DNA of 64,000 nucleotides from NCBI RefSeq assembly GCF_001544795.2, contig NZ_FCOI02000001.1, positions 434,001 to 498,000 of the forward strand, given 5' to 3'. The notes below the pieces were generated by a model. That model did no database searches, had not been told where the DNA came from, and saw only the letters and a program-made list of their open reading frames with translations. Shown here one piece after another: positions 1 through 64,000 of this stretch. Made by a program: the position numbers and the translations under genes. Source of the stretch: Caballeronia temeraria (GTDB lineage: Bacteria > Pseudomonadota > Gammaproteobacteria > Burkholderiales > Burkholderiaceae). The first letter of the stretch is position 1; each line of letters begins with the position of its first letter.

Positions 1-12
1 ACGCGGACAACA

Positions 13-40
13 AAAAACCGGCCACGGGGGGCCGGTTTTT
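13..40. terminator. Bidirectional intrinsic terminator
   Basis: An 11-bp perfect stem (AAAAACCGGCC at 13-23 pairing with GGCCGGTTTTT at 30-40) with a 6-nt loop gives A- and T-tracts on either side, so it can work on both strands. On the minus strand it lies just beyond the yggX stop codon and would end the argA-yggX transcript. Confidence 0.85.
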
Positions 41-61
41 CAGTGCGATAACCGCGCGATC

Positions 62-334
62 TCAGCTTTGCGGCGGCACGTAGCCGGACGCCGTATCCGC
101 GCCTTCGCCGAAGAAATACTTTTCGGTCTGCTTGATCAGATACTGACGCGCGCGCGGATCGGCCATGTTCAGGCGATTCTCGTTGATGAGCATCGTCTGC
201 TGTTTGAGCCAGCCTTGCCACGCTTCCTTCGAGACCGTTTCGTAGATGCGCTTGCCGAGTTCGCCCGGCAGCGGCGGGAAATCGAGTCCTTCGGCTTCCT
301 TGCCGAGTTTCGCGCATTGAACCATTCGAGCCAT
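62..334 (-). CDS. yggX: Fe(2+)-trafficking / oxidative damage protection protein YggX
   Basis: A 90-residue cytoplasmic protein of the YggX family. It begins [20 protein letters not shown], which carries the conserved single cysteine (Cys7), and continues with the family's PxPGELGxRIYExVSKxAWxxW and NPxxARxYL-like segments (here [11 protein letters not shown]). The family helps protect labile Fe-S clusters from superoxide and is linked to iron handling for cluster repair. The start at 334 is chosen over an upstream in-frame start because a GGAGA ribosome site lies just before it and family members start at MxRxVxC. It lies 55 bp downstream of argA on the same strand and is probably cotranscribed with it. 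Confidence 0.96.
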
Positions 335-389
335 TGTGAGTTTCTCCTGTATCGGGGACGAAGCGCCGTTCGCGCTTCTCAAATCGTGT

Positions 390-1760
390 TCAAAGCTGTT
401 TCATCAGGACGAGCGACTTGCGCTGCCAGTTGTAGAGACGCCGGCGATCCTCGGGCAGATCGTCCACGGTCACCTTCACGAAGCCGCGTTTCAGGAACCA
501 GTGCTCGGTGCGCGTCGTCAGCACGAAGATGCGCGTGAGGCCGCGCGCGCGGGCACGTTGCTCGATGCGTTTCAGAAGACGCTCGCCGTCGCCTGAACCT
601 TGCGCTTCCGGCGCGACGGTCAGGCACGCCATTTCGCCGATGCGCTCCTGCGTGTACGGATAGAGCGCCGCGCAGCCGAACAGCACGCCATCGTGCTCGA
701 TGACCGAGAAATGGTCGATATCGCGCTCGATCTGGTGACGTCCGCGCCGCACGAGCGTGCCGTCCGATTCGAGCGGCTCGATCAGCGTGAGAATGCCGCC
801 GACATCGTCCGGCGTGGCTTCGCGCAGGCTTTCGAGGTTCTCGTACGAGATCATCGTGCCGACGCCGTCGTGCAGGAACAGTTCGAGCAGCACGCTGCCG
901 TCGAGCGCGTAAGGAATGATGTGGCCGCGCGCGACGCCGCCGCGGCACGCGCGCACCGTGTGCTTCAGATAGAACGCGGTATCGCCTTGCAACTCGCCGC
1001 TTTCCTGCAGGCGATACGCGTCGTCGAGCGACATTTCGCGGATCAGTTCGCCTTCTGCATCGACCAGACCGTCGATTTCGGTCACGAAAATGATCTTGTC
1101 GGCGCGCAGCGCGATGGCGGCGGCGGACGCGACGTCTTCCATCGACAGATTGAAGGCTTCGCCCGTCGGCGAAAAACCCAGCGACGACAACAGAACGAGC
1201 TTGTTCGATGCGAGCGACTGGCGGATGGAGTCGCCGTCGATTTTGCGCACGACGCCCGTGTGCTGGAAATCGACGCCGTCCAGAATGCCGACCGGCCGCG
1301 CCGTCACGAAGTTGCCCGACACGACGCTGATGTGCGCGTGCGCCATCGGCGTGTTCGGCAGGCCCTGGCTGATCGCGGCCTCGATGTCGAGACGCACTTC
1401 GCCGGCGGCTTCCTTCGCGGATTCGAGCGCGCGGGCGTCGGTGATGCGCAAGCCGTGCGAAAACGACGATTCGACGCCGTGCAGGCTCAGTTGCTCGTCG
1501 AGCTGCGGGCGCGAGCCGTGCACGAGCACGACGTGGATGCCCATGGCGTGCAACAGGCCGACGTCCTGCACGAGCGCGTTCAGGCGTCCTTCCTGCACGA
1601 GCTCCCCGCCGAACGCGACGACGAACGTCTTGTTTCGAAACGCGTGAATATAGGGCGCAACGGAGCGCATCCAGTCGACGAACTGGGCGTGCGGATTCGG
1701 CGCTTCGGGCTCGGCTGCCGGCTGCGTCGCGGTCATCGTGAGGTCGGTTTGGGAATTCAT
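390..1760 (-). CDS. argA: N-acetylglutamate synthase (amino-acid N-acetyltransferase)
   Basis: A 456-residue enzyme that acetylates glutamate with acetyl-CoA, the first step of arginine biosynthesis. The N-terminal amino-acid-kinase-like domain (about residues 35-290) shows the motifs VVAFGGELV and VLVHGSRPQ. The C-terminal GNAT domain (about 310-450) has the acetyl-CoA-binding region [20 protein letters not shown]. This two-domain build and length match bacterial ArgA. The first in-frame ATG is at 1760; a second at residue 9 is possible, and neither has a clear Shine-Dalgarno sequence. The gene is head-to-head with hrpA with only 22 bp between the two start codons. Confidence 0.95.
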
Positions 1761-1782
1761 CCCGGGATTATAATGCGACGCT
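1761..1782. promoter_or_regulatory. Compact divergent promoter region between argA and hrpA
   Basis: The 22-bp gap between the two divergent ATGs contains the palindrome ATTATAAT at 1767-1774. It supplies a perfect TATAAT -10 hexamer on each strand. Start sites 6-8 nt downstream would fall at or next to each ATG, implying leaderless or near-leaderless mRNAs. No convincing -35 hexamer is seen on either side, so this is a sequence-based inference. Confidence 0.5.
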
Positions 1783-6189
<4,407 letters not shown>

Positions 6190-6305
6190 GTTTTTGCCGA
6201 AACCGTGCGCTGAATCAGCGTATTGCGCAAAAAGCCGCACCCCGTCAACGCGCCGCGCGAGGCAAACGTTCTACAATGACGCCTGCTCTCCGAAGCCTAA
6301 AATTC

Positions 6306-7319
6306 ATGCGCACTATTTTCCGTTCCGGCCGTTTGCGTGCGATCGCCGCACGCGCAGCCATCGCCACCGGCGCCGCTTTCGTCGCCACCGCAGCCCTCGC
6401 CAACAATGTCATCGTGCTCAACTCGGCGGAAGCCACGCTGAGCCTCATCGACGAGAACACGCATCAGGTCGTCGGCACCGTGCCGACGGGTAAAGAGCCG
6501 CATCACCTGATGCCGCTGCCTGACAATTCGTCGCTGATCGTTGCGAATTCGGTGTCGAACAACCTGATGTTCGTCGATCCGAAAACCGGCGCGTTCCAGC
6601 GCTGGGTGCAGGACATCGAAGATCCGTATCAGCTCGGTTTCTCGCCGGACAAGAAATGGTTCGTGTCCACGGGCCTGCGGCTCGATCGCCTCGATATCTA
6701 TCATTTCGACGGCAAGAACGTTTCCATCGCGAAGCGTCTGCCGCTCGCGACGATGCCGAGCCATATTGCATTCACCAACGACAGCTCGACGGCGTTCATC
6801 TCGCTGCAGGTGTCCGGCGAAATCGCCGCGATCGACCTGCCGACGCAGACCGTGAAATGGAAGATGAAAGTCGGCAAGGTGCCGGCGGGCGTCTGGCTTA
6901 CGCCGGGCGACAAGTATCTGCTCGTCGGCATGACGGGCGCGGATTATGTAGCCGTGGTCGACTGGCGCAACCAGAAGGTCGTCAAGACCATCACGACCGG
7001 CAAGGGCGCGCACAACTTCCGCTCGATGGTCGACGGCAAGCACGTGCTGGTGTCGAATCGCGTCGCGAACACCATCAGCATCATCGACGAGGACACGCTC
7101 ACGAACGTCGGCGACATCACCGGTCTGCTGCCCGGCCCGGACGACATGGAACTTTCCGCCGACAAGAAGTATCTGTGGGTGACGTTCCGCTTCGCGAAGC
7201 ACGTCGGCGTGATCGACCTCGCGAATCGTAAGCTGATCGAAACCATCAAGGTCGGACGGTCGCCGCACGGTATTTATTTCTACAACCGTGCGCCGGTGAC
7301 GGCGCCGAACGGGGCGTAA
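6306..7319 (+). CDS. Exported YncE-like beta-propeller protein (YVTN repeat family)
   Basis: A 337-residue protein with an N-terminal signal peptide (basic start, then a hydrophobic Ala-rich segment ending near ATAALA/NN), so it is probably periplasmic. The mature part is built of ~40-residue beta-propeller blades with recurring patterns such as NSAEATLSLIDENTHQVVGT, VIDLANRKLIETIKVG and SIIDEDT, typical of YncE/YVTN-type seven-bladed propellers. The function of this family is not settled; members are implicated in DNA or ligand binding and often sit near PQQ-dependent dehydrogenases, which are not seen here. An earlier in-frame ATG at 6276 overlaps a TACAAT -10-like hexamer (6272-6277), so the start at 6306 is preferred. 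Confidence 0.85.
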   Translation: MRTIFRSGRLRAIAARAAIATGAAFVATAALANNVIVLNSAEATLSLIDENTHQVVGTVPTGKEPHHLMPLPDNSSLIVANSVSNNLMFVDPKTGAFQRWVQDIEDPYQLGFSPDKKWFVSTGLRLDRLDIYHFDGKNVSIAKRLPLATMPSHIAFTNDSSTAFISLQVSGEIAAIDLPTQTVKWKMKVGKVPAGVWLTPGDKYLLVGMTGADYVAVVDWRNQKVVKTITTGKGAHNFRSMVDGKHVLVSNRVANTISIIDEDTLTNVGDITGLLPGPDDMELSADKKYLWVTFRFAKHVGVIDLANRKLIETIKVGRSPHGIYFYNRAPVTAPNGA

Positions 7320-7323
7320 GCAG

Positions 7324-7347
7324 ACAGGGCGCGCATTCGCGCCCTGT
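7324..7347 (+). terminator. Hairpin after the beta-propeller gene
   Basis: A perfect 10-bp stem (ACAGGGCGCG / CGCGCCCTGT) with a CATT loop follows the stop codon by 4 nt. There is no following T-run, so it may be a 3' stabiliser or a weak terminator. Confidence 0.5.
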
Positions 7348-7402
7348 ACTACGATTGAGGAAGGGCCGGCGCACCGGACGGCCGCAAGCACCACGGAGCA
7401 CC

Positions 7403-8422
7403 ATGTTTCATTCCATTCTTTCGTCGCTGGACGGTCTCGTTTCCTGGCTGCAAACGCTGCTCTACGTCGATGTCGTGCAGCCGCTGCTGTACAAGATCGG
7501 CATGATGGACTACGACGAGGACACCTACGACGCGCTGTACTGGGTCATCGTCGGCGTGCTGGAAGTCCTCGCGATGTACGCGATCCTGCGCCCGCTCGAA
7601 GCGTTTCGCCCGGCGGAAGAATGGAAGGACCGCAAAGGCGTGCGTGTGGACATTCTCTACACGTGGATCGTCAAGCTCGGCATTCTCAATCTGTTTTTCT
7701 TCTTCACGTTCCAGCCGCTCTTCGATTCGATGCAGAGCTGGCTGCGCATCCACAACGTCCCGAATCTCGAGATCGACAATCTGTGGCCCGGCGTGACAAC
7801 GCAGCCGCTCGTCACTTTCGTCATCTATCTGCTGATTCTCGATCTGGCGGGCTACTGGTATCACCGTCTGGAGCATCGTGTCGGCATCTGGTGGGAACTG
7901 CACGCGGTGCATCACAGCCAGCAGAAGATGTCGCTCTGGACCGACGACCGCAACCATCTGCTCGACGACATCCTGCAGGCGAGCTTTTTTGCGTGCGTCG
8001 CGCTCGTGATCGGCGTGGAGCCGTCGCAGTTCGTCGTGCTCGTCGCCATCACGAATTTCATGCAGAGCGTGCAGCACGCGAATATCCGGCTGCATTTCGG
8101 CTGGCTCGGCGATCGCATCATCGTGAGTCCGGCGTTCCATCGCCGCCATCACGCGATTGGCTTCGGTCACGAAGGCACGACCTACGGCTGCAACTTCGGC
8201 GTGCTGTTCGCGTTCTGGGACATCCTGTTCCGCTCGGCTTCGTTCGACCGCACCGTCGAGCCGACCGGCATCCGCGACCAGCTCGGCGCGCCGGGCGTCA
8301 AGCCGGTGCATTACGGCGACGGTTTCATCGAGCAGCACTGGCTCGCGTTCAAGCGCATCGCCGCGCGTCTTACCGCCCGCCGCGCGGGGTCGTCCGCGTC
8401 GGACAACTCGGCGGCCGTCTGA
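7403..8422 (+). CDS. Sterol desaturase / fatty acid hydroxylase superfamily membrane protein
   Basis: A 339-residue integral membrane di-iron enzyme of the ERG3/fatty-acid-hydroxylase superfamily. It has several hydrophobic helices in the first ~170 residues. The histidine clusters that bind the di-iron centre are visible: HRLEH, then HAVHHS, and HRRHH further on, with a further NH/QH pair (DDRNH, QHANIRLH). The family hydroxylates or desaturates lipids or sterol-like substrates, but the substrate here cannot be read. The start at 7403 has a GGAG ribosome site; an upstream in-frame ATG at 7355 lacks one. It follows the propeller gene by 83 bp with an intervening hairpin, so it is probably its own unit. 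Confidence 0.9.
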   Translation: MFHSILSSLDGLVSWLQTLLYVDVVQPLLYKIGMMDYDEDTYDALYWVIVGVLEVLAMYAILRPLEAFRPAEEWKDRKGVRVDILYTWIVKLGILNLFFFFTFQPLFDSMQSWLRIHNVPNLEIDNLWPGVTTQPLVTFVIYLLILDLAGYWYHRLEHRVGIWWELHAVHHSQQKMSLWTDDRNHLLDDILQASFFACVALVIGVEPSQFVVLVAITNFMQSVQHANIRLHFGWLGDRIIVSPAFHRRHHAIGFGHEGTTYGCNFGVLFAFWDILFRSASFDRTVEPTGIRDQLGAPGVKPVHYGDGFIEQHWLAFKRIAARLTARRAGSSASDNSAAV

Positions 8423-8434
8423 ACGTTCCCCATC

Positions 8435-8463
8435 AAACCAGCGCCCGCGCGCGGCGCTGGTTT
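8435..8463 (+). terminator. Intrinsic terminator after the hydroxylase gene
   Basis: AAACCAGCGC (8435-8444) pairs with GCGCTGGTTT (8454-8463). The stem is GC-rich and ends in a short T-tract. Confidence 0.7.
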
Positions 8464-8501
8464 ATCCTGTCGGTTCCTCTTTCTTCTTCTACGAATCACG
8501 C

Positions 8502-9353
8502 ATGAGTGACTTGCTGCGTTCGTTCGTGCGCGCGCTTGCGAACGTCTTTCATCCGCGCATGCTCTGGCTGACGTTGATGCCCTTCGGCGTCGCCACCGTG
8601 GTCTGGGGCGCCGTGCTCTGGTTCTTCTGGCAAACGCTCACCGGCGCCGCCAACAGTTGGCTCGACGCGTGGTCGCTGACCTCGTGGATGTATCGTCTCT
8701 TCGATGCGGTCGGTTTTGCGTCGCTGCATGCGGTGATCGCGCCGTTTCTCGTCGTCATCATGACGGTGCCGCTGATCGTCGTGACGGTGTTGCTGCTCAT
8801 CGCGACGTTGTCGATGCCCGGCGTCATCAAGCTGCTCACGCGCCGGCCGAAAGGGCATTATTCGTCGCTGGAAGAGCGGCGCGGCGGCTCGTGGTACGGC
8901 AGCCTCGGGCATTCGGTCGTGACCACGGTCGTTTGTCTCGTCCTGCTCGTCGTGACGCTGCCCTTGTGGCTGATTCCACCGTTTTTCGCACTGATTCCGC
9001 CGCTGCTGTGGGGCTGGCTCACGTATCGCGTGATGACCTATGACGCGCTGGCCGTCCACGCGAGCGCGGAGGAGCGCCGCGCGATCGTGCGCGACGCGCG
9101 CTGGCCCTTGCTTGCGATCGGCATCGTGAGCGGCCTCCTCAGTTCCGTGCCGACGATGCTCTGGGCGTGGTCCGTCTGGCTCTTGCCGCTCTTTCCGGTC
9201 GTCGCCGCCGTGACGATCTGGGCGTATGCGTTCATCCTCGTGTTTTCCGCGCTCTGGTTCGCGCACTATTGCCTGCACGCGCTGGAGCGGCTGCGCGCGA
9301 GCGAACCGCACTATCCGGCGATCACGGTCGAATCCCGCGACGTCTCACTGTAA
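8502..9353 (+). CDS. EI24 / CysZ-like integral membrane protein
   Basis: A 283-residue membrane protein of the EI24 domain superfamily (which includes CysZ). Hydrophobic helices occur around residues 25-50, 75-115, 145-170 and 200-260. Loop signatures such as LLTRRPKGHYSSLEERRGGS, followed by WLIPPFFALIPPLLWGWLTYRVM, are of the type found in beta-proteobacterial EI24 proteins. CysZ members transport sulfate, but no cys genes are nearby, so sulfate transport should not be assumed. The ATG at 8502 opens the membrane protein directly; translation further upstream would run back into the desaturase gene. It ends 16 bp before the next gene, suggesting cotranscription. Confidence 0.85.
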   Translation: MSDLLRSFVRALANVFHPRMLWLTLMPFGVATVVWGAVLWFFWQTLTGAANSWLDAWSLTSWMYRLFDAVGFASLHAVIAPFLVVIMTVPLIVVTVLLLIATLSMPGVIKLLTRRPKGHYSSLEERRGGSWYGSLGHSVVTTVVCLVLLVVTLPLWLIPPFFALIPPLLWGWLTYRVMTYDALAVHASAEERRAIVRDARWPLLAIGIVSGLLSSVPTMLWAWSVWLLPLFPVVAAVTIWAYAFILVFSALWFAHYCLHALERLRASEPHYPAITVESRDVSL

Positions 9354-9369
9354 GAACAAAGGGGCATTC

Positions 9370-10188
9370 ATGGGCATTGGCGTCATCATCATCGGCGACG
9401 AGATCTTGTCCGGCCGCCGCACCGACAAGCATCTGCCGAAAATCATCGAATTGCTGAGTGCGCGCGGCCTGTCGCTCGACTGGGCCGAATACGTCGGCGA
9501 CGATCCCGCTCGCATCACCGCGACGCTCGCGCGCACGTTCGCCTCGGGCGATATCGTGTTTTCGACGGGCGGCATCGGCGCGACCCCCGACGATCACACG
9601 CGTCAGTGCGCCGCGCAGGCGCTCGGCGTGCCGCTGGAACTGCATCCCGAAGCGGCGGAACTGATTCGCGCGCGCATCCGCGACACGGCGGCGCAGGCGG
9701 GCAAGCCGGTCGAGCTGGAGTCGCCCGAGAACCTGCATCGGCTGAACATGGGCACGTTTCCGCGCGGCGCGGAGATCATCCCGAACAGCTACAACAAGAT
9801 TCCGGGCTTTTCGTTCGGCGATCATCACTTCGTGCCGGGCTTTCCCGTCATGGCCTGGCCGATGATCGAATGGGTGCTCGACACGATGTACGCGCATCTG
9901 CATCACGCGACGCCGCACGTCGAGCGGTCGCTGCTCGTGTTCGGTCTGCCGGAGTCGCGCATCACGCCGCTGATGGTGGCGATCGAGCGCGATTTCGAAG
10001 GCGTGCGCGCGTTCAGCCTGCCGAGCGTCGGCGATGCGGCGCGCGGGGCGCTTTATGCGCGCGCGCACATCGATCTGGGCGTGAAGGGCGATCCGGAGCA
10101 GGCGAACGCGGCGTTCGACGTGCTGCGCGAAGGCGTGATCGCGCTCGGCGGCGAAGTCGTGGAAGTGCCGCCGGAGGACGCGAAGTGA
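9370..10188 (+). CDS. Competence/damage-inducible protein A domain (MoaB/Mog-like molybdopterin-binding) protein
   Basis: A 272-residue protein whose first ~170 residues form a MoCF/MoaB-type fold: GVIIIGDEILSGRRTDKH, then a STGGIGATPDDHT motif, the molybdopterin-binding glycine-rich loop. It corresponds to the N-terminal half of CinA proteins and lacks the C-terminal nicotinamide-nucleotide amidase domain, so it is the stand-alone type often labelled 'competence/damage-inducible protein A'. The exact reaction is unknown; a molybdopterin or nucleotide substrate is plausible. An AAAGGGG ribosome site precedes the ATG. Its TGA overlaps the GTG start of cutC by 3 nt, indicating translational coupling. 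Confidence 0.88.
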   Translation: MGIGVIIIGDEILSGRRTDKHLPKIIELLSARGLSLDWAEYVGDDPARITATLARTFASGDIVFSTGGIGATPDDHTRQCAAQALGVPLELHPEAAELIRARIRDTAAQAGKPVELESPENLHRLNMGTFPRGAEIIPNSYNKIPGFSFGDHHFVPGFPVMAWPMIEWVLDTMYAHLHHATPHVERSLLVFGLPESRITPLMVAIERDFEGVRAFSLPSVGDAARGALYARAHIDLGVKGDPEQANAAFDVLREGVIALGGEVVEVPPEDAK

Positions 10189-10880
10189 CGCTGCTGGAAG
10201 TCATCGCGACGACCGTCGCCGACGCGCGCGCCGCGGAGCGTGGCGGCGCGAACCGGCTGGAGCTCATCACGGCGATGGGCGAGGGCGGATTGACGCCGAG
10301 CATCGGGCTGATCGAATCGGTGACCGAGGCGGTCGGCATTCCGGTCAACGTGATCGTGCGGCCGCACAGCCGCGCCTTCGTCTACGATGCCGACGACTAC
10401 GCCGTCATGCTGCGCGACGTGCGCGCGATCGCGAAGACGCGGGCGAATGCGATCGTCGTGGGGATGCTGCGCGCGGATGGTGCCATCGACACCGACGGAC
10501 TCGCGCGCGTGATCGAAGCGGCGGACGGCTTGCAGTTGACGTTCCACCGCGCTTTCGACGAATCACGCGATCTGCTCGCCGCCTTCGATACGCTGCTGCG
10601 ATTCGATGCCGTCACGAACGTGCTGACATCGGGCGGCAAGCCTTCCGTGCTGGAAGCCGAAGCGACGATCGGAAAGCTCGTCGAAAAGGCAGCGGACACG
10701 CATTGCACAGTGCTGGCGGGCGCCGGACTGACCGTCGATGCGCTCGCGTCCTTCGTCGCCGCGACGCGCGTGCGCGCGGTGCACTTCGGTTCGGGCGTGC
10801 GCGTCGACGGGAAGGGACTTGCGCCCGTCGATGAAGCGAGAGTCAGGCGCGCGCGCAATGTGCTCGACGCGCCGGCCTGA
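10185..10880 (+). CDS. cutC: Copper homeostasis protein CutC family
   Basis: A 231-residue TIM-barrel protein of the CutC family. Recognisable segments are AERGGANRLELITAMGEGGLTPS, the VNVIVRPHSRAFVYD strand, LTFHRAFDES, and LTSGGKPSVLEAEATI near the C-terminal side. The family was first tied to copper tolerance in E. coli, but its biochemical role remains unclear. The GTG start at 10185 sits inside the overlap with the preceding gene (GTGA arrangement). The product length agrees with bacterial CutC (~230-250). It is convergent with the rhodanese gene, only 9 bp away. Confidence 0.92.
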   Translation: MTLLEVIATTVADARAAERGGANRLELITAMGEGGLTPSIGLIESVTEAVGIPVNVIVRPHSRAFVYDADDYAVMLRDVRAIAKTRANAIVVGMLRADGAIDTDGLARVIEAADGLQLTFHRAFDESRDLLAAFDTLLRFDAVTNVLTSGGKPSVLEAEATIGKLVEKAADTHCTVLAGAGLTVDALASFVAATRVRAVHFGSGVRVDGKGLAPVDEARVRRARNVLDAPA

Positions 10881-10889
10881 GCACGACGC

Positions 10890-11354
10890 TCAAGCCCCGA
10901 TCCACGGCAGCTTACGAAAGCACCATCCCGACACCGTTTTCCGATGCCCTTGCCCGTCCTTGTCGCCTTCGAAGCCTTCGAGCAGGTCGTAGGCTTGCGC
11001 ATATCCTTCCTTCTGCGCCGCGACTGCCGCGAGCTTCGAGCGCGCGGCGCTGCGGCACAAAAACACGACCGGCGTATCCGGGGTGGCGACCTGCCGCAAT
11101 TGTTCGATAAACTCGGCGTTCGGCACTGAGCCGGGGTAGCGAGTCCATTCGATGTGCGCGTACTGCGCGCCATCGACGGCAGGGCGGCCGACCCAGTCCA
11201 GCTCGGCGCGCGTGCGAACATCGATGAGACAGGCGCGCGGGTCGAGTTGCAGCAGTTCGAATGCTTCGGCGGGCGCGAACGCGCCGGCGTAGGTCAAGTT
11301 GTTGTCGGCGGCACGTTTGCCGGCCTGGCTATACAGTTGTTCGAGCGTGCTCAT
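10890..11354 (-). CDS. Rhodanese-like domain protein
   Basis: A 154-residue protein with a single rhodanese fold (about residues 25-135). ACLIDVRTRAELDWVG marks the start of the domain. The active-site loop is VVFLCRSAARSKLAA, with the catalytic cysteine in CRSAARS, so sulfurtransferase activity is possible. No signal peptide is present. The end of the protein (EGDKDGQGHRKTVSGWCFRKLPW) is typical of beta-proteobacterial rhodanese proteins that sit near glnA. It is divergent from glnA across a 352-bp control region. Confidence 0.92.
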   Translation of the reverse strand: MSTLEQLYSQAGKRAADNNLTYAGAFAPAEAFELLQLDPRACLIDVRTRAELDWVGRPAVDGAQYAHIEWTRYPGSVPNAEFIEQLRQVATPDTPVVFLCRSAARSKLAAVAAQKEGYAQAYDLLEGFEGDKDGQGHRKTVSGWCFRKLPWIGA

Positions 11355-11418
11355 GGCGTATCGGTCTCCGTTAAGCGCAAAGAATCATTCTAGCGTGGCG
11401 CGTGAGGCGAGCATCGGG

Positions 11419-11435
11419 TGCGCTGATTTGGTGCA
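11419..11435 (+). promoter_or_regulatory. NtrC-binding site 1 upstream of glnA
   Basis: TGCGCTGATTTGGTGCA resembles the enterobacterial NtrC site TGCACCAAAATGGTGCA, with intact outer TGC/GGTGCA arms. It lies about 190 nt upstream of the -24/-12 promoter, the usual place for NtrC enhancers. Confidence 0.7.
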
Positions 11436-11448
11436 TGAGATTACATGC

Positions 11449-11463
11449 GCACTGAAAAAGTGC
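11449..11463 (+). promoter_or_regulatory. NtrC-binding site 2 upstream of glnA
   Basis: GCACTGAAAAAGTGC is a palindrome with GCAC/GTGC arms at NtrC spacing, 13 bp after site 1. It differs from the consensus core at four positions. Confidence 0.6.
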
Positions 11464-11489
11464 TTTAGTCATACTGGATCGATGTGAGC

Positions 11490-11504
11490 GCACCGAAATG
11501 GTGC
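11490..11504 (+). promoter_or_regulatory. NtrC-binding site 3 upstream of glnA (near-consensus)
   Basis: GCACCGAAATGGTGC differs from the enterobacterial NtrC site GCACCAAAATGGTGC at one base. It is the best of the sites here and lies ~103 nt upstream of the -24 element. Confidence 0.8.
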
Positions 11505-11588
11505 TGGTTGAACAAGCGGCAGGGCAGACGCCGCCTATCGCAAGCGAAGTGGTTTCACCCAAAAACGCGCGCTGCTTCAAGCGCTTAA

Positions 11589-11603
11589 GCGCAAAGATGG
11601 TGC
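11589..11603 (+). promoter_or_regulatory. Possible promoter-proximal NtrC site
   Basis: GCGCAAAGATGGTGC keeps one good half-site (TGGTGC) and abuts the -24 element. It could act as a weak 'governor' site, and partly overlaps the palindrome GCGCTTAAGCGC at 11581-11592. Confidence 0.4.
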
Positions 11604-11606
11604 GCT

Positions 11607-11622
11607 TGGCACGGAAGCTGCT
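11607..11622 (+). promoter_or_regulatory. Sigma-54 promoter of glnA
   Basis: TGGCACGGAAGCTGCT matches the -24/-12 consensus TGGCACG-N4-TTGCW at all but one position, with the required 10 nt between GG and GC. The start site should fall near 11633, giving a ~75-nt leader that ends in a good AGGAG ribosome site. Confidence 0.88.
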
Positions 11623-11706
11623 TTTCCATCCTCGATTGAATTGATGTACAGGATTGGTCGGGGCGGCGAAGCGATTCGCCGACTTTTGTTAATCAGGAGA
11701 TAGGTA

Positions 11707-13122
11707 ATGAGTAAATCCGTGGCCGACGTCATGCAACTCGTCAAGGACGAGGACGTCAAGTTCGTCGACTTCCGCTTCACCGACACGCGCGGCAAAGAAC
11801 AACACGTTTCCGTGCCGGTTTCGGCATTCGACGAAGACAAATTTGAAAGCGGCCACGCTTTCGACGGTTCGTCCATCGCCGGCTGGAAGGGCATCGAAGC
11901 GTCGGACATGCTGCTCGTGCCGGATGCGGACACCGCGTTCATCGACCCGTTCTATGAAGAGTCGACGCTCGTTCTGACCTGCGACGTGGTCGAGCCCGCC
12001 GACGGCAAGGGCTACGAGCGCGACCCCCGTTCGCTCGCGCGACGCGCGGAAGCCTATCTCAAGAGCTCGGGCCTGGGCGACACCGCCTACTTCGGTCCGG
12101 AGCCGGAATTCTTCATTTTCGACTCGGTGCAGTGGAACACGGACCAGTCGGGCACGTTCGTGAAGATCGGCTCGGAAGAAGCACCGTGGTCGTCGGCGAA
12201 GGAATTCGAAGGCGGCAACACCGGCCACCGTCCGGGCACGAAGGGCGGCTACTTCCCGGTCGCACCGGTCGACACGTTCCAGGACATCCGCTCGGAAATG
12301 TGTCTGCTGCTCGAACAGATCGGCATTCCGGTCGAAGTGCACCACCACGAAGTGGCGGGCCAGGGCCAGAACGAAATCGGCACCAAGTTCTCGACGCTGG
12401 TTCAGCGCGCGGACTGGCTGCAGCAGATGAAGTACATCATCCATAACGTGGCGCACACGTACGGCAAGACGGCGACGTTCATGCCGAAGCCGATCGTGGG
12501 CGACAACGGTTCGGGCATGCACGTTCACCAGTCGATCTGGAAGGACGGTCAGAACCTGTTCGCGGGCAATGGCTACGCGGGCCTGTCGGAATTCGCGCTG
12601 TTCTACATCGGCGGCATCATCAAGCATGCGCGCGCGCTGAACGCGATCACGAACCCGGGCACGAACTCGTACAAGCGCCTCGTGCCGCACTTCGAAGCGC
12701 CGGTGAAGCTGGCTTACTCGGCTCGCAACCGTTCGGCGTCGATCCGTATTCCGCACGTGAGCAATCCGAAGGGCCGCCGTATCGAAACGCGCTTCCCGGA
12801 TCCGCTGGCGAACCCGTACCTGTGCTTCTCCGCGCTGATGATGGCGGGTCTCGACGGCGTGCAGAACAAGATTCATCCGGGCGAAGCCGCGGACAAGAAT
12901 CTGTACGACCTGCCGCCGGAAGAAGACAAGAAGATCCCGACCGTGTGCGCGGGCCTCGACGAGGCACTCGACGCGCTCGACGCGGATCGCGAGTTCCTGA
13001 CGCGCGGCGGCGTGTTCACGGATTCGATGCTCGACGCCTACATCGAACTGAAGACGAACGAGCTGCAGCGTTATCGTCAGGCGGTGCATCCGATCGAGTT
13101 CGAGATGTACTACTCGCTGTAA
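11707..13122 (+). CDS. glnA: Glutamine synthetase, type I
   Basis: A 471-residue class I-beta glutamine synthetase that condenses ammonia and glutamate at the expense of ATP. The family signatures are [28 protein letters not shown], the ATP-binding [16 protein letters not shown] and the loop [12 protein letters not shown]. The adenylylation site Tyr400 is present in NLYDLPPEE, so activity is probably controlled covalently by GlnE. The length matches GSI-beta dodecamers. A strong ribosome site (AGGAG) precedes the ATG. Control is by sigma-54 and NtrC from the upstream region, and the cognate ntrB-ntrC genes follow directly. Confidence 0.98.
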
Positions 13123-13193
13123 AGCAGCGTGATCGAAGCGCGTTTTGTCATGAGCAGTTCGATGAAGCGCGCGACGTGTGCTACGCAGTGAAC

Positions 13194-13221
13194 AAAAGGG
13201 ACGGCGCGCCGTCCCTTTTTT
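13194..13221 (+). terminator. Intrinsic terminator between glnA and ntrB
   Basis: A perfect 26-nt palindrome centred on GGCGCGCC (13194-13219) is followed by a T-tract to 13221. It would end or attenuate the glnA transcript before ntrB, so ntrBC expression should be lower than, or partly independent of, glnA. Confidence 0.9.
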
Positions 13222-13287
13222 AATCGCTGCTCAGTGTCATGAAACGAGAAGAAGATCGGTGTCACGAACGACCTCATTGACTGCTCG

Positions 13288-14430
13288 ATGGTGCTCAAGA
13301 ATCTGATCAAGGCGCGCAAAGGCCACGCCGACGCGCTCTCCGACGACACGCAACTGGCGGCGAGCGGACTGCTGCCGGGTTTCGAAGCGTTGCCCACGAA
13401 CGTCCTCGTGCTGGACATGCGCAATCTCAGGATCGCCTACGCGAACCCATCGGCGGAAGCCATGCTGGAGATGTCGCGCAAGCAGTTGACACAGATGAAC
13501 TGGCCGGAGCTTTTCGCCAACGCGGACGAGCTCGCGACCACGATCGCATCGATCGCGGAGAACCGCTTCAACGCGACGCGGCTCGATGCCGTGCTCGAGC
13601 GGCAGAACCGCGAACCGGTGCATGTGCATGCGATCGTCGGTTATCTCGAAGCGGCGCCCGATTACGTGCTGCTCGAGCTCTTCGAGAACGAGCGTCACTT
13701 GCGCACGGATCGCGAGGAGCGGCTCCACGATCTCACCGCGGTCAACAAGCAGCTCATCCGCAATCTCGCGCACGAAATCAAGAATCCGCTCGGCGGCATT
13801 CGCGGCGCGGCGCAGTTGCTCGAATTCGAGCTGGGCGCGCGCGAACGCGACGAACTGCGCGAATACACGCAGGTGATCATCAAGGAGTCGGATCGCTTGC
13901 AGACGCTCGTCGATCGTTTGCTGGAGCCGCACCGGCATCCGCATATCGTCGGCGATGTGAACATCCACGAAGTCTGCGAGCGCGTGCGCGCGGTGATCCT
14001 CGCGGAGTTTCCGCGCGGCCTCAACATCGAGCGAGATTACGACGTAAGCGTGCCCGACTTGCGCGGCGACAAGGAACAGTTGATCCAGGCGTTGTTGAAT
14101 ATCGTGCGCAACGCGGCCGAAGCGCTGAAGGAACGCATTTCACAAGGCGACGCGAAGATCGAGCTGCGCACGCGCATCGCGCGCAAGGTGACGATCGGCA
14201 AGAAGCTGCACAAACTGGCATTGGACTTGCATATCACTGACAACGGTCCGGGCATCCCCAGCGAAATCCGCGACCGGATCTTCTTCCCGCTCGTTTCGGG
14301 CAGAGAAGACGGCAGCGGACTCGGCCTCACGCTCGCGCAGTCGTTCGTGCATCAGCACGATGGCCTGATCGAAGTGGAGAGCCGGCCCGGCTGCACCGAA
14401 TTCGCCATCCTGTTGCCGTTCGAGAGTTGA
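13288..14430 (+). CDS. ntrB: Nitrogen regulation sensor histidine kinase NtrB (GlnL)
   Basis: A 380-residue soluble sensor kinase. A PAS domain (about residues 35-130) precedes the dimerisation/phosphoacceptor helix with His162 in RNLAHEIKNPLGG, and an ATPase domain with the N box (NIVRNAAEAL), DNGPGIP and GSGLGLTLAQS. It phosphorylates or dephosphorylates NtrC in response to PII. There is no transmembrane segment, as expected for NtrB. It lies between the glnA terminator and ntrC, the classic order. Confidence 0.96.
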   Translation: MVLKNLIKARKGHADALSDDTQLAASGLLPGFEALPTNVLVLDMRNLRIAYANPSAEAMLEMSRKQLTQMNWPELFANADELATTIASIAENRFNATRLDAVLERQNREPVHVHAIVGYLEAAPDYVLLELFENERHLRTDREERLHDLTAVNKQLIRNLAHEIKNPLGGIRGAAQLLEFELGARERDELREYTQVIIKESDRLQTLVDRLLEPHRHPHIVGDVNIHEVCERVRAVILAEFPRGLNIERDYDVSVPDLRGDKEQLIQALLNIVRNAAEALKERISQGDAKIELRTRIARKVTIGKKLHKLALDLHITDNGPGIPSEIRDRIFFPLVSGREDGSGLGLTLAQSFVHQHDGLIEVESRPGCTEFAILLPFES

Positions 14431-14530
14431 CCAGCGACTTCACGCCAAGGAACGTAGTGCATCCTGCTTTGACGCCTGACCGTTTCGACGGGCTCACACC
14501 GAACCATACGAAGACTTCTCGCCGAACGAT

Positions 14531-16021
14531 ATGAAGCCGATCTGGATAGTAGACGACGACCAATCCATCCGCTGGGTGCTGGAAAAGGCGCTCGCACGAG
14601 AAAACTTCACGACGCGCAGCTTCTCCGGCGTGCGCGACGCGCTCGCCGCGCTCGAAGGAGAGAGCCCGCAAGTGCTCGTCTCGGACATCCGCATGCCGGG
14701 CGGCTCCGGGCTCGAATTGCTGCAAACCGTGCGGGACCGCTTGCCGGGCCTGCCGGTCATCATCATGACGGCGTTCTCGGATCTCGACAGCGCCGTGGCC
14801 GCGTTTCAGGGCGGCGCGTTCGAATATCTCGCCAAGCCGTTCGATGTCGACAAGGCCGTCGAGCTGATCCGCCGCGCCGTCGACGAAAGCATGCGCGGCG
14901 AAGCGGCCTACGACGATCGCGTGACCGAGACGCCCGAGATGCTCGGCCAGGCGCCGGCGATGCAGGACATGTTCCGCGCGATCGGCCGCCTGTCGCATTC
15001 GGCGGCGACCGTGCTCATCACGGGCGAATCAGGCACCGGAAAGGAGCTTGTCGCGCGCGCTTTGCACCGACATAGCCCACGCGCGACCGGACCGTTCATC
15101 GCGTTGAATACTGCGGCGATTCCGAAGGATCTGCTGGAGTCCGAACTGTTCGGCCACGAGCGCGGCGCGTTCACCGGCGCGCAGGCGATGCGCCAGGGCC
15201 GCTTCGAGCAGGCCGAGAACGGCACGCTGTTTCTCGATGAAATCGGCGACATGCCGTTCGATCTGCAGACGCGACTGTTGCGCGTGCTGTCGGACGGGCA
15301 GTTTTATCGCGTGGGCGGGCACAATCCGCTCAAGGCGAACGTGCGCGTGATCGCGGCGACGCATCAGAATCTCGAATCGCGCGTGCGGCAAGGTCTGTTT
15401 CGCGAGGACTTGTATCACCGGCTGAACGTGATTCGCCTGCGTCTGCCTGCGTTGCGCGAGCGCAGCGAGGACATTCCGTTGCTCACGCGGCACTTCCTGC
15501 AGAAGAGTGCGCGCGATCTGGGCGTCGAGCCCAAGCGCGTATCGGACGATGCGCTCGCGTATCTCGCGTCGCTGCCGTTTCCGGGCAACGTGCGTCAGCT
15601 GGAGAACCTGTGCAACTGGCTCACGGTGATGGCGCCCGCGCAGGTGATCGAGCGCAAGGATCTGCCTCCCGATCTCACGCCGCGTCAGGACGTCAGCGCG
15701 GAAAGTCTCGCCGTATCGACGGATGGCACGGTCGCGGCGATTCCGGCCGCCGCGAACGGCGTCGCGTCCGCGCAGATTGCGGCGGCGCCTGTGGGCGTCG
15801 CGGCGAGCGTGTGGGAAAACGGCTTGCGTACCGAAGTCGCGCGTCTCTTGCGCGAAAATTCCGCCGACGTGATGGACGAACTCGCGCGCCGCTTCGAAGC
15901 CGCGGTGATCCGCGAGGCGCTCGACTTCACGCGCGGACGCAAGGTGGAAGCGGCGGAGCGCCTGGGCATCGGCCGCAATACGATCACGCGCAAGATACAG
16001 GAACTGCATATCGACGCGTGA
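14531..16021 (+). CDS. ntrC: Nitrogen regulation response regulator NtrC (GlnG)
   Basis: A 496-residue sigma-54 activator. The receiver domain has phospho-acceptor Asp52 (LVSDIRMPGGSG) and the acidic pocket DDD. The AAA+ domain carries Walker A (GESGTGKE), the sigma-54-contacting GAFTGA loop and Walker B (GTLFLDEIGDMP). The C-terminal Fis-type helix-turn-helix is in VEAAERLGIGRNTITRKIQEL. A linker of ~60 residues rich in Ala/Val precedes the DNA-binding domain. It should act on the sites upstream of glnA. The 100-bp gap after ntrB holds no clear terminator. Confidence 0.97.
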   Translation: MKPIWIVDDDQSIRWVLEKALARENFTTRSFSGVRDALAALEGESPQVLVSDIRMPGGSGLELLQTVRDRLPGLPVIIMTAFSDLDSAVAAFQGGAFEYLAKPFDVDKAVELIRRAVDESMRGEAAYDDRVTETPEMLGQAPAMQDMFRAIGRLSHSAATVLITGESGTGKELVARALHRHSPRATGPFIALNTAAIPKDLLESELFGHERGAFTGAQAMRQGRFEQAENGTLFLDEIGDMPFDLQTRLLRVLSDGQFYRVGGHNPLKANVRVIAATHQNLESRVRQGLFREDLYHRLNVIRLRLPALRERSEDIPLLTRHFLQKSARDLGVEPKRVSDDALAYLASLPFPGNVRQLENLCNWLTVMAPAQVIERKDLPPDLTPRQDVSAESLAVSTDGTVAAIPAAANGVASAQIAAAPVGVAASVWENGLRTEVARLLRENSADVMDELARRFEAAVIREALDFTRGRKVEAAERLGIGRNTITRKIQELHIDA

Positions 16022-16036
16022 GCGTTCCGAACGGGA

Positions 16037-16819
16037 TCAGCCGAACGTCGCGATTACGGGCGCGTGATCCGACGGCTGGTCCCACTTGCGCGGCGCCTTG
16101 TCGACTTCGCATGCCGTGCAGCGCGCGGCCAGTTCCGCCGACAGCAGGATATGGTCGATGCGCAGCCCCGCGTTGCGGCGAAACGCCATCATCCGGTAAT
16201 CCCACCACGTGAAGAGTTTTTCGGGCTGCTCGAACTTGCGGAAGGCATCAGTCAGGCCGAGTTCGACGAGCTGCGTGAAATGCGCGCGCTCTTCGGGCGA
16301 CACGAGGTTCTGGCCTTCCCATGCTTTCGGATCGTGCACGTCGCGATCTTCCGGTGCGATGTTGTAATCGCCCAGTAGCGCGAGCTGCGGGTGACGCGCC
16401 ATGTCTTCGCGCAGCCATTCGCGCAGCGCATCCAGCCAGCGCATCTTGTAGGCGAATTTCTCGGAGCCGGGCGCCTGTCCGTTCGGGAAATACGCGGAGA
16501 TGATGCGCACACCGTCGATAGTCGCGGCGATCACGCGCTGCTGCAAATCCTCGAAACCGGGGATGTTGCGCACGACGCTGATTTCATCCACGTCGAAGCC
16601 CGCATCGGCACGTACCAGGATGCCGACGCCGTTATATGTCTTCTGTCCCGCGAACCAGCTTTTGTAGCCGGCAGCTTCGAGCTCGGCGCGGGGGAATTTC
16701 TCGTCGGGGAGTTTCAGCTCCTGAAGGCACAGCACGTCGACGCCCGAGAGCGCGAGCCAGTCGATGACGTGCTGCTGGCGGACTTTGAGGGAGTTGACGT
16801 TCCAGGTGGCGATTTTCAT
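16037..16819 (-). CDS. xth: Exodeoxyribonuclease III
   Basis: A 260-residue AP endonuclease/3'-5' exonuclease of the ExoIII/EEP family acting in base excision repair. Visible motifs: MKIATWNVNSLKVR, LCLQELKLPDEKF (metal-binding Glu), the GDYNIAPEDRDVHDP loop with catalytic Asn/Asp, and the C-terminal DHAPVIATF (SDHAP) histidine. The length is standard. It converges on ntrC, with 15 bp between the stop codons. Confidence 0.97.
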   Translation of the reverse strand: MKIATWNVNSLKVRQQHVIDWLALSGVDVLCLQELKLPDEKFPRAELEAAGYKSWFAGQKTYNGVGILVRADAGFDVDEISVVRNIPGFEDLQQRVIAATIDGVRIISAYFPNGQAPGSEKFAYKMRWLDALREWLREDMARHPQLALLGDYNIAPEDRDVHDPKAWEGQNLVSPEERAHFTQLVELGLTDAFRKFEQPEKLFTWWDYRMMAFRRNAGLRIDHILLSAELAARCTACEVDKAPRKWDQPSDHAPVIATFG

Positions 16820-16914
16820 GAATGCCTGTCTTCTTCGTAAAGCGCGGCCGTGCGCTGAAGGCTCGATTCTAGCGGAGCGGGGTGCATAGGTTCGCGTCGC
16901 GCCCCCTCGCCGTC

Positions 16915-16938
16915 TTTACACGATTTTTACACCCCGCC
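16915..16938 (+). promoter_or_regulatory. KdpE-binding box upstream of kdp
   Basis: TTTACACGATTTTTACA followed by CCCCGCC closely matches the E. coli kdp operator, recalled as TTTATACTTTTTTTACA followed by CCCCGCC: 14 of 17 core positions plus the GC-rich flank. It lies ~85 nt upstream of the first kdp-operon ORF. A possible -10 (CTTAAT, 16972-16977) has no good -35, as expected for an activator-dependent promoter. Confidence 0.75.
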
Positions 16939-17017
16939 TCCCACTCTTATCCCGCCCTTTACGTCCATTTCCTTAATCTCCACCCTGTCCTGAACCGCAC
17001 AAGGGGAGAACACGACA

Positions 17018-17125
17018 ATGGACCTGCTTTACCTCGCTGGCATCGTCCTTTTCTGGGGGCTTTGCGTGGCGCTCACGAAGGGCTGCGAGATCTTGCGCCG
17101 CCGCGTGCCGGGAGGCCGCTCATGA
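17018..17125 (+). CDS. 35-residue single-pass membrane peptide at the head of the kdp operon
   Basis: The ORF encodes [20 protein letters not shown] followed by [15 protein letters not shown]. It is one hydrophobic helix with a basic C-terminal tail, so probably N-out or hairpin-free with its tail in the cytoplasm. A strong ribosome site (AAGGGGAG) lies 9 nt before the ATG. Its stop codon overlaps the kdpF start in an ATGA arrangement, implying translational coupling. It is not KdpF itself, which follows. It may be an accessory subunit of the KdpFABC complex or a leader peptide; no function can be assigned from sequence. Confidence 0.65.
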
Positions 17126-17217
17126 ACGCCTGGATGATGTGGCTCGCGGCAGCCTCGACGCTGCTGCTTCTCGTGTACCTCGTGTACGCGCTCTTGCGTG
17201 CGGAGGATCTCGAATGA
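17122..17217 (+). CDS. kdpF: K+-transporting ATPase small subunit KdpF
   Basis: A 31-residue single-span peptide, [20 protein letters not shown] followed by [11 protein letters not shown]. The C-terminal [10 protein letters not shown] pattern is the KdpF signature, which in E. coli reads YLVYALINAE. KdpF stabilises the KdpABC complex in the inner membrane. The start overlaps the preceding ORF's stop (ATGA), and its own stop overlaps the kdpA start (ATGA), so four tightly coupled reading frames begin the operon. Confidence 0.88.
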
Positions 17218-18998
17218 ACGCGAATACCTTCATGCAGACGGCGACGTTCATCGTCGTGCTGATCGCGCTCGCGATTCCGCTCGGGCGCTACATGGCCAAT
17301 GTGCTCGACGGTTCGTCCGTCGTCGTGCGCAAGATCGGGCGGCCGATCGAAGCGATGCTGTACCGCATCGCCGGCGTCGATCCCGATGCCGAAATGTCCT
17401 GGAAGCACTACGCGCTCGCCGTGCTGCTCTTCAACGTGTTCGGCGCATTCGTGCTGTACGCGCTCTTGCGTCTGCAAGGCGTGCTGCCCGCCAATCCGCA
17501 AGGCATGGCCGGCATGACGCCCGATGCCGCGTTCAACACCGCCGTCAGCTTCGTCACCAACACGAACTGGCAGGACTACGGCGGCGAAAGCACGCTCGGC
17601 TATCTCGCGCAGATGCTCGGCCTCACCGTGCAGAACTTCCTGTCGGCGGCGACGGGCATCGCGGTCGTCGTCGCGCTGATTCGTGGCTTCAAGCGGCATA
17701 GCGCGCAGACCATCGGCAATTTCTGGGTCGATCTGACGCGCGCGACGCTGTATATCCTCGCGCCGCTCGCGGTCGTTTTCGCGCTCGTCTTCGTGAGCCA
17801 GGGCGCGATCCAGAACTTCAAGGCGTATCAGGATGTGCCGACGCTTCAGGTCACGACCTATCAGACGCAATCGACCGATGCGCAAGGCAAGTCCGTCACG
17901 CAGACGCTCAAGGCCGACAAGCAGACGCTGCCGATGGGCCCGGTCGCTTCGCAGGAAGCGATCAAGATGCTCGGCACCAACGGCGGCGGTTTCTTCAACG
18001 CCAACTCGGCGCATCCGTACGAGAACCCGACGCCGTTCTCGAACTTCATGCAGATGCTCGCGATGCTGATCATCCCCGCGGCGCTGTGCGTGGTGTTCGG
18101 GCGCATGGTCGGCGACAAACGTCAGGGCTACGCCGTGCTCGCCGCGATGACCATCGCGTTCGCGGCCGCGTGTATCGGCGAGATTTCGGCTGAGCAGGCG
18201 GGCAATCCGCTCTTTGCGTCGCTGCATGTCGACACACAAGCGTCGGCGTCTCAGGCGGGCGGCAACATGGAAGGCAAGGAAACGCGCTTCGGCATCGCGC
18301 AATCGGGCATCTTCACGGTCGCGACGACGGCGGCATCATGCGGCGCGGTCACCAGCATGCACGACTCGCTGACGCCGCTCGGCGGCCTTGTGCCGATGCT
18401 CCTCATCCAGCTCGGCGAAGTGATCTTCGGCGGCGTCGGCTCGGGTCTCTACGGGATGCTCGTCTTCGCGCTGCTCGCGGTGTTCGTCGCGGGTCTGATG
18501 ATCGGACGAACGCCGGAGTATGTCGGCAAGAAGATCGAGTCGTTCGAGATGAAGATGGTGTCCGTCGCGATTCTGCTCACGCCGTTGATCGTGCTCGCGG
18601 GCACCTCGATCGCCGTGCTCACAACGGCGGGCACCGCGGGCATCGCGAATCCGGGCGCGCACGGCTTTTCCGAAATCCTCTACGCGTTCAGTTCCGCCGC
18701 CAACAACAATGGCAGCGCGTTCGCGGGCCTTTCGGTGAACACGCCGTTCTATAACTCGATGCTCGGCATCGCGATGTGGTTCGGCCGCTTCGGCTCGATC
18801 GTGCCGGTGCTCGCGATCGCGGGCTCGCTCGCGGCGAAAAAGCGTCTCGCCGTGACGGCGGGCACGCTGCCGACGCACGGTCCGCTTTTCGTGGTGCTGC
18901 TGATCGGCACGCTCCTGCTCGTCGGCGCGTTGACGTATGTGCCTGCGCTCGCGCTCGGTCCCATCGTCGAGCATCTCACCATGATCGCAGGTCATTGA
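17214..18998 (+). CDS. kdpA: K+-transporting ATPase channel-like subunit KdpA
   Basis: A 594-residue polytopic protein of the superfamily of K+ transporters. It binds and conducts K+ in the KdpFABC P-type ATPase. Selectivity-loop segments include [48 protein letters not shown] and [15 protein letters not shown], one per M-P-M repeat. About ten hydrophobic helices are present. The start at 17214 is set by the ATGA overlap with kdpF. It is 14 bp upstream of kdpB. Confidence 0.98.
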
Positions 18999-19012
18999 AT
19001 TCCGAGGACAGC

Positions 19013-21142
<2,130 letters not shown>

Positions 21143-21149
21143 TCACATC

Positions 21150-21719
21150 ATGAAGAATCTTTTGCGTCCGATGCTGGTGTTGTTCGTCGCGCTGACCGTT
21201 ATCACTGGCTTGATTTATCCGGCGGTCGTGACCGCGATCGGGCAGGCGGCGTTTTCGCATCAGGCGAATGGCAGTCTGATCGAGCGGGATGGCCGTGTCG
21301 TCGGGTCGGAGGTCATCGGGCAGCAGTTCGATGCGCCTCGGTACTTCTGGGGGCGCTTGTCGGCGACGACGCCGAATCCGTATAACGCGGGGAGTTCGAG
21401 TGGCTCCAATCTCGGACCGACGAATCCCGCCCTCGCCGCTGAGATCAAGGCGCGTATCGCCGCGTTGCATGATGCCGATCCGGGCAATGGCGCGGATGTT
21501 CCGGTTGATCTTGTTACTTCGTCGGGGAGTGGGCTCGATCCGGAGATCAGTCCGGCGGCGGCGGAGTATCAGGTGGCGCGGGTGGCGAAGGCGCGGGGGA
21601 TGTCGATCCCGCAGGTCGAGGCGATGGTTGCTCGTGCTACGAGCGGGCGGCAGTTTGGTGTCTTTGGGGAGCCTAGAGTGAATGTGCTTAAATTGAATCT
21701 TGCTCTTGATCGGGAGTAG
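21150..21719 (+). CDS. kdpC: K+-transporting ATPase subunit KdpC
   Basis: A 189-residue protein with one N-terminal transmembrane helix (residues ~5-28) and a periplasmic domain, with family signatures [66 protein letters not shown] and [10 protein letters not shown]. KdpC raises the affinity of the pump. The gene starts 7 bp after kdpB. The codon usage of its last third is less GC-biased at third positions (many -GT and -TT codons) than that of kdpA or kdpB. Confidence 0.97.
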
Positions 21720-21781
21720 TGGTTGGAGTCGCTCGCCTGGGCTTGTATGAAATCCTGCTTTCGTGTCGGTCTATTAGCACT

Positions 21782-21828
21782 GCCCCTGTGCGGGGCGGCA
21801 GTCACTTTCTTTGCTGCTGCAAAGAAAG
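21782..21828. repeat. Paired hairpins in the left arm of the kdp inverted repeat
   Basis: Hairpin A: GCCCC/GGGGC at 21782-21796 (loop TGTGC). Hairpin B: CTTTCTTTGC/GCAAAGAAAG at 21805-21828 (loop TGCT). Only 8 nt separate them. Confidence 0.8.
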
Positions 21829-22296
21829 TAACCAAAGAAAGCAGCTTTTCAGGCCCGCGGTCACACGTAGTTTGGGTAGTTCTCTCGTTCAAGGGGGCAC
21901 TCGCCTAAAGTGTGCCCTCGTAGGCCCCGCCGGGCTTGGATCGCGCACGGTCTGACTAGCTAGGAGTTTGAGGGCGCTGGTTCAGCACGAAAGAGTTCCG
22001 GCACAGCGCTGCGCGCTGCCGCCGGGTCTGCCAGGGAAACCAACCTGATGCATGTGCGGTGAGATGGAAGTGCTAGCAAAGAAGCACACGCGGCCCCGAT
22101 GGACCCATCGGCCGCGCAGCGGGCCGGAGCCTTTTTGTGCTGAACCAGTTTGTTGGGCGGTGCGATGTGACAGACCGTGCGCGATCCAAGCCCGGTTGGG
22201 CCTTTGAGGGCACTCTTTAGGCGAGTGCCACGGTGGACGAGAGAACTACCCAAATTGCGTGTGACCGCGGGCCTGAGAAGCTGCTTTCTTTGGTTA

Positions 22297-22343
22297 CTTT
22301 CTTTGCAGCAGCAAAGAAAGTGACTGCCGCCCCGCACAGGGGC
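22297..22343. repeat. Paired hairpins in the right arm of the kdp inverted repeat
   Basis: This is the mirror of the left-arm pair: CTTTCTTTGC/GCAAAGAAAG at 22297-22320 and GCCCC/GGGGC at 22329-22343, with identical stems and complementary loops. Confidence 0.8.
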
Positions 22344-22423
22344 AGAGCAAATAGACCGATAAGAAAACAGGATTTCACGAACTTCAAGCGCCAGCAAAAG
22401 CCAAAAAGCGAAAAACGAAAACC

Positions 22424-25213
22424 ATGCCCCGCCCAACCCCCGACGAACTCCTCGACAAACTGCACCGCGAGGAAGAAAAGCGCCATCGCGGAAGACTGAA
22501 GATCTTCTTCGGCGCATCCGCCGGCGTAGGCAAGACCTTCGCGATGTTGCAAGCCGCCCGCCGCCGCCGCGATGAAAGCGTGGAGGTCGTCGTCGGCGTG
22601 GTCGAAACGCATGGCCGCAAGGAAACGCTCGCCTTGGTCGAAGGCCTCGAAACACTGCCGCCTGCGCGCATCGAATATCGCGGCCGGCTGCTCGCCGAAT
22701 TCGACCTCGACGCCGCCCTAGCAAGAAAACCTCAACTCATCCTCGTCGACGAACTCGCTCACTCGAACGTCCAGGGCTCGCGCCACATGAAGCGCTGGCA
22801 AGACGTGCAAGAGCTGCTCGACGCGGGCATCGACGTCTATACGACCGTCAACGTCCAGCACCTCGAAAGCCTGAACGACATCGTCGGCCGCATCACCGGG
22901 ATTCGCGTCTGGGAGACCGTGCCCGATCGCGTCTTCGATCTCGCCGATGAAGTCACCCTCGTCGACCTCCCGCCCGAAGAACTGCTCGACCGTCTGCGCG
23001 AAGGCAAAGTCTATCTGCCGACGCAGGCCGAGCACGCCGTGCGCAACTTCTTCCGCAAAGGCAATCTGATCGCGCTACGCGAACTCGCGCTGCGCCGCAC
23101 GGCAGACCGAGTCGATGCCCAAATGCGCGAATACCGCGCCGATCAGTCGATCGAACGCATCTGGCGCGCGCGAGAAAGGCTCATCGCGTGCATCGGGCCG
23201 GGACCGGAAAGCGCGACGCTCGTGCGCGCAGCCGCGCGCCTTGCCGCAGCGCTCAAGGCCGACTGGCTCGCGGTGTACGTCGAAACGCCGAAGCTGCAGC
23301 GCCTCTCCGACGATCAACGCCGCCGCACCCTCGACGCCCTCAAGCTGGCCTCCGAGCTCGGCGCGGAAACCGTCACGCTCGATGGCGCCGATGCCGCCGC
23401 GACGCTCATCGACTATGCGCACATGCGCAACGTGTCGAAGCTCGTGGCGGGCGCATCGGGAAGCAGCGGATGGCAGCGTCTCATCGCGCGCCCGGTGAGC
23501 GAGCGCATCATCCGACAAGGCTCGGATATCGACGTCACGCTGGTCTCGACCGGCGCGCGCGACGAACAACGCCGCACGCTCGCGCAAGCCTTCGATACAT
23601 GGCACGATGGCGGGCACTCGTCGCCGCGCGCCTATGTCTACGCACTCGCGATCGGCGCCGGCATCACGCTCGTCGCCGATATGCTCGCCGCGCGTCAGTT
23701 CGCCATCACGAATCTCGTGATGCTCTATCTGCTCGGCGTGATCTTCGCGGCAGTGCGGCTTGGGCGCGGGCCAGGCGTGATGCTGTCGTTTCTGTCGGTG
23801 GCCGCGTTCGATTTCTTTTTCGTGCCGCCCGAACTCTCGTTTTCCGTGACGGACACGCAATATCTGCTGACCTTCGTCGTGATGCTGCTGACATCGCTGA
23901 CCATCAGTCATCTGACGTCGAGCCTGCGGCGCGAGGCGCGCATCGCATCGCAACGCGAGCGGCGCACCGGCGCGATGTACGCGATGACCAAAGAACTCGG
24001 CGCCGCGCTGATGACCGAGCAGATCATCGAGATCGGCACGCGGCACGTCGCGGAAGTGTTTCAGGCCAAGGTCGCGATGCTCTTGCCCGATGCCGCCGAA
24101 AAAGTGCGCCAGAAAGTAGACGAGCCGAATCCCGATGTGACGCTCGATGCCCAATGTCTCGATCTCGATATCGCGCAATGGGTCTACGACCAGCAGAAGC
24201 CCGCGGGCCGCGGCACGGAGACCTTGCCCGCGAGTCAGGCGCTCTATCTGCCGCTCAAGGCGCCGATGCGCACGCGCGGCGTGCTCGCGCTCGCGACGGA
24301 ACGCGAAGCCGAACTCGCGGTGCCCGAGCAGCGTCGCATGATCGAAACGTTCGCGTCGCAGATCGCGCTCGCGCTCGAACGCGTGCACTACGTCGAGATC
24401 GCGCAGGACGCGCTCGTCAATATGGAATCGGAGCGGCTGCGCAACTCGCTCCTCTCCGCGATATCGCACGATCTGCGCACGCCGCTCACATCGATCGTCG
24501 GCTTCGCTTCGGTGCTGGAGGAGCAGGCGCGCGATGCGGGCGGCAATACGGAAGCGTCGCAGGAACTCGTGCACGCGATCCACGAGGAAGCGCTGCGCAT
24601 GAGCGGGCTCGTCACGAATCTGCTCGACATGGCGCGCCTGCAGGCGGGCGCGATCCGCCTGAATCGTCAATGGTCGATGCTCGAAGAAACCGTAGGCGCC
24701 GCGCTCGCGACATCGCGCCGGGTGCTCGCGGGCCGTCCCGTGCAGACGCGCGTGCCGGCGAATCTGCCGCTGCTGCAACTCGACGCCGTGCTGATGGAGC
24801 GCCTCTTCGCGAACCTGCTCGAAAACGCCGCGAAATACACGCCGCCCGGCACGCCGATTCAGATCGGCGCGGCGCTGGAGCACGACGGCGAAGGGCGCTT
24901 CGTGCGCGTGTGTATCGACGATGAAGGCCCGGGCGTGCCCGCCGGCATGCAGAACCGTCTCTTCGACAAATTCACGCGCGGCGAGAAGGAGTCGGCGCAA
25001 CCGGGCATCGGGCTGGGTCTCGCGATCTGCCGCGCGATCGTCGAGGCGCATGGCGGGCAGATCGGCGTTGCGAATCGCGAGGACGCGAACGGACACGTGC
25101 TCGGCGCGCGCTTCTGGTTCACGCTGCCGGCAAACGACGCGCCGCCCGAAGAACTGCCGCCCGACGAAGATGTCGATTCAAAGGCCGCAGCGCCGGGAGC
25201 GGGCGATGTCTGA
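22424..25213 (+). CDS. kdpD: Osmosensitive K+ channel sensor histidine kinase KdpD
   Basis: A 929-residue sensor kinase controlling kdp expression with KdpE. The N-terminal KdpD domain has Walker A at residues 30-38 (GASAGVGKT) and LILVDELAHSNVQGSRH. A USP-like domain (~250-380) follows, then four closely spaced transmembrane helices (~405-500), a GAF-like region (~530-660), phospho-acceptor His682 in SAISHDLRTPLTSIVG, and an ATPase domain with DDEGPGVPAG and GIGLGLAICRAIVEAH. The ATG is preceded by an A-rich stretch without a clear Shine-Dalgarno site. It overlaps kdpE by 8 nt. Confidence 0.97.
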   Translation: MPRPTPDELLDKLHREEEKRHRGRLKIFFGASAGVGKTFAMLQAARRRRDESVEVVVGVVETHGRKETLALVEGLETLPPARIEYRGRLLAEFDLDAALARKPQLILVDELAHSNVQGSRHMKRWQDVQELLDAGIDVYTTVNVQHLESLNDIVGRITGIRVWETVPDRVFDLADEVTLVDLPPEELLDRLREGKVYLPTQAEHAVRNFFRKGNLIALRELALRRTADRVDAQMREYRADQSIERIWRARERLIACIGPGPESATLVRAAARLAAALKADWLAVYVETPKLQRLSDDQRRRTLDALKLASELGAETVTLDGADAAATLIDYAHMRNVSKLVAGASGSSGWQRLIARPVSERIIRQGSDIDVTLVSTGARDEQRRTLAQAFDTWHDGGHSSPRAYVYALAIGAGITLVADMLAARQFAITNLVMLYLLGVIFAAVRLGRGPGVMLSFLSVAAFDFFFVPPELSFSVTDTQYLLTFVVMLLTSLTISHLTSSLRREARIASQRERRTGAMYAMTKELGAALMTEQIIEIGTRHVAEVFQAKVAMLLPDAAEKVRQKVDEPNPDVTLDAQCLDLDIAQWVYDQQKPAGRGTETLPASQALYLPLKAPMRTRGVLALATEREAELAVPEQRRMIETFASQIALALERVHYVEIAQDALVNMESERLRNSLLSAISHDLRTPLTSIVGFASVLEEQARDAGGNTEASQELVHAIHEEALRMSGLVTNLLDMARLQAGAIRLNRQWSMLEETVGAALATSRRVLAGRPVQTRVPANLPLLQLDAVLMERLFANLLENAAKYTPPGTPIQIGAALEHDGEGRFVRVCIDDEGPGVPAGMQNRLFDKFTRGEKESAQPGIGLGLAICRAIVEAHGGQIGVANREDANGHVLGARFWFTLPANDAPPEELPPDEDVDSKAAAPGAGDV

Positions 25214-25916
25214 TGCGGACGTATCGGTCGTCGTCATCGAGGACGATCCGCAGATTCGCCGCTTCGTGCGCGCGACGCTGCACGCGCACGGCATGACGGC
25301 GATCGAAGCCGACACCGCCGCAGCCGGCCTGCGCGAAGCCGCGACGCGCAAGCCCGATCTCATCGTGATCGATCTCGGCCTGCCGGATGCGGACGGCATC
25401 GACGTGATCCGCGAATTGCGCGGCTGGACGCAGACGCCCGTGATCGTGCTCTCGGCGCGCACGAGCGAGCAGGCGAAAGTCGCCGCGCTCGATGCCGGCG
25501 CCGACGATTATCTGACCAAGCCCTTCGGCGTGCCCGAACTGCTCGCGCGCATGCGGGCGCAGTTGCGCCGCAACGCACAGGCGCAGAAAGAGACGCCGAT
25601 GATCCGCTTCGGCGATATCGTCGTCGATCTCGGCAAGCGGCAAGTGACGCGCGAGGGCGACCCCGTGCGGCTGACGCCGATCGAATACAAGCTGCTCACG
25701 GTGCTGATGCGTCATGCGGGCTGCGTGCTGACGCATCGGCAATTGCTGCGCGAAGTGTGGGGACCGGAGCAGGTCGGCAATCCGCATTATCTGCGCGTGT
25801 ACATGGGGCATCTGCGGCAGAAGCTGGAGCGCGATCCCGCGCAGCCCGCGCATATCGTGACGGAGACGGGCGTCGGTTATCGGCTTGCAGGCGTGGGCGA
25901 GCGCGGCGAATTATGA
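25206..25916 (+). CDS. kdpE: Response regulator KdpE
   Basis: A 236-residue OmpR/PhoB-type regulator. The receiver domain carries the acidic pair in VVIEDDPQIRRF and phospho-acceptor Asp56 (VIDLGLPDADG). The winged-helix domain includes LTPIEYKLLTVLMRHAGCVLT and the KdpE-like end LRVYMGHLRQKLERDPAQP with TETGVGYRLAG. It begins within the last codons of kdpD, so it is translationally coupled. Its expected target is the box at 16915-16938. Confidence 0.97.
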   Translation: MSDADVSVVVIEDDPQIRRFVRATLHAHGMTAIEADTAAAGLREAATRKPDLIVIDLGLPDADGIDVIRELRGWTQTPVIVLSARTSEQAKVAALDAGADDYLTKPFGVPELLARMRAQLRRNAQAQKETPMIRFGDIVVDLGKRQVTREGDPVRLTPIEYKLLTVLMRHAGCVLTHRQLLREVWGPEQVGNPHYLRVYMGHLRQKLERDPAQPAHIVTETGVGYRLAGVGERGEL

Positions 25917-25947
25917 TGTCGGCTCACGAGCCACATGCAAACGATCG

Positions 25948-26556
25948 ATGAATCAAGCGATGAGCCAACCGATGACTGAGCCGACCCTGAACGGCGAACG
26001 CGTGCAGCTTCGCCCGCTGCAACGCGAAGACCGCGCCGCCTTGCTCGATGCCGCCGCCGACGGCGAACTCTGGAATCTCAGCGTGACGGTCGTGCCGAAC
26101 GAAGACACGATCGACCGCTATATCGACACCGCGCTCGCGGGCCGCGACGCCGGCACGGTGATGCCGTTCGTGATCGTGAGAACCGATGATGGCCGCGTCG
26201 TCGGCAGCACGCGCTACTGGAAGATCGATCGCTTGAACCGCAAGCTCGAAATCGGTCATACGTGGCTCGCGGCATCGACGCAGCGCACGGGCATCAATAC
26301 CGAAGCGAAATATCTGCTGCTCGAACACGCGTTCGAAGCGATGCAGTGCGTGCGCGTGCAGTTCACCACCGACGAACTCAACGAGAAATCGCGCGCGGCG
26401 ATACTCGGCGTCGGCGCGAAACAGGAAGGTATCGTGAGGCACGAGCGCATCATGCCCGATGGCCGCAAGCGCAATTCGGTGCGCTTTTCGATCATCGACG
26501 ACGAATGGCCCGCCGTCAAAGCGATGCTGCTCGGCAAGCTCAATCGTCGAGCGTAG
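25948..26556 (+). CDS. GNAT family N-acetyltransferase (RimJ/RimL-like)
   Basis: A 202-residue protein of the acetyltransferase_3 type: LNGERVQLRPLQREDRAALLDAA at the N-terminus, VVGSTRYWKID and LEIGHTWLAASTQRTGINTEAKYLLL in the acetyl-CoA region, and VQFTTDELNEKSRAAILGVGAKQEGI near the end. Members acetylate small molecules or protein N-termini; the substrate is unknown. Start choices at 25948, 25960 and 25972 all lie before the conserved N-terminus. The gene follows kdpE by 31 bp and its 3' end overlaps the convergent LysR pseudogene by 17 nt. Confidence 0.9.
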   Translation: MNQAMSQPMTEPTLNGERVQLRPLQREDRAALLDAAADGELWNLSVTVVPNEDTIDRYIDTALAGRDAGTVMPFVIVRTDDGRVVGSTRYWKIDRLNRKLEIGHTWLAASTQRTGINTEAKYLLLEHAFEAMQCVRVQFTTDELNEKSRAAILGVGAKQEGIVRHERIMPDGRKRNSVRFSIIDDEWPAVKAMLLGKLNRRA

Positions 26557-27438
26557 CGCGCACCTTCAACGCTTTCACGCGCGCTTTCATGAACGCGACG
26601 AAGCCGCGCGTGACCGTGTCGTCGCGCTCCGCTTGCCATGCAAGTCCGACGCGCCATCGCGCGGGCTGATCGCGCAACGTCAGCACGCGTGCATCGCGCA
26701 GCAGATATTGCGCACGCGATGGCAGGAACGCCGCGCCCACGCCGCCCGCTACCGACGCGAGCACCGACTGGATATCGTCGGCTTCCTGAATCACGCGCGG
26801 CACGAAACGATGCTCCGCGCACCATCGATCGATCTGCGCGGCCAACCCTGGCCCGCGCACACGCGACAGCGCGACGAAACCCGGTTCATTCAGTTCGTTC
26901 AAATCGACGGGCAAACGCTTGTAGCCGTGTGCTCGGGCACGGCGAGCGCGAGCGTTTCATCGAGCACGGTGAAGCCCGACAACCCGGCGCTCGCGGGCAT
27001 GCGCATGAATCCCACATCGAGCTTGTTCGCGAGGATGCGGCGTGTCTGCTCGTGCGATGAGAGATCATGCAACGTGATGCTCACGCCCGGATTCAGCGCA
27101 CCGAATTCGGCGATGAGCTTCGGCACATGCGTAAGCGTCGACAGACACAAGCCGACGCGCAGAAATCCTCGCGCGCCGCTCGCGGATTCGCGCGCGCGGG
27201 CGAGCACGGCGTCGGCGTCGCGCACGAGCGCTTGCGCATCGGCGATGAAACTCGCGCCGAAGGCCGTCAGATCCGCACCGTGACGGCCGCGTTCGAAGAG
27301 ACGCGCGCCGAGGCTCGCTTCGAGCGACGCGATCTGCTTGCTGAGCGCGGGCTGGCTCAAATGCAGCGCTTCGGCGGCGCGTCCGAAATGACGCAGCTCG
27401 GCGATGGTGAGAAACGTGCGCAGAAGTTTCAATTCCAT
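26540..27438 (-). pseudogene. LysR-type transcriptional regulator, frameshifted
   Basis: Two overlapping minus-strand frames together make one ~300-residue LysR regulator. The first (27438-26899) holds the N-terminal helix-turn-helix (MELKLLRTFLTIAELRHFGR and ALSKQIASLEASLG) and half of the effector domain, then runs into a TGA after VPEHTATSVCPSI. The continuation lies in the -1 frame (to 26540) from LPVDLNELNEPGFVALSR onward, through SVLASVAGGVGAAFLP to the natural end. A single missing base around 26905-26925 explains both parts. This is either a true pseudogene or a sequencing error. It is divergent from the nitrilase-fold gene, which it would be expected to regulate. Confidence 0.8.
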
Positions 27439-27529
27439 TTGGCGATCGAAACGGTCAAAACATTCATTTTACTTATCGATGTGCGAGCGGTTCAATAAGG
27501 CTATCCACTCGTTTTATCGGGAGTCTCAC

Positions 27530-28366
27530 TTGGATGCCACATCGTTTCGCGTTGCCGTGATCGCGCTTGAATCGCAACAGGGCGACACCGCGCGCCATTG
27601 CATGCGCATCGCTGAAAAGCTCGCTGACGCCGCGCGGCAGGGCGTGCGGCTCGCGGTGTTTCCGCCATCGTGCATCGAGGAACCGGGCGACGAATCGTTC
27701 GACGGTGCTTCGCTTCACGCGATCGCCGCCGCCGTTGATGAGACTGGCGTGGCCGCGGGCGTCGGCTGGATCGAGCGCACGGAAGACGGCAGGCGCTACG
27801 ACAGCTACGCGATATGTTTTCCGGGCGGCGCGCGCGTGCGCCATCGCATGCTGCATGCGACGCAGCGCGGACTGCACAGCGGCAACGCGTTCACCGTGTT
27901 CGATGCGCCGTTCGGCGTGCGCATCGGCATTCTGATCGGCGCGGATAACGATGTCGTCGAAAACGTGCGCATGACGGCGCTCATGGGTGCGACGTTGCTC
28001 ATCGCGCCGATGCGCGGCGATCGTTCACATCGCGCGATGCTGGCCGCCCGCGCCGCCGATAACGGCATGTATATCGCGTGCAGTCATGCATCCGTCGAGC
28101 AGGCGCTGATCGCCGGACCGGACGGCTGCGTGCTCGCGTGTCAGGCAGACGTGCGTGACGGCGTGATCGCCGCGCAGGTGCAGCCGTCACTGGCTGGGGC
28201 GAGCATCGGACATCGGGCGATGATGACGCGTCGTCCGGATCTCTACGGACCGCTCGCGCGGCAGGGCAATGTGTATCCGCTCGCGCCGGAAACGGAACGC
28301 GCAAGGCCGCGCGGTTCGCTGCCGCTCAGTTACGCGGTCGTCGGGCGCAATCGCGTGCTTGCTTGA
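27530..28366 (+). CDS. Nitrilase-superfamily (carbon-nitrogen hydrolase fold) protein lacking the catalytic triad
   Basis: A 278-residue protein aligning with the CN-hydrolase fold: FRVAVIALESQQGDTARH, LAVFPPSCIEEPGD, VAAGVGWIERTEDGRRYDSY, a GVRIGILIGADNDVVENVRM strand and GATLLIAPMRGDRSH. The catalytic Glu of FPE is Pro46 here. The Lys of the YRKxHL motif is replaced in RVRHRML, and the nucleophilic Cys of the CYD motif is Gly137 (LIGADND). It is therefore probably a non-catalytic homologue. The start is read as TTG at 27530 with GGGAG just upstream, because no ATG fits. It is divergent from the broken LysR gene and 68 bp upstream of the amidohydrolase. Confidence 0.75.
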   Translation: MDATSFRVAVIALESQQGDTARHCMRIAEKLADAARQGVRLAVFPPSCIEEPGDESFDGASLHAIAAAVDETGVAAGVGWIERTEDGRRYDSYAICFPGGARVRHRMLHATQRGLHSGNAFTVFDAPFGVRIGILIGADNDVVENVRMTALMGATLLIAPMRGDRSHRAMLAARAADNGMYIACSHASVEQALIAGPDGCVLACQADVRDGVIAAQVQPSLAGASIGHRAMMTRRPDLYGPLARQGNVYPLAPETERARPRGSLPLSYAVVGRNRVLA

Positions 28367-28434
28367 ATCGGGCCTCCGCACGGCTTTTATGTCCCGATAC
28401 AATCGGACGAACAGACCGGACGGAGGTTTCGCAC

Positions 28435-29712
28435 ATGGATTTGATCATTCGCCGCGCGGCGCTCGTGGATTCGCGCGAACTCGTCGATATCGGCATGGAA
28501 GCGGGGCGCATCGCCGCGATTGAGCCGCATCTTTCGGCCACCGCGCGCGAGGAAATCGATGCGAACGGCTCGCTCGTCACCGCGCCTTTCGTCGACGCGC
28601 ATTTCCATATGGACGCGACGCTTTCCTACGGCCTGCCGCGCGTGAACGCGTCCGGCACGCTGCTCGAAGGCATCGCGTTGTGGGGCGAGCTGAAGCCCGA
28701 TCTCACGCAGGAGGCGCTCGTCGAACGCGCGCTGCAATACTGCGACTGGGCCGTCGCGCGCGGCCTGCTCGCGATCCGCTCTCACGTCGATGTCTGCGAT
28801 CCGCGCCTGTTGGCCGTGGAAGCGCTCGTCGAAGTGAAACGGCGCGTGAAACCGTATCTCGATCTGCAACTCGTCGCGTTTCCGCAGGACGGCGTGTTGC
28901 GCAGCGCGGGCGCATTCGACAACCTCAAGCGCGCGATTTCGATGGGCGTCGATGTCGTCGGCGGGATTCCGCACTTCGAGCGCACGATGGTCGACGGCGC
29001 GCTGTCCGTGAAGCTGCTGTGCGAATACGCGGCGGAGCAGGGCTTGCGCGTGGACATGCACTGCGACGAATCCGACGATCCGATGTCGCGCCACATCGAA
29101 ACGCTCGCGGCGGAAACGCATCGGCTCGGCTTGCATGGACGCGTGACTGGCTCGCATCTCACGTCGATGCATTCGATGGACAACTACTACGTCAGCAAGC
29201 TCATTCCGCTGATGCGCGAAGCGGGCGTGGCGGCGATCGCGAATCCGCTCATCAACATCACGTTGCAGGGACGCTCGGATACGTATCCGAAACGGCGCGG
29301 CATGACGCGCGTGCCGGAACTGATGGCGGCCGGCATCACGGTCGCGTTCGGCCACGATTGCGTGATGGACCCGTGGTACAGCTTAGGCTCCGGCGACATG
29401 CTGGAAGTCGCGCACATGGGCTTGCATGTCGCGCAGATGACGGGCATCGACGCGATGCGCGCGTGCTTCGACGCGGTCACGAAGAATCCCGCGCGCATTC
29501 TCGGGCTGGAAGGCTACGGCATCGAAGTGGGATGCAACGCGGATTGCGTCGTGCTCGATGCGCGCGATCCCGTCGAAGCGATTCGTTTGCGCGCGGCGCG
29601 CACGGCCGTCGTTCGACGCGGTAAAGTCGTCGGCCGAAGCCCCGCCGTGCGCGCGGCGCTGGCGCTGGAAGGGCGGCCATCGGAAGTCGATTTCAGGATC
29701 GACCGGCGATAG
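28435..29712 (+). CDS. codA: Cytosine deaminase-like amidohydrolase
   Basis: A 425-residue metal-dependent TIM-barrel hydrolase of the cytosine deaminase/CodA group. Metal ligands and landmarks follow E. coli CodA: HFHMDATLSYG (HxH), the HVDVCD strand, VDMHCDESDDP with the catalytic Glu, GSHLTSMHSM, and the metal Asp in FGHDCVMDPWYSLGSGDM. It deaminates cytosine or a related heterocycle such as isoguanine; the exact substrate is not fixed by sequence. CGGAGG before the ATG is a good ribosome site, and a TACAAT -10-like hexamer is at 28398-28403. With the nitrilase-fold neighbour it suggests a pyrimidine or amide catabolic islet. Confidence 0.82.
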   Translation: MDLIIRRAALVDSRELVDIGMEAGRIAAIEPHLSATAREEIDANGSLVTAPFVDAHFHMDATLSYGLPRVNASGTLLEGIALWGELKPDLTQEALVERALQYCDWAVARGLLAIRSHVDVCDPRLLAVEALVEVKRRVKPYLDLQLVAFPQDGVLRSAGAFDNLKRAISMGVDVVGGIPHFERTMVDGALSVKLLCEYAAEQGLRVDMHCDESDDPMSRHIETLAAETHRLGLHGRVTGSHLTSMHSMDNYYVSKLIPLMREAGVAAIANPLINITLQGRSDTYPKRRGMTRVPELMAAGITVAFGHDCVMDPWYSLGSGDMLEVAHMGLHVAQMTGIDAMRACFDAVTKNPARILGLEGYGIEVGCNADCVVLDARDPVEAIRLRAARTAVVRRGKVVGRSPAVRAALALEGRPSEVDFRIDRR

Positions 29713-29732
29713 GCCGTCGCGATCGTTTGCCG

Positions 29733-31277
29733 TCAGGTCTTCGTTCGGATCTGAGGCGGCGTCCAGGAACCATCGAGAATCGGCGCCTTCCCCCAGTAAG
29801 CCCGTATATAGAGCGAGAACGCGCCATCCGGGGCAGGCAGCCAGTTCGACTCGCGCTCGGCGCCGGGCGATTTCGCTCCGGCGTAGAGCGTGAGCGAACC
29901 ATCGGCATTGCGCTTCAGATTCGAGTTCTTGGTGCCCAGCGAATAGCGTTTCAGATCGTTCGCGTGAAAGAGATGCTTGTCGTTGTAAAGCGTGAGCGAC
30001 CAGAAGCCGTTGACGGGAGGTTCCTCACCTTTGGCGAAGACGATTTCGTAGGTATTCGCGCCATTGAGCGCCTGACCCGACGCATCGAAATCGGTATAGA
30101 AATACTGCGTCTCGTTCGGCCTGTTGTCGAACATGTTCGATTTCGCCGTCCCCGTGCGGTCGAAATAATCGAATCCGGTCTGTGCGTTGTTGGTCGAGCG
30201 ATTCCAGTTTTTGCCAGCGGGTAGCCCGTTGCGCCGCCATTCGAAGAACGGCCCGATAACCTGACGCTCGGTGTCGATCGCCGTCGAAACGAGCAGTTTC
30301 TTGATGTCGGGGTCTCGGCTCGCCACCTCCATCAGCGATCGGAACTGCGCGTAGAGCGCTTCCTCGCCCGGCAATGCGGGAACCGTGTCGAGCACCTGCG
30401 GAAACTGATCGAAGAACTGCTCGGGAATCACCCACTTCGTTTCGCCGCCGCCCTCGTCGCTGCCCGCCGCTTGCGCCGGCGGCTGGATGATCGGCGCGTT
30501 CATCCAGTCGATTGTCTTCATTCGGCCATCGAACTGTTTGAGCGGATAGAAGACGATCTGATTGATCACTTTCTGAATGGCCGCCTTGTCCTCCGGCGTG
30601 TCGTTCTGAAAGACGCGTGGAATCGCATTGGCGAGCGCGGTGGGACAGCGAACGATCTCGGTGATGCCTGCAGGTTTGCGGCCCTTCCAGTTCGGGCCGA
30701 CGAGCAGATAAAAGCCGCGCTGCGTCCTGTAGGGCTTGCCGATATGGCCGAACTGATTGGTCCGTGCATCGTACAGCGCGTAGACCCAGAACCGGTCGCC
30801 GAAGTCGGGCACCTGCGCAACGACAGGTTCTTCGTCCAACGAGAAAAACCCCAGGCCATAGACCACATCCTGATTGGGGCAGGTCACGAAGGTCTCGGCC
30901 GGATCGATGTAGTCGTGAAGCATCCCGATCTGCCCGCGCGGAGCAGCCGGCAGCACGCCGCCCAAAAGTCCTGGATGCGGCGCCTTCGTGATGCGCGCAT
31001 TGCGGTTCAGCATGTTGACCATCGGCCATGCCCAGACATAGGCCATCCGTGCGATGACCTGCGCGTACTCCGGATGCATCAAGATCCCCGCCGGGGGAAG
31101 CGTCTCGTTCACCGATGTTTTCGCCGCCGGATTCGGACTCGTCGATGCATTGTCTTTCGGGGCAGCGGCTTCGGCCGTGCGCGGCATTCCCGCCAGCGAC
31201 GCATAGGCAAGCGGTAATGCCGCGCCCATCGCCGTAACGAGCCTTCGAGTCGAGTTCACTTCATTTTGATCATCCAT
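29733..31277 (-). CDS. Exported DUF1254/DUF1214 protein (first paralogue)
   Basis: A 514-residue protein with a twin-arginine-like signal (STRRLVTAMGAALPLAYASL) followed by an Ala-rich cleavage region. DUF1254 occupies about residues 75-190 (AYVWAWPMVNMLNRN, TCPNQDVVYGLGFFSLDEEP, FWVYALYDARTNQFG). DUF1214 lies near the C-terminus (ANTYEIVFAKGEEPPVNGFW, SLTLYNDKHLFHANDL, YIRAYWGKAPILDGSWTPP). The biochemical function of this family is unknown. It lies 42 bp downstream of a clear paralogue on the same strand, so the two form a tandem duplication in one operon. Confidence 0.9.
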   Translation of the reverse strand: MDDQNEVNSTRRLVTAMGAALPLAYASLAGMPRTAEAAAPKDNASTSPNPAAKTSVNETLPPAGILMHPEYAQVIARMAYVWAWPMVNMLNRNARITKAPHPGLLGGVLPAAPRGQIGMLHDYIDPAETFVTCPNQDVVYGLGFFSLDEEPVVAQVPDFGDRFWVYALYDARTNQFGHIGKPYRTQRGFYLLVGPNWKGRKPAGITEIVRCPTALANAIPRVFQNDTPEDKAAIQKVINQIVFYPLKQFDGRMKTIDWMNAPIIQPPAQAAGSDEGGGETKWVIPEQFFDQFPQVLDTVPALPGEEALYAQFRSLMEVASRDPDIKKLLVSTAIDTERQVIGPFFEWRRNGLPAGKNWNRSTNNAQTGFDYFDRTGTAKSNMFDNRPNETQYFYTDFDASGQALNGANTYEIVFAKGEEPPVNGFWSLTLYNDKHLFHANDLKRYSLGTKNSNLKRNADGSLTLYAGAKSPGAERESNWLPAPDGAFSLYIRAYWGKAPILDGSWTPPQIRTKT

Positions 31278-31319
31278 GTTTGCCTCGCCGTGCAGGTTTC
31301 GGGTCGGTATTCACGTAAA

Positions 31320-32846
31320 TCAACTTGTCTTTTCGAGGTCGCCCGGTTTCCAGGTCTGATCGAAAAATGCTTTCTCGGGTGAGTAGAGCCGGAAGATCAC
31401 GAAATAGCCTTTTCCCGGCACTGTGCGAAGCCAGTTTTTCTCGTGGCCCGCGGGGGCGTTCGGGCCGAAGTAAAGATCGGTCGAGCCGTCGGCGTTCTGC
31501 ACCGGCTGGTCCATCTTGTTCAGCGACGGATGCGCCTGTCCGTTGTCGAGGCCGGATGCAGTCGTCGCGTCGTAGACCGTGGCCGACCAGAAGTTTTTCG
31601 CCGGGATATCGGGCGGTAAATGCAGCGTGTACGACTGCCCGCCGTCGAGGAAATGGCCGTCCTTGTCGCGGAACGTCACCGGATACTTCGCGCCGGCACC
31701 GACCAGATTCTTCACCATCCCGGGGCTCGCCGAATAGGCGCTCGTGAAATACCCGGAGCGCTGTTCGAGATTGGTGAACGTGTGGCTCGACTGGAAGGAA
31801 GTATCCTCGCCCGCGAACACGTTGACCCATTGCCGGTCGGGGTAATACTTGCCGCCCGGTTCCTGCGCGAGCATCTCTGTAATCACGACCTTGCTCATCT
31901 TGAAGCCCGCCTGCGCGGCACTGTCGAGCAGCGTGCGCATGTCCGGCGTAGGCGCAAACGGCCTGCCTTTCTCGATGCCGATGGTATGCAGAAAGCCTCG
32001 CATATCGAGGTCGGCGGGATCGACGTATTCGCTGTCGATGAACCGCGACATCATCTCGAAGTAGCGTATGTCGCGGGGAAAGAGCAGGTCGGCGGGTTGC
32101 TGGTTGGCATCGGGGAACTGCATGGGCTTGGCGCTCGCCTTCTGGCCCAGCGGATAGATCCGCGTCGCCGCGATCTGGGCATTCGGCTTCGCGAGATCCT
32201 TGGGGTCGCTAAAGAACGTGCGCCAGAAGAGGAACACGTTGTAGGTGCGTGAGCGATAGACGAAAGCACCCGGCGGCACACTGCCTTTCGGTGGTTCGCC
32301 TTTGTAATCGGGCGGCAGCAGCACATAGGTGCCCCCCTTGCCCTTGTCGGGACCGGCAAGGCCGACATCGCCGATCCATGTACGGCCATCGATCGTCGGA
32401 CCGACGAGCGGCCGCTGGAAGAAGTCGTCGAACATGCCTTGCACACCCTGCGGCGCCTCGACGACGAGCGGCCCGTCCTTATGCAGATCGAGATAGCCCA
32501 TCGCGTAGACGACGTCGGAATTGGGCGTCGTGACAAGGGTGGATGCCGTGATCCGCTCTTTCCACACGGGCAGCACGTTGTACCCGGCGCCGAATACCTT
32601 TTCGGAGCCTTCCTTCATGGCCCAGATGTTTATCGCAGGCAGTGCCCACAGATAGGCCTGCGTCGCGCGTTGGAAAATCAGTTCGTCGCGCAGACTGCGC
32701 GCTGTGTCGGCAGTCGGATAGTCCTTTTCAAACGGTGCGTCGACGAGCGCGCCATAACGTGAAGTCTGAGCCTGCGCTGCGCTCGACATGACGATTGCTG
32801 TAACCGCGACTGCGAGTCGAGGAATGGCCCCGTGTGCGAGCTTCAT
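31320..32846 (-). CDS. Exported DUF1254/DUF1214 protein (second paralogue)
   Basis: A 508-residue protein with a Sec signal peptide (basic start, AVAVTAIVMSSAAQAQ/T). DUF1254 features are AYLWALPAINIWAMKEG, TTPNSDVVYAMGYLDLHKDG and VEAPQGVQGMFDDFFQRP. The C-terminal DUF1214 region has FWSATVYDATTASGLDNG, LYFGPNAPAGHEKNW and YFVIFRLYSPEKAFFDQTWKPGD. The ATG at 32846 is preferred to the adjoining GTG at 32849; CAGGGAA lies just upstream. It is the promoter-proximal gene of the pair and not identical enough to its neighbour to be a recent copy. Role unknown. Confidence 0.9.
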   Translation of the reverse strand: MKLAHGAIPRLAVAVTAIVMSSAAQAQTSRYGALVDAPFEKDYPTADTARSLRDELIFQRATQAYLWALPAINIWAMKEGSEKVFGAGYNVLPVWKERITASTLVTTPNSDVVYAMGYLDLHKDGPLVVEAPQGVQGMFDDFFQRPLVGPTIDGRTWIGDVGLAGPDKGKGGTYVLLPPDYKGEPPKGSVPPGAFVYRSRTYNVFLFWRTFFSDPKDLAKPNAQIAATRIYPLGQKASAKPMQFPDANQQPADLLFPRDIRYFEMMSRFIDSEYVDPADLDMRGFLHTIGIEKGRPFAPTPDMRTLLDSAAQAGFKMSKVVITEMLAQEPGGKYYPDRQWVNVFAGEDTSFQSSHTFTNLEQRSGYFTSAYSASPGMVKNLVGAGAKYPVTFRDKDGHFLDGGQSYTLHLPPDIPAKNFWSATVYDATTASGLDNGQAHPSLNKMDQPVQNADGSTDLYFGPNAPAGHEKNWLRTVPGKGYFVIFRLYSPEKAFFDQTWKPGDLEKTS

Positions 32847-33084
32847 CACTGTTTCCCTGAAAGTTATTCATGGTCGAAACGCGATATGGCCTGGCCCGCC
32901 GGGACTAGGCAGACGGGCGCGGCAGAGCAAGCTTAAGCAAGGTTATGCAGCGGTGGCAATCTGATCACGCAGGATTTCGCTATACGATACATTCAGGCGC
33001 CTGCGCGCACGATTCGCTCAACAATACGAGGCAGTGTTTCAGAATGCGCCGTCGACGCTATGGCCCAGAGCCGTCACGCAAAAA

Positions 33085-33109
33085 AACGCCGGCTATCGAA
33101 GCCGGCGTT
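33085..33109 (-). terminator. Intrinsic terminator of prlC
   Basis: Read on the minus strand, AACGCCGGC/GCCGGCGTT (33101-33109 with 33085-33093) with a short loop is followed by a T-tract (the A-run at 33080-33086 on the plus strand), 25 bp past the prlC stop. Confidence 0.88.
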
Positions 33110-33133
33110 CTTATTTGCAGCAACCAGAAAATA

Positions 33134-35245
33134 TCAGTGCAGCGTCTGCTCCGACATTCCGTTATGCCTTAACAATGCATCGATATCCGGCTCGCGCCCA
33201 CGGAATGCCTTGAACGAATCCATCGCCGGACGGCTGCCGCCCACTTCCAGAATCTCGCGGCGATAACGCGTGCCCGTCGTCGCATCGAGCACCGAGCCGT
33301 TGCCGGCCTTCGCGGCTTCTTCGAACGCGGCGTAGGCATCGGCGGACAGGACTTCCGCCCACTTGTAGCTGTAGTAGCCCGCCGCATAGCCGCCCGCGAA
33401 GATATGGCTGAACGTGTTCGGCCAGCGCGAGAACGGCGCCTGCGGGATCACGTGGAACTTCTCGTTGATTGCGCGTGCGAGATCGTTCACGTTCTGCGTC
33501 GCGTTGGCCGGATCGTAGGACGTGTGCAGCACCATGTCGAACATCGAGAAGACAATCTGGCGCAGCGTGCCGAGACCGCTTTGGAAGTTCTTCGCGGCGA
33601 GCATCTTGTCGAAGAGTTCGCGCGGCAGCGGCGCGCCGGTTTCGACGTGCGCGGACATGTCGGTCAGCACGTCCCACTCCCAGCAGAAATTCTCCATGAA
33701 CTGCGACGGCAGCTCGACCGCATCCCACTCGACGCCGTTGATGCCCGACACACCCAGCTCGTCGATGCGCGTCAGCATGTGATGCAGGCCGTGCCCGAAC
33801 TCATGGAAGAGGGTGATGACTTCATCGTGCGTGAAGCACGCGGGCTTGCCGCCCACCGGCGCCGAGAAGTTGCAGGTGAGATACGCGACCGGCGTCTGCA
33901 CGCCGCCTTCGCCGCGCTTGTGACGCGAGCGGGCGTCGTCCATCCAAGCGCCGCCGCGCTTGCCTTCGCGCGCGTAGAGATCGAGATAGAACTGCGCGAC
34001 GAGCGTGCCGTCCTTGTTCTCGACGCGGAAGAAGCGCACATCCGGATTCCACACGGCGGCTTCGTCGCGGCGGATCGACACGTTGAAAAGCGTTTCGGTG
34101 ACCTTGAAAAGTCCCTTCAGCACGGCTTCCTGCGGGAAGTACTGCTTCACTTCGTTTTCCGAGAACGAATAGCGCTTCTGACGCAGCTTCTCCGCCGCAT
34201 ACGCGATATCCCAAGGCTGCAGTTCAGGCATGCCGAGCTCGGTCGCGGCGAACGCGCGCAGTTCCATCCAGTCGTTTTCGGCGTACGGGCGGGCGCGCTT
34301 CGCGAGGTCTTCGAGGAACGCGATGACCTGCGCAGGCGATTCGGCCATCTTCGGCGCGAGCGACACTTCCGCGAAGTTCTGATAGCCGAGCGTCTTCGCT
34401 TCTTCCTCGCGCAGCTTCAGATGCTCGACGACGTTCGCCGTGTTGTCCCATTCGGTCTTGCCGTCGCCGTAGGTCGCGCCGAGTTCGGACGCGCGCGTGA
34501 CATAGGCGCGATACATGGCCTCGCGCATCGGACGATGCTCGGCATACTGCAGCACCGGGAAATACGACGGGAAATGCAGCGTGAACTTCCAGCCGTCCTT
34601 GCCGTCGCGCTGCGCGGCTTCATGGGCTGCTTCGATCACGTCGTCGGGCAGGCCGGCGAGATCGCGCTTCTGCGTGACGATGTACGCGTAGGCGTTGGTC
34701 GAATCGAGCACGTGATCGGAAAACGCCTTCGACAGCGCCGCCTGTTCTTCCTGCAATTGCGCGAAACGCGGCTTGCGGTCTTCGGGCAGTTCGGCGCCCG
34801 AGAGACGGAAATCGCGCAGCGAGTTTTCGAGGATTTTCTTGCGTTCGGCCGACAAACCGGCGAATTCGGTGCCGGCGGCGATCGCCTTGTACTTCTCGTA
34901 GAGCGCGAGATTCTGACCGACGCTCGCGGAAAATTCGGTGACGCGCGGCAGGTTTTCGGCGTGTGCGGCACGCAGTTCGGGCGTATCGGCGACGGCGTTC
35001 AGATGGCCGATGACACCCCACGCGCGCGACAGTTTTTCCGATTCCAGCTCGACCGCCTCGACGACGTCTTTCCACGTCGCGGGCGTGTCCGGCGCGCTCG
35101 CGCGGTCGACGGCGGCTTTGGCGGCGGCGAGCAGCACGTCGAGCGCGGGCGTGACGTGCGCCGGCTGAATCTCGCCGAAGCGGGGGAGGTCGGAGAAATC
35201 GAGCAGCGGATTGGCCGCTGCCGGGGTGGACGTGGTATCGCTCAT
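33134..35245 (-). CDS. prlC: Oligopeptidase A (M3 metallopeptidase)
   Basis: A 703-residue cytosolic zinc oligopeptidase of family M3 that degrades short peptides such as cleaved signal peptides. The zinc motif HEFGH is in TLFHEFGHGLHHML, with the third ligand Glu in the following helix (VEWDAVELPSQFMENFCWE). The C-terminal family block FSHIFAGGYAAGYYSYKWAE is present. The start MSDTTSTPAAANPLLDF at 35245 has GGGAGA upstream. No signal peptide is present. Confidence 0.96.
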   Translation of the reverse strand: MSDTTSTPAAANPLLDFSDLPRFGEIQPAHVTPALDVLLAAAKAAVDRASAPDTPATWKDVVEAVELESEKLSRAWGVIGHLNAVADTPELRAAHAENLPRVTEFSASVGQNLALYEKYKAIAAGTEFAGLSAERKKILENSLRDFRLSGAELPEDRKPRFAQLQEEQAALSKAFSDHVLDSTNAYAYIVTQKRDLAGLPDDVIEAAHEAAQRDGKDGWKFTLHFPSYFPVLQYAEHRPMREAMYRAYVTRASELGATYGDGKTEWDNTANVVEHLKLREEEAKTLGYQNFAEVSLAPKMAESPAQVIAFLEDLAKRARPYAENDWMELRAFAATELGMPELQPWDIAYAAEKLRQKRYSFSENEVKQYFPQEAVLKGLFKVTETLFNVSIRRDEAAVWNPDVRFFRVENKDGTLVAQFYLDLYAREGKRGGAWMDDARSRHKRGEGGVQTPVAYLTCNFSAPVGGKPACFTHDEVITLFHEFGHGLHHMLTRIDELGVSGINGVEWDAVELPSQFMENFCWEWDVLTDMSAHVETGAPLPRELFDKMLAAKNFQSGLGTLRQIVFSMFDMVLHTSYDPANATQNVNDLARAINEKFHVIPQAPFSRWPNTFSHIFAGGYAAGYYSYKWAEVLSADAYAAFEEAAKAGNGSVLDATTGTRYRREILEVGGSRPAMDSFKAFRGREPDIDALLRHNGMSEQTLH

Positions 35246-35382
35246 GGCTCTCCCGTTCTGGTGTTGGGTGAAGCCGTGCGGGTGTCGCGCCCCGCGCCGG
35301 CTCGTTCTGGAGATTATTGGGGCGGGCGCGGCAAATTCCAATCGATTGTTTTTAAGGGGCCGATTAACGCACCCCGCGCCGA

Positions 35383-36237
35383 TTACGCCTGCGCCGCGCG
35401 CTCGGCCGCCTCGATCGTGTTGACGAGCAGCATCGTGATGGTCATCGGGCCGACGCCGCCCGGCACCGCCGTAATGTAGCCGGCCACTTCCTTCACGCCC
35501 GCGAAATCGACGTCGCCGCACAGCTTGCCTTCGTCATTGCGGTTCATGCCGACGTCGATGACCGTCGCGCCCGGCTTCACCATGTCGGCGGTGAGGATGT
35601 TGCGGCGGCCGACCGCGGCGACGATCACATCGGCGTCGCGCGTGTGCTTCGCGAGATCGCGCGTCTTGCTGTGGCAGATCGTGACGGTCGCGCCGGCTTC
35701 GAGCAGAAGCAACGCCATCGGCTTGCCGACGATGTTCGAGCGCCCGATCACCACCGCATTCGCGCCTTTCAGGTCGATGTCGTGCGCCTGGAACATCTTC
35801 ATCACGCCGTAGGGCGTGCACGGGCGAAAGAGCGGCTTGCCGGTCATGAGCGCGCCCGCATTGGCGACGTGAAAGCCGTCGACGTCCTTCTCCGGCGCGA
35901 TCGCCTCGATCACCTTGTGGCTGTCGATGTGCGCGGGCAGCGGCAGTTGCACGAGAATGCCGTGAATCGACGGATCGGCGTTCAGCTTCGCGATGTGCGC
36001 GAGCAGCGCGTTCTCGGCGAGCGACGCGGGGAAACGGTCCATCACCGAATGCAGGCCGTTGTCCTGGCACGCCTTCACCTTGTTGCGCACGTAGACCTCG
36101 CTCGCGGGATTGTCGCCGACGAGCACGACGGCGAGTCCCGGCTTGTGGCCACGGGCGGTGAGGGTGGCGGCGCGCTGGGCGACATCGGCGCGAAGGGTCT
36201 TGGAAAGGGCGTTGCCGTCGATGAGTTGGGCGGTCAT
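35383..36237 (-). CDS. folD: Bifunctional methylene-THF dehydrogenase / methenyl-THF cyclohydrolase
   Basis: A 284-residue enzyme interconverting 5,10-methylene-THF and 10-formyl-THF, at the centre of one-carbon metabolism. Signatures: the substrate loop [25 protein letters not shown] with the catalytic Tyr and Lys, [25 protein letters not shown], the NADP-binding [18 protein letters not shown], and the C-terminal [16 protein letters not shown]. It lies 137 bp downstream of the preceding DUF2950 gene's strand-mate region and upstream of prlC, all on the minus strand. Confidence 0.98.
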
Positions 36238-36390
36238 GGCGAATCGGATCGAGGATGGGCGAGGGCGCGCGAGGGCGTGAAGCCGACGCCGCGTCCGCCG
36301 CTCTGATCGGCGGCGGTGCGCGGCGCTCGCGCAGCGTGCTGGGCGCTTTTTTAGCCGATGCGCGGCAAATGCACCCTTGGGAAGGGCGAA

Positions 36391-36396
36391 ATTATA
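36391..36396 (-). promoter_or_regulatory. Candidate -10 element for folD
   Basis: A perfect TATAAT on the minus strand lies ~155 nt upstream of the folD start. No good -35 is visible at 16-18 nt, so support is partial. Confidence 0.4.
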
Positions 36397-36441
36397 CCGC
36401 CGGGCGCTATCGCACGTTTCGCCGCGCCATCCACGGGACGC

Positions 36442-37341
36442 TCAGGGCATCACCATTTTCCACGACGAGTCCGGATTGAACGACTTGATCGCCGCAGCCG
36501 CGCTCGCCGACGGGCCGAGATCCTTCTCGTAGATCTGCCCGTCCTGGTTGACCATGAAGCTCATCACGCCGGTCTGGCCGTAGCGCGCGGGCGTCGCGAT
36601 GAGGCCGAAGCCCTGCGTGAGCCGCCCGTCCTGGCGATAGTTCTTCGCGCCGCCCTCCGCGTGCGCGCCCTGCGACGTCAGGATGCGGTAGTGATAGCCG
36701 TAGTAGCCGTCCTTGTCGGTCGGCTTGTTCGGCATCGTCTCGGCGAGCGGGCCGAGCGGGCTGTCCGGCTCGCCCGGCTCCGTGCGCCAGTAGAGGCCGT
36801 CGTGCTTGCCGGGCGTGCTCACTAACCGGTCGGCGTAGTGGTTCTCGATCTTGTGAAAGTCGCCCTGAGCGGCGACATAGGCGAGCGCGACCTGCATCGC
36901 CGAACGTTCGTTGCGGCCAATGCGCCTCGTCAGCACTTCGTCGCGCGCGGCGTGCATGTCGAAGCGCCAGCCGTTCGCGACCTTGATGATCGGAATCGGC
37001 AACGTCCAGCCGTCGGTGCCCGCTTCGATACGCGCAGCCGGACGGCCATCGACCGGATGCGGATCCTCGACGATGCGATGCTGCTGCGCCCACGCGCCGA
37101 GGTACGCGTAAATGTCTTCCTGTCCGATGCTGCCTTCCGGCACATAACGGCCGTGGTCCTTGCCGAGCACCTTGGCGAGCGCGGTTTCGTCGTTGGTCGC
37201 GATGGCGTCGGTGAGCGCCTGCGCGGCCGCTTCGGCGGTCGGATACACGGCCTGCGCGTGCGCGAGCGATGCGCCGAGCACGAGCGTCGCGGCCGCGAAC
37301 ACACGCAGGACGAGCTTCTTCGATGAGGCGGATGTTTTCAT
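36442..37341 (-). CDS. Exported DUF2950 domain protein
   Basis: A 299-residue protein with a Sec signal (KTSASSKKLVLRVFAAATLVLGASLAHA/QA), so it is periplasmic or surface-exposed. The mature part is a single DUF2950 domain: YPTAEAAAQALTDAIATNDE, IGQEDIYAYLGAWAQQHRI, DGWTLPIPIIKVANGWRFD, and KDGYYGYHYRILTSQG. No function is established for this family. It lies 59 bp downstream of a DUF3300 gene on the same strand; the two domains are commonly neighbours, so they probably act together in the envelope. Confidence 0.92.
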   Translation of the reverse strand: MKTSASSKKLVLRVFAAATLVLGASLAHAQAVYPTAEAAAQALTDAIATNDETALAKVLGKDHGRYVPEGSIGQEDIYAYLGAWAQQHRIVEDPHPVDGRPAARIEAGTDGWTLPIPIIKVANGWRFDMHAARDEVLTRRIGRNERSAMQVALAYVAAQGDFHKIENHYADRLVSTPGKHDGLYWRTEPGEPDSPLGPLAETMPNKPTDKDGYYGYHYRILTSQGAHAEGGAKNYRQDGRLTQGFGLIATPARYGQTGVMSFMVNQDGQIYEKDLGPSASAAAAIKSFNPDSSWKMVMP

Positions 37342-37400
37342 GTCGGGCTCCTGAATCTGGCGTTCGCCGCATCGGCGGCGTCTGACGATGGATTCGATCA

Positions 37401-38816
37401 TCAACGGCGAAACCCTCCGCCGCCGCCGCCGCCCCGATGGAACCCGCCACCACCTCCGCCTCCGCCTCCGCCTCCACCGCCGTGGAATCCGCCGCCGCCA
37501 CCGCCGCCGCGTTGCACACCGCCTCCGCCCGCGCCCAGATTGCCGCCGCCGCCGCCCGCCTGACGCTGAACGCCGCCACCCCCCGCGCCGGGGCGTTCGT
37601 GCGACTGATTGGCGAACGACTGCCGGCTCGCCTGGCCGCGCTGCATGTCCTGCCGCGCGCCGTTGCCATCGCCCGCGCCGCGCAGGGCATTGTCGCGATT
37701 CACGTTCTGTGAGCGCTGATGCAGGTCGCTCGTGGTCCGCGCATTCGGGCCGCCGCCTTCGCGGATGCTCTGCGCGCGCTGGCTCGCCGATTGATTGAGA
37801 TTCTGGCCGGTGCGTTGTTGCAGCGTCTGCGCGGCCTGCGCGCGCGCATCCTCGCGGCCGCGGAACTGGTTGCCGTTCGCGCCGAGATTCGCGTTGTTCA
37901 GGTTCTGCCGGTTCGCGGCGACATTGGTCCGGTTGAACTGCGGATCGTTGCGGTTCCATCGCACGTTATTGCTGTTCGCATTGATGCGGTTGCTCGTGTT
38001 GATGTTGTTGTAGCGGTTCACGTTGACGTTGACATCGCCGTGACCCCAGTTGCAATTGCCCCACAGCGAATTCACGACCGCGACGCCCGTTGCGAACGCC
38101 ATTCCGGTCACGAAGGCCGATCCGATCGCATAGCCCGGCGGCGGCGGCACGTAGACCGGCGGATACGCCGGATAAGGCCACGTGCCGTACACGACCGTCG
38201 GGTTGTAAGTCGGCACGTAGACCACTTGCGGATTGGCCGGCTCGATCTGGATCACCGTGGTGCTGCTGGTCGTGCTGCCCGCCGGCGCCGGCGCGCTCGT
38301 GACCTTCTGCTGCTCGTTCGACTTGAGATTGCCCGCGGTTTGCGCCGCGCGCCGCAGACGCTGCACGGAGTCCATCACATCGCTCGGCTGCGCGATGAAG
38401 GCGTTGCCGAGCTGCGTCACCCAGTCGATCTTGGAGGCCATCGTCGCGAGCGCCTGCGGGAACGCGACGAGCGACTGCACGCTCGGGTCCCACGGCTGGG
38501 ATTGCACGGCTTTCACCGCGTCGTCGCCGCTGACGTTCGGATTCGCCTTCGACCACGCCGCCGCGTCGGTGATCTGCGACGGATACGTCGACGCCATCAG
38601 CACCTGCGCGAGCAGCGCATCCGGATAGAGCGCGACCGGCGCGGTCAGCGCATCGAGTTGCTGGTTCGTGAGTTTCTGGCCGGCTGGCGCGGCGTTCTGC
38701 GCTTGCACGTCGCCCGGATACAGGGCGACGAGCGGCATCGTGGCGAGCGTGGCGGCGACGGCGATCGCCCTGAGTGTGCCGATGCGCGAACCAATGACAC
38801 GAATTCGTTTCGACAT
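37401..38816 (-). CDS. Exported DUF3300 domain protein with Asn-rich and Gly-rich tail
   Basis: A 471-residue protein with a signal peptide (ends near DVQAQNAAPAG). DUF3300 covers about residues 48-250: LDALTAPVALYPDALLAQVL, MASTYPSQITDAAAWSKAN, LVAFPQALATMASKIDWVT, QVVYVPTYNPTVVYGTWPYP. The rest is low complexity: an Asn/Arg-rich middle (~270-410) followed by a terminal tract of almost only Gly with scattered Phe-His and Arg. The tail is probably disordered or matrix/wall-associated. Function unknown. It is the upstream partner of the DUF2950 gene. Confidence 0.92.
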   Translation of the reverse strand: MSKRIRVIGSRIGTLRAIAVAATLATMPLVALYPGDVQAQNAAPAGQKLTNQQLDALTAPVALYPDALLAQVLMASTYPSQITDAAAWSKANPNVSGDDAVKAVQSQPWDPSVQSLVAFPQALATMASKIDWVTQLGNAFIAQPSDVMDSVQRLRRAAQTAGNLKSNEQQKVTSAPAPAGSTTSSTTVIQIEPANPQVVYVPTYNPTVVYGTWPYPAYPPVYVPPPPGYAIGSAFVTGMAFATGVAVVNSLWGNCNWGHGDVNVNVNRYNNINTSNRINANSNNVRWNRNDPQFNRTNVAANRQNLNNANLGANGNQFRGREDARAQAAQTLQQRTGQNLNQSASQRAQSIREGGGPNARTTSDLHQRSQNVNRDNALRGAGDGNGARQDMQRGQASRQSFANQSHERPGAGGGGVQRQAGGGGGNLGAGGGGVQRGGGGGGGFHGGGGGGGGGGGGGFHRGGGGGGGFRR

Positions 38817-38988
38817 CGAATCCCCCGTGCAAGACGTTGCGAGACCGTTGCGCGTCGCCGGATGGATGCGAGGAAATCGGGTGTGATCCGGCGTGATTCA
38901 GCCAATATCACTTTTCAGTTCGGCAGACAACGAACTTCGGAGGGAAGGAGACGCGGGCGCGTTCGCCAGAGAGCGCGCCGGGAAAGGC

Positions 38989-39014
38989 GCGGCCGGCATG
39001 TCGATGCCGGCCGC
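38989..39014 (-). terminator. Hairpin after the FixJ-type regulator gene
   Basis: GCGGCCGGCAT (38989-38999) pairs with ATGCCGGCCGC (39004-39014) around a 4-nt loop. On the minus strand it is followed by a short CCTTTCCC tract, 32 bp past the stop codon. Confidence 0.55.
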
Positions 39015-39045
39015 GAAGGGGAGCGCCGCGGCTTACTGCTGCGGC

Positions 39046-39681
39046 TTACTGCTGCGGCTTGTTCGACAGCGCGAGACGCAGCAGATCGGCGACGGTGTTC
39101 ACGGAAAGCTTCTCCATGATGTTCGCGCGATGCGCTTCCACCGTCTTGATGCTGATGCCGAGATCGTCGGCGATCTGCTTGTTCAGGCGCCCCGCGATGA
39201 TGCGCTCGAGCACCTGATGCTCGCGCGCCGTCAGCTTGCCGAGACGCTCGGCGGCCGCGCGCTGCTGCTGCACGCTGGTGCTTTCGCTGCGCGCCTTTTC
39301 GAGCATGCGCTCGACGAGCTTGCGCAGTTCGGCTTCGTCGAACGGCTTCTCGATGAAGTCCATCGCGCCTTTCTTCATCGTCGAGACGGCCATCGGCACG
39401 TCGCCGTGGCCCGTCACGAAGATGATCGGCAGCAGCGAGTTCTCGGCGATGAGCTTCTCCTGCAGCTCGAGCCCCGTCATGCCGGCCATGCGCACGTCGA
39501 GGATCAGGCAGGAGATCGCGCCGGAATGGGAAATCGGCAGATAGACGTCGAGGAACGATTCCGCGCTGGAGAAACACTGAACGCGATAGCCGTTTGCTTC
39601 GAGCAGCCAGCGCAAGGAATCACGCACGGCTTCATCATCGTCGACGACGAAGACGGTTTCCTGAGTGGTGACTGTGCTCAT
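39046..39681 (-). CDS. FixJ/NarL-type response regulator
   Basis: A 211-residue two-domain regulator. The receiver domain has the acidic pocket VDDDEAVRDSLRWLLEANGY and phospho-acceptor Asp62 (LILDVRMAGMTGLELQ), with the conserved Thr/Lys in FVTGHGD and EKPFDE. The LuxR-type helix-turn-helix is LTAREHQVLERIIAGRLNKQ and SIKTVEAHRANIMEKL. Its start overlaps the stop of the kinase gene in an ATGA arrangement, so the two are a coupled pair. The regulon is unknown; this FixJ/TtrR/TodT-like architecture is used for oxygen, redox and aromatic sensing among others. Confidence 0.95.
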   Translation of the reverse strand: MSTVTTQETVFVVDDDEAVRDSLRWLLEANGYRVQCFSSAESFLDVYLPISHSGAISCLILDVRMAGMTGLELQEKLIAENSLLPIIFVTGHGDVPMAVSTMKKGAMDFIEKPFDEAELRKLVERMLEKARSESTSVQQQRAAAERLGKLTAREHQVLERIIAGRLNKQIADDLGISIKTVEAHRANIMEKLSVNTVADLLRLALSNKPQQ

Positions 39682-42215
39682 AGTTCTCCCGTAACTGTTT
39701 GTTGTCTCGTATGTTCGTCCTGCGCATCCGTGCCGCCCGTGCCCGAACCGCCTTCCACCTCGCCGATCGGCAGGCTGCAATGGAAGGTCGCGCCGGTCAC
39801 GTGGCCGTCCGCTTCGACGTTGTTGACCACCCAAAGGCGTCCGCGATGCGACTCGATGATCGAGCGGCAAATGTTCAGCCCCATGCCCATGCCGTCGGAC
39901 TTGGTGCTGTAGAACGGCTCGAAGAGGCGCTCGGCGGTTGCCTCGTCCACGCCCGGACCCTGGTCGACCACGCTGATGCACACGAAGCCGCCGTCCATGC
40001 GCTGGACGACGACGCGTATCACCGGATCGACGGCGTGTGGTTTTGCATCATGCATCGCCTCGGCCGCGTTTTTCAACAGGTTGACCAACACTTGTTCGAT
40101 CAAAACCGGATCGACGTAAATCACCGGCATGCGCGAGCGGATTTCGGTGACGATGCGGATCTTGCGTTTGCGCGCCTCGATCTCCGCGAGACCGACCGCG
40201 TCCGCGACGATATCCGCGACGCGCGCCGCCTGGCGCTTGGGCTCGCTGCGCTTCACGAATTCGCGGATGCGCTTGATGATCATGCCCGCGCGCACCGCCT
40301 GCTGCGCGGTCTTTTCGAGCACCGGAAGCAGCGTTTCCTGGGTCATGCGCCCGGATTTCACCAGCGCGACGCAGCCCGAGCAATAGTTGTTGATCGCGGC
40401 GAGCGGCTGATTCAGCTCGTGCGCGAGCGACGACGCCATTTCGCCCATCGTCATCAGGCGGCTCGTGAACTGGAGCTTTTCTTCCTGCTGATGCGCGAGC
40501 TCCTGCGCCTGCTTGCGCTGCGTGATGTCGGTCGCGATCTGCATCTGCGCGAGATGGCCGTCGACCCACTGGATGTACTGGCGGCGCACCTCGAACCACT
40601 TCTGGATGCCTTCCACGTACACCTCCTGCGCGTCCGCCGAGCTTTCCGTGAGCGCGGTCGCGGGCAGGCCGGCGTAGGTGTCGACCATGTCGATGCTGTC
40701 CGACGACGAGCTCTGCGAGCCGCCGTCGAACGCGGCGCCCGCGAGCTCCAGATGGCCGTCCGGACGAATGCCGAAAAGATGCCGGTAATAGCGGTTCGCG
40801 AAGAGCAGCTCGGCTTCGTCGGCGGCGAGCACGGAGACGGCGGCATCGAGGCTTTCGAGCACCGTCGTGAAGCGTTCGTGCGCGGCGGCCAGTTCCTCGC
40901 GCGCGCGCTTGGGTTCGGTGATGTCGGTCATCGACGACATCCAGCCCGTCTGACGGCCCGAACTGTCGATGAGCGGCGAGACATACAGCCGCGCGTGGAA
41001 GAACGAGCCGTCTTTACGGCGCACGCGCAGTTCAAACCCGGAAGAGGGCGCCTTGCCGCGCAGCGTCATGTCGAGCTGGCGCTGCATTTCGGGATACGCG
41101 TCGCGCGGCCAGTACGGGAACGGCGCGTTCTTGCCGACGAGATCGCTTTCGTCCCAGCCGGTCATGCGGCAGAACGCCGGATTCACGTGCGTGATGCGGC
41201 CGTGCATGTCGAGCACGCGCATGCCGATCAGCACGGAGTTCTCCATCGCGCGGCGGAAAAACGCTTCGGCGTAGAGCGCCTGCTGCGCCTCGAAGCGCTG
41301 GCGCGTGTGCTTCCACAGGCTCCAGAGACTCCACAGCACGAAACACGACAAACCGGCGACGAGCCACACGAGCGTGTTGTTGGTGAAATTCGTGAGCTGC
41401 GGATACGAGTACACGCGCACCGACAGACCTTGTCCGGGCGGGTCGAGCGGCAGGTCGTAGAACATGTCGCGCGGCAGGCGCGGGCGGCTCGACGTGGTCG
41501 CGAGCTCGCGGTTGTTCAGGTCGGTGATGGATATCTTGTACTTCGCCGACAGTTCGCTCGGAATGTCGTGCTTCAGAATGCCTTCGATGGAAAACACCGC
41601 TGCGATCGAGCCGAGAAACTCGCGGTCGCGGAAAACTGGTGTCTGCAACGTGATGTAGCCGTTGCCGAGGTCGTCGTAGAGCAACGGCGAGTAGACTTGG
41701 CGGCGGGTGGTGCGCGCTTCGTCGAAGGCGGCCTGCACGGCCTCGTCCATCTGGGTGTCGTTCGGTTTCGCGAGACGCGATCCGAGCACGGGCAGCGGCG
41801 TGTTGGGCCAGCGCGGCTTATGCTCGCTCGTATACCAGTTCATGTAGAGGATCTCGGGATGCCCCTGCATGATGTCGGTGGACGAGGTCTGGAAGGTTTG
41901 CGGGTCGCCGTGGCCGCTCGCGATGTCGCGCGCGAGCGCCTGAATCTGCTCCTGCGCGCCGGTCATGGACAGGCGGATTTGCTGCTGTGCCCACGCGACG
42001 TTGCGATAAAGCGTGTCTTCCTGCTGCTGCTGCTCGCGCCGGTTCAGGCTCCAGAGAATGAGACTCATGACGATCAGGAATACCAGGATCGAAATGAGCG
42101 GCGTGAGCAAATAGGAGTTTGACCACCACGGTCCGTGGTGCCAGCGGGAGGGCGAGGCGTCGGTCGGCTTTCGCCCGACTCGCGCCGAGCGTTTGATCAG
42201 CCGTTCGGTCAACAT
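39678..42215 (-). CDS. Membrane-bound PAS sensor histidine kinase (FixL/DctB-like)
   Basis: An 845-residue kinase. Two transmembrane helices (~residues 34-58 and ~290-312) bracket a large periplasmic sensor domain. PAS domains follow in the cytoplasm (first around 345-460, AFFRRAMENSVLIGMRVLDM and RVRRKDGSFFHARLYV; a second around 470-590). Phospho-acceptor His599 is in SSLAHELNQPLAAINNY, and an ATPase domain with VDQGPGVDEA and GMGMGLNICRSIIESHRG follows. HELNQPL is typical of FixL/DctB/TodS-type kinases paired with FixJ or NtrC regulators. A TACAAT hexamer at 42228-42223 places the start of transcription next to the ATG at 42215. Confidence 0.93.
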   Translation of the reverse strand: MLTERLIKRSARVGRKPTDASPSRWHHGPWWSNSYLLTPLISILVFLIVMSLILWSLNRREQQQQEDTLYRNVAWAQQQIRLSMTGAQEQIQALARDIASGHGDPQTFQTSSTDIMQGHPEILYMNWYTSEHKPRWPNTPLPVLGSRLAKPNDTQMDEAVQAAFDEARTTRRQVYSPLLYDDLGNGYITLQTPVFRDREFLGSIAAVFSIEGILKHDIPSELSAKYKISITDLNNRELATTSSRPRLPRDMFYDLPLDPPGQGLSVRVYSYPQLTNFTNNTLVWLVAGLSCFVLWSLWSLWKHTRQRFEAQQALYAEAFFRRAMENSVLIGMRVLDMHGRITHVNPAFCRMTGWDESDLVGKNAPFPYWPRDAYPEMQRQLDMTLRGKAPSSGFELRVRRKDGSFFHARLYVSPLIDSSGRQTGWMSSMTDITEPKRAREELAAAHERFTTVLESLDAAVSVLAADEAELLFANRYYRHLFGIRPDGHLELAGAAFDGGSQSSSSDSIDMVDTYAGLPATALTESSADAQEVYVEGIQKWFEVRRQYIQWVDGHLAQMQIATDITQRKQAQELAHQQEEKLQFTSRLMTMGEMASSLAHELNQPLAAINNYCSGCVALVKSGRMTQETLLPVLEKTAQQAVRAGMIIKRIREFVKRSEPKRQAARVADIVADAVGLAEIEARKRKIRIVTEIRSRMPVIYVDPVLIEQVLVNLLKNAAEAMHDAKPHAVDPVIRVVVQRMDGGFVCISVVDQGPGVDEATAERLFEPFYSTKSDGMGMGLNICRSIIESHRGRLWVVNNVEADGHVTGATFHCSLPIGEVEGGSGTGGTDAQDEHTRQQTVTGEL

Positions 42216-42386
42216 GGAAGCGATTGTAACGCAGCACCTGATTGTTAATTGGCGTAAAAAGACGGTAAAGATGGCTCGATTGCAGGAAAAGGAGGAGAAA
42301 CATCTGAACAAAAAAGTCTTATCGGACGGTGCGTTGCAGCAATTTTTCGCATGGTGAGATGTACTCTCATGATTTGAAAAATTCCT

Positions 42387-42416
42387 TGCGTCATGGTCTG
42401 GACCCTCTTTAGAATT
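42387..42416 (+). promoter_or_regulatory. Sigma-70 promoter of the pyruvate dehydrogenase operon
   Basis: The -35 TTGCGT (42387-42392) and -10 TAGAAT (42411-42416) are 18 nt apart, with a transcript start near 42424 and an ~85-nt leader to aceE. No recognisable repressor site is seen. Confidence 0.6.
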
Positions 42417-42507
42417 GCCGGCACGCGGCCAGTGCCCGCCTTTCCGTGTCTGTTGCGGGCGTGCGCCGGCGGTTCTCATCGAGTGTTCCTCACATCAGGA
42501 GACGAGC

Positions 42508-45201
<2,694 letters not shown>

Positions 45202-45228
45202 AGGCATCGCCCCCGTGCGTTGTGACGC

Positions 45229-45253
45229 GCCTCTCTCCGAAGCGGAGAGAGGC
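45229..45253 (+). other. Intercistronic hairpin between aceE and aceF
   Basis: GCCTCTCTCCG pairs with CGGAGAGAGGC around a 3-nt AAG loop, an 11-bp perfect stem without a T-run. It is more likely an mRNA processing or stability element than a terminator, because aceF and lpdA need the same transcript. Confidence 0.65.
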
Positions 45254-45279
45254 CGCGTGCAACCCAGGAGACACTAATA

Positions 45280-46920
45280 ATGAGTCAAGCGATCGAAGTC
45301 AAAGTGCCGGACATCGGCGATTTCAAGGACATCCCCGTGATCGAGGTGCTGGTCAAGGTGGGTGATACGGTCGAACCCGAGCAGTCGCTCGTCACGCTCG
45401 AATCCGACAAGGCGACGATGGACGTCCCGAGCTCGGCAGCAGGCACCGTGAAGGAAGTGAAGGTCAAGGTCGGCGACAACGTGTCGGAAGGCACGCTCAT
45501 CGTCGTGCTGGAAGGCGGCGGCGCGGCGGCAGCGCCCGCTCCGGCTCCGGCAGCAGCGGCTCCCGCACCCGCGCCCGCTCCGGCAGCCGCGCCAGCGGCG
45601 AGCGGCGGCGGTTCCGTCGAAGTAAAGGTGCCGGATATCGGCGACTTCAAGGACATCCCGGTCATCGAGATCGCGGTGAAAGTCGGCGACAAGGTCGAGA
45701 AGGAGCAGTCGCTCGTCACGCTCGAATCCGACAAGGCCACGATGGATGTGCCGAGCCCCGCAGCGGGCACGGTCAAGGAACTGAAGGTCAAGATCGGCGA
45801 TACGGTCTCTGAAGGCACGCTGATCGTCGTGCTGGAAGGCGCAGCAGGCGGTGCGGCCGCACCGGCGCCCGCTCCCGCACCGGCAGCGCAGAAGGAAGTG
45901 CCGCCGGATGCGCCCGCAGCGCCGGCGCCCGCTCCGAAGGAAGCGCCGTCCGCGCTCGCACAGGCGCCCGTGATGCCGGCCGGCGACGGTACGCGCACGT
46001 CGAGCCACGCATCGCCGTCGGTGCGCAAGTTCGCGCGCGAACTGGGCGTCGATGTGTCGCGCGTGCGCGGCACCGGTCCGAAGAACCGCATCACGCAGCA
46101 GGACATCACCGCGTTCGTGAAGGGCGTGATGTCGGGTCAGGGCGCGGCGCCCGCGGCGGCCGCTCCGGCTGGCGGCGGCGGTGGCGAACTCGGTCTGCTG
46201 CCGTGGCCGAAGATCGACTTCACGAAGTTCGGGCCGGTCGATCCGAAGCCGCTCTCGCGCATCAAGAAGATCTCGGGCGCGAACCTGCATCGCAACTGGG
46301 TGATGATCCCGCACGTCACGAACAACGACGAAGCCGACATCACCGAGCTCGAAGAGCTGCGCGTGAAGCTCAACAAGGAGCACGAGAAGGCCGGCGTGAA
46401 GTTCACGATGCTCGCGTTCGTCATCAAGGCCGTGGTCTCGGCGCTCAAGAAGTTCCCGGACTTCAACGCGAGCCTCGACGGCGACAATCTCGTCTTCAAG
46501 AAGTACTACCACATCGGTTTTGCGGCCGATACGCCGAACGGCCTCGTCGTTCCGGTGATCCGCGACGCGGACAAGAAGGGCCTCGTGGATATCGCCAAGG
46601 AGATGGCGGAACTGTCGAAGCTCGCGCGCGACGGCAAGCTGAAGCCCGATCAGATGCAGGGCGGCTGCTTCTCGATCTCGTCGCTGGGCGGCATCGGCGG
46701 GACGCACTTCACGCCGATCATCAACGCGCCCGAAGTCGCGATCCTCGGCCTGTCGCGCGGCTATCAGAAGCCCGTGTGGGACGGCAAGCAGTTCGTGCCG
46801 CGCCTCACGCTGCCGATGTCGCTGTCGTATGACCATCGCGTCATCGACGGTGCGGCGGCTGCGCGCTTCAACGCTTATCTGTCGGCGATTCTGGGCGATT
46901 TCCGTCGCGTCATTCTCTGA
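45280..46920 (+). CDS. aceF: Dihydrolipoamide acetyltransferase (PDH E2)
   Basis: A 546-residue core enzyme of the pyruvate dehydrogenase complex. Two tandem lipoyl domains have their lipoyl lysines at K44 and K152 (both in ESDKATMDVP). They are joined by Ala/Pro-rich swinging arms. A peripheral-subunit-binding domain (~244-280, SPSVRKFARELGVDVSRVRG) precedes the catalytic domain ending in SYDHRVIDGAAAARF with the active-site His and Asp. E. coli E2 has three lipoyl domains; two is common in beta-proteobacteria. A ribosome site (CAGGAGA) precedes the ATG. Confidence 0.98.
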   Translation: MSQAIEVKVPDIGDFKDIPVIEVLVKVGDTVEPEQSLVTLESDKATMDVPSSAAGTVKEVKVKVGDNVSEGTLIVVLEGGGAAAAPAPAPAAAAPAPAPAPAAAPAASGGGSVEVKVPDIGDFKDIPVIEIAVKVGDKVEKEQSLVTLESDKATMDVPSPAAGTVKELKVKIGDTVSEGTLIVVLEGAAGGAAAPAPAPAPAAQKEVPPDAPAAPAPAPKEAPSALAQAPVMPAGDGTRTSSHASPSVRKFARELGVDVSRVRGTGPKNRITQQDITAFVKGVMSGQGAAPAAAAPAGGGGGELGLLPWPKIDFTKFGPVDPKPLSRIKKISGANLHRNWVMIPHVTNNDEADITELEELRVKLNKEHEKAGVKFTMLAFVIKAVVSALKKFPDFNASLDGDNLVFKKYYHIGFAADTPNGLVVPVIRDADKKGLVDIAKEMAELSKLARDGKLKPDQMQGGCFSISSLGGIGGTHFTPIINAPEVAILGLSRGYQKPVWDGKQFVPRLTLPMSLSYDHRVIDGAAAARFNAYLSAILGDFRRVIL

Positions 46921-46941
46921 TCTTCTGATCTGGCCGACGGC

Positions 46942-46970
46942 GGAACCTCGGGCGTGTGTCCCGAGGTTCC
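46942..46970 (+). other. Intercistronic hairpin between aceF and lpdA
   Basis: GGAACCTCGGG pairs with CCCGAGGTTCC around a 7-nt loop, again an 11-bp perfect stem without a T-run, in the 75-bp gap before lpdA. Confidence 0.65.
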
Positions 46971-46995
46971 ATCCGCATATCTCTTAGGGGACAAC

Positions 46996-49050
46996 ATGAG
47001 TCTCGTCGAACTAAAAGTACCCGACATCGGCGACTTCTCCGATGTCGATGTCATCGAAGTCAATATCAAGCCCGGCGACGTCATCGAAAAGGAACAGGGC
47101 GTCATCACGCTCGAAACCGACAAGGCCACGATGGAAGTGCCCGCCGATGTCGCGGGCACGATCAAGGAAGTGAAGGTCAAGCAGGGCGACAAGGTGAGCC
47201 AGGGCTCGGTCATCGCGATGGTCGAGGCCGCGGGCGCTGCCGCCGCGCCTTCGCCGGCTCCCGCACCCGCCGCTGCGCCCGCGCCGGCCGCGGCTTCGGG
47301 CGGCGGCGTGCAGGACGTGAAGGTGCCGGATATCGGCGACTTCAAGGACATTCCGGTCATCGAAGTGCACGTGAAGCCGGGCGATACGGTCGAGAAGGAA
47401 CAGTCGCTCATCACGCTCGAATCCGACAAGGCGACGATGGACGTGCCATCGCCTGCCGCCGGCACGGTGAGGGAAGTGAAGGTGAAGGTCGGCGACAACG
47501 TGTCGGAAGGCACGCTGGTGCTGACGCTCGAGGGCGCCGCCGGCGCCGCCGCACCCGCGCCTCAGAAGGCCGCGCCCGCTCCGGCGCCTGCCGCAGCCCC
47601 GACGCCCGCGCCGCAAGCCGGCAGCTATTCGGGCGCGGCGGATGTCGAATGCGACATGCTCGTGCTCGGCGCCGGTCCCGGCGGCTATTCGGCGGCGTTC
47701 CGTTCCGCCGATCTCGGCATGAAGACCGTGCTCGTCGAACGTTATTCGACGCTGGGCGGCGTGTGCCTGAACGTCGGCTGCATTCCGTCGAAGGCGCTGC
47801 TGCACACCGCGCTCGTCATCGACGAAGCGGCCGAGCTCGCGGCGCACGGCATCAGCTTCGGCGAGCCGAAGGTCGATCTCGACAAGCTGCGCGGCTTCAA
47901 GGAAGGCGTCGTCAAGAAGCTGACCGGCGGTCTCGCGGGCATGGCGAAGGCGCGCAAGGTGACGGTGGTGACGGGCGTCGGCAATTTCGTCGATCCGAAC
48001 CACATGGAAGTGAACGGCCCGGACGGCAAGAAGGTCGTCAGGTTCAAGCAGGCGATCATCGCGGCGGGTTCGCAGTCCGTGAAGCTGCCGTTCTTCCCGG
48101 ATGATCCGCGTGTCGTCGATTCAACCGGCGCGCTGGAATTGCGTCAGTTGCCCAAGCGCATGCTCGTGGTGGGCGGCGGCATCATCGGCCTGGAAATGGC
48201 CACGGTCTATTCGACACTGGGCGCGGACATCGATGTCGTCGAAATGCTCGACGGCCTGATGCAGGGCGCGGACCGCGATCTCGTGAAGGTCTGGGAGAAG
48301 TTCAATTCCAAGCGCTTCACGAACGTGATGCTCAAGACCAAGACGACCAAGGCGGAAGCCAGGGAAGACGGCATCTACGTCACGTTCGAAGGCGAGAAGG
48401 CGCCGAGCGAAGCGCAACGGTACGACCTCGTGCTGCTCGCGGTTGGCCGCAGCCCGAACGGCGGCAAGATCGGCGCGGACAAGGCGGGCGTCGCGGTGAC
48501 GGATCGCGGCTTCATCAACGTCGACAAGCAGATGCGCACCAACGTGCCGCACATCTTCGCGATCGGCGATCTCGTCGGCCAGCCGATGCTCGCGCACAAG
48601 GCCGTGCACGAAGGCCACGTCGCGGCGGAAGCGGCGCACGGCGAGAAGGCGTATTTCGACGCGCTGCAGATTCCGTCCGTCGCTTATACGGATCCGGAAG
48701 TGGCGTGGGCGGGCAAGACGGAAGACCAGTGCAAGGCCGAAGGCATCAAGTTCGGCAAGGCGGTGTTCCCGTGGGCCGCATCGGGCCGCGCGATCGCCAA
48801 CGGCCGCGACGAAGGCTTCACCAAGCTCATCTTCGATGAAGAGACGCATCGCGTGATCGGCGGCGGCATCGTCGGCCTGAACGCGGGCGATCTGATCAGC
48901 GAAGTGTGTCTCGCGATCGAAATGGGCGCGGATGCGACCGACATCGGCAAGACGATCCACCCGCACCCGACGCTCGGCGAATCGGTCGGCATGGCCGCCG
49001 AGTTGTACGAAGGCGTGTGCACGGACCTGCCGCCGCAACGCAAGAAGTAA
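46996..49050 (+). CDS. lpdA: Dihydrolipoamide dehydrogenase (E3) with two N-terminal lipoyl domains
   Basis: A 684-residue FAD enzyme that reoxidises dihydrolipoamide. Two lipoyl domains precede the catalytic part: residues ~2-78 with lipoyl Lys43 (ETDKATMEVP), and ~105-180 with Lys145 (ESDKATMDVP), separated by Ala/Pro arms. The oxidoreductase core starts near 218 with the FAD motif VLGAGPGGYSAAFRSADLG and the redox disulfide C257-LNVG-C262. It continues with the NAD motif VVGGGIIGLEMATVYSTLG and ends with the dimer-interface HPHPTLGES catalytic His. Plain E3 is ~475 residues and single-lipoyl E3 ~590, so this one is extended by a second lipoyl domain. Confidence 0.97.
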   Translation: MSLVELKVPDIGDFSDVDVIEVNIKPGDVIEKEQGVITLETDKATMEVPADVAGTIKEVKVKQGDKVSQGSVIAMVEAAGAAAAPSPAPAPAAAPAPAAASGGGVQDVKVPDIGDFKDIPVIEVHVKPGDTVEKEQSLITLESDKATMDVPSPAAGTVREVKVKVGDNVSEGTLVLTLEGAAGAAAPAPQKAAPAPAPAAAPTPAPQAGSYSGAADVECDMLVLGAGPGGYSAAFRSADLGMKTVLVERYSTLGGVCLNVGCIPSKALLHTALVIDEAAELAAHGISFGEPKVDLDKLRGFKEGVVKKLTGGLAGMAKARKVTVVTGVGNFVDPNHMEVNGPDGKKVVRFKQAIIAAGSQSVKLPFFPDDPRVVDSTGALELRQLPKRMLVVGGGIIGLEMATVYSTLGADIDVVEMLDGLMQGADRDLVKVWEKFNSKRFTNVMLKTKTTKAEAREDGIYVTFEGEKAPSEAQRYDLVLLAVGRSPNGGKIGADKAGVAVTDRGFINVDKQMRTNVPHIFAIGDLVGQPMLAHKAVHEGHVAAEAAHGEKAYFDALQIPSVAYTDPEVAWAGKTEDQCKAEGIKFGKAVFPWAASGRAIANGRDEGFTKLIFDEETHRVIGGGIVGLNAGDLISEVCLAIEMGADATDIGKTIHPHPTLGESVGMAAELYEGVCTDLPPQRKK

Positions 49051-49075
49051 GTTTTCCTCCTTCGCCAAGCGCAAA

Positions 49076-49107
49076 GGCGCGCTCCTTGACGGGAGCGCGC
49101 CTTTTTT
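49076..49107 (+). terminator. Intrinsic terminator of the PDH operon
   Basis: GGCGCGCTCC/GGAGCGCGCC (49076-49085 with 49092-49101) followed by TTTTTT, 25 bp past the lpdA stop. Confidence 0.93.
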
Positions 49108-49153
49108 CGTTGGCTCTTTTCGTTGACGGAACGAGAAAACGCGGACGACAAAA

Positions 49154-49175
49154 AACCCGGCGCGATGGCCGGGTT
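49154..49175 (-). terminator. Intrinsic terminator of the phasin gene
   Basis: On the minus strand AACCCGGC/GCCGGGTT with a 6-nt loop is followed by a T-tract (A-run 49149-49155 on the plus strand), 47 bp past the phasin stop. Confidence 0.88.
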
Positions 49176-49222
49176 CTTCGTGATTCGTGCTGCATCAACC
49201 GGGCAGAAGCCCGGAAGCGAAC

Positions 49223-49798
49223 TTAGGCAACCGACTTCTTGGCGACGCGCGAAGCTTGCTCGGTCGCTTGCGTAGCGGCCTTCGTCGCAGCCGTAGCGGC
49301 GGCGTTGAAGTTGCTTTCAGCGATTTCGACAGCTTGCTTCGTTGCCTTGTGAACCGTTTCGTACGTCGTGTTGGCGGCGGTGATAGCCGACTTCATCACG
49401 GCGACAGCGGTTTCCGAACCAGCCGGTGCGTTCTTGGCGACGTTGTCGACGAGCGTTTGCACCTTGCGGTTCTGCTCTTCGTACTGCGCTTCCGCGACGC
49501 GGGCGAATTCGGCTTGCGTAGCCGATGCGATTTCATACAGGTGACGGCCGTACGACAGCACCTTTTCCGCGACCGGCTGGGTCAGGCTGGCTTGCAGCGC
49601 GAGCAGTTCCTGCGCGTCCTTCACGGACAGCGCGCGCTGTGCGTTTTCCTGGCTTTCGGCCAGCGTGGACTTAACGACTTGCAGATTCAGTTCGACAAGC
49701 TTTTCGACGCCTTCGAACGCCTTGTTCGTCAGACCGAACAGCGTGTCGAAGTTGGCTTTCTGTGCAGCGGCGATTTGCTCGGGGGTCAACAGCGTCAT
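49223..49798 (-). CDS. phaP: Phasin (PHA granule-associated protein)
   Basis: A 191-residue, mostly alpha-helical, Ala-rich protein of the phasin_2 family: [20 protein letters not shown] followed by [20 protein letters not shown] is the hallmark N-terminus, and the C-terminus is an Ala/Thr/Lys-rich helix of the kind that binds polyester granules. It coats polyhydroxyalkanoate granules and controls their size and number. It is monocistronic, between its own terminator and a strong promoter flanked by PhaR-like operators. Its clean codon bias suggests high expression. Confidence 0.97.
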
Positions 49799-49892
49799 CT
49801 CAGGCTCCTGATGGCAGACCCATCAACGCGGGTCGTGGTTTGGGTAGATCCGGCGCGATGAACCTTTGCCGGCTAGGTGCAACTGCAATTGG

Positions 49893-49901
49893 TGCGTCGC
49901 A
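49893..49901. promoter_or_regulatory. Downstream PhaR-like operator of phaP
   Basis: TGCGTCGCA, in the context GGTGCGTCGCAAC, repeats the core of the upstream palindrome and lies just downstream of the expected transcript start (~49906, minus strand). Repression by a PhaR-type regulator is inferred. Confidence 0.5.
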
Positions 49902-49912
49902 ACATGAGGCCC

Positions 49913-49941
49913 ATTTTAGAGATATTCCGATGGATGTCAAG
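49913..49941 (-). promoter_or_regulatory. Strong sigma-70 promoter of phaP
   Basis: On the minus strand the -35 is a perfect TTGACA (49941-49936) and the -10 is TAAAAT (49918-49913), with an optimal 17-nt spacer. The leader to the ATG is ~108 nt. Confidence 0.85.
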
Positions 49942-49948
49942 CGCTTTT

Positions 49949-49963
49949 TGTGCGTCGCACAAT
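49949..49963. promoter_or_regulatory. Upstream PhaR-like operator of phaP
   Basis: TTGTGCGTCGCACAA is a perfect 15-nt palindrome (odd centre) 7 nt upstream of the -35. PHA-responsive repressors of the PhaR family bind TGC/GCA-type palindromes at phasin promoters, so it is a good candidate. Confidence 0.6.
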
Positions 49964-50512
49964 CGGTGGAAAGCTCATATTAAACAAGAACTTACTTGTC
50001 AGCATCGGGGTTCGGAGAGCGGTTCGTGAAAACCCTATGCACCCAAGCGGGGCAGGGGTCTCCAGGCCATCCGTTATCCATCTCCGATCCGAATGAAAGC
50101 ACGTTCCGATGAAAGTTTGATGTTGCGACGGCAGACCGCCGGCGCGCGCTGCGGCGACGCAAAACAGAGATATTTCTGAAGATCGTCCTATTTTTAGGAT
50201 GTCGCCGTACACCAAATTGTTGAAGAAACGTTAACATTTCGGCTGCCCGATCTGCCGTGCGTCTGTCCGCGTCATCCGGTTGCCTTGTTCCTCGGTTCGA
50301 AACTCTTCGTTTTGTCTGATTTGATCTTCACGTCTGGCTAAAGTCGTGGAAAGTTTTGCCGATAGTGCGTTTGTCGTCGTGTAGAAAAGCGTGCTGCCGG
50401 CAGAACTGTTTCGCGAGGACGATCGTTTTTTCCGATCGAGGCGCGTTTTTGTTCAGCAATATGCAATCACGGCTTACAACTCAGTTTAACGAGTGTCGAT
50501 AAGTGCTTAATA
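49964..50512. other. Gene-free, AT-richer intergenic region
   Basis: This ~550-bp stretch between the phaP operator and the pbpG promoter has no convincing reading frame: short frames on either strand lack ribosome sites and typical codon bias. It is visibly richer in A/T than its neighbours and holds small inverted repeats such as CCTA-TTTTT-TAGG-like and GATCG-TTTTTT-CGATC at ~50420-50440. A small RNA gene is possible but cannot be shown. Confidence 0.5.
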
Positions 50513-50541
50513 TTGCTTAAATTTCGTAGCTTCACTACACT
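50513..50541 (+). promoter_or_regulatory. Candidate promoter of pbpG
   Basis: TTGCTT (50513-50518) and TACACT (50536-50541) are 17 nt apart, with a start site near 50548 and a ~28-nt leader. A 10-bp imperfect direct repeat (TGCTTAATAT, then TGCTTAAATT, 50504-50523) overlaps the -35. Confidence 0.5.
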
Positions 50542-50575
50542 TGGCGGTACCCTCCAGCCGCCCAATAGAACACTA

Positions 50576-51754
50576 ATGAAAACCGAAATGTTTTCGTCGT
50601 TTAAGGTGGTGCATGGCGTGGCAGTGCGCTCGGCATTGTCCATCGCTGTCTCCATCGCAGTAGCGACGTCCTTCGCAGCGGCTCCGGCTGAAGCCCTTGC
50701 GAAGACCGCCACCCATACCAAGACAGCAAAGAAAGACGCGGCTGAAAAGCCCGCGCGCGTCGCAAAAACCACGCTCAAGGCGCCGAAACCCGCGAAAGCG
50801 GCCAAGGTCGCCGCCGCCGATGACGACGAAGACGCGCCCCGCGCGTCGCGTAAGCGTCGCGCGTCGTATCGCATGGAGCCGCATGCGCGCCGCGCGTCGG
50901 TGCATGCAGTTGCGTTCCAGCCGCGTGCGACGTCGGTCGGCCAGGCGTTCGGTCTGCATGAGACGCCCGACAGCCTCGCGCTGCGTTCGAGCGTGGCCTA
51001 CGTGGTCGATCAGAACACGTCCGAGACGCTCTTCGACAAGAACTCGCGCGCCGTCGTGCCGATCGCATCGATCACCAAACTCATGACGGCGATGGTCGTG
51101 CTCGACTCGCACATGCCGCTCACCGACGAAATCAGCGTCACCGACGAAGACCGCGACTACGAGAAGTTCACCGGCTCGCGTCTCGCGGTCGGTTCGGTGC
51201 TCAATCGCGAAGACATGCTGCACATCGCGCTGATGGCATCGGAAAATCGCGCGGCCGCGGCGCTGTCGCGCTATTTCCCGGGCGGGCGTCCGGCGTTTAT
51301 CGCCGCGATGAACGCGAAGGCGAAGTCGCTCGGCATGGTCGACACGCACTTCGAGAATTCCACGGGTCTGACGAGCCAGAACGTGTCGAGCGCGCGCGAC
51401 CTCGTGAAGATGGTGAACGCGGCGTATCAGTATCCGTTGATCCGCAAGTTCTCGACCGACCGCAGTTACGACGTCTTCACCGGCAAGCGCAATCTCGCGT
51501 ACAACAGCACGAACGCGCTGATCCGCAATGCGTCGTGGGACATCGGCTTGCAGAAGACGGGTTTCATCAACGAAGCGGGCGAGTGCCTCGTGATGCAGGC
51601 AACCGTGAATGGCCGTCCGGTCGTGATCGTGCTGCTCGATTCGTACGGCAAGTATTCGCGTTTCGCCGATGCGGGCCGGTTGCGCTCGTTCCTCGATACG
51701 CTCGGCGAGCCGCATATCATGAGCGCGGACATGGGCAGCGGCGGGAATCCTTGA
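50576..51754 (+). CDS. pbpG: D-alanyl-D-alanine endopeptidase (PBP7/8 type)
   Basis: A 392-residue periplasmic serine peptidase of family S11 that trims peptidoglycan cross-links. It has a signal region (residues ~20-42, SALSIAVSIAVATSFAAAPAEA), then a basic Lys/Ala-rich linker (~45-120) and the catalytic domain. The active-site motifs are S165-x-x-K168 (ASITKLMTAMVVLD), SEN (MASENRAAAAL) and KTG (LQKTGFINEAGEC). It lacks an evident C-terminal amphipathic anchor, as in PBP7. The linker is longer than in E. coli PBP7. Confidence 0.94.
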   Translation: MKTEMFSSFKVVHGVAVRSALSIAVSIAVATSFAAAPAEALAKTATHTKTAKKDAAEKPARVAKTTLKAPKPAKAAKVAAADDDEDAPRASRKRRASYRMEPHARRASVHAVAFQPRATSVGQAFGLHETPDSLALRSSVAYVVDQNTSETLFDKNSRAVVPIASITKLMTAMVVLDSHMPLTDEISVTDEDRDYEKFTGSRLAVGSVLNREDMLHIALMASENRAAAALSRYFPGGRPAFIAAMNAKAKSLGMVDTHFENSTGLTSQNVSSARDLVKMVNAAYQYPLIRKFSTDRSYDVFTGKRNLAYNSTNALIRNASWDIGLQKTGFINEAGECLVMQATVNGRPVVIVLLDSYGKYSRFADAGRLRSFLDTLGEPHIMSADMGSGGNP

Positions 51755-51782
51755 GCGCCCGCCATTCGCTGACGTAAAAGCG

Positions 51783-51817
51783 AAAAAGGGATTCGTCGAA
51801 AGACGAATCCCTTTTTT
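51783..51817. terminator. Bidirectional terminator between pbpG and the IclR gene
   Basis: A perfect 15-bp stem (51783-51797 with 51802-51816) capped by a GAAA tetraloop has A- and T-tracts at its ends and serves both convergent genes. Confidence 0.93.
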
Positions 51818-51832
51818 CATGCGGCGGAGGAA

Positions 51833-52651
51833 TCAGCGGTGCGCGTGTTGCGCGTGCTGTTGCGCGTCGGCGGCTGCCTGTTCCGGGTGATAACCCAGCG
51901 ATTGCGAGATTTCGAGCGCTGTGTGACTCAGTTGCTTGAGCCAGGCGTCCTGCAGACGATCCGCGGGCGCGGAGAGCGACAGGCCGGCGACGAGCCGTCC
52001 GGTGTCGTCGTAGATGCCGGCCGCGATGCAGCGCACGCCGAGTTCGAGTTCCTCGTTATCGCGGGCGCAAGCTTGCTGACGCACCAGCGACAACTCACGC
52101 TCGAGCTTCGAGAGATCCGTGATGCTGTTCTGCGTGTGGCCGGAGAGACCGGTTCGCATCGCATAGGCGCGCACGCGCGTGGCTTCGTCGGCGGCGAGGA
52201 AGAGCTTGCCGACCGACGTCAGATGCAACGGCGCGCGGCCGCCGATGGCGCGCACGACCTGCATCCCCGAGCGCTCGGAATAGGCGCGTTCGATATACAC
52301 GATCTCGTCGCCCTGCCGCACGGAGAGGTTGACCGTCTGCCCGGTCTGCCGATGCAACTCGCGCATCGGCGGCATCGCGGCTTCGCGCACCGAAAGACGC
52401 GCCTTCACCAGATTGCCGAGCTCCAGCAAGCGCATGCCGAGCCGATAAGTGCCGGGATCGGACCGGTCGACGAGCCGGCAAAGCACCATGTCGTTCAGGA
52501 TGCGATGCGCGGTGGACGGATGCAGATCGGTGCTCTGGGCGAGCTCTTTCAGGCTGACGGGATCGGTGTGATCGGCAAGGGCGTCGAGAAGACGCATCAT
52601 GCGCTCGATCACCTGAATGGACGTTTTGGATTCCGGGTTCGTATCGCTCAT
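51833..52651 (-). CDS. IclR family transcriptional regulator
   Basis: A 272-residue regulator: the N-terminal winged helix-turn-helix (SIQVIERMMRLLDALADHTD, SLKELAQSTDLHPSTAHRIL) and the IclR effector domain (~95-255; LHLTSVGKLFLAADEATRVR, RDNEELELGVRCIAAGIYDD, AGLSLSAPADRL). It is divergent from lutA with 190 bp between, so it is the likely regulator of lutAB and possibly of itself. A TACAAT hexamer (52696-52691, minus strand) is a candidate -10. Confidence 0.94.
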   Translation of the reverse strand: MSDTNPESKTSIQVIERMMRLLDALADHTDPVSLKELAQSTDLHPSTAHRILNDMVLCRLVDRSDPGTYRLGMRLLELGNLVKARLSVREAAMPPMRELHRQTGQTVNLSVRQGDEIVYIERAYSERSGMQVVRAIGGRAPLHLTSVGKLFLAADEATRVRAYAMRTGLSGHTQNSITDLSKLERELSLVRQQACARDNEELELGVRCIAAGIYDDTGRLVAGLSLSAPADRLQDAWLKQLSHTALEISQSLGYHPEQAAADAQQHAQHAHR

Positions 52652-52696
52652 CGTGAAAAATCGGTTGATGCGTCAAACAGCGGAACCACGATTGTA

Positions 52697-52709
52697 TCTC
52701 ATAATGTGA
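52697..52709. promoter_or_regulatory. Possible IclR operator in the iclR-lutA gap
   Basis: TCTCATAATGTGA is an imperfect palindrome overlapping the candidate iclR -10. Its position suits autoregulation, but the match is weak. Confidence 0.3.
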
Positions 52710-52841
52710 AAAAAGCGAACGCGACGCGGAAACAACGGTTCCGCCGATGCGGCGGGCAGCCGGCGAGAACCCCGTCGGCCGGGACTTTTCGCGGATAATC
52801 GGCGCTGCGTTCACATCACTCTACAGAACAGGAAACGCCCC

Positions 52842-53576
52842 ATGCGAGTCGGATTATTCGTGACATGTCTCATCGACATGATGCGCCCGGAGATCGGCTT
52901 CTCGGTCATCAAGCTGATCGAGCGAGCGGGTTTCGAAGTCGTCGTGCCGCCGTCGCAAACGTGCTGCGGCCAGCCCGCCTACAACTCGGGCGACCGGCCG
53001 CTCGCTCGCGATCTCGCCGAAAAGACGCTGCGCGAATTCGAGCAGTTCGACTATGTCGTGGTGCCGTCCGGTTCCTGCGGCGGCATGATTCGCGCGCATT
53101 ACGGCGATCTTTTTCGTGATGATCCGCAATTGATGAGCCGCTTCGCGCGCATGCAGCCGCGCGTGTTCGAACTGACCGATTTTCTCGTGAACGTCGCGAA
53201 GGCGCGCATGGAGCCGGGCGCGTTCGACGGCATGGTGACGTATCACGATTCCTGTTCGGGCCTGCGCGAACTCGGCGTGAAATCGCAGCCGCGCGAACTG
53301 CTCGCGCAAGCGGGCGTGGCCGTGACCGAGATGGCGGGCTGCGAGCATTGCTGCGGCTTCGGCGGCACGTTCGCGGTGAAGTACGGCGACATCTCGACGG
53401 CGATCGTCGACGAGAAGTGCGCGAACATCAAGGCGAGCGGGGCGGATGCCGTCGTGCTCGGCGATCTCGGCTGCATGCTGAACATCGAAGGACGCCTGCG
53501 CCGCACCGGCGATACCTCGACGCGCGTGCTGCACATCGCGCAGGTGCTCGCCGGCGACGTGACCTACGGCGTCTGA
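52842..53576 (+). CDS. lutA: Lactate utilisation protein LutA (YkgE-type Fe-S oxidoreductase subunit)
   Basis: A 244-residue protein with two CCG (cysteine-rich) domains: TCCGQPAYNSG with PSGSCGGMIRAHYG, and YHDSCSGLRELGV with CEHCCGFGGTFAVKYGDIST. These domains bind Fe-S clusters or substrates in LutA, GlpC and HdrB. In Bacillus, LutABC oxidises L-lactate; here LutA should work with LutB. AGGAAACG lies before the ATG. The downstream partner begins 13 bp after the stop. Confidence 0.95.
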   Translation: MRVGLFVTCLIDMMRPEIGFSVIKLIERAGFEVVVPPSQTCCGQPAYNSGDRPLARDLAEKTLREFEQFDYVVVPSGSCGGMIRAHYGDLFRDDPQLMSRFARMQPRVFELTDFLVNVAKARMEPGAFDGMVTYHDSCSGLRELGVKSQPRELLAQAGVAVTEMAGCEHCCGFGGTFAVKYGDISTAIVDEKCANIKASGADAVVLGDLGCMLNIEGRLRRTGDTSTRVLHIAQVLAGDVTYGV

Positions 53577-53589
53577 AGGAGACAAGCGG

Positions 53590-55002
53590 ATGCAAGTCCA
53601 GACGATGCACTTCAAGGCCCGCGCGGGCAGCAAGCTCGCCGACGAACGCCTGCAGCAGAACCTCACGAAGCTCTCGACCAAGTTCGTCAGTGCCCGCGCG
53701 AGCGCGGTACGCGACATCGACTTCGAGGCGACGCGCGCCGCGTTGAAGGAGCGCCGCAATCGCGCGCTCGAGAATCTCGACGTGTGGCTCGACACCTTCG
53801 AGCGCGAAGCGACCCGTCGCGGCGCGACCGTGCTCTATGCCGAATCGACGCAGGACGCCGCGAAGCTCGTCGCGGACATCGCCCGCAAGCATGACGTGAA
53901 GAAGGTCATCAAGACCAAGTCGATGGTCTCGGAAGAGATGCAACTGAATCGCGTGCTCGGCGAGATGGGCGTGCAGTCGATCGAAACCGACCTTGGCGAA
54001 TACATCCTGCAGATCAACGACAACGAGCCGCCGAGCCATATCATCGCGCCGGTCGTCCACAAGGATAAGGAGCAGATCGCCGATCTCTTCGCGAAGACCC
54101 ACAACAAGCCGCGCCTCACCGATATCCCCGAGATGACGCGCGAGGCGCGCGAGGTGTTGCGTCCGCATTTCATGTCGGCGGACATGGGCGTGACGGGCGG
54201 CAACTTTCTGATCGCGGAGACAGGTTCGGTAGCCGTCGTCACGAACGAGGGCAACGAAGGCATGTGCACGGTGATGCCACGCGTGCACGTTGCGGTGACG
54301 GGCATCGAAAAAGTGCTGCCGACGCTCGAAGATCTCGCGACCGCGATGCGCCTTCTGCCGCGCTCGGCGACCGGGCAGACGATCTCGAACTACTTTTCGC
54401 TGCTGACCGGACCGCGCGCGGCGGACGAAACGGACGGTCCGGAGCACATGTACTTCGTGCTCGTCGATGGCGGGCGCACCGGGCTGATCGGCGGCGAGTT
54501 TCAGGAGATGCTGCGCTGTATCCGCTGCGGGGCGTGCATGAATCATTGCCCGGTCTATCAGAAGATCGGCGGACATGCGTATGGCTGGGTGTATCCGGGA
54601 CCGATGGGTTCGGTGCTGACGCCGGCGTATGTCGGCATCGACAAGGCGCTCGATCTGCCGCAAGCCGCCACACTCTGCGGCGAATGCAACAGCGTCTGTC
54701 CGGTGGGCATTCCGCTTTCGGATCTGCTGCGCAAGTTGCGCGAAAAGCAGATGGAGCGCCGGCTGCGTCCCTGGAACGAACGCGCCGCGCTCGCGGCATG
54801 GGGCTATCTCGCGAAGCGCCCGCTCGCGTATGCGCTTTTCACGAAGCTCGCGGTGCGCGTGCTCGAACGCATCGGCGGCAACAAGAAGGCGATCTCACGA
54901 CTGCCATTCGGCGCCGGCTGGACCGACGCGCGCGACATGCCCGCGCCGGTCGGGCGCACGTTCCGCGAGTTGTACAAGGCGCAGCATTCGCATCTCGGAT
55001 AA
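53590..55002 (+). CDS. lutB: Lactate utilisation iron-sulfur protein LutB (YkgF-type)
   Basis: A 470-residue protein: an N-terminal LUD domain (~60-300; KVIKTKSMVSEEMQLN, IETDLGEYILQI, VTGGNFLIAETGSVAVVTNE) followed by two [4Fe-4S] motifs, CIRCGACMNHCPVYQ and CGECNSVCPVGIPL, and a C-terminal LutB extension (~400-470). It should pass electrons from lactate oxidation to the chain. GGAGA precedes the ATG. The third member, lutC, is not found here: a strong hairpin and a convergent gene follow directly. Confidence 0.95.
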   Translation: MQVQTMHFKARAGSKLADERLQQNLTKLSTKFVSARASAVRDIDFEATRAALKERRNRALENLDVWLDTFEREATRRGATVLYAESTQDAAKLVADIARKHDVKKVIKTKSMVSEEMQLNRVLGEMGVQSIETDLGEYILQINDNEPPSHIIAPVVHKDKEQIADLFAKTHNKPRLTDIPEMTREAREVLRPHFMSADMGVTGGNFLIAETGSVAVVTNEGNEGMCTVMPRVHVAVTGIEKVLPTLEDLATAMRLLPRSATGQTISNYFSLLTGPRAADETDGPEHMYFVLVDGGRTGLIGGEFQEMLRCIRCGACMNHCPVYQKIGGHAYGWVYPGPMGSVLTPAYVGIDKALDLPQAATLCGECNSVCPVGIPLSDLLRKLREKQMERRLRPWNERAALAAWGYLAKRPLAYALFTKLAVRVLERIGGNKKAISRLPFGAGWTDARDMPAPVGRTFRELYKAQHSHLG

Positions 55003-55003
55003 A

Positions 55004-55043
55004 ACAAGGCCGCGCCGGATCGATCGACCCGGCGCGGCCTTGT
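55004..55043 (+). terminator. Hairpin ending the lutAB unit
   Basis: A 15-bp perfect stem (55004-55018 with 55029-55043) with a 10-nt loop begins right at the lutB stop. There is no long T-run, but the position and stem strength support transcription termination. Confidence 0.7.
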
Positions 55044-55066
55044 CTTCGAATGCGCTCGCGCGCTCA

Positions 55067-55606
55067 TTATCCGCCGTAGCGTCCAAGAAATCCGCGTGAA
55101 TTGCCGCTGTCTCGCGTGCCGCCGCCGTTCGCTGAAGGCGGCGGGGCGCGATTCGGCCCGGGCGGTCGACCGCCCACTGCCTGAGGCGCCGTTGCGCCAC
55201 CGCCCGCTTGCGGAGGGGGCGCCGCCGGTGGATGACCGCCGCCAGCTTGCGGTGGCGGACCATTCGGATGTCCGCCGCCTGCCTGCGGAGGCGGCCCGCC
55301 CGGTCCGCGGCCGCGCGGCGGCCCGCCGTGCCAACCGCCCGGCGGCGGACGGCGCCAGCCGGGACCGTCATCCCAGTAACGGCTCGGGCCCGGGCCATAG
55401 TACGCAGGGCCCGGACCGGAGTAATAACCGCCGCCTATCACGACGCCCGGCTGGACCACCGGCGGGCCGCCATAGTATCCATAGCCCGGATCGTCATAGA
55501 CACCCGGATAGCCGCCGCCATAGGCCGCACCATCGGGATAAGCGGCGCAGCCGCCGAGAAGCGCGGCGGATGACACCAAAAAGAGACCAGCAACTGCGGA
55601 TTTCAT
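55067..55606 (-). CDS. Small Gly/Pro-rich lipoprotein
   Basis: A 179-residue protein with a lipoprotein signal: MKSAVAGLFLVSSAALLGGC, with the lipobox LGGC and acceptor Cys20. The mature chain is low complexity: Gly/Tyr/Pro-rich first (AAYGGGYPGVYDDPGYGYYG), then a repeated PPPQAGGG unit (three copies) and an Arg-containing end. It is probably an outer-membrane or envelope lipoprotein with a disordered tail. No known domain is recognised. No clear ribosome site precedes the ATG. Confidence 0.7.
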   Translation of the reverse strand: MKSAVAGLFLVSSAALLGGCAAYPDGAAYGGGYPGVYDDPGYGYYGGPPVVQPGVVIGGGYYSGPGPAYYGPGPSRYWDDGPGWRRPPPGGWHGGPPRGRGPGGPPPQAGGGHPNGPPPQAGGGHPPAAPPPQAGGGATAPQAVGGRPPGPNRAPPPSANGGGTRDSGNSRGFLGRYGG

Positions 55607-55879
55607 AATCGTGGTAGAACTCGCGGAACCATTCCCGAATAAGACATCATCAGCGGATGGATGTCCCCGAAAACTTTGTAAGCCTTTATGACCACACGCG
55701 GTCAGTAAGACGCGAGCGCCGCATTCTGCGCCGCAAATCGGCTCGTTGTTGCGACTGCAACAATCCTTTGCTTTTCAAGGACTTTTTCAGCCTGGGACGA
55801 TTCCGTATCATTCGAAGTGTCCATCAGTGGGTTCCCGTAGGGCGTTACCCGCTGTGACATATCGACCAAAGGCAGTCCC

Positions 55880-56098
55880 ATGAAAAAGACAATATCGACT
55901 TACTGGCCCGTCGCCATCCTGCTTCCGATCACGCTCGCATTCTGCATGCACGCCGGCGACGGCAACGGCGCGGCCAAACGCCACGAAGAAACCAGCGTCG
56001 CGGGCGTGAGCGCCGAACTGGCGCGCGCGATCTCGCTTGGCTTTGTCGAAGACGACGAAGCGCAATCCGCAGCCATCGCCACGCAGAAAACGCTCTGA
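55880..56098 (+). CDS. Small exported or membrane-anchored hypothetical protein
   Basis: A 72-residue ORF starting MKKTISTYWPVAILLPITLA followed by FCMHAGDGNGAAKRHE. A short basic start and one hydrophobic stretch suggest a signal peptide or anchor; the rest is acidic/Ala-rich (AISLGFVEDDEAQSAA). The ribosome site is weak (AAAGGCAG). It ends 23 bp before a strong hairpin, which supports a real transcription unit. Not recognised. Confidence 0.5.
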   Translation: MKKTISTYWPVAILLPITLAFCMHAGDGNGAAKRHEETSVAGVSAELARAISLGFVEDDEAQSAAIATQKTL

Positions 56099-56121
56099 TC
56101 CGCCGCTTTCGACGCGCACAA

Positions 56122-56149
56122 AAAATGGCGCCCACGTGGGCGCCATTTT
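56122..56149. terminator. Bidirectional terminator before the aminotransferase gene
   Basis: A perfect 28-nt palindrome centred on CCCACGTGGG has AAAA/TTTT ends. It serves the small ORF on the plus strand and the aminotransferase gene on the minus strand. Confidence 0.85.
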
Positions 56150-56171
56150 CATTTGAAGCGGTCGATCCGGC

Positions 56172-57371
56172 TTACTTCAGCACGGCGGCGACGGCGCTCG
56201 CGACAGCATCGATGTTGCGCGTGTTGAGCGCGGCCACGCAGATGCGGCCGGTGCTCACGGCGTAGATGCCGAATTCCTCACGCAGACGGTCGACTTGCGC
56301 CGCCGTCAGGCCCGAGTACGAGAACATGCCGCGCTGCTTGTTGACGAACGAGAAGTCGCGATCGACGCCGCTCGCTTTCAGGCGCTCGACGAGACCATTG
56401 CGCATCGCGCGGATGCGGTCGCGCATTTCGCCGAGTTCCTGTTCCCACGTCGCGCGCAGTTCCGGCGACGCCAGCACGGCCGCGACGATCGAGCCGCCAT
56501 GCGTCGGCGGGTTCGAGTAGTTCGTGCGGATCACGCGCTTCAGTTGCGACAGCACGCGCGCGGATTCTTCCTTGCCCGTCGTGATGATCGACAACGCGCC
56601 GACGCGCTCGCCGTACAGCGAGAACGACTTCGAGAACGACGACGACACGAACACGTTCAGCTCCGATGCCGCGAAGAGACGCACGGCGGCCGAGTCGGCC
56701 TCGATGTTCTCGGCGAAGCCCTGATACGCCATGTCGAGGAACGGCACGAGGTTCTTCGCCTTCACGACTTCGACGATCTGCTTCCACTGATCGTCCGACA
56801 GATCGACGCCCGTCGGGTTGTGGCAGCACGCGTGCAGCACGACCACGGTGCCGGCCGCGTAGCTGTTCAGCGCCGCGAGCATGCCGTCGAAGTTCACGCC
56901 GTGCGTGGCGGCTTCGTAGTACGGGTAATTGACCACCTCGAAACCGGCGCTTTCGAACAGCGCGCGATGGTTTTCCCAGCTCGGGTCGCTGATCGCGACA
57001 ATCGCGTTCGGATTCACGCGTTTCAGGAAGTCCGCGCCGATCTTGAGCGCGCCCGTGCCGCCGAGCGCCTGCGCCGTGACGACGCGGCCCGCGGCGATCA
57101 GCGGCGAATCATTGCCGAGAAGCAGCTTTTGCACGGCGGAGTCATAGGCGGCGATGCCGTCGATCGGCAGATAACCGCGCGGCAGCGCGGCATCGACGCG
57201 CGCCTTTTCGGCTTCGCGCACGGCGCGCAGGAGCGGAATCTTGCCTTCTTCATTCGTGTACACGCCGACGCCCAGATTGACTTTGGTCGTGCGCGTATCG
57301 GCATTGAAGGCTTCGTTGAGGCCCAGGATCGGGTCGCGGGGAGCGAGTTCGACGGCAGAGAAAAGAGACAT
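56172..57371 (-). CDS. tyrB: Aromatic amino acid / aspartate aminotransferase
   Basis: A 399-residue class I aminotransferase of the AspC/TyrB group: MSLFSAVELAPRDPILGLNE is the usual N-terminus. VNLGVGVYTNEEGKIPLL, VVLHACCHNPTGVDLSDDQW and the PLP-lysine motif SSSFSKSFSLYGERVGAL are present, with RGMFSYSGLTAAQVDRLRE near the end. It transfers amino groups between 2-oxoglutarate and aromatic amino acids or aspartate. TyrB versus AspC cannot be settled by eye. A candidate -10 TACAAT lies at 57515-57510 on the minus strand. Confidence 0.94.
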   Translation of the reverse strand: MSLFSAVELAPRDPILGLNEAFNADTRTTKVNLGVGVYTNEEGKIPLLRAVREAEKARVDAALPRGYLPIDGIAAYDSAVQKLLLGNDSPLIAAGRVVTAQALGGTGALKIGADFLKRVNPNAIVAISDPSWENHRALFESAGFEVVNYPYYEAATHGVNFDGMLAALNSYAAGTVVVLHACCHNPTGVDLSDDQWKQIVEVVKAKNLVPFLDMAYQGFAENIEADSAAVRLFAASELNVFVSSSFSKSFSLYGERVGALSIITTGKEESARVLSQLKRVIRTNYSNPPTHGGSIVAAVLASPELRATWEQELGEMRDRIRAMRNGLVERLKASGVDRDFSFVNKQRGMFSYSGLTAAQVDRLREEFGIYAVSTGRICVAALNTRNIDAVASAVAAVLK

Positions 57372-57760
57372 GATCTATCGGCAGTGAAGGAAAGACGTGC
57401 GGCAGGAAGCAAGCGGATGATGCGGGCGCCGGGAAATTCGCGCGATAAAACAGCAAAGGCACGGCGCGCGTGGCGGAAAACAGTGTAAAACCGTTGCGCC
57501 CAGTCGCACATTGTAGCGAATCCGGCGTGGCTTTTCGGACGAATATGGTGCGAATGCGCGTGCTTTTTGGCCCTTTTTTGCGGGAACGCGACGAAAACGA
57601 CCGATAAAAAAGGGCGCGAATGTGTGCGCTTGAGATCGGTGATCCACGCCCAATCTGCAAACGATCCGCTTCCCGAACCCGTCACGTCGCGTCGAGCGCG
57701 CGCATTGCTTACGACGCTAGAATGGTTGTTTGCGCCAGACGCTGACTCTCTCGATTTCTC
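57372..57760. other. Divergent intergenic region tyrB-uvrB
   Basis: This is 389 bp without a gene. It contains the candidate tyrB -10 (57515-57510, minus strand) and a TAGAAT hexamer at 57718-57723 that may be the uvrB -10. No LexA-type CTGT-N8-ACAG box was found on either strand. Confidence 0.5.
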
Positions 57761-59857
<2,097 letters not shown>

Positions 59858-59894
59858 GCGGTATGTAAGTGATTTCCAACAGCTAAGTCACAAG

Positions 59895-59930
59895 GCGCGG
59901 CGAATCGGACGGTTCGCCGCGCTTTTTCTT
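59895..59930 (+). terminator. Intrinsic terminator of uvrB
   Basis: GCGCGGCGAA/TTCGCCGCGC (59895-59904 with 59913-59922) followed by TTTTTCTTT, 37 bp past the stop codon. Confidence 0.92.
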
Positions 59931-59997
59931 TGTCCGCGGAAAATCGCCCGACTCAGTGAAAAGCCTTACTGCGCCTAGGTCTGTAAGCTCCGTCAAA

Positions 59998-60026
59998 TTG
60001 TTCCGGCTATCGAAGGATGCTAAACT
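59998..60026 (+). promoter_or_regulatory. Promoter of the ftr iron-uptake operon
   Basis: TTGTTC (59998-60003) and TAAACT (60021-60026) are 17 nt apart. The expected start near 60033 lies at the edge of the Fur-like box. Confidence 0.55.
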
Positions 60027-60033
60027 GACAAAC

Positions 60034-60052
60034 ATTGAGAATGGTTCGTATT
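60034..60052. promoter_or_regulatory. Fur-like box upstream of ftrA
   Basis: The core TTGAGAATGGTTCGTAT matches the Fur-type palindrome ATGAGAATGATTCTCAT at 13 of 17 positions. It overlaps the predicted transcript start, the usual place for iron-dependent repression. Confidence 0.6.
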
Positions 60053-60158
60053 AACGTTCACAGACTTGTGCTAACGCCGCCAGCCGAGCGGCGCTCCCGT
60101 TTCCAGTGGCAAGGCTCGCGTGGCACGCGCGCCAATCGATAACAACAAGGAGTTTCTG

Positions 60159-60704
60159 ATGGGTTCAACGTTGATGCGCGGCCTCGTCGCCGCCGCAGGT
60201 CTCACGGCGATGATGGCGGCGTCGGCTGCCGAATATCCGATCGGCAAGCAGCATATCGAGGGCGGCATGGAAACGGGCGCCGTGTACCTCCAGCCGATCA
60301 CGATGGCGCCGGAAGGCATGATGCGCAAGGCGTCGGATTCGGATATCCACCTTGAGGCGGACATCCACGCGGTCAAGAACAACCCGACCGGTTTCGCCGA
60401 AGGCGACTGGATGCCGTATCTGAACGTCACGTATGAACTCAGCAAGGTCGGCTCGACGCAGACCATCAAGGGCGACCTGATGCCGATGGTCGCGAGCGAC
60501 GGCCCGCACTACGGCGACAACGTCAAGCTCTTCGGGCCGGGCAAGTATCACCTGAAGCTGCACATCTCGCCGCCGTCGCAGGAAGGTCACATGGCGTTCG
60601 GCCGTCACACCGACAAGGAAACGGGCGTGGGTCCGTGGTTCAAGCCGTTCACGATCGAATACGACTTCCCGTTCGCGGGCATCGGCAAGAAGGGCGGTTA
60701 CTGA
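60159..60704 (+). CDS. ftrA: Periplasmic iron-binding protein, P19/FtrA type
   Basis: A 181-residue exported protein of the Tp34/P19 family: signal peptide MRGLVAAAGLTAMMAASA/AEYPIG, then the metal-binding domain with EYPIGKQHIEGGMETGAVYL, SDSDIHLEADIHAVKNN (conserved Glu/His ligands), GPHYGDNVKLFGPGKYHL and MAFGRHTDKETGVGPWF. In Campylobacter P19 and the Brucella/Bordetella FtrA this protein binds Fe(2+)/Cu(2+) and feeds the FTR1 permease. AAGGAG precedes the ATG. It is first of five genes in one direction. Confidence 0.95.
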   Translation: MGSTLMRGLVAAAGLTAMMAASAAEYPIGKQHIEGGMETGAVYLQPITMAPEGMMRKASDSDIHLEADIHAVKNNPTGFAEGDWMPYLNVTYELSKVGSTQTIKGDLMPMVASDGPHYGDNVKLFGPGKYHLKLHISPPSQEGHMAFGRHTDKETGVGPWFKPFTIEYDFPFAGIGKKGGY

Positions 60705-60759
60705 TCGTCCGTTGCGCCCGGCATCCTGGACCGGGCGCGTTCATTCTCAGGAAGTACGC

Positions 60760-61101
60760 ATGAAACTGAAAAGTCAGGTGGCCGCACTCGCGATGTCGGC
60801 GTTCGCCTTTGCCGGGATCAACATGGCGCACGCCGCCGACCTGCCGACGTTCAAGCTCGAAATGAACGACGGCAAGCTCAACCCGGCGCGCATCGAAGTG
60901 CCGGCGGGGCAGCGCATCAAGATCGAAGTGCACAACGTCGGCAAGGGCGCCGCCGAATTCGAAAGCGTGCAGTTGCGCAAGGAAAAGGTGCTCGCGCCGG
61001 GCGCGGATTCGTTCGTCGTGATCGCACCGCTCGATCCGGGTGAATACAAGTTCTTCGACGATTTTCATCAGAGCGCGCAAGGCGTGATCGTCGCGAAGTA
61101 A
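60760..61101 (+). CDS. ftrB: Periplasmic cupredoxin-like protein FtrB
   Basis: A 113-residue exported protein: signal peptide ending INMAHA/ADLP, and one cupredoxin-like domain (FKLEMNDGKLNPARIEVPAG, IKIEVHNVGKGAAEFESVQL, PGEYKFFDDFHQSAQGVIVA). The typical copper ligands of plastocyanins are not all evident, as in other FtrB proteins, which are thought to oxidise or hand over Fe(2+) to the FTR1 permease. It begins 55 bp after ftrA. Confidence 0.93.
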   Translation: MKLKSQVAALAMSAFAFAGINMAHAADLPTFKLEMNDGKLNPARIEVPAGQRIKIEVHNVGKGAAEFESVQLRKEKVLAPGADSFVVIAPLDPGEYKFFDDFHQSAQGVIVAK

Positions 61102-61169
61102 CGGAACGTGCCGCGCGAGGGTGTCGCACCGCGCGCGGCCGGTTGAAGTGGAATTGCTGGAGGTCGGGT

Positions 61170-62021
61170 ATGGGGCAGGTACTTTTCATCGTGTGGCGGG
61201 AGAGCGTCGAGGCGTTGCTCGTCGTCGGCATTCTCTACGCGTGGCTGAAGAACGGCGACCATCAGGCGCGCCGCGGCCTGCCTTATCTGTGGGCCGGCGT
61301 CGGCATCGGACTGCTCGCGGCGGTGGCGCTGGGCGCTGCGCTGATCGGCTTCACCGAAGTGCTGTCGGGCAATGCGCAGGATTACTTCCAGACCGCGATG
61401 GTGCTGATCGCATGCGTGCTGATCGTGCAGATGGTGCTGTGGATGAAGCGCCACGGCCGCACGCTCAAGCGCGACATGGAATCGTCGCTGCAAAAGAGCA
61501 CGCAGGACGGGCACTGGTGGGGCATCGCGTTGCTGGTTGCGCTGGCGATTGCGCGTGAGGGCAGCGAGACGGCCGTGTTCCTCTACGGCGTCGGCTTCGG
61601 GCAATCCGGGCATGTCGATGCGTCGCAGTACATCGCGATCATTCTCGGCTTCGGCCTCGCGCTGCTGACGTTCTACGTGCTGCAGCTCGGCGGCAAGATC
61701 TTCTCGTGGCGCTCGTTCTTCCGCGTCACCGAAATCATGCTGCTGTTCCTCGCGGCGGGTCTCTTCGAAACGGGCGTCGACAAGCTGATCGACATGGAAG
61801 TGCTGCCGGTCATCGTCAATCAGGTGTGGAACACGTCGTGGCTGCTCGACGATTCGAGTACCTTCGGATCGCTCGTTGCTACACTCACCGGCTATCGCGC
61901 GCATCCGGCGGGCATGAATCTCGTCGCGTACGTGGCGTACTGGGTCGTCATCTATCTTCTGCTGCGCCGTTCGAATCACCAGATGGCGCAGAAACAAAAG
62001 GCGGCAAGCCGTCCAGCATGA
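61170..62021 (+). CDS. ftrC: FTR1 family iron permease FtrC
   Basis: A 283-residue seven-helix inner-membrane permease. The two iron-binding REXXE motifs are RESVE at residues 10-14 and REGSE near residue 130, each in a transmembrane helix. GGAGG precedes the ATG closely. Its stop overlaps the ftrD start in an ATGA arrangement, so the two are translationally coupled. Together with FtrA, FtrB and FtrD it imports ferrous iron. Confidence 0.96.
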   Translation: MGQVLFIVWRESVEALLVVGILYAWLKNGDHQARRGLPYLWAGVGIGLLAAVALGAALIGFTEVLSGNAQDYFQTAMVLIACVLIVQMVLWMKRHGRTLKRDMESSLQKSTQDGHWWGIALLVALAIAREGSETAVFLYGVGFGQSGHVDASQYIAIILGFGLALLTFYVLQLGGKIFSWRSFFRVTEIMLLFLAAGLFETGVDKLIDMEVLPVIVNQVWNTSWLLDDSSTFGSLVATLTGYRAHPAGMNLVAYVAYWVVIYLLLRRSNHQMAQKQKAASRPA

Positions 62022-63421
62022 GTTCCGTAATGCCTAGACCGAGCCGGCTTCAGCAAGCCGGCCACTGGATGCAACGTCACGGCGGCACGATCCGCATGAT
62101 TCAGTGGGTCGTCGTTGCCGTGTATGCATTTCTGATCATCGTTCCCGCCGTGATGCCGCTGCCGGATGGCTCCGCGCATCTGTGGAGCAATCTCACGCTC
62201 GCCGCGCAATTCGTGTTCTGGGGCATCTGGTGGCCGTTCGTGCTGCTGTCGATGGTCATGCTCGGCCGCGTCTGGTGCGGCGTGCTGTGTCCCGAAGGCG
62301 CACTCTCCGAGTTCGCGAGCAAGTTCGGGCGCGGCTGGGCGATTCCGCGCTGGATGCGCTGGGGCGGCTGGCCGTTCGTCGCGTTCGGCCTCACGACGAT
62401 CTACGGCCAGATGGTCAGCGTCTATCAGTATCCGAAGGCGGTGCTGCTCGTGCTCGGCGGCTCGACCGTCGGCGCGATGATCATCGGCGTGTTGTACGGC
62501 CGCGAGAAGCGCGTGTGGTGCAAGTATCTGTGCCCGGTCAACGGCGTGTTCTCGCTGCTCGCGCGTCTTGCGCCATTCCACTACAAGGTCAACGAAGACG
62601 CGTGGCGCCGCTCGTACACGAAGGGCGAGCACGGTCATCGCGTGATTCCGATCAACTGCGCGCCGCTCGTCCCGTTGCGCAATATGAAGGGCGCGCAGGA
62701 CTGCCACATGTGCGGCCGATGCAGCGGTCATCGTGACGCCATCGCGCTCACGTGGCGCTCGCCGTCGGACGAAGTCGTGAAGCTCGGCGACAAGGCCGCG
62801 AACCCGTGGGACACCGCGCTCATTCTGTACGGCCTGCTCGGCATCGCGATCGGCGCGTTCCACTGGACCGTGAGCACGTGGTTCGTCGATCTCAAGCAAT
62901 ATCTCGCCGCGTGGCTGATCGATCAGAACATCCTCTGGCCGCTCGATACCAACGCGCCGTGGTTCCTCTTCACGCATTACCCGGAGCAGAACGACGTCTT
63001 CTCCTGGCTCGACGGGACGATGGTCATCGGCTATATCGTCGCGACGGGGCTCGTGTACGGCACCGCGCTTCTCGCGCTTCTGGCACTCGCCACGCGCATG
63101 CTCGGCAGGATGAACGCGACGCGCCTGCATCATCTGACGCTCGCGCTGATCCCGATCGCGGGCGTCGGCGTGTTCCTCGGCCTGTCCGCGACGACCGTGT
63201 CGCTTTTGCGCGCCGAGCATCTGCCGCTGTGGTGGGTGCCGGGTCTGCGCCTCGGTTTGCTCGCCGCCGCGAATCTGTGGAGCGCGTGGCTCGCGTGGCG
63301 CGTGACGGGCCGCTATGCATCGATGCCTGGTTCCCGTGTCCTCGCGATGGTATGGTTTGTTTCGGCGCTGGCCGTTGCGGACAGCGCGTGGTATCTGATG
63401 TTCTGGGGCTTCACCCGATAA
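62018..63421 (+). CDS. ftrD: Polyferredoxin-like membrane 4Fe-4S protein FtrD
   Basis: A 467-residue membrane protein of the NapH/CcoG-like group: transmembrane helices at ~30-50, 65-85, 115-160, 260-285, 330-360, 375-395 and 410-460. Cys motifs are at GRVWCGVLCPEGAL, KRVWCKYLCPVNGVF and AQDCHMCGRCSGHRD. It probably carries electrons across or along the membrane to keep the FTR1 system working, as proposed for FtrD. The cluster motifs are fewer than in a canonical 2[4Fe-4S] ferredoxin. Confidence 0.94.
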   Translation: MSSVMPRPSRLQQAGHWMQRHGGTIRMIQWVVVAVYAFLIIVPAVMPLPDGSAHLWSNLTLAAQFVFWGIWWPFVLLSMVMLGRVWCGVLCPEGALSEFASKFGRGWAIPRWMRWGGWPFVAFGLTTIYGQMVSVYQYPKAVLLVLGGSTVGAMIIGVLYGREKRVWCKYLCPVNGVFSLLARLAPFHYKVNEDAWRRSYTKGEHGHRVIPINCAPLVPLRNMKGAQDCHMCGRCSGHRDAIALTWRSPSDEVVKLGDKAANPWDTALILYGLLGIAIGAFHWTVSTWFVDLKQYLAAWLIDQNILWPLDTNAPWFLFTHYPEQNDVFSWLDGTMVIGYIVATGLVYGTALLALLALATRMLGRMNATRLHHLTLALIPIAGVGVFLGLSATTVSLLRAEHLPLWWVPGLRLGLLAAANLWSAWLAWRVTGRYASMPGSRVLAMVWFVSALAVADSAWYLMFWGFTR

Positions 63422-63465
63422 ACCGTCCACGCCGTCACGCGCGGCAACGAGAGCGAGAGCGAGAA

Positions 63466-63879
63466 GTGAGAACCAAACCCGTACTGACCGATGAAGACGT
63501 CAAGGCAATGGCCGTAGCCGCCGAGGCGCACGCAAGGGAACATGGCTGGAACGTGACGATCGCGATCGTCGACGATGGCGGGCATCTGCTGCATCTGCAT
63601 CGTCTCGACGGCGCGGGCGCGAGCACCGTCGAGATGGCGACGGGCAAGGCGCGCACCGCCGTGCTCGGCCGACGCGAGACCAAGGTCTACGAAGACACGA
63701 TCAAGCAGGGCCGCACGGCGTTTCTCTCCGCGCCGATGACCGCGATGCTCGAAGGCGGCGTGCCGATCTTCGTCGGCGCGGATATCGTGGGCGCGGTGGG
63801 CGTGTCGGGCGTGAAGTCGGATCAGGATGCGCAAGTCGCGAAAGCGGGCATCGCGGCGCTGGGTATCGAAAACGTCTGA
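63466..63879 (+). CDS. GlcG/HbpS-type DUF336 (heme-binding domain) protein
   Basis: A 137-residue protein of the GlcG/HbpS (DUF336) family: LTDEDVKAMAVAAEAHAREH, VTIAIVDDGGHLLHLHRLDG, MATGKARTAVLGRRETK and IFVGADIVGAVGVSGVKSDQ with the C-terminal DAQVAKAGIAAL. Family members bind heme or act in glycolate and other catabolic clusters. The start is read as GTG at 63466 (after GAGAGCGAGAA), which gives the usual length. It follows ftrD by 44 bp, suggesting it belongs to the iron operon. Confidence 0.88.
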   Translation: MRTKPVLTDEDVKAMAVAAEAHAREHGWNVTIAIVDDGGHLLHLHRLDGAGASTVEMATGKARTAVLGRRETKVYEDTIKQGRTAFLSAPMTAMLEGGVPIFVGADIVGAVGVSGVKSDQDAQVAKAGIAALGIENV

Positions 63880-63896
63880 AGCGTTCGCGCAATAAA

Positions 63897-63931
63897 AAAT
63901 GGCACGTCTTCGTCATGAAGACGTGCCATTT
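63897..63931. terminator. Terminator after the DUF336 gene
   Basis: A perfect 15-bp stem (63897-63911 with 63917-63931) around a GTCAT loop has A- and T-rich ends on both sides, 17 bp past the stop codon. Confidence 0.85.
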
Positions 63932-64000
63932 CGTTTTCGGATGCAGCTCGCAGGCATGCATCGTAAAACCCGAGCAGGAACCAAAAAAAGCGGCTTCGCT
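63932..64000. other. Window end, no gene seen
   Basis: The last ~70 bp carry no supported feature; the next gene lies outside. Confidence 0.5.

Follow-up and report, generated by a model that had tools for sequence, protein, structure and literature searches.

What occupies the 704 nucleotides that separate kdpC from kdpD in this Caballeronia genome, and how does it relate to the genes beside it? We analysed the 64,000-nucleotide stretch of DNA that contains this gap (the window). A preliminary description of the sequence had reported a foldback with near-identical inverted arms, lying between kdp genes. Pfam confirms both flanking genes (Table 1), and the arms are as close as described: 190 of the 207 positions in their main blocks are complementary (the maximum in 200 two-arm shuffles was 72 of 207), and the best block of 88 nt (21780-21867) matches at 87 of 88 positions. 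Both arms also contain the same two local hairpins, as had been noticed. These hairpins make up a unit of about 100 nt, and the element is built from two inverted copies of this double-hairpin unit, one at the outer end of each arm. The arms were thus laid out correctly, and only the spacer needs revision: it had been put at about 138 nt and is nearer to 120 nt, because an inner inverted pair lengthens the arms. Folded as single-stranded DNA, the 649 nt form one long hairpin with an energy of -301 kcal/mol, as compared to -119 kcal/mol (sd 5.3) for 20 shuffled sequences.

When we checked the list of open reading frames by eye, no transposase was evident within the block, in agreement with the preliminary description. 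Spurious open reading frames run through the arms (21569-21892 on the minus strand and 22233-22499 on the plus strand of the window) and encode VTFFAAAKKVT. This peptide is also found in reading frames of relatives, which may be annotated as hypothetical proteins. The possibility that the second arm is an assembly artefact had been raised. This is unlikely because six other assemblies (L079, L080, L081, L082, L083, and L085) have an element of nearly full length in this place. It is true that assemblies break at the repeat, and many partial copies lie at contig ends in the window's own genome.

Table 1. Features of the kdpC-kdpD region, in window positions
Feature	Position	Strand	Remarks
kdpC	21150..21719	+	PF02669, 262 bits
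kdpD	22424..25213	+	PF02702, 329 bits
Whole foldback element, one copy of the family	21741..22389	.	
Left arm, main block	21748..21954	+	190/207 complementary to right arm
Right arm, main block	22171..22377	-	
Inner part of left arm	21977..22002	+	Inverted pair I2, 26 nt, 85%
Inner part of right arm	22123..22148	-	Inverted pair I2
Central spacer	22003..22122	.	Bounded by the inner arms
Unit hairpin 1, left (GCCCC-N5-GGGGC)	21782..21796	+	Stem of at least 5 in 306/316 units
Unit hairpin 2, left (CTTTCTTTGC...GCAAAGAAAG)	21801..21832	+	Inverted pair I5; structure kept across units
Unit hairpin 2, right	22293..22324	-	Inverted pair I6
Unit hairpin 1, right	22329..22343	-	
Outward-facing match to Rfam RF02421 Bp1_684 (candidate sRNA)	21726..21811	-	40.3 bits (cut-off 44), E 2.2e-7
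Outward-facing match to Rfam RF02421 Bp1_684 (candidate sRNA)	22314..22430	+	38.1 bits (cut-off 44), E 8.5e-7
Left footprint (end of kdpB, and kdpC)	20740..21740	+	Top strand G/T-rich, C/A-poor; extent approximate
Right footprint (start of kdpD)	22390..23390	-	Bottom strand G/T-rich; extent approximate

A dispersed family of foldback repeats

The element belongs to a repeat family with many copies. The window's own genome has at least 26 full-length copies (40 of 73 candidates were scored), plus partial ones, and the core hairpin occurs 77 times in it. Matches to the element were found in 37 of 61 genomes. Because part of the candidates were scored, the copy counts in the window's own genome, in the 61 genomes, and in Caballeronia sp. 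NK8 (G011) are lower bounds. The core hairpin was present in 38 of 101 relatives and in 1 of 44 genera, with up to 215 occurrences per genome, and a reversed control gave 0 matches. A looser form of the hairpin was found more widely in the order, in 24 of 300 genomes and 17 of 134 genera. These order-wide loci include 33 single units and 10 inverted pairs that are 366-1033 nt apart, five of them at 448-537 nt. In a plasmid collection, 15 records matched (8 from Paraburkholderia, 6 from Caballeronia, and 1 from Burkholderia), and phage records had no match to the element. The KdpD protein of the window is up to 95% identical to that of named Caballeronia. Recent origin had been offered as a reason for the high identity of the arms; it is not supported, because the copies in the genome are 84-90% identical to the copy in the window.

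The elements usually lie close behind genes (a median of 24 nt past stop codons). Among the 59 elements with clear gene orientations, the neighboring genes were convergent in 24 cases, co-directional in 32, and divergent in 3, as compared to 101, 333, and 88 of 522 control junctions. (We used a crude gene caller, and 16 of 75 elements were unclear and were left out.) Divergent pairs are avoided and convergent pairs are favored, so insertion or survival of the elements is not random. Among the NK8 elements listed, 21 of 40 are on the 1.49-Mb replicon C2 of this 9.2-Mb genome, which is a seeming enrichment on a secondary replicon. Two elements of different subfamilies, from two genomes (L049 4001-4609 and L077 4001-4636), are flanked by genes that measure 2238 and 2226 nt in both cases, and this may be another site that is shared or reused. 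One genome (G025; contig C231 6872-7719 and L303 2497-3330) has paired units about 800 nt apart instead of the usual 490 or so, which is a longer form of the element. Several elements are split near the hairpins by insertion sequences, several families of which may target the repeat: the same 388-aa rve transposase splits NK8 elements at L188 1818-2984 and L190 3518-4684, another NK8 element has an rve/IS481-type insertion (L180 3568-4713), and there is an IS110-type insertion in G007 (L295 3088-4134). In genomes that do not have the long element, a single unit is found in one conserved intergenic place (L032, L033, L035, and L037, at about 1501-1561). This unit is directly upstream of a gene that starts with MSLTELKVPDIGDF (at 1641 in L033), which we take to be the pyruvate dehydrogenase E2 gene.

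How do the copies stay alike? In a tree of 78 elements (3 of 81 were under 520 nt and were left out), the 36 copies from NK8 cluster together with a support of 0.99, and so do the 26 copies from the window's own genome, if weakly (0.47). Elements at the kdp locus of different species are scattered across the tree. For example, the element of L080 lies with copies from its own genome (G017), and the window's element lies with the copies from its own. Copies group largely by genome and not by locus, which fits gene conversion, another of the explanations proposed in the preliminary description. Repeated insertion could mimic this grouping; against it, the filled Caballeronia sites are one clade on the KdpD tree (which does not include the window).

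An arm was no closer to its partner in the same copy than to arms of other copies, either for the 26 copies in the window's own genome (0.775 versus 0.780, permutation p = 0.86) or for the 36 in NK8 (0.759 versus 0.762, p = 0.77). Therefore, the palindrome seems to be kept by the sharing of variants across the family, and not by matching within each copy. The preliminary description had also suggested selection for RNA structure. As far as one long RNA duplex is concerned, this is not supported, because the arms of one copy do not covary. The suggestion fares better for the short local hairpins, which are kept as structures across the order. When we compared 316 distinct units, pairing beyond the core stem of hairpin 2 was seen at the second position out in 97.8% of them and at the third in 98.4%, versus 82% and 58% expected (these counts include related copies and are inflated by them); the first position outside the stem pairs in just 29%. 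Hairpin 1 has many different paired sequences. The unit may therefore have a role as an RNA or single-stranded DNA hairpin. The preliminary description also proposed that the element might uncouple the expression of kdpD from that of kdpFABC.

Both outer ends of the element resemble the RF02421 model, and the gathering score of 44 was reached by neither end nor by any of 12 further loci. At the gathering score, Rfam found nothing in the 64-kb window, and the loci from across the order had only a chance-level match to Xist. No sigma-70-like promoter was found at the element. There are 3 terminator-like sites in 901 nt, one of them within the spacer, versus 1.2 (sd 1.2) in shuffled sequences, and in the aligned copies, runs of T often precede the elements rather than follow them. 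Separately, two Paraburkholderia-type loci have guanidine-II riboswitch matches downstream of kdpD (L129 8687-8733, 48.4 bits; L133 8612-8658, 47.2 bits).

A composition footprint in the flanking genes

The main feature of this locus is absent from the preliminary description: the genes that flank the element carry a footprint in their base composition. To its left and its right alike, the strand that reads toward the element (the toward strand) is rich in G and T and poor in C and A. The bias peaks at the edge of the element, fades over 1-1.5 kb, and extends through genes and their third codon positions. Across the 26 copies in the window's own genome, the AT skew of the toward strand measures -0.84 on the left and -0.73 on the right at a distance of 10-20 nt, weakens to about -0.2 at 100-200 nt, and is about zero beyond 2 kb; the GC skew has the opposite sign. 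The same footprint is seen around 39 copies of NK8, 6 copies of G017, and 4 copies of G001. To summarize the skew on both sides, we computed a two-sided score, which averaged 0.30 for 75 elements versus 0.0008 (sd 0.078) for 14,520 control positions in 40 stretches of NK8, one of which (L352) contains an element. Of the 75 elements, 91% were above the 95th percentile of the control and 83% were above the 99th, and 3 (4%) had scores of zero or below. Nowhere else in the 64-kb window does this score peak as high as at the element.

Pairs in genomes of the window's family have the long footprint, and for 9 pairs from other families, in five genomes, the skew lies mainly within about 150 nt. Around single units the footprint appears to be weaker than around pairs, judging from seven loci only, with GC skews at 100-400 nt on the outer side of -0.03 (L065), -0.10 (L067), +0.02 (L298), +0.12 (L302), +0.23 (L307), +0.02 (L310), and -0.02 (L315). 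We had considered that single units have a one-sided footprint and rejected this, as several apparent singles are elements that were split by insertion sequences. The strength of the footprint was not correlated with the identity of the arms (rho = 0.15, p = 0.27; 59 of the 65 elements from NK8 and the window's own genome).

The kdp locus offers a comparison of sites with and without the element. The preliminary description had proposed to check whether kdpC and kdpD are uninterrupted in relatives, and only some lineages have the interruption: among 81 kdpC-kdpD sites, 17 have the element (10 Caballeronia-type sites, including the window, and 7 others) and 64 do not. At 14 empty Caballeronia sites, the two genes overlap slightly or are at most 34 nt apart. 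At third codon positions, the excess of G+T over C+A at the end of kdpC averages 0.51 for 13 filled sites versus 0.09 for 63 empty sites, and at the start of kdpD it averages -0.41 for 17 filled sites versus -0.06 for 64 empty sites. Deep within kdpD, it is 0.10 in both groups. So at the empty orthologous sites, the skew is nearly absent on average. This is a comparison at one locus, and the ranges of the two groups touch (the lowest filled site is at 0.24 and the highest empty site at 0.32 for kdpC; the highest filled site is at -0.21 and the lowest empty site at -0.32 for kdpD). The footprint at filled kdp sites is present in both Caballeronia and Paraburkholderia-type genomes.

The direction of change can be seen by comparing 10 filled sequences to 4 close empty ones (40 pairs of living sequences, which are not independent). 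On the toward strand of the first 450 nt of kdpD, we counted 635 C-to-T differences versus 68 in reverse, 768 C-to-G differences versus 164, and 386 A-to-G differences versus 117. Past 900 nt, the ratios for these and other changes are mostly around 1 (0.47 to 1.83). Third-position divergence among the filled sites is 0.24 and 0.35 in the first two bins of 150 nt, versus 0.20-0.21 past 900 nt. This rise is only modest and gives no clear sign of a strong process that acts today. No target-site duplication was visible in the aligned flanks or by comparing filled and empty kdpC-kdpD sites, although the flanks are so altered that one could be masked.

How the footprint may have arisen

We see about an even chance that the DNA hairpin or cruciform of this dispersed foldback repeat opens or breaks the double helix time and again, with faulty repair leaving a footprint of about 1 kb on each side. 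The footprint would then be mutational. Once the DNA has been broken or opened there, resection would leave the toward strand single: this is the strand with its 3' end facing the element, and 5'-to-3' resection from both ends of a break would spare it. Damage to the exposed strand or error-prone fill-in would introduce the changes, and either the sister or another copy of the repeat would serve as the template for repair; the use of other copies would also homogenize the family. The family itself would have spread by transposition.

A route without any break would be a replication gap. If the polymerase halts at a hairpin in its template strand, then a single-stranded gap is left 5' of the hairpin, up to the length of an Okazaki fragment, and might be filled with errors. 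This would fit the strand polarity and the 1-1.5 kb length of the footprint, hairpins on either strand would account for both sides, and in a cell without SbcD, the hairpins would persist. But hairpins in the lagging-strand template should bias one side according to the direction of the fork, and for 27 elements of NK8, the GC excess was equal on both sides (0.121 versus 0.124, p = 0.63). (Elements that are short or split by insertion sequences were not counted, nor were those of contigs C3 and C6 or of one stretch whose direction is unclear.) The AT excess was larger on the side opposite to that expected from lagging-strand hairpins (p = 0.036), and we consider replication gaps to be unlikely. 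A strictly symmetric break does not predict this slight difference between sides either, which counts against the break-and-repair reading. A Chi-like, one-sided model was set aside on the basis of the fork-direction result and the seven one-unit loci. Mutation linked to transcription, in which the coding strand of highly transcribed genes that end at the element would drift in composition, is very improbable. Most of the elements do have a gene that reads toward them, yet among the sides with a gene within 300 nt, the skew has the same sign for 38 sides with genes that read toward the element and 21 sides with genes that read away (GC +0.11 and AT -0.13 at 100-300 nt for the latter), and kdpD itself reads away.

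The remaining two explanations do not require that the element alters its neighbors by mutation. The units might function as protein-bound hairpins, as a small RNA, or as the 3' ends of mRNAs, so that the composition of the flanks is a by-product of selection. The pairing in hairpin 2, the likeness of the outer ends to RF02421, and the location just past stop codons all favor this, but the stem position next to the core rarely pairs, the arms within a copy do not covary, no sigma-70-like promoter was found, and such a function does not account for third codon positions being skewed as far as 1 kb from the element on either side; overall we find it improbable as the source of the footprint. Alternatively, the element may cause nothing and may insert where the strand composition already flips. 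The preference for convergent over divergent gene pairs (as judged with the crude gene caller) and the occupation of kdpC-kdpD in two distant lineages are in line with such a target preference. Against this, the 64 empty sites show little skew, albeit at one locus and with ranges that touch, and the skew fades smoothly from the edge of the element. We rate a target preference as quite improbable.

If breaks do occur, what makes them? SbcCD was our candidate for the cutter and was dropped. In the window's own genome, no protein matches SbcD above the cut-offs of PF12320 or TIGR00619, and TIGR00619 has partial matches only (56.9 and 29.2 bits; the cut-off is 77.65). As there is no SbcD at these cut-offs, SbcCD is an unlikely source of breaks here, and one has to suppose that some other enzyme cuts or that no break is involved. 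We compared 37 genomes of the genus: of the 24 with elements, 3 have SbcD, and of the 13 without, 11 have it (Fisher p = 2.6e-5; G003 and G012 were counted as element-bearing from DNA matches, and both lack the exact hairpin). Similarly, among 49 named genomes (leaving out L121), SbcD is present in 2 of 30 with the hairpin pattern and 11 of 19 without (p = 1.3e-4). With a threshold of 15 copies for the family, the association has p = 0.047. In a test on the KdpD tree, which has 7 independent pairs, on average 2.6 agreed, 0.2 opposed, and 4.2 were uninformative (median sign-test p = 0.5). So loss of SbcD often accompanies the family, the tree-corrected test is not significant, and we view this loss only as a lead to a condition for spread. 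Four genomes have both SbcD and elements (G010, G016, G031, which is the genome of L088, and the genome of L133); that of L133 has SbcD, 277 hairpins, and a strong footprint at kdp.

Somewhat more tentatively, we propose that genomes of Caballeronia and Paraburkholderia carry tens to hundreds of self-homogenizing foldbacks that may act as break hotspots and directional mutators, rewrite the composition and codons of their neighbors for about 1 kb on each side, and accumulate when the hairpin nuclease SbcCD is lost. If so, then one genome would contain dozens of natural replicates of a fragile palindrome, with a graded and strand-specific mutational record and with empty orthologous sites as controls. 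It would become directly testable whether natural bacterial palindromes leave lasting mutational scars that steer the evolution of neighboring genes, and where genes next to such repeats have unusual codon usage, neither selection nor gene transfer would have to be the cause.

Comparison with known systems

Neither this repeat nor such a footprint turned up in our literature search, which covered open-licence papers and not subscription papers or preprints. The family is best read as a REPIN-like repeat. REPINs are inverted pairs of REP sequences that are linked to RAYT transposases, and single REPs look like remnants, according to the available text of PMC3116915. Like REPINs or BIMEs as described there, the element is an inverted pair of conserved hairpin units with a spacer, is intergenic, has no internal gene, and is present in tens to hundreds of copies per genome. 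It also has the terminal inverted repeats and multiple copies of a MITE. Unlike REPINs, which are tens of nucleotides long, it has a unit of about 100 nt and a total length of about 650 nt, and its arms are extended into one long palindrome. Compensatory changes between halves are reported for REPINs and were not seen here (p = 0.86 and 0.77), and the available text of PMC3116915 describes no kilobase-scale composition footprint. A single weak Y1_Tnp match (34.4 bits) is present in the window's own genome; across the genus, 36 of 37 genomes have one, irrespective of elements. By eye, no GTAG- or CGTC-type terminal tag is evident beside the GCCCC stem. In this respect, the family resembles the untagged REP-like palindromes, which are high-copy intergenic stem-loops without a conserved terminal tag, and which are mentioned for Bordetella and others in PMC3733652; the main text of that paper names no Burkholderia family.

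The outer ends of the element match RF02421 (Bp1_684, a Burkholderia sRNA candidate) in the outward direction over most of the model. The element scores below the cut-off, however, and the repeat and its footprint are outside of the model. The main text of a related 2012 paper on sRNAs (PMC3521395) does not name this candidate.

As a long palindrome that can form a hairpin, the element can also be compared to fragile palindromes. In E. coli, a 246-bp interrupted palindrome in the chromosome is processed as a hairpin, with SbcCD acting on structures of this kind, and SbcCD and RecA guard against inverted duplications, as far as the available text of PMC3315005 goes; the genome that carries our element has no SbcD at the cut-offs. 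In yeast, inverted repeats cause breaks and raise the rate of mutation on both sides, via resected single-stranded DNA and an error-prone polymerase (available text of PMC3681665). Those repeats were engineered into a eukaryote, with reporters up to 8 kb away, and they are opened by MRX and Sae2, whereas the element described here, known only from its evolutionary trace, is a natural repeat of a bacterium.
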